Shown in pieces: positions 1-15,348 of a stretch of DNA of 15,348 nucleotides (positions are counted from its first letter, which is position 1; each line of letters starts with the position of its first letter). The position numbers and the translations under genes are program-made. Source of the DNA: Clostridia bacterium. Lineage in GTDB: Bacteria; UBA6262; WVXT01; JAUXBS01. Where the stretch lies: the NCBI GenBank assembly GCA_030618495.1, contig JAUXDE010000032.1, positions 1 to 15,348 on the forward strand. The letters are read 5' to 3'. The notes under the pieces are model-generated. The model saw nothing but the letters and a program-made list of their open reading frames with translations, was not told where the DNA came from and did no database searches.

Positions 1-123
1 AGAAGGCATTCCCTCCCGGGGTATTTTCTTTAAGGAGGCTATTCCCATTACTATGAAAACAATGGTTATTACAGTAACCACCAGTTTTCTTTTTATAAAA
101 TATTGTAATATATTTTTAATCAT
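1..123 (-). CDS. N-terminus of RND-family efflux transporter (truncated by window edge)
   Basis: Reading the minus strand from an ATG at 123-121 gives 41 codons that run off the left edge without a stop. The peptide begins MIKNILQYFIKRKLVVTVIT, continues with a hydrophobic stretch (about residues 14-30) and ends ...SLKKIPREGMPS. A short cytoplasmic start with KRK, one membrane helix, and then an 'IPRE..P' turn is the typical N-terminus of AcrB/MMPL-like RND transporters, which export drugs, metals or lipids using the proton gradient. A Shine-Dalgarno GGAGGG lies 7 bases upstream of the ATG on the minus strand, which supports this start. The gene is divergent from the tRNA unit. The subfamily cannot be told from 41 residues, and other polytopic membrane proteins remain possible. 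Confidence 0.7.
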   Translation of the reverse strand, partial: MIKNILQYFIKRKLVVTVITIVFIVMGIASLKKIPREGMPS

Positions 124-173
124 CAGGTAACCCTCCGGCATACTTTAATAAAACATTTAATGTATTCAATTTA

Positions 174-201
174 ATTATATCATTTTGTTTAGTATTTGCA
201 A
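174..201 (-). promoter_or_regulatory. Putative promoter for the leftward RND gene
   Basis: On the minus strand TTGCAA (196-201) is followed after 16 bases by TATAAT (174-179). A TGa directly before the -10 makes it an extended -10. It points into the truncated transporter gene, about 50 bases before its ATG. The call rests on sequence only, in an AT-rich stretch where chance matches occur. Confidence 0.45.
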
Positions 202-263
202 ATATAAAGATGATTATCTTTAAGAATGGGAAGCGACACCATAAATAGGAAGTTCCGTGGGAG

Positions 264-277
264 GATATCGTGATATC
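264..277. repeat. GATATC-GT-GATATC near-palindrome in the divergent intergenic region
   Basis: Two copies of the self-complementary hexamer GATATC are separated by GT, giving a 14-base near-palindrome between the leftward RND gene and the rightward tRNA promoter. It could be an operator for either unit, but nothing else ties it to a known regulator. The rest of 124-302 is AT-rich and shows no gene. Confidence 0.25.
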
Positions 278-302
278 TTTTCAGGATTAACTTTATTTTT
301 CA

Positions 303-332
303 TTGACATTGAACCGTTAAAAATGATATAAA
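303..332 (+). promoter_or_regulatory. Sigma70-type promoter of the tRNA / RNase P unit
   Basis: A perfect TTGACA (303-308) is separated by 18 bases from TATAAA (327-332), with a TGa extended -10 just before it. The predicted start near 339 lies about 16 bases before the first tRNA. This is the only strong promoter seen ahead of both tRNAs and the two following protein genes. Confidence 0.65.
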
Positions 333-354
333 TACGTTTAATGTTTTAATTTTC

Positions 355-428
355 GGGCCCATAGCTCAGTCGGTTAGAGCACCTGACTCATAATCAGGGT
401 GTCCAAGGTTCAGGTCCTTGTGGACCCA
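355..428 (+). tRNA. tRNA with anticodon CAT (elongator Met or Ile2)
   Basis: A cloverleaf can be drawn: acceptor GGGCCCA/TGGACCC, D stem GCTC/GAGC, anticodon stem CCTGA/TCAGG with loop CTCATAA (anticodon CAT at 389-391), T stem CAAGG/CCTTG, discriminator A428, and no encoded CCA. G1-C72 pairing rules out an initiator tRNA. CAT can mean elongator Met or, after lysidine modification by TilS, Ile2; the sequence alone does not decide. Two positions are odd. The fourth acceptor pair is C-A instead of a Watson-Crick pair. The T loop reads TTCAGGT, putting G at position 58, where A is nearly universal. The gene may still be functional; it heads the tRNA/rnpB unit. Confidence 0.88.
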
Positions 429-490
429 TACAGTAGAGATGAGAAAAAACTTAATAGGAAAGCTCTCTATCCCCCTGACAATGTTGCTGG

Positions 491-563
491 GGGCAATTAG
501 CTTAGTTGGTAGAGCGTTCGGTTCACGTCCGAAAGGTCGGGGGTTCAAATCCCTCATTGCCCA
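491..563 (+). tRNA. tRNA-Val(CAC)
   Basis: The cloverleaf has acceptor GGGCAAT/ATTGCCC, D stem GCTT/GAGC with one T-G wobble, anticodon stem TTCGG/CCGAA with loop TTCACGT (anticodon CAC at 524-526, reading GTG), T stem GGGGG/CCCTC with loop TTCAAAT, discriminator A563, and no encoded CCA. It lies 62 bases after the CAT tRNA and 25 bases before the zinc-ribbon gene, so it is probably in the same transcript. Confidence 0.94.
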
Positions 564-588
564 TAAATTCTATTAGAAAGGTGCCAAA

Positions 589-1332
589 TTGAACGATAAA
601 TTAAAAGAACTTGTCAAATTACAGCAGATAGATATCCAGGTGATGCAGATAGAGAATAAGCTTGAAGAGATACCCGAAGAAATTAAAGGTATGGATGAAA
701 GAGTGGAACAACTTGAGGTTGATTTCCAGAATGCATCAAAGGAGATGAATAATCTTCTGGTGATGAAAAAGGAAAAGGATAATGATGTATTGTCCATTGA
801 AGAAGAAATCAAGAAGCATCAGAAGGAACTGAATAGTTTAAAGTCAAACGAGGCTTATTCCGCCCTGTTAAAGGAAATAGAAAACTGCAACAAGAAGAAA
901 GAGGAGATTGAAAACGAACAACTTGGAATAATGGAAAAGGAAGAACAGTTCATAATTAATAAGGATAAAAGGCATAAAGAGCTTGATGAAAAGAAGGCAG
1001 TGTTCAACGGTAAGAAGAAAGAACTTGAAGATGAGATTCAGAGGTTGAATAACCTTCTCGCTGAAACGCAGTCAAAAAGGTCTGATGCGGCCAGGGGTGT
1101 TGAGGATACGGTCCTGGTACAATACGATAGGATAAGGGTGAAGAAGCGGGGTATTGGAATAGTACCCCTTGAGGAAGAGGCCTGCGGCGGCTGCCACATG
1201 ATAATGACTCCCCAGGAAGTGAGCGATGTCATCCGGGGGCAGGATACTATTGTTTGCAGTTCATGCATGAGAATTGTATATTTTGATGAAAAAAAAGAAG
1301 AACAGCAAAATAAAGACCTTCAAAATACTTGA
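589..1332 (+). CDS. Coiled-coil protein with C4 zinc ribbon (COG1579 / DUF164 family)
   Basis: This 247-residue protein has a long, highly charged, heptad-like helical region (about residues 5-170). A C-terminal zinc ribbon follows, with CGGC at 199-202 and CSSC at 223-226. The 'SNEAYSALLKEIE' segment (86-98) and the overall size match the C4-type zinc-ribbon family that includes chlamydial CT398 and mycobacterial Rv2229c. The biochemical role of the family is poorly defined. The start is TTG at 589, with AAAGGTG 5 bases upstream; no better start is in frame. The end overlaps the RNase HI gene by 47 bases if that gene starts at 1286. The pairing with RNase HI also occurs in Actinobacteria (Rv2228c/Rv2229c), suggesting a shared nucleic-acid role (inference). 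Confidence 0.9.
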   Translation: MNDKLKELVKLQQIDIQVMQIENKLEEIPEEIKGMDERVEQLEVDFQNASKEMNNLLVMKKEKDNDVLSIEEEIKKHQKELNSLKSNEAYSALLKEIENCNKKKEEIENEQLGIMEKEEQFIINKDKRHKELDEKKAVFNGKKKELEDEIQRLNNLLAETQSKRSDAARGVEDTVLVQYDRIRVKKRGIGIVPLEEEACGGCHMIMTPQEVSDVIRGQDTIVCSSCMRIVYFDEKKEEQQNKDLQNT

Positions 1333-1864
1333 GATTCTTTCAAGGGAAAGGTCGGTGGATTCCGCAGTTGACAAGGTCCCCGGTTTGAGCGAGGATGATG
1401 TATGGAATGCGGTTTCGGAAGCCGCGCTTGTTATGAAGGAATCTCCCGGCAAAACATGTGAAAACGGCGTTTATGGTCTTAGCATCGATGGTTCCGCAGT
1501 GCCCAATCCGGGGGACGCGGGCATAGGTATCGTAATCCGGGACCCTTCGGGCAGGGACGTAAGAAGAATATCAAAGTACATTGGCCATGCCAGCAATAAT
1601 ATCGCTGAGTACACGGCGCTTATTGAAGGGATGAGGGAAGTCCTGAAATTGACCGGCAGTGTTGAGGTGCGTTCCGATTCGGAACTTCTGGTAAGACAGT
1701 TAAACGGGCAGTACCGTGTGAAGAATGAGAAGTTGCAGGAGAAAATACTTATTGTAAGAAACCTTGAAGAGAAGTTTGATAAAATATGTTATAATCACGT
1801 TTTACGTGAGTATAACTCTGAAGCTGATAAACTGGCAAATACTGCTGCCAGGAAGAAAAAATAA
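1286..1864 (+). CDS. RNase HI-family protein with N-terminal extension
   Basis: It is predicted to cut RNA in RNA-DNA hybrids. Counting from ATG 1286 (192 residues), all four metal-binding acidic residues of RNase HI are visible: D68 in SIDGS, E108 in NNIAEYTAL, D131 in SDSELL and D181 in EADKLAN. The basic handle of E. coli RNase HI appears to be missing, as in the short archaeal/Bacillus YpdQ-like types. Residues 1-60 are an extra, mainly helical region (LEILSRERSVDSAVDK...) before the catalytic fold. The start is uncertain: ATG 1286 has no good Shine-Dalgarno and overlaps the zinc-ribbon gene by 47 bases; ATG 1433 has GGAAG upstream and would give 143 residues, a more usual length. I prefer 1286 because the extension looks like real protein. 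The stop codon touches the first bases of rnpB. The family call is firm; the exact substrate is not. Confidence 0.9.
   Translation: MKKKKNSKIKTFKILEILSRERSVDSAVDKVPGLSEDDVWNAVSEAALVMKESPGKTCENGVYGLSIDGSAVPNPGDAGIGIVIRDPSGRDVRRISKYIGHASNNIAEYTALIEGMREVLKLTGSVEVRSDSELLVRQLNGQYRVKNEKLQEKILIVRNLEEKFDKICYNHVLREYNSEADKLANTAARKKK
1787..1795 (+). promoter_or_regulatory. Possible internal extended -10 promoter for rnpB
   Basis: TGTTATAAT, an extended -10 with a consensus TATAAT (1790-1795), lies inside the end of the RNase HI gene, about 70 bases before the mature 5' end of RNase P RNA. No good -35 is seen at 16-18 bases; TTGAAG at 1764-1769 is 20 bases away. A separate promoter would let rnpB be made independently of the upstream genes. 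A chance match in coding DNA is possible. Confidence 0.35.
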
Positions 1865-2179
1865 GGCAAACCGGATGGTTGCTTCCGGGTTTTAACCGGG
1901 AGAGGAAAGTCCGAACACCGTATGGCAGCGTAGTCTCCTAACCGGAGGCCACCCGGTTCTTCCGGGGAGGATTAGAGCCACAGAGACGAGTCCTGGAACC
2001 CTAAAGGTAACAGGGGTGAAACGCGGCAATCTCTACGCGGTGCAAGACCAAATAGAAAAGGAGGGACGGCCAGTCCCGCTATAACTTTGGGTAGGTTGCT
2101 TGAGGCCTGCGGCAACGCAGGTCCCAGATAAATAACCATCGCCCGAAAGGGTACAAAATTCGGCTTACAGGTTTGCCTT
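1863..2179 (+). ncRNA. rnpB: RNase P RNA, class A
   Basis: This is the catalytic RNA of RNase P, which removes 5' leaders from precursor tRNAs. The hallmark GAGGAAAGTCCGAACACC starts at 1902, GGTGAAACGCGGC follows at 2015, GGTGCAAGACCAAATAG at 2040, AGATAAATAACCATC at 2126 and CGGCTTACAG at 2161. The ends are set by helix P1, AAGGCAAAC (1863-1871) with GTTTGCCTT (2171-2179). P2 pairs GATGGTT with AACCATC, and a small P19-like hairpin GCCC-GAAA-GGGT precedes the 3' conserved region. At about 317 bases it is compact for the class. One oddity is that the usual ACAGAA before GGCTTA reads ACAAAA. An intrinsic terminator follows at once. Confidence 0.96.
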
Positions 2180-2184
2180 TCTAT

Positions 2185-2216
2185 AAAAGGACTGCTTTAA
2201 AGAGCAGTCCTTTTTT
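2185..2216 (+). terminator. Intrinsic terminator after rnpB
   Basis: GGACTGCT (2189-2196) pairs perfectly with AGCAGTCC (2203-2210) around a 6-base loop. Four A's lie before the stem and six T's after it. It ends the tRNA/zinc-ribbon/RNase HI/rnpB unit. Confidence 0.93.
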
Positions 2217-2319
2217 CTTATCTATTATGACTAATTCATTGTCCGCCTTATCCTGCTATTCTCACTCTTCGTTCCTTGACGCTGAAACAAAATACTTCCA
2301 GCATATGTAAAGATATGTT

Positions 2320-2334
2320 AGTGACACTACACTA
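2320..2334 (+). repeat. Copy A of recurring 15-base motif (AGTGACACTACACTA)
   Basis: This copy matches the consensus AGTAACACTACACTA at 14 of 15 bases. It lies 42 bases before the -35 of the mraZ promoter. With T2319 it forms a perfect short dyad TAGTG-A-CACTA (2319-2329), and it overlaps a second palindrome ACACTAGTGT (2329-2338). The position suggests an upstream operator or activator site. No gene is seen between the rnpB terminator and mraZ. Confidence 0.5.
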
Positions 2335-2376
2335 GTGTTATCTTTTATTATTTATTAATATTTTTTCATTATTTTC

Positions 2377-2405
2377 TTGACAAAACATTACTGTAAATGT
2401 ATACT
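2377..2405 (+). promoter_or_regulatory. Main promoter of the dcw cluster (Pmra)
   Basis: A perfect -35 TTGACA (2377-2382), a 17-base spacer and TATACT (2400-2405) make a near-consensus sigma70 promoter. The predicted start near 2412 falls at the first MraZ box, so bound MraZ would sit just downstream of RNA polymerase, as in the E. coli mra promoter. Confidence 0.8.
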
Positions 2406-2411
2406 GTCATA

Positions 2412-2438
2412 AAAGTGGTGAATTGTGGTGGAAAGTGG
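2412..2438 (+). promoter_or_regulatory. MraZ operator: three boxes at 10-base spacing
   Basis: AAAGTGG (2412-2418), ATTGTGG (2422-2428) and AAAGTGG (2432-2438) are direct repeats with an exact 10-base period and 3-base spacers. This matches the repeat style reported for MraZ targets (TGGG repeats in E. coli; AAAGTG[T/G] with 3-base spacers in mollicutes). They lie between the promoter and mraZ, so they are a likely autoregulation site. The third box runs into the GTGGGG that serves as mraZ's Shine-Dalgarno. Confidence 0.8.
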
Positions 2439-2449
2439 GGAATATTGAG

Positions 2450-2872
2450 ATGTTCATAGGCCAATATCAGCATTCAATAGATACCAAGCACCGCCTTTTC
2501 ATTCCAGCGAACTTCAGGAAAGACAAACACAGAAAGTTCGTCGTTACCTGTGGTCTTGAAAAATGTCTTTTCATGTACACTCCGCAAGGTTGGAAAAAAA
2601 TCACAGAGAAATTACAGGAACTTTCATTCACGAAAAAGGACGCAAGACAGTTCATGCGTCTTTTCTTTTCGGGAGCTTCGCAGGTTTCTGTTGACAGCCA
2701 GGGAAGGATACTGATTTCTGCAAACCTTTGCGAATACGCAAAGCTGAAGAACAGCGCGGTAATAATCGGTGTTCAAGACAGGGTTGAAATATGGAACAGG
2801 ACGCTGTGGTCCAAGTACCAGAACCAGGTTCAGGAGAAGTACGCTGAAGTTGCGGAGAACCTTGTGTTCTAG
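2450..2872 (+). CDS. mraZ: MraZ, transcriptional regulator of the dcw cluster
   Basis: This DNA-binding protein of the AbrB/MazE-like fold binds tandem boxes in front of its own operon. The 140-residue product has the expected two repeats, each with the DxxxR signature: DTKHR at 11-15 and DSQGR at 82-86. The family N-terminus MFIGQYQHSID fixes the start at ATG 2450, with GTGGGG 8-9 bases upstream; earlier in-frame codons would add non-family residues encoded by the operator repeats. It is the first gene of the cluster, directly behind Pmra and three MraZ boxes, so it probably represses or tunes its own operon. Its stop codon TAG is part of a small dyad, TAGTGT-GGTA-ACACTA, that overlaps motif copy B. 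Confidence 0.97.
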   Translation: MFIGQYQHSIDTKHRLFIPANFRKDKHRKFVVTCGLEKCLFMYTPQGWKKITEKLQELSFTKKDARQFMRLFFSGASQVSVDSQGRILISANLCEYAKLKNSAVIIGVQDRVEIWNRTLWSKYQNQVQEKYAEVAENLVF

Positions 2873-2875
2873 TGT

Positions 2876-2890
2876 GGTAACACTACGCTG
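2876..2890 (+). repeat. Copy B of recurring 15-base motif (GGTAACACTACGCTG)
   Basis: This copy matches AGTAACACTACACTA at 12 of 15 bases. It lies in the 44-base gap between mraZ and the MerR-like gene. It overlaps a perfect 6-base inverted repeat TAGTGT-GGTA-ACACTA (2870-2885) that starts with the mraZ stop codon. No U-tract follows, so it does not look like a terminator. Confidence 0.45.
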
Positions 2891-2916
2891 GTAAATGGAG
2901 GAGGTGATTCTATTCA

Positions 2917-3168
2917 ATGACAAAAAGCATGAGGATTGAAAAGGGACTGCTGAAAATAGGCGAGATTGCAATGGAGGCGCAGGTGCCTGTAAGCATGATA
3001 AGGCATTACACGGACCTGGGCCTGCTGAAGGCAATGCAGTACACTGACAGCGGTTACCGGTTGTATGAAAAGGATGAAACGTTGGGAATAGTAAGAATGA
3101 TAATGGTTGCAAAAAGTAGAAAGACAAGTCTTAGTGAGATTAAGTGCAGTTTTGAAAGGATGGTTTAA
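2917..3168 (+). CDS. Small MerR-type helix-turn-helix regulator inside the dcw cluster
   Basis: This 83-residue protein is essentially only the MerR winged-helix DNA-binding domain: KIGEIAMEAQVPVSMIRHY (13-31), DLGLL (33-37), the wing DSGYRLYEKDE (44-54), then VRMIMVAK and SLSEIK helices. It lacks the long dimerisation coiled coil and effector domain of full MerR proteins, so what it senses, if anything, cannot be seen. The start ATG 2917 is supported by AGGAGGTGAT (2899-2908), a full match to the anti-Shine-Dalgarno, 8 bases upstream. It sits between mraZ and rsmH, which are usually adjacent, and ends 9 bases before rsmH. It may regulate this cluster, possibly through the recurring motif that precedes it; this is inference. 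The domain call is firm and the target is unknown. Confidence 0.88.
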   Translation: MTKSMRIEKGLLKIGEIAMEAQVPVSMIRHYTDLGLLKAMQYTDSGYRLYEKDETLGIVRMIMVAKSRKTSLSEIKCSFERMV

Positions 3169-3177
3169 TACTAACAA

Positions 3178-4074
3178 ATGCATGTTCCTGTAATGACGGA
3201 TATTGTCATTGAGTACCTTGATTGCAGGCCTGGCGGAGTCTGGGTGGACTGCACCGCGGGTGAAGGGGGGCATGCAAAGCAGATACTAAAAAGGATTGGG
3301 CCGGAAGGGCTCCTGATCGCCATTGACCGGGATGCCGGGGTGTTGGAAAAGGCAAAGGATAAGCTGAAGGGGCAGGAAGAGAATGTTCGTATTTTCAACT
3401 CAAATTTTACGGGTTTGGGGGAAATATTAAAGGAATTAAGAATAAGCAAGGTGGACGGGATATTGTTTGACCTGGGACTTTCAACGTTCCAGCTTGAAGA
3501 CCGTTCAAGGGGATTCAGCTTCAAGGACGATGGTCCGCTTGATATGAGGATGTCGGAAGAAATTTCTAAATCTGCCGCATACTATGTTAATAACCTGGAT
3601 GAAAGGAGGTTGAATGAAGCTATTTTCAGGTATGGAGAGGAAAGATGGGCAAAAAGCATTGCAGGAGCCATTGTCAGGGAAAGAGGAAAGGGGACAATCG
3701 AGACTGCTGGAGCGCTGGCGGAAATTATACGAAGAGCAATCCCAAGATCAAAGTGGCCGGGAAGAATCCACCCGGCAACAAGAACTTTTCAGGCTTTAAG
3801 GATACTGGTTAACGAGGAACTAGAGGCAATAGAAGAAACATTGCCTGCTGCAATTGGTTTATTAAAGGATAAAGGCAGGATATGCGTTATTTCCTTTCAC
3901 TCGCTGGAGGACAGGATAGTTAAGAATGTTTTCAGGGATTTTAGTGGAAGGAAGGAAGAGGCGATGTTCAAGGTGTTAACGAGGAAGCCGGTTGTGGCAT
4001 CGGATGAGGAAAAAAGGCAAAACCCGCGCAGCAGGAGCGCAAAGTTAAGGGCAGGTGAGGTTATAAATGGGTGA
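3178..4074 (+). CDS. rsmH: RsmH (MraW), 16S rRNA m4C1402 methyltransferase
   Basis: It methylates N4 of cytidine 1402 in 16S rRNA using S-adenosylmethionine. The 298-residue product shows the N-terminal HVPVM, the SAM-binding loop CTAGEGGHA (25-33), the family block DLGLSTFQLEDRSRGFSF (98-115) followed by DGPLDMRM, the segment HPATRTFQALRI, and the C-terminal SFHSLEDRIVK and LTRKP blocks. An in-frame stop at 3172-3174 makes ATG 3178 the first possible start. No clear Shine-Dalgarno is seen, so translation may depend on coupling to the MerR-like gene 9 bases upstream. Its 3' end overlaps ftsL by 8 bases. Length and motifs are normal for the family. Confidence 0.97.
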   Translation: MHVPVMTDIVIEYLDCRPGGVWVDCTAGEGGHAKQILKRIGPEGLLIAIDRDAGVLEKAKDKLKGQEENVRIFNSNFTGLGEILKELRISKVDGILFDLGLSTFQLEDRSRGFSFKDDGPLDMRMSEEISKSAAYYVNNLDERRLNEAIFRYGEERWAKSIAGAIVRERGKGTIETAGALAEIIRRAIPRSKWPGRIHPATRTFQALRILVNEELEAIEETLPAAIGLLKDKGRICVISFHSLEDRIVKNVFRDFSGRKEEAMFKVLTRKPVVASDEEKRQNPRSRSAKLRAGEVING

Positions 4075-4342
4075 TAAGAAAAAGTCAGGGAAGTTCGGGT
4101 TTGTTTTCATCGGAATCGTGCTGGGCCTACTGTTCTACGTATGGCAGCATATTCAGGTGATTTGTATTGGCTATAAGATAAGCGAACTTAGCAGCCTTGC
4201 CGTTTCACTTGAAGAGAAGAATAACCTGATGAGGAGGAAGGTCAGCAAGCATTCAAATTATGGAAAAATTGAAATGATTGCCAGGGGCAGGCTGAATATG
4301 GTTTACCCTAATGCTGAAAGTATTGTTTATTTAATAGAATGA
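4067..4342 (+). CDS. ftsL: FtsL-like septal membrane protein
   Basis: This is a small bitopic division protein, 91 residues: a basic cytoplasmic start (KKKSGK), one membrane helix (about 10-30), then a short heptad-like region (about 38-60) and a tail. This size and layout, and the position between rsmH and ftsI, are typical of FtsL, which forms the FtsQLB complex and activates FtsWI. Sequence similarity in this family is weak, so the name rests mostly on position and topology. It overlaps rsmH by 8 bases and ftsI by 4 (ATGA), implying coupled translation. Confidence 0.82.
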   Translation: MGDKKKSGKFGFVFIGIVLGLLFYVWQHIQVICIGYKISELSSLAVSLEEKNNLMRRKVSKHSNYGKIEMIARGRLNMVYPNAESIVYLIE

Positions 4343-6036
4343 ATATAAAATACCGTATTATTATATGTTTGGTAGTTACGGTTGTGATGTTTGCGGGGCT
4401 GGAAGTAAGATTATGGAACATCCAGGTTGTAAGGCATTCCCCTATTAATAAAACAGCCATAAAACAGTTTGAGCATAAGATATTCCTGAATCCCGACAGG
4501 GGTAAGATCTACGACCGAAACGGGGAGCAGCTTGCGCTTGATATCAACGTGGACTCAGTATTTGCCGTTCCTTCCGAAATATCCAGTCCCAGCAGGACCT
4601 CAAGAAAACTTGCCGGTATACTCGGACTGAATGAATCATCACTTGCCGGTAAATTGAGGAAACGTTCAAGTTTTGCATGGGTGAAGAGGAAGGTGGGGCC
4701 TTCATTGTCCATGAAGGTTAAGAAGCTTGGCCTGGAAGGTATTTATCTTTTACAGGAGAAGAAACGGTTTTATCCTGAAAATGACCTTGCCTGTCATATT
4801 ATTGGCTGTGTGGGTATTGACAGCCAGGGGCTGTCCGGAATTGAAAAGAACTATGAAAAGTTCCTGAAAACAGCCAGTCGCAGGGCTGTAAGGGTAACTG
4901 ATGCGTTCGGCCGTAACGTGATTACCACCAATGAAGTTATAAAACGTAACAAAGAGTGCTGTGATGTGGTTCTTACCATAGATAAGTATATACAGCACGT
5001 TGCGGAGGTTGAACTTAAAAAAGCGTACATTAATAGCAAGGCAAGCAGGGCAACTATTGTTGTTCAGGACCCTGCCACGGGAGAAATCCTTGCGCTGGCG
5101 AATTACCCGGGGTTCAACGGCAATAAACCGTTGAAATATGCTTCAAGATTTATGAACAATCCGGCAATAACAAATGTTTATGAGCCGGGCTCGACCTTTA
5201 AAATAATTGCCGCCGCCGCTGTTCTTGAGAAGAACATGGTGAGCCCGAAGGACAGATTTTATTGTGAAAACGGCTTGTGGGTTATAGGCAATTATCCAAT
5301 AAGGGATCATGAAAAAGAAGGCTGGTTGAATTTTAATCAGATAATCATGAAATCAAGCAACATAGGTATGGCAAAGATTGGCGAGAAACTTGGCAGGATA
5401 GGGCTTTACGAATATACGCGCAAGTTCGGGTTCGGGAATTACACGGGTATTGACCTGCCCGGCGAGTCATGCGGGATACTGAGGAAAACTGACAAGTGGA
5501 GCAGCATATCCCTGGGAAGAATTTCGTTTGGGCAGGAAATCGGCGTGACGGCGATACAGCTTGTTTCGGCCTTCTCCAGTATCGCGAACAAGGGGCGGCT
5601 CATGCAGCCGCGAATTGTGCGTCACGTGCTGGATTCCGACGGTAATAATGCCCGGGAGTTTGAGCCCATTACCATAAGAAGAGTGGTGTCTCACAGGACT
5701 GTTAACCTGCTTACGAAAATGCTTGTAGGGGTAGTTGAAGAGGGCACGGGAGTTAGGGCCGGGGTTGATGGCTACAGGGTTGCCGGGAAGACGGGGACTG
5801 CCCAGAAGTATGATAAAAAATCGGGGGCATACTGTTCGATGAAATATACGGCTTCATTTGCGGGTTTCATCCCGGCGTATAAGCCGCGCGTAACGATTCT
5901 TGTGATCGTTGACGAACCGGAGGGGGTCTATTACGGCGGGACTGTTGCGGCGCCGGTATTTTCAAGAGTGGCGCAGAAGATCATGGAGTACTACAGCATA
6001 CCCTGGGATGAATACAAGTTAGCAACAAACAGGTAA
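4339..6036 (+). CDS. ftsI: FtsI-type class B penicillin-binding protein (septal transpeptidase)
   Basis: It cross-links septal peptidoglycan together with FtsW. The 565-residue product has an N-terminal membrane anchor (about 5-22), the PBP dimerisation region starting DRGKIYDRNGEQLA (53-66), and a transpeptidase domain with all three active-site motifs: SxxK at 285-288 (STFK, serine 285 nucleophile), SSN at 339-341 and KTG at 484-486. The C-terminus ends soon after the catalytic domain, with no PASTA repeats, unlike Spo VD or PBP2x types. The start ATG overlaps the ftsL stop (ATGA). murE begins 2 bases after its stop. FtsI rather than PBP2 is chosen because of its location in the dcw cluster. 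Confidence 0.96.
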   Translation: MNIKYRIIICLVVTVVMFAGLEVRLWNIQVVRHSPINKTAIKQFEHKIFLNPDRGKIYDRNGEQLALDINVDSVFAVPSEISSPSRTSRKLAGILGLNESSLAGKLRKRSSFAWVKRKVGPSLSMKVKKLGLEGIYLLQEKKRFYPENDLACHIIGCVGIDSQGLSGIEKNYEKFLKTASRRAVRVTDAFGRNVITTNEVIKRNKECCDVVLTIDKYIQHVAEVELKKAYINSKASRATIVVQDPATGEILALANYPGFNGNKPLKYASRFMNNPAITNVYEPGSTFKIIAAAAVLEKNMVSPKDRFYCENGLWVIGNYPIRDHEKEGWLNFNQIIMKSSNIGMAKIGEKLGRIGLYEYTRKFGFGNYTGIDLPGESCGILRKTDKWSSISLGRISFGQEIGVTAIQLVSAFSSIANKGRLMQPRIVRHVLDSDGNNAREFEPITIRRVVSHRTVNLLTKMLVGVVEEGTGVRAGVDGYRVAGKTGTAQKYDKKSGAYCSMKYTASFAGFIPAYKPRVTILVIVDEPEGVYYGGTVAAPVFSRVAQKIMEYYSIPWDEYKLATNR

Positions 6037-6038
6037 TA

Positions 6039-7553
6039 ATGAAAAAGGGATTGAATAATCTACTGAAGGTACTGCCCCGGGGGCAGGTTCACGGGAATAA
6101 GGCTATAACCGTTACGGGTATAGAATATGATTCACGTAACGTTAGTCCGGGCAACGTATTCGTGGCTATCAACGGTTACCGCGAGGACGGAAACACATAT
6201 ATAAATCAGGCAGTGAGTAAAGGGGCGGGGGTTATTGTTTCATCGGTAAAGCCGAAAAGAATTAAGGATTATACCCTGGTTCTGGTAGATAACCCGCGGC
6301 TTGCCCTGGCGGCGCTTTCGGGTGAATATTACAATCATCCTTCCGGGAAATTGAACGTTATAGGTGTAACCGGCACGAACGGCAAGACCACCGTAAGTTA
6401 CCTGCTTGAGTCCATCTTGAATGCCCGGGGCGGTAAGGCGGGCTTGTTCGGCACGGTGGAATACAGGACTGGAAAAAAGAGTATACCCGCGCTTACCACG
6501 ACGCCGGAGTCCCGTGACCTGCAGAGGATGCTTGCTGAACTTCTCGCAAATGGGTTTGATTCCGCCGTGATTGAGGTTTCTTCACACGCCCTTGTCCAGG
6601 ACAGGGTGGAAGAGATTGAATTCGATGCGGCCGTTTTTACGAATCTAACGAGAGACCACTTGGACTTCCATGAAAATATGGATGATTATCTTAACGCCAA
6701 GATTAAACTCTTTTCCGGACTCGGGATGAGCGCAGGAAAGAAACGCGAGAAGGTGGCTGTAATAAACAACGATGACCCTGCGTCAGGGAAGGTAAAGGGG
6801 GCGGTAAAAAAAAGAATAATAACCTATGCCCTTGAGAATGCGGCCGATATAACGGCTTCGGATATAAGGCTGGGATTGAATAAAACATCATTTGTTCTGC
6901 AAAACGGTATGGACGGTTTGAGTGTTAAGATTTCACTGCCTCTTCCGGGAAGGTTCAACCTGTACAATGCGCTGGCTGCCGCGGCAACCGGGATTGGACA
7001 GCAGATACCGCTTGAAGATATAAAAAAAGGGATTGAGGGAGTCAGGCATATACCGGGACGTTTTGAGGTAATTGACGAGGGGCAGTCGTTTACGGTGATT
7101 GTTGATTATGCGCATACGGATGATTCTCTTCGACGGATTCTAAAGTCCTGCAGGCAGTTGAGCCCGGAGAGGATTATCACTGTTTTTGGCTGCGGGGGGG
7201 ACAGGGACCGCGGCAAGCGGCCTCTTATGGGTGAAGCGGCTGTAAAGTACAGCGATTATGTTGTGGTCACATCGGATAATCCGCGCACGGAAGAACCGGA
7301 TAAGATTATTCTTGATATTGAAACGGGGATAAAGAAAACCGGCAGGGATAATTATCAGCTTACGCCGGACCGGCGTGAAGCAATTGAGCAGGCGGTGGGA
7401 ATGGCGGACAAAAGGGACATGGTGGTGATTGCAGGCAAGGGACATGAAGATTATCAGGTACTGGGAAATACCAGGATTCATTTCGATGACAGGGAGGTTG
7501 CGCGGGAGGCTTTGAAGCGATTGAAAACAAATGGAAAAAATAACAATAAATGA
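6039..7553 (+). CDS. murE: MurE, UDP-MurNAc-L-Ala-D-Glu:meso-diaminopimelate ligase
   Basis: This cytoplasmic ATP-dependent ligase adds the third amino acid of the peptidoglycan stem. The 504-residue product shows the N-terminal UDP-binding region (DSRNVSPGNVFVAINGY), the ATP loop GVTGTNGKTT (109-118), the SSHAL and FTNLTRDHLDFH blocks, and the lysine expected to be carbamylated (K221 in NAKIKLF). It also has HIPGRFEV, DYAHT and GHEDYQ. DNPR at 413-416 is the motif that selects meso-diaminopimelate over lysine. The start follows the ftsI stop by 2 bases with only a weak CAGG signal, so translation is probably coupled. Its end overlaps murF by 23 bases. Confidence 0.97.
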   Translation: MKKGLNNLLKVLPRGQVHGNKAITVTGIEYDSRNVSPGNVFVAINGYREDGNTYINQAVSKGAGVIVSSVKPKRIKDYTLVLVDNPRLALAALSGEYYNHPSGKLNVIGVTGTNGKTTVSYLLESILNARGGKAGLFGTVEYRTGKKSIPALTTTPESRDLQRMLAELLANGFDSAVIEVSSHALVQDRVEEIEFDAAVFTNLTRDHLDFHENMDDYLNAKIKLFSGLGMSAGKKREKVAVINNDDPASGKVKGAVKKRIITYALENAADITASDIRLGLNKTSFVLQNGMDGLSVKISLPLPGRFNLYNALAAAATGIGQQIPLEDIKKGIEGVRHIPGRFEVIDEGQSFTVIVDYAHTDDSLRRILKSCRQLSPERIITVFGCGGDRDRGKRPLMGEAAVKYSDYVVVTSDNPRTEEPDKIILDIETGIKKTGRDNYQLTPDRREAIEQAVGMADKRDMVVIAGKGHEDYQVLGNTRIHFDDREVAREALKRLKTNGKNNNK

Positions 7554-8901
7554 AGTGTTAGAAGCGGTCGCAGGGAAGCTGGTTTCAGGTGACTCAAAAG
7601 GGGTGGTATCGGGTGTTTCAACGGATAGCAGGACGATAGAAAAAGGGGATTTGTTCGTTGCACTCAAGGGTGAGCGTTTTGACGGGCATGAGCATGTTTA
7701 TGAGGCGGAGCGAAAGGGCGCCTCCGCGGTTCTTGCCGGAAGGAGGATTAAGGCAGGCTCACCGCTAATTCTGGTTAAGGGAAGCACCCTGGATGCATTA
7801 CAGAAACTGGCAGGGTATTACCGTATGAAGTATAAACCGGTCGTGATAGGTGTTACCGGTTCAAACGGGAAGACCACCACGAAGGATATGCTTGCGTCCA
7901 TCCTGTCGCTTAAGGGAAAGGTAACGGCAACGAAGGGTAATTTCAACAACCTGATAGGACTGCCTCTCACGCTCTTTGACATTGACTCTGAAACAAGGTA
8001 CTGCGTGTTGGAAATGGGAATGAATCATTTAGGTGAGATAAGGACGCTGACGGTTTTAGCCTCACCCGGTATAGGTGTGATTACGAATGTGGGTAATGCC
8101 CATATGGAGCATTTGGGCAGTATTTCAAATGTGCTGAAAGCCAAGATGGAACTTGTGGACAATCTTTCCGGAGAAGGGGTTGCCGTTATAAATACGGATA
8201 ATCCTTATTTGAAAGATACCCTGAAGTTTATAAAACGAAAAACCATAACTTATGGAATAAAGGAAAAAGCGGACGTAATGGCTTCCGGGGTGGAGTTTAA
8301 TCCCGGGGACAACAGCTGTTCCTTTACCCTGAACATGAACGGGGGAAGCCAGGGGATAACACTTTCATCTTTTGCGGAGAATAATATTTATAATGCTCTT
8401 GCGGCATGCTCTGTTGCGGGTTATCTCGGGTGTGAGGCTGGCGCAATATCGAAGGCTCTGAATGCGTTCAGTTTCCCCGGTATGCGATTCGAGCTCTCAG
8501 ACCGTGACGGTATAAAGGTTATAAACGATTCATATAATGCCAATCCGTCTTCGGTGGAAATAGCGCTTGAAGAAGTAAGGAAGGCATTTGGCGAACACAG
8601 GAAGGTTGCGGTGCTGGGGGACATGCTTGAGTTGGGGGATAAATCAAAAGTGTTTCACGTCCAGGCAGGGAGGGCTGTTTTCAAAGAGAAATTTAAAGTG
8701 TTGATTACGATAGGCAGTCAGTCCAGGTATACGGCAGAGGCGGCAATAGAGGCAGGCATGGATAAGAATAATGTTTTTATTTGTCCGGCGATTGCCGATG
8801 CCCTCAAGGAACTTGAGCATATACTGAGAAAAAATGATGTTGTTTTAATAAAGGGCTCAAGAAAGATGGGGTTGGATGAAGTGGCAAAAAAAATAGGGTG
8901 A
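7531..8901 (+). CDS. murF: MurF, UDP-MurNAc-tripeptide:D-Ala-D-Ala ligase
   Basis: It adds D-Ala-D-Ala to give UDP-MurNAc-pentapeptide. The 456-residue protein has the N-terminal block STDSRTIEKGDLFVALKGERFDGH, split here as residues 30-39 and 40-53, the ATP loop GVTGSNGKTTTKD (107-119), KGNFNNLIGLP (135-145), the EMGMNHLGEI block (161-170), NDSYNANPSS (332-341) and a C-terminal VLIKGSRKMGLDE. All are typical of MurF. The start ATG 7531 lies inside the end of murE (23-base overlap) with no strong Shine-Dalgarno, so expression is probably coupled. A 38-base gap with motif copy C separates it from mraY. Confidence 0.97.
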   Translation: MEKITINEVLEAVAGKLVSGDSKGVVSGVSTDSRTIEKGDLFVALKGERFDGHEHVYEAERKGASAVLAGRRIKAGSPLILVKGSTLDALQKLAGYYRMKYKPVVIGVTGSNGKTTTKDMLASILSLKGKVTATKGNFNNLIGLPLTLFDIDSETRYCVLEMGMNHLGEIRTLTVLASPGIGVITNVGNAHMEHLGSISNVLKAKMELVDNLSGEGVAVINTDNPYLKDTLKFIKRKTITYGIKEKADVMASGVEFNPGDNSCSFTLNMNGGSQGITLSSFAENNIYNALAACSVAGYLGCEAGAISKALNAFSFPGMRFELSDRDGIKVINDSYNANPSSVEIALEEVRKAFGEHRKVAVLGDMLELGDKSKVFHVQAGRAVFKEKFKVLITIGSQSRYTAEAAIEAGMDKNNVFICPAIADALKELEHILRKNDVVLIKGSRKMGLDEVAKKIG

Positions 8902-8905
8902 GAGT

Positions 8906-8920
8906 AGTAACACTACACTA
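8906..8920 (+). repeat. Copy C of recurring 15-base motif (AGTAACACTACACTA)
   Basis: This copy equals the consensus. It lies in the 38-base murF-mraY gap, 5 bases before mraY's Shine-Dalgarno AGGAG (8925-8929). It contains the perfect dyad GTAGT-AAC-ACTAC (8904-8916). No promoter is evident here, so if the motif acts it does so within the operon or on the transcript. Confidence 0.5.
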
Positions 8921-8939
8921 AAAAAGGAGAAAATATAAA

Positions 8940-10025
8940 ATGTTATATCACTTACTGTACCCGCTGCACGAGTTTTTTTCACCGTTTAACATAATTCAGT
9001 ACATTACTTTTCGTATCGGAGCTTCATTGCTTACAGCGCTTTTCCTGAGTTTCCTTATAGGTCCCATGGTAATCAGGAAGCTGAAGAGTATGAAGATTAC
9101 CCAGGTGATAAGGGATGACGGGCCGCAGGAGCACAAGACAAAGTCAGGCACTCCCACGATGGGTGGGCTGATAATACTTTTCAGCCTTCTGATTTCAACA
9201 TTGCTCTGGGCGCGGCTTGATAACCGGTTTGTGCTTGTAATACTCGTGTCAGCCATCTGGCTCGGGATGCTTGGTTTCTTTGACGATTATCTGAAACTGG
9301 TCAAGAAACATTCCGAGGGGCTGCCCGCGGCTTATAAGATGCTCGGACAGTTGGTTTTTGCCGTAGTCATAAGCGCGTATCTTAGTAATAATCCCGCTAA
9401 CCATGAGTTTGCGTCAAAGGTCAATATACCGTATTTAAAGAACTGCTTTATCGACCTTGGAATATTCTATGTATTTTTCCTGATAATATTTATCGTAGGC
9501 GCTTCAAATGCAGTAAACCTTACTGACGGCCTGGATGGTCTTGCGGTCGGTTCAATCGGTATATCAGCGCTGAGTTTCCTGCTCCTGGCATACGTGGCGG
9601 GCCACGCGAAGTTCAGCAGTTATCTCCGGGTGATACCTGTCGAGGGAGCCGGTGAGATCGCGGTTTTCCTGGCAGCGATGGCCGGTGCGGCATTGGGGTT
9701 CCTATGGTTCAACACGTACCCCGCCGAGGTGTTCATGGGAGATACGGGTTCACTGTTCCTGGGCGGTACGATAGGACTCTGCGCTGTATTCATGAAACAG
9801 GAATTGCTTTTCTTTATTATAGGCGGGGTATTCATCATGGAGGCATTTTCTGTTATACTCCAGGTGGGCTTTTTCAAGGTGCGTAAAAAAAGGATTTTTA
9901 AGATGGCTCCCATCCATCATCATTTTGAGCTGATTGGCTGGAAGGAACCGAAGGTGGTAATAAGGTTCTGGATAATATCAATCATGCTTGCGCTGGTGGC
10001 TTTGGGCAGTCTGAAGATAAGATAA
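8940..10025 (+). CDS. mraY: MraY, phospho-MurNAc-pentapeptide translocase
   Basis: This integral membrane enzyme transfers phospho-MurNAc-pentapeptide to undecaprenyl phosphate, making lipid I. The 361-residue protein has about ten hydrophobic segments and the family motifs: DDGPQEHKTKSGTPTMGG (59-76), FFDDYLK (113-119, with the adjacent catalytic-site aspartates 115 and 116), NLTDGLDGLA (193-202), MGDTGSLFLG (266-275) and the C-terminal PIHHHFE (324-330). Start ATG 8940 has AGGAG 10 bases upstream. It is one of the few genes in the cluster with a real gap and a good ribosome site of its own. Confidence 0.98.
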   Translation: MLYHLLYPLHEFFSPFNIIQYITFRIGASLLTALFLSFLIGPMVIRKLKSMKITQVIRDDGPQEHKTKSGTPTMGGLIILFSLLISTLLWARLDNRFVLVILVSAIWLGMLGFFDDYLKLVKKHSEGLPAAYKMLGQLVFAVVISAYLSNNPANHEFASKVNIPYLKNCFIDLGIFYVFFLIIFIVGASNAVNLTDGLDGLAVGSIGISALSFLLLAYVAGHAKFSSYLRVIPVEGAGEIAVFLAAMAGAALGFLWFNTYPAEVFMGDTGSLFLGGTIGLCAVFMKQELLFFIIGGVFIMEAFSVILQVGFFKVRKKRIFKMAPIHHHFELIGWKEPKVVIRFWIISIMLALVALGSLKIR

Positions 10026-10058
10026 CACGGCCGTTATGAAAAACTATTTAGTAGAATT

Positions 10059-11438
10059 ATGAATAACATTTATTCAGACAGAAATATTCTCGTCGTGGGA
10101 CTCGGTATAAGCGGGGTCGCTGTCGCCAACCTGCTGAAGGGCGCCGGCGCAGGGGTAACCGTTACCGATAAGAAAACGAGAAAGGAATTACTGCCGGGTA
10201 TCAGGAAGCTCAAGAAGGGTATAAGAGTGGTTCCGGGTTACGGTATCTCATGCAAAGAGGGGCTTAAGTCCGGCTCCTTTGATATGCTGGTGGTCAGCCC
10301 GGGGGTTGCGCCGGATGATGCGCTGTACAGGCTTGCGAAAAAGAAGGGTATCCCTGTCAGCGGGGAACTGGAGGTTGCATACAGTTTGGCGCCGCCTGAA
10401 GCCAGAATTATTGCCGTTACCGGGACAAACGGTAAGACCACGACGGTTGAGTTGATAAGAAACATCCTGGAGGCTCAAAAAGGCAGAAAGAGTGTTGCGG
10501 CCGGCAATATAGGGACGCCCCTGTCCTCGTGTTTAAACAGGATAAGCGGTAAGACGGACGTTGTTGTCGAGGTGAGCAGTTACCAGCTTCAGACCGCCGT
10601 GAGTTTTCACCCGCATGTTTCGGTGATAACCAATATTACTCCCGATCATCTTGAACACCATAAGACGATGGGAAATTATATAAAGGCAAAGGCCAGGGTT
10701 TTCAGCCGGCAGGCGGAAGGGGATTTCTGCATACTGAATGCTGATGACGCTAACTGCGCAAAACTTGCTGCCGGGGTGAAGTGCTCAAAGGTAATGTTTT
10801 CCGGTAAAAAAAGTTTAAAGAAGGGCGTATTCGTAAAAAACAATAAGATAATCTGTGATACGGGTTTTACTCCGAAGATGGAATTCCGGCTATCGCCGGG
10901 TTGGGTGAAGATACCCGGTTTGCATAATCTTGAGAATATAATGGCGGGGATAGCAGCAGGAAACATCTTAGGCCTGGGCGTGTCCGAAATCAGCAGGCAG
11001 ATAGGCCTATTCAGGGGGGTTGAACACCGGCTTGAACCGGTAAGAACCATAAGAAGAGTGAAGTACGTAAACGATTCAAAGGCAACTAACGTACAGTCCT
11101 GCCTGACAGCGGTTCAAACGTTTACCGGAGATATAGTTCTTATTATGGGGGGCAGGGACAAGGGGTCACCCTACCTGCCGCTTAAAAAATCAATAAAGCA
11201 GAAGGTAAGGGCGCTAATACTGCTCGGAGAATCAGCGCCAAAGATAAAAAAGGAACTCGGTGGCTTAACTGAAACCCATACCGCAAAAGACGTTAAACAG
11301 GCGGTGAGGCTTGCCTTTTCACTGGCAAAGTCCGGGTTTACTGTTTTATTCTCACCGGCCTGTTCAAGTTTTGACCAGTTCAATAATTTTGAAGAGAGGG
11401 GCAGGGCATTCAAGAAATGGGTAAGAAAACTGCAGTAA
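10059..11438 (+). CDS. murD: MurD, UDP-MurNAc-L-alanine:D-glutamate ligase
   Basis: This cytoplasmic Mur ligase adds D-glutamate to UDP-MurNAc-L-Ala. The 459-residue protein has the N-terminal nucleotide-like fold LVVGLGISG (11-19), SPGV (80-83), the ATP loop AVTGTNGKTTT (119-129), GNIGTP (149-154), VVEVSSYQL (169-177), NITPDHLEHH (192-201), HRLEPV, NDSKATN and GGRDKGSPY blocks. It follows mraY by 33 bases; an 8-codon reading frame in that gap ends with a TGA overlapping the murD ATG. Its 3' end overlaps ftsW by 22 bases. Confidence 0.97.
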   Translation: MNNIYSDRNILVVGLGISGVAVANLLKGAGAGVTVTDKKTRKELLPGIRKLKKGIRVVPGYGISCKEGLKSGSFDMLVVSPGVAPDDALYRLAKKKGIPVSGELEVAYSLAPPEARIIAVTGTNGKTTTVELIRNILEAQKGRKSVAAGNIGTPLSSCLNRISGKTDVVVEVSSYQLQTAVSFHPHVSVITNITPDHLEHHKTMGNYIKAKARVFSRQAEGDFCILNADDANCAKLAAGVKCSKVMFSGKKSLKKGVFVKNNKIICDTGFTPKMEFRLSPGWVKIPGLHNLENIMAGIAAGNILGLGVSEISRQIGLFRGVEHRLEPVRTIRRVKYVNDSKATNVQSCLTAVQTFTGDIVLIMGGRDKGSPYLPLKKSIKQKVRALILLGESAPKIKKELGGLTETHTAKDVKQAVRLAFSLAKSGFTVLFSPACSSFDQFNNFEERGRAFKKWVRKLQ

Positions 11439-12514
11439 TGGATATACCGCTTTTCCTGACGGTTATCGTTCTTGTATGCATAGGCATAGTGATGGTATAT
11501 TCCGCAAGCGCCGTCATATCCCAGGAGAAATTTTCAAGCAGTTATCATTTCCTGATAAAACAGTCGATATGGGCAATGGCGGGCATCCTGTTGATGCTGG
11601 TATTCAGCCAGGTGGACTATAATCATTTCCAGAAATTCTCCAGGCCGGCCGTTATTGTTACCGTAATACTTCTTTTCATAGTACTGTTCAGGCCAACAAT
11701 GTTAGGGGCAAGAAGGTGGATAAAGATAGGACCCATCGGATTCCAGCCGTCCGAGATGGCAAAGCTGGTAATGATTCTCTTCATAGCGGATGTGCTTGAC
11801 CGTAAGCAGAGTAAAATAAAGGAATTTAAGGCATGCATACTTCCCATCCTGATAGTGACCATGGTTCTCTCGGCGCTTATTTACATAGAGCCTGATCTCG
11901 GGGGAACCGTGATACTGGTCTTAATGTTTATGATAATGTTGTTTATCGGAGGGGCAAGGGTGCAGCACCTGGTTTCAATCGTGCTGGTATCCCTGCCTCT
12001 GTTGTACTTGGCTATACTGAAGGTCGGGTACAGGAAGGGGCGCTTACTTTCATTTCTGAACCCGCAAGATGATATAACGGGAAAAGGGTACCAGCTGTAC
12101 CAGTCCCTGCTTGCGTTCGGTTCCGGCGGCTTATTCGGAAAGGGGCTCGGCGCTTCCAGGTCAAAGTTGTTTTACCTGCCGCAGCCGCACACTGATTTTA
12201 TCCTGCCGGTAATCGGCGAGGAACTGGGTTTTTTTGGAGTTACCATCATAATACTAATGTTCTGCTTCATTATTTACAGGGGCGCCAGGATAGCCATAGA
12301 TGCGCCGAACCTGTTCGGGACGATGTTTGCTTCGGGTATCGTTTCACTGGTAGCGCTTCAAACCATAATAAACATAGCGGTTGTTACCGCCTGTATGCCT
12401 ACAAAAGGGTTGAGCCTGCCGTTTCTAAGCTTCGGCGGGTCTTCACTCATTTTCACCCTTATCGGCATGGGTATCCTGCTTAATATATCAATGCAGGTTA
12501 AGCGGCAACGCTGA
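11417..12514 (+). CDS. ftsW: FtsW, septal peptidoglycan glycosyltransferase (SEDS family)
   Basis: It polymerises lipid II at the division site together with FtsI. The 365-residue polytopic protein shows YSASA in the first helix region, GARRWIKIGPIGFQPSEMAK (97-116), EPDLGG (158-163), GKGYQLYQSLLAFGSGGLFG (222-241), and the extracellular loop PQPHTDFILPVIGEELG with D260, the position of the catalytic aspartate in SEDS proteins. A C-terminal GLSLPFLSFGGSSL follows. The start at 11417 overlaps murD by 22 bases and has no clear Shine-Dalgarno. FtsW rather than RodA is chosen by its place between murD and murG. Confidence 0.96.
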   Translation: MGKKTAVMDIPLFLTVIVLVCIGIVMVYSASAVISQEKFSSSYHFLIKQSIWAMAGILLMLVFSQVDYNHFQKFSRPAVIVTVILLFIVLFRPTMLGARRWIKIGPIGFQPSEMAKLVMILFIADVLDRKQSKIKEFKACILPILIVTMVLSALIYIEPDLGGTVILVLMFMIMLFIGGARVQHLVSIVLVSLPLLYLAILKVGYRKGRLLSFLNPQDDITGKGYQLYQSLLAFGSGGLFGKGLGASRSKLFYLPQPHTDFILPVIGEELGFFGVTIIILMFCFIIYRGARIAIDAPNLFGTMFASGIVSLVALQTIINIAVVTACMPTKGLSLPFLSFGGSSLIFTLIGMGILLNISMQVKRQR

Positions 12515-12537
12515 ATATAGAATAATAAGGATAATAA

Positions 12538-13623
12538 ATGCGCGCGCTAATCGTAATCGGAACTACGGGGGGGCATATTTACCCGGGTATAATGCTGGCT
12601 GATAAACTCATTAAAGAAGGCAATGAGGTGGTTATCGTGTCCAGGGCCGGTGGAATAGCGGCTAAAATACTTGAGGATAAGAAGTATGATGTCGTAAACA
12701 TAGCAGGAGAAGGTTTGAAGAGGAAGTTATCTTTCAGTTTAATCACCTTCCTGTTTAAATTTATGCTGGGGTTTTTCAGGTCATTTGGTATCATCCGGAA
12801 GTTCAAGCCGGATATTGTCATAGGCATGGGGGGGTATTTGACTCCGCCCGTGATTTTAGCCTCAAAATTTTGTTTAACTCCCAGTATAGTTCATGAACAG
12901 AACGTACTTCCGGGACTTGCAATAAAAGTTCTTTCAAGTATTGCCGACAGGGTTGCCGTGAGCTTTGAGGAGACAAAAACATACCTGAAAAATGATAATG
13001 TCGTGTTTACGGGAAACCCCGTAAGGCAGGAAATGCTGAAATGTCCCAGGGAGGCCGGAGAGAAGATACTTAAGCTTAAAGGTGAAGGCAGAAACGTGTT
13101 GATATTCGGCGGGAGCCAGGGTTCGGCCAGCATTAACCATGCAATGGTTGAGGCATTGAAGCCGCTTGAGCCGGTAAAGGGCAAATTAAGGTTTATTCAT
13201 ATAGCGGGACCGAAACAGTTCTCGTGGGTAAAGGATGAGTACGTAAAATCGGGGCACAATGCATGCGTTTTTGATTACCTTCATAAAATGGAGTATGCAT
13301 ACGCGTGCGCGGACCTTGCCGTTTCAAGGGCGGGGGCGACAACGATTGCCGAGTTAATAGCCATAAGCCTGCCGTGCATACTGGTCCCCTATCCGCATGC
13401 CACGGCAAACCATCAGATGATAAATGCGCAGGTCATTGCGGATACCGGCGGCGGCATCATAATAAAGGATGACAAGCTTAACGGGGCAATCCTTGCCGAT
13501 TCAATAATGAAACTCTTCAGGGATACAAATACGCTTGAGAACATGAAGGGAAACATAGGCAGGCTGTATAAGAAACCTGCCGTTCCTGCCTTTATCAAAC
13601 TCATACAAGACCTGATATCCTGA
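12538..13623 (+). CDS. murG: MurG, lipid II-forming GlcNAc transferase
   Basis: This peripheral membrane glycosyltransferase adds GlcNAc to lipid I at the inner face of the membrane. The 361-residue protein has the glycine-rich loop GTTGGHIYPG (8-17, with H13), GMGGY (96-100), HEQNVLPG (119-126), FTGNPVR (157-163), FGGSQGS (190-196), and the UDP-GlcNAc site VSRAGATTIAE (262-272) followed by PYPHATANHQ (284-293). Start ATG 12538 has AAGGA 6 bases upstream; the gap to ftsW is 23 bases. It is the last dcw gene here: murC, murB and ftsQAZ do not follow. Confidence 0.97.
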   Translation: MRALIVIGTTGGHIYPGIMLADKLIKEGNEVVIVSRAGGIAAKILEDKKYDVVNIAGEGLKRKLSFSLITFLFKFMLGFFRSFGIIRKFKPDIVIGMGGYLTPPVILASKFCLTPSIVHEQNVLPGLAIKVLSSIADRVAVSFEETKTYLKNDNVVFTGNPVRQEMLKCPREAGEKILKLKGEGRNVLIFGGSQGSASINHAMVEALKPLEPVKGKLRFIHIAGPKQFSWVKDEYVKSGHNACVFDYLHKMEYAYACADLAVSRAGATTIAELIAISLPCILVPYPHATANHQMINAQVIADTGGGIIIKDDKLNGAILADSIMKLFRDTNTLENMKGNIGRLYKKPAVPAFIKLIQDLIS

Positions 13624-13654
13624 TAAACTTATAACTCAAATCTCAAAAGAATTA

Positions 13655-13683
13655 TTGACAAACACCAAATTAAATAATAGAAT
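13655..13683 (+). promoter_or_regulatory. Promoter of tRNA-Lys
   Basis: TTGACA (13655-13660), a 17-base spacer and TAGAAT (13678-13683) make a strong sigma70-type promoter with a predicted start near 13690, about 26 bases before tRNA-Lys. No terminator is seen after murG, so readthrough from the dcw cluster may also supply this tRNA. Confidence 0.7.
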
Positions 13684-13700
13684 AGCGGGAATTATTAACT

Positions 13701-13715
13701 AGTAACACCACACAG
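13701..13715 (+). repeat. Copy D of recurring 15-base motif (AGTAACACCACACAG)
   Basis: This copy matches AGTAACACTACACTA at 12 of 15 bases. It lies inside the predicted tRNA-Lys leader and ends exactly one base before the acceptor stem begins at 13716. RNase P would therefore cut at its 3' edge. Confidence 0.4.
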
Positions 13716-13788
13716 GGGACCGTAGCTCAGCCGGTAGAGCATCTGCCTTTTAAGCAGAGGGTCGAGCGTTCGAGCCGCTCCGGTCTCA
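13716..13788 (+). tRNA. tRNA-Lys(TTT)
   Basis: The cloverleaf has acceptor GGGACCG/CGGTCTC (one G-T pair), D stem GCTC/GAGC, anticodon stem TCTGC/GCAGA with loop CTTTTAA (anticodon TTT at 13749-13751), T stem GAGCG/CGCTC with loop TTCGAGC, discriminator A13788 and no encoded CCA. It has its own promoter and lies between murG and the GGDEF/sugar-binding fusion gene. Confidence 0.96.
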
Positions 13789-13834
13789 TAAAACAATTGA
13801 CAGCCATTTATTTATGTAATGTTTATTGCTGCAT

Positions 13835-13850
13835 TAAATAAATTTATTTA
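13835..13850. promoter_or_regulatory. 16-base perfect palindrome upstream of the GGDEF/sugar-binding gene
   Basis: TAAATAAATTTATTTA is fully self-complementary and lies 14 bases before the start codon, just ahead of the Shine-Dalgarno GGGAGGTG (13853-13860). Its right half, ATTTATTTA (13842-13850), also occurs at 13806-13814 as a direct repeat. Together they look like a possible operator. The sequence is purely A/T, so composition could produce it by chance. Confidence 0.35.
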
Positions 13851-13864
13851 GTGGGAGGTGGAAA

Positions 13865-15271
13865 ATGAAAAGTGTATCTGTGAAGAAGTCAGTAGAAACA
13901 GTGCATAGGGTTGACAGTGCAATCGGGGTTTATGACAAGGAGTCCTTTAATGACTTGCTTGTAAAGGAAATTCTTCGCGCAAGCAGGGGTAATATATCCG
14001 TAGGTACTGCGATGATAAGCATAGATGATTATCCCAGGTTAGTGAGGTTGTGTGGTAAGTCGGGGATGAATTCTATACTGTGTTCAATAGTAAAAATAAT
14101 AAAAAAGAATATACGCTCATATTTCCCCATCGGGATGCTGAACAAAAATGAATTGGCAATAATATTTCCTGACACTATTAGAAGGGTGTCCATTGCCATA
14201 ATGAAATCAGTTAGACAGAAAGTATCCCATGCTGTTTTTTATGACAAAAACAAAAAAAGGGTAAAAGTCACATTGTCCATTGGCATAGCAAATTATCCTG
14301 AAAATGCTTTAAATAAATCTAAACTCATGGAAAGGACCAGGAAGACCCTGGGATTGGCTAAACAGGAAAACGGAAACCGTGTTCTTTCATATGTGACAAC
14401 TTCTCATGCATCCACCAGGCTTGCGGTTATTCCTCCAGGCATTACAACTCCGTTTTATTCTTATGTCATTCTTGGCATGAGAGAGATTATTGAAGATGCC
14501 GGGAACATAGAATTAATGCTCTTCGGAGGGGAAGAAGATCTGAATTTTAAAGCTCATGAAGAGGGTATCAGGCAGGCGTTGGCAAGCAAACCTGACGTTA
14601 TGGCTTTATGCAGTAAAATAAATTCCGGTCCGTACGTAAAGAAGGCAAACAAGATGAAAATACCTGTATTTGGTTTTAACCTGCTGAACCTTAAAATGTC
14701 ACCAAAAGGCAAAATACAGTCGTATGTGGGTTATGACCAGAAGGAAGCAGGCAGGAAGGTTGGCAGGTATCTTGTCCGTTTATTAAGAGAAAAGGGGAGT
14801 ATTGCAATAATTGAAGGTGTTGTTAATGATAGCGATTCCATAGACAGAAAAAAGGGGTTCATGGAGATAGTGAAAAAACACCCTGAAATAAAAGTTGTTA
14901 AATCAGCATCAGCTAACTGGATGAGGAATCAATCTACAAAAGTCACAAAGGATATCCTTAATAAACATCGTAATATTGATGCTATATTTGCAGTAAACGA
15001 TGAAATGGCTATCGGCTCCGGAATAGCTGTCAAGAATATAGGAAAAACCGGAAAAATATTTATTGTAGGCCTGGACGGAAGCAGGAACGGTCTCCAGGGT
15101 GTAAAAGACGGCCTTATAACAGCTACCATGAATGCCAATCCAATTGAAATGGGCAAGGTTCTGGTGAAAACCATTCTTCGCAGTATGGTCAAAGAAGAGA
15201 AGGTTCCGCCAAAAGTTGAATCCCCCATTATGATGGTTGACATGGTGAATGTAGATTCATATTTAAGATAA
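13865..15271 (+). CDS. Degenerate GGDEF domain fused to a type 1 periplasmic-binding-like sugar-binding domain
   Basis: This 468-residue protein has two clear parts. Residues about 20-176 follow the GGDEF fold: VYDKESFNDLL, ISIDDY (51-56) in the place of the DIDxFK metal site, then TLSIGIANYP (136-145) and LAKQENGNRVLSY (164-176). The signature itself reads NKNEL (93-97) instead of GGDEF, so diguanylate cyclase activity is unlikely. Residues about 183-468 resemble ribose-binding/LacI-type proteins: RLAVIPPGITTPFY, NDEMAIGSGIAVKNIG (378-393), GLDGSRNGLQGVKDGLITAT (402-421) and NPIEMG (425-430). No signal peptide, lipobox or membrane helix is seen, so it is probably a cytoplasmic sensor of a small molecule, perhaps a sugar (inference). 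Start ATG 13865 has GGGAGGTG 4 bases upstream. The gene looks more AT-rich than the dcw genes. The partner and signal are unknown. Confidence 0.85.
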   Translation: MKSVSVKKSVETVHRVDSAIGVYDKESFNDLLVKEILRASRGNISVGTAMISIDDYPRLVRLCGKSGMNSILCSIVKIIKKNIRSYFPIGMLNKNELAIIFPDTIRRVSIAIMKSVRQKVSHAVFYDKNKKRVKVTLSIGIANYPENALNKSKLMERTRKTLGLAKQENGNRVLSYVTTSHASTRLAVIPPGITTPFYSYVILGMREIIEDAGNIELMLFGGEEDLNFKAHEEGIRQALASKPDVMALCSKINSGPYVKKANKMKIPVFGFNLLNLKMSPKGKIQSYVGYDQKEAGRKVGRYLVRLLREKGSIAIIEGVVNDSDSIDRKKGFMEIVKKHPEIKVVKSASANWMRNQSTKVTKDILNKHRNIDAIFAVNDEMAIGSGIAVKNIGKTGKIFIVGLDGSRNGLQGVKDGLITATMNANPIEMGKVLVKTILRSMVKEEKVPPKVESPIMMVDMVNVDSYLR

Positions 15272-15300
15272 AATATCAATATACAAGCTCAACAAAGAAT

Positions 15301-15348
15301 GTCCCCATGGAGTAGTGGTTAGCTCACCACCCTTTCAAGGTGGTAGCA
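15301..15348 (+). tRNA. tRNA-Glu(TTC), 3' part cut off by window end
   Basis: The 5' part of a cloverleaf is visible: acceptor strand GTCCCCA, D stem GAGT/GCTC, anticodon stem CCACC/GGTGG with loop CTTTCAA (anticodon TTC at 15334-15336). The T arm and 3' acceptor strand lie beyond the window. It starts 29 bases after the stop of the GGDEF/sugar-binding gene, with no promoter or terminator visible between, so it may share that transcript. Confidence 0.88.

Follow-up and report, generated by a model that had tools for sequence, protein, structure and literature searches.

Introduction

PBP-clan domains occur together with GGDEF, EAL and HD-GYP domains and are described as periplasmic in the part of a review drawn on here (PMC8846402). 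According to the same text, SBP_bac_3 (RmcA) alone has been studied among the PBP-clan families of c-di-GMP networks, and Periplas_BP is a putative sensory domain that may bind sugars and has no experimentally validated role. The sugar case that it gives for c-di-GMP signalling is that of EIIA-Glc and PdeS, and FimX is cited for GTP stimulation or sensing through a degenerate GGDEF motif (PMC8846402). Such a putative sensory domain is shared by the protein described below, a soluble fusion of a GGDEF domain to a C-terminal sugar-binding protein (SBP) domain; a cytosolic C-terminal PBP domain or a multi-copy family was not found in this portion of the review (PMC8846402).

Other known systems resemble the fusion in part. 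The diguanylate cyclases PleD, DosC and DgcR have the same fold as its residues 15-176, and intact sister proteins of the fusion carry all signature residues, whereas in the copy studied here the metal, A-site and I-site residues are missing and the likely sensor is C-terminal to the GGDEF domain. A pseudo-enzyme GGDEF domain is common to FimX-type proteins and the fusion, but FimX has an EAL domain, which Pfam did not detect here, the partner being instead an RbsB-type domain. Ribose- and allose-binding proteins (RbsB/AlsB, Peripla_BP_4) share the fold and part of the cleft of the C-terminal domain; in contrast to them, the fusion is predicted to be cytosolic, lacks a signal peptide, places this domain behind GGDEF and has partly changed ribose-contact positions. 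LacI-family repressors and BT1754-type hybrid sensors (2x7x) likewise use an RbsB-like domain as a sensor, not as part of a transporter, whereas the output domain of the fusion is GGDEF instead of an HTH or histidine kinase and there is no membrane span.

Results

The fusion gene lies in a window of 15,348 nucleotides, the whole stretch of DNA analysed, from a genome of 1.69 Mb and 98% completeness (G000) that belongs to a sparsely sampled bacterial lineage; G001 is a congener. The gene and its nearby elements are as follows.

13655-13683, near-consensus promoter TTGACA-17-TAGAAT, 5' of tRNA-Lys (from the sequence)
13716-13788, + strand, tRNA-Lys, immediately 5' of the fusion gene and on the same strand
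13849-13864, + strand, ribosome-binding site region, GGGAGGT, 5' of the ATG (from the sequence)
13865-15271, + strand, whole gene, fusion of a pseudo-GGDEF domain to an RbsB-type sugar-binding domain, 468 aa

The ORF starts with ATG behind a strong ribosome-binding site, GGGAGGTGGAAAATG. The open frame extends just 9 codons 5' of this ATG (stop-to-stop length 477 aa), ruling out a hidden upstream membrane anchor or signal peptide. Neither a signal peptide nor a membrane helix was found in the sequence or hydropathy profile of the 468-aa fusion; the peak 19-residue hydropathy, 1.25, falls within the SBP core, and no stretch attains the level of a membrane helix. Given the short upstream frame and this hydropathy, the protein is predicted to be cytosolic, as the initial annotation had also read it.

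The tRNA neighbours reported initially are both present. The tRNA-Lys lies 5', and 3' of the gene begins a tRNA-Glu that is truncated by the contig end and was identified through identity with the complete tRNA-Glu of contig C27. The result is a protein gene flanked by two tRNA genes, all on one strand. Because the promoter-like site precedes tRNA-Lys and the sequence from there to the fusion gene showed no terminator-like site, co-transcription with the tRNAs (window 13716-15348) is possible. A dcw cell-wall cluster, named from ORF translations, precedes the window copy, and the ortholog in G001 has different neighbours.

The proposed order, GGDEF-like and then sugar-binding-like, was borne out by the domain search, with both matches well above their curated cut-offs: Pfam GGDEF (PF00990) at residues 16-172 (E 1.1e-15, 58.2 bits vs cut-off 23.8) and Peripla_BP_4 (PF13407) at residues 187-439 (E 2.3e-50, 172 bits vs cut-off 35.1). 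The features of the protein, all on the + strand, are listed below.

13907-14392, + strand, degenerate GGDEF domain, residues 15-176 (Pfam, AlphaFold2, Foldseek)
14018-14026, + strand, S52-I53-D54, the metal-binding D-I-D of intact paralogues with the first Asp lost (family alignment)
14114-14125, + strand, R84-S-Y-F87, replacing the RxxD inhibitory site, RSYD in intact paralogues (family alignment)
14141-14155, + strand, N93-K-N-E-L97, replacing GG(D/E)EF (family alignment)
14393-14410, + strand, very short linker, residues 177-182, between the final strand of GGDEF and the initial strand of the SBP domain (family alignment)
14411-15268, + strand, RbsB-type sugar-binding domain, residues 183-468 (PF13407, Foldseek)

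Modelled alone with AlphaFold2, the N-terminal domain gave a pLDDT of 86 and a pTM of 0.81. Its top Foldseek matches were all GGDEF domains, including DosC, PleD, DgcR and FimX, with a TM of ~0.8 on the query against known diguanylate cyclases over residues 15-176; the GGDEF fold on which the initial annotation depended is thus present in the structure prediction. By sequence, no solved GGDEF domain is closer than the FimX one (3hva, 3.7e-08), which is itself degenerate.

Catalytic, metal, A-site and I-site roles were assigned to GGDEF residues by reference to PleD. In the family alignment, where intact paralogues have DIDxFK..YND.......GD, RSYD....YGG(D/E)E(F/I) and AKEEGRNR, the window protein has SIDDYP..VR.......MN, RSYF....LNKNEL and AKQENGNR. 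The NKNEL signature is located at residues 93-97, as originally noted, and the metal Asp, the Asn and Asp that follow it, the A-site motif and the I-site Asp are gone from the protein; in the last motif, Lys K166 is kept and the A-site Arg has become G170. Since the metal Asp, GG(D/E)EF, A-site Arg and I-site Asp are missing, the domain is expected to be dead as a diguanylate cyclase, neither making nor binding c-di-GMP in the usual ways, and the loss of catalytic residues in the alignment agrees with the first description of it as inactive.

In comparison with the 70%-identical ortholog of the sister species, the GGDEF domain had a dN/dS of 0.175 and the SBP domain one of 0.139, approximate values with synonymous sites near saturation; the intact pair C49/C223 gave 0.088 (GGDEF) and 0.070 (SBP). 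The dead GGDEF domain is maintained by purifying selection, somewhat relaxed, and the closeness of 0.175 to 0.139 indicates that it is not a decaying remnant.

For the C-terminal part, which has a predicted type I periplasmic-binding fold, the closest NCBIfam models are allose- and ribose-binding proteins, and the first Foldseek match of the whole-protein model is the ribose-binding protein 2ioy (TM 0.87 on target). Cleft positions were read from the alignment to 2ioy and transferred to E. coli RbsB numbering, in which the ribose contacts are N13, F15, F16, D89, R90, R141, F164, N190 and D215. RbsB N13, F15 and F16 correspond to T195, F197 and Y198, F164 to W352, N190 to N378 and D215 to D404, with W352 and D404 invariant in the family; F197, Y198, W352, N378 and D404 thus align with these sugar-contact positions. 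RbsB R141 corresponds to I326 and D89 to N272, also invariant in the family, the equivalent of Asp89-Arg90 being N272 plus a family-specific loop. Read this way, the putative sugar cleft is partly conserved and partly altered, so that the ligand is most likely a sugar, or a derivative of one, other than ribose; with two ribose-contact sites changed (I326; N272 and the loop), the ligand may not be a simple sugar.

The linker shows no insertions or deletions throughout the family, and residues 178-181 form a low-confidence stretch in the AlphaFold2 model of the whole protein (mean pLDDT 83, pTM 0.58; six sequences, taken from the window and its sister species). At this pTM, the model leaves it uncertain how the two domains are placed relative to each other.

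Both G000 and G001 hold at least five pieces of the GGDEF-SBP family apiece. With GGDEF followed by Peripla_BP_4, a short linker and full-length homology, the window protein is a genuine member of an apparently lineage-specific family of cytosolic fusions. In G000, the paralogue on C143 is 54% identical to it and broken by the contig end, that on C49 is 37% identical with a longer N-terminus, the copy on C27 is an 88%-identical fragment, C30 carries the N-terminal part of a member only, and a 76-aa fragment on C35 looks like a small remnant. G001 has five copies, including the 70%-identical ortholog. At least seven genes across the two genomes have the same order with the fixed linker, which rules out a lone chance fusion or an assembly chimera.

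Three paralogues (G000:C49, G001:C223 and G001:C120) have an intact active site and I-site, retaining DID..N..D, GG(D/E)E(F/I), K..R and RxxD, with GGEEI in C120; the I-site Asp is F in all three members of the window subclade. The SBP-domain tree has four groups: window/C163/C143 (degenerate), C49/C223 (intact), C120/C270 and C250 (degenerate). The window/C163/C143 group is also supported by the GGDEF tree, in which C250 has a long branch of unsure position; independent loss of the active site is no more than suggested. Only in G001:C223 does the N-terminal extension score as a GAF domain, and the isolated extension barely reaches the Pfam cut-off.

All five Peripla_BP_4 matches in each of G000 and G001 belong to this family (the weakest in G000 being a fragment below cut-off), no free RbsB-type protein was found outside it in either genome, and four genomes of a sister family in the same order had no Peripla_BP_4 match. 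Eight PilZ matches in G000, candidate c-di-GMP receptors, make c-di-GMP signalling likely there; C123 carries the one stand-alone, full-length GGDEF domain found in this genome. Separately, ORFs of 320-672 aa on G000 C9, C65 and C163 have partial PF00990 matches that run from the start of the profile to between about half and two thirds of its length, with similar ones in each of the six genomes of the phylum; these ORFs may form another divergent GGDEF-related family.

The architecture was searched for in 60 relatives, six genomes of the phylum, two small phyla and ~1,180 genomes of three large phyla, and in all these samples full-length matches were confined to the genus. There were none in the other four genomes of the phylum, in the two small phyla or in the large-phylum genomes, where at most the best four candidates per genome were taken at strict E-values. 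A degenerate-pattern scan of one genome per species (84,980 species), narrow enough to reach close relatives only, gave no match outside the genus. With few candidates scored per genome and so narrow a pattern, these results are an indication that the fusion is restricted to the genus. A characterised cytosolic GGDEF-SBP protein was not found in the open-licence papers searched; a common, characterised architecture would have contradicted the initial annotation, and no characterised example came to light.

The initial annotation had held that genomic context gives no pathway, which is right for the window copy, located between tRNA genes and outside any sugar operon, and wrong for the family, for which paralogues in sugar operons and three intact GGDEF motifs point to a likely pathway. 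The G001:C250 copy, whose active site is lost as well, belongs to a gal operon (beta-galactosidase, galT, galE, fusion, galK) with gaps of ~20-40 bp around it. The fusion gene on G001:C223 and a ROK-family sugar kinase gene overlap at the end of the latter, an order also found in G000:C30. Downstream of G000:C49 come a GH2 enzyme, whose Ig domain is of the exo-beta-D-glucosaminidase type, and then nagB. These three contexts favour sugar as the ligand class. In the gal-operon beta-galactosidase (L049:573-4292), a Laminin_G_3 domain is inserted within the GH2 chain.

Two contig pairs of the genome overlap end to end at 89-91% identity (window 14846-15348 with L043:1-505; L042:1-772 with L045:1-763), the overlapping pairs being C86/C27 and C49/C30, which suggests recent duplicates or a two-strain mixture in the bin. 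If joined, C30 and C49 would give the order ROK kinase, fusion, exo-glucosaminidase, nagB; in the sister genome, the same gene was not seen downstream of the fusion within ~300 bp of sequence. An 80-base element at window 2257-2336, ~90 bases 5' of an mraZ-like ORF, appears to be a dispersed repeat, being 92-96% identical to C49 32-108, C49 5481-5560 and C30 669-732; two of these three other copies lie directly 5' of GGDEF-SBP family genes.

Discussion

We consider it probable, with moderate confidence, that the window protein is a cytosolic sugar receptor whose pseudo-GGDEF domain, as a module for dimerisation or partner binding, is linked to active sister cyclases. Most likely, the RbsB-type domain would bind a sugar or derivative in the cytosol and close like a Venus flytrap, and the change would be relayed through the very short, fixed linker to the GGDEF domain. 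As a pseudo-enzyme that keeps its fold and is under selection, the latter would most likely act in dimerisation or partner binding; it could pair with active GGDEF-SBP sisters or another c-di-GMP protein, and such pairing could tune c-di-GMP output according to sugar level. What we infer here is that the ligand is a sugar, the identity of that sugar, the pairing of the window protein with its sisters and any influence on c-di-GMP.

A possible, if doubtful, alternative is a sugar receptor with an output other than c-di-GMP, the pseudo-GGDEF domain acting as an adaptor for a transcription factor or enzyme in place of missing LacI-type regulators. The joint loss of catalytic site and I-site, with the Asp-to-F change throughout the subclade, and the lost active site of the gal-operon copy would fit such an adaptor. 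So would the absence of LacI HTH proteins: the PF00356 profile found none in G000 or G001, with a positive control in 10 of 14 genomes, and Pfam found none in the window protein itself. Several paralogues nevertheless have complete cyclase and I-site motifs, making c-di-GMP the most likely ancestral output.

We think it distinctly unlikely that the degenerate domain is a FimX-like nucleotide sensor (for GTP, ppGpp or c-di-GMP) with the SBP domain as a second input. FimX is the closest solved relative by sequence, its GTP stimulation through a degenerate motif is described in the review text used here (PMC8846402), and K166 is kept; against this, substitutions have removed the metal Asp, the Asn and Asp following it, the GG(D/E)EF residues, the A-site Arg and the I-site Asp. 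The initial suggestion that the dead domain binds a nucleotide is accordingly weakened by the loss of most GTP/metal residues and the I-site Asp, despite K166 and the FimX precedent.

That the gene is a decaying, functionless copy is very improbable: the family is multi-copy and includes the apparent remnant on C35, but this gene has a full ORF, a good ribosome-binding site and a 70%-identity ortholog in a second species, and dN/dS of 0.14-0.18 across both domains with that conserved ortholog led us to reject a pseudogene. Least credible of all is that the gene encodes the usual periplasmic sugar-binding component of an ABC importer, extended by chance at its N-terminus. The standard RbsB-type domain would fit this, but the signal peptide is absent, no ABC importer gene was seen among the ORFs of the window, and the conserved fusion already refutes it.

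The favoured reading, a sugar receptor tied to active sister cyclases, touches on a wider question, as direct sugar sensing by c-di-GMP enzymes is poorly documented. That sister copies keep the active site, and that some stand in sugar-utilisation operons, suggests an undescribed family of cytosolic sugar-to-c-di-GMP signalling proteins. More speculatively, and in our judgement unlikely, a periplasmic-type SBP moved into the cytosol may be the cell's principal sensor of sugars and be coupled to c-di-GMP by the GGDEF-SBP family, with pseudo-enzymes regulating active members by heterodimerisation and the family replacing LacI-type repressors in gal and glucosamine operons. With soluble GGDEF-SBP proteins in intact and dead versions, one of them in a gal operon, the question of whether sugar acts on c-di-GMP becomes testable with purified proteins.
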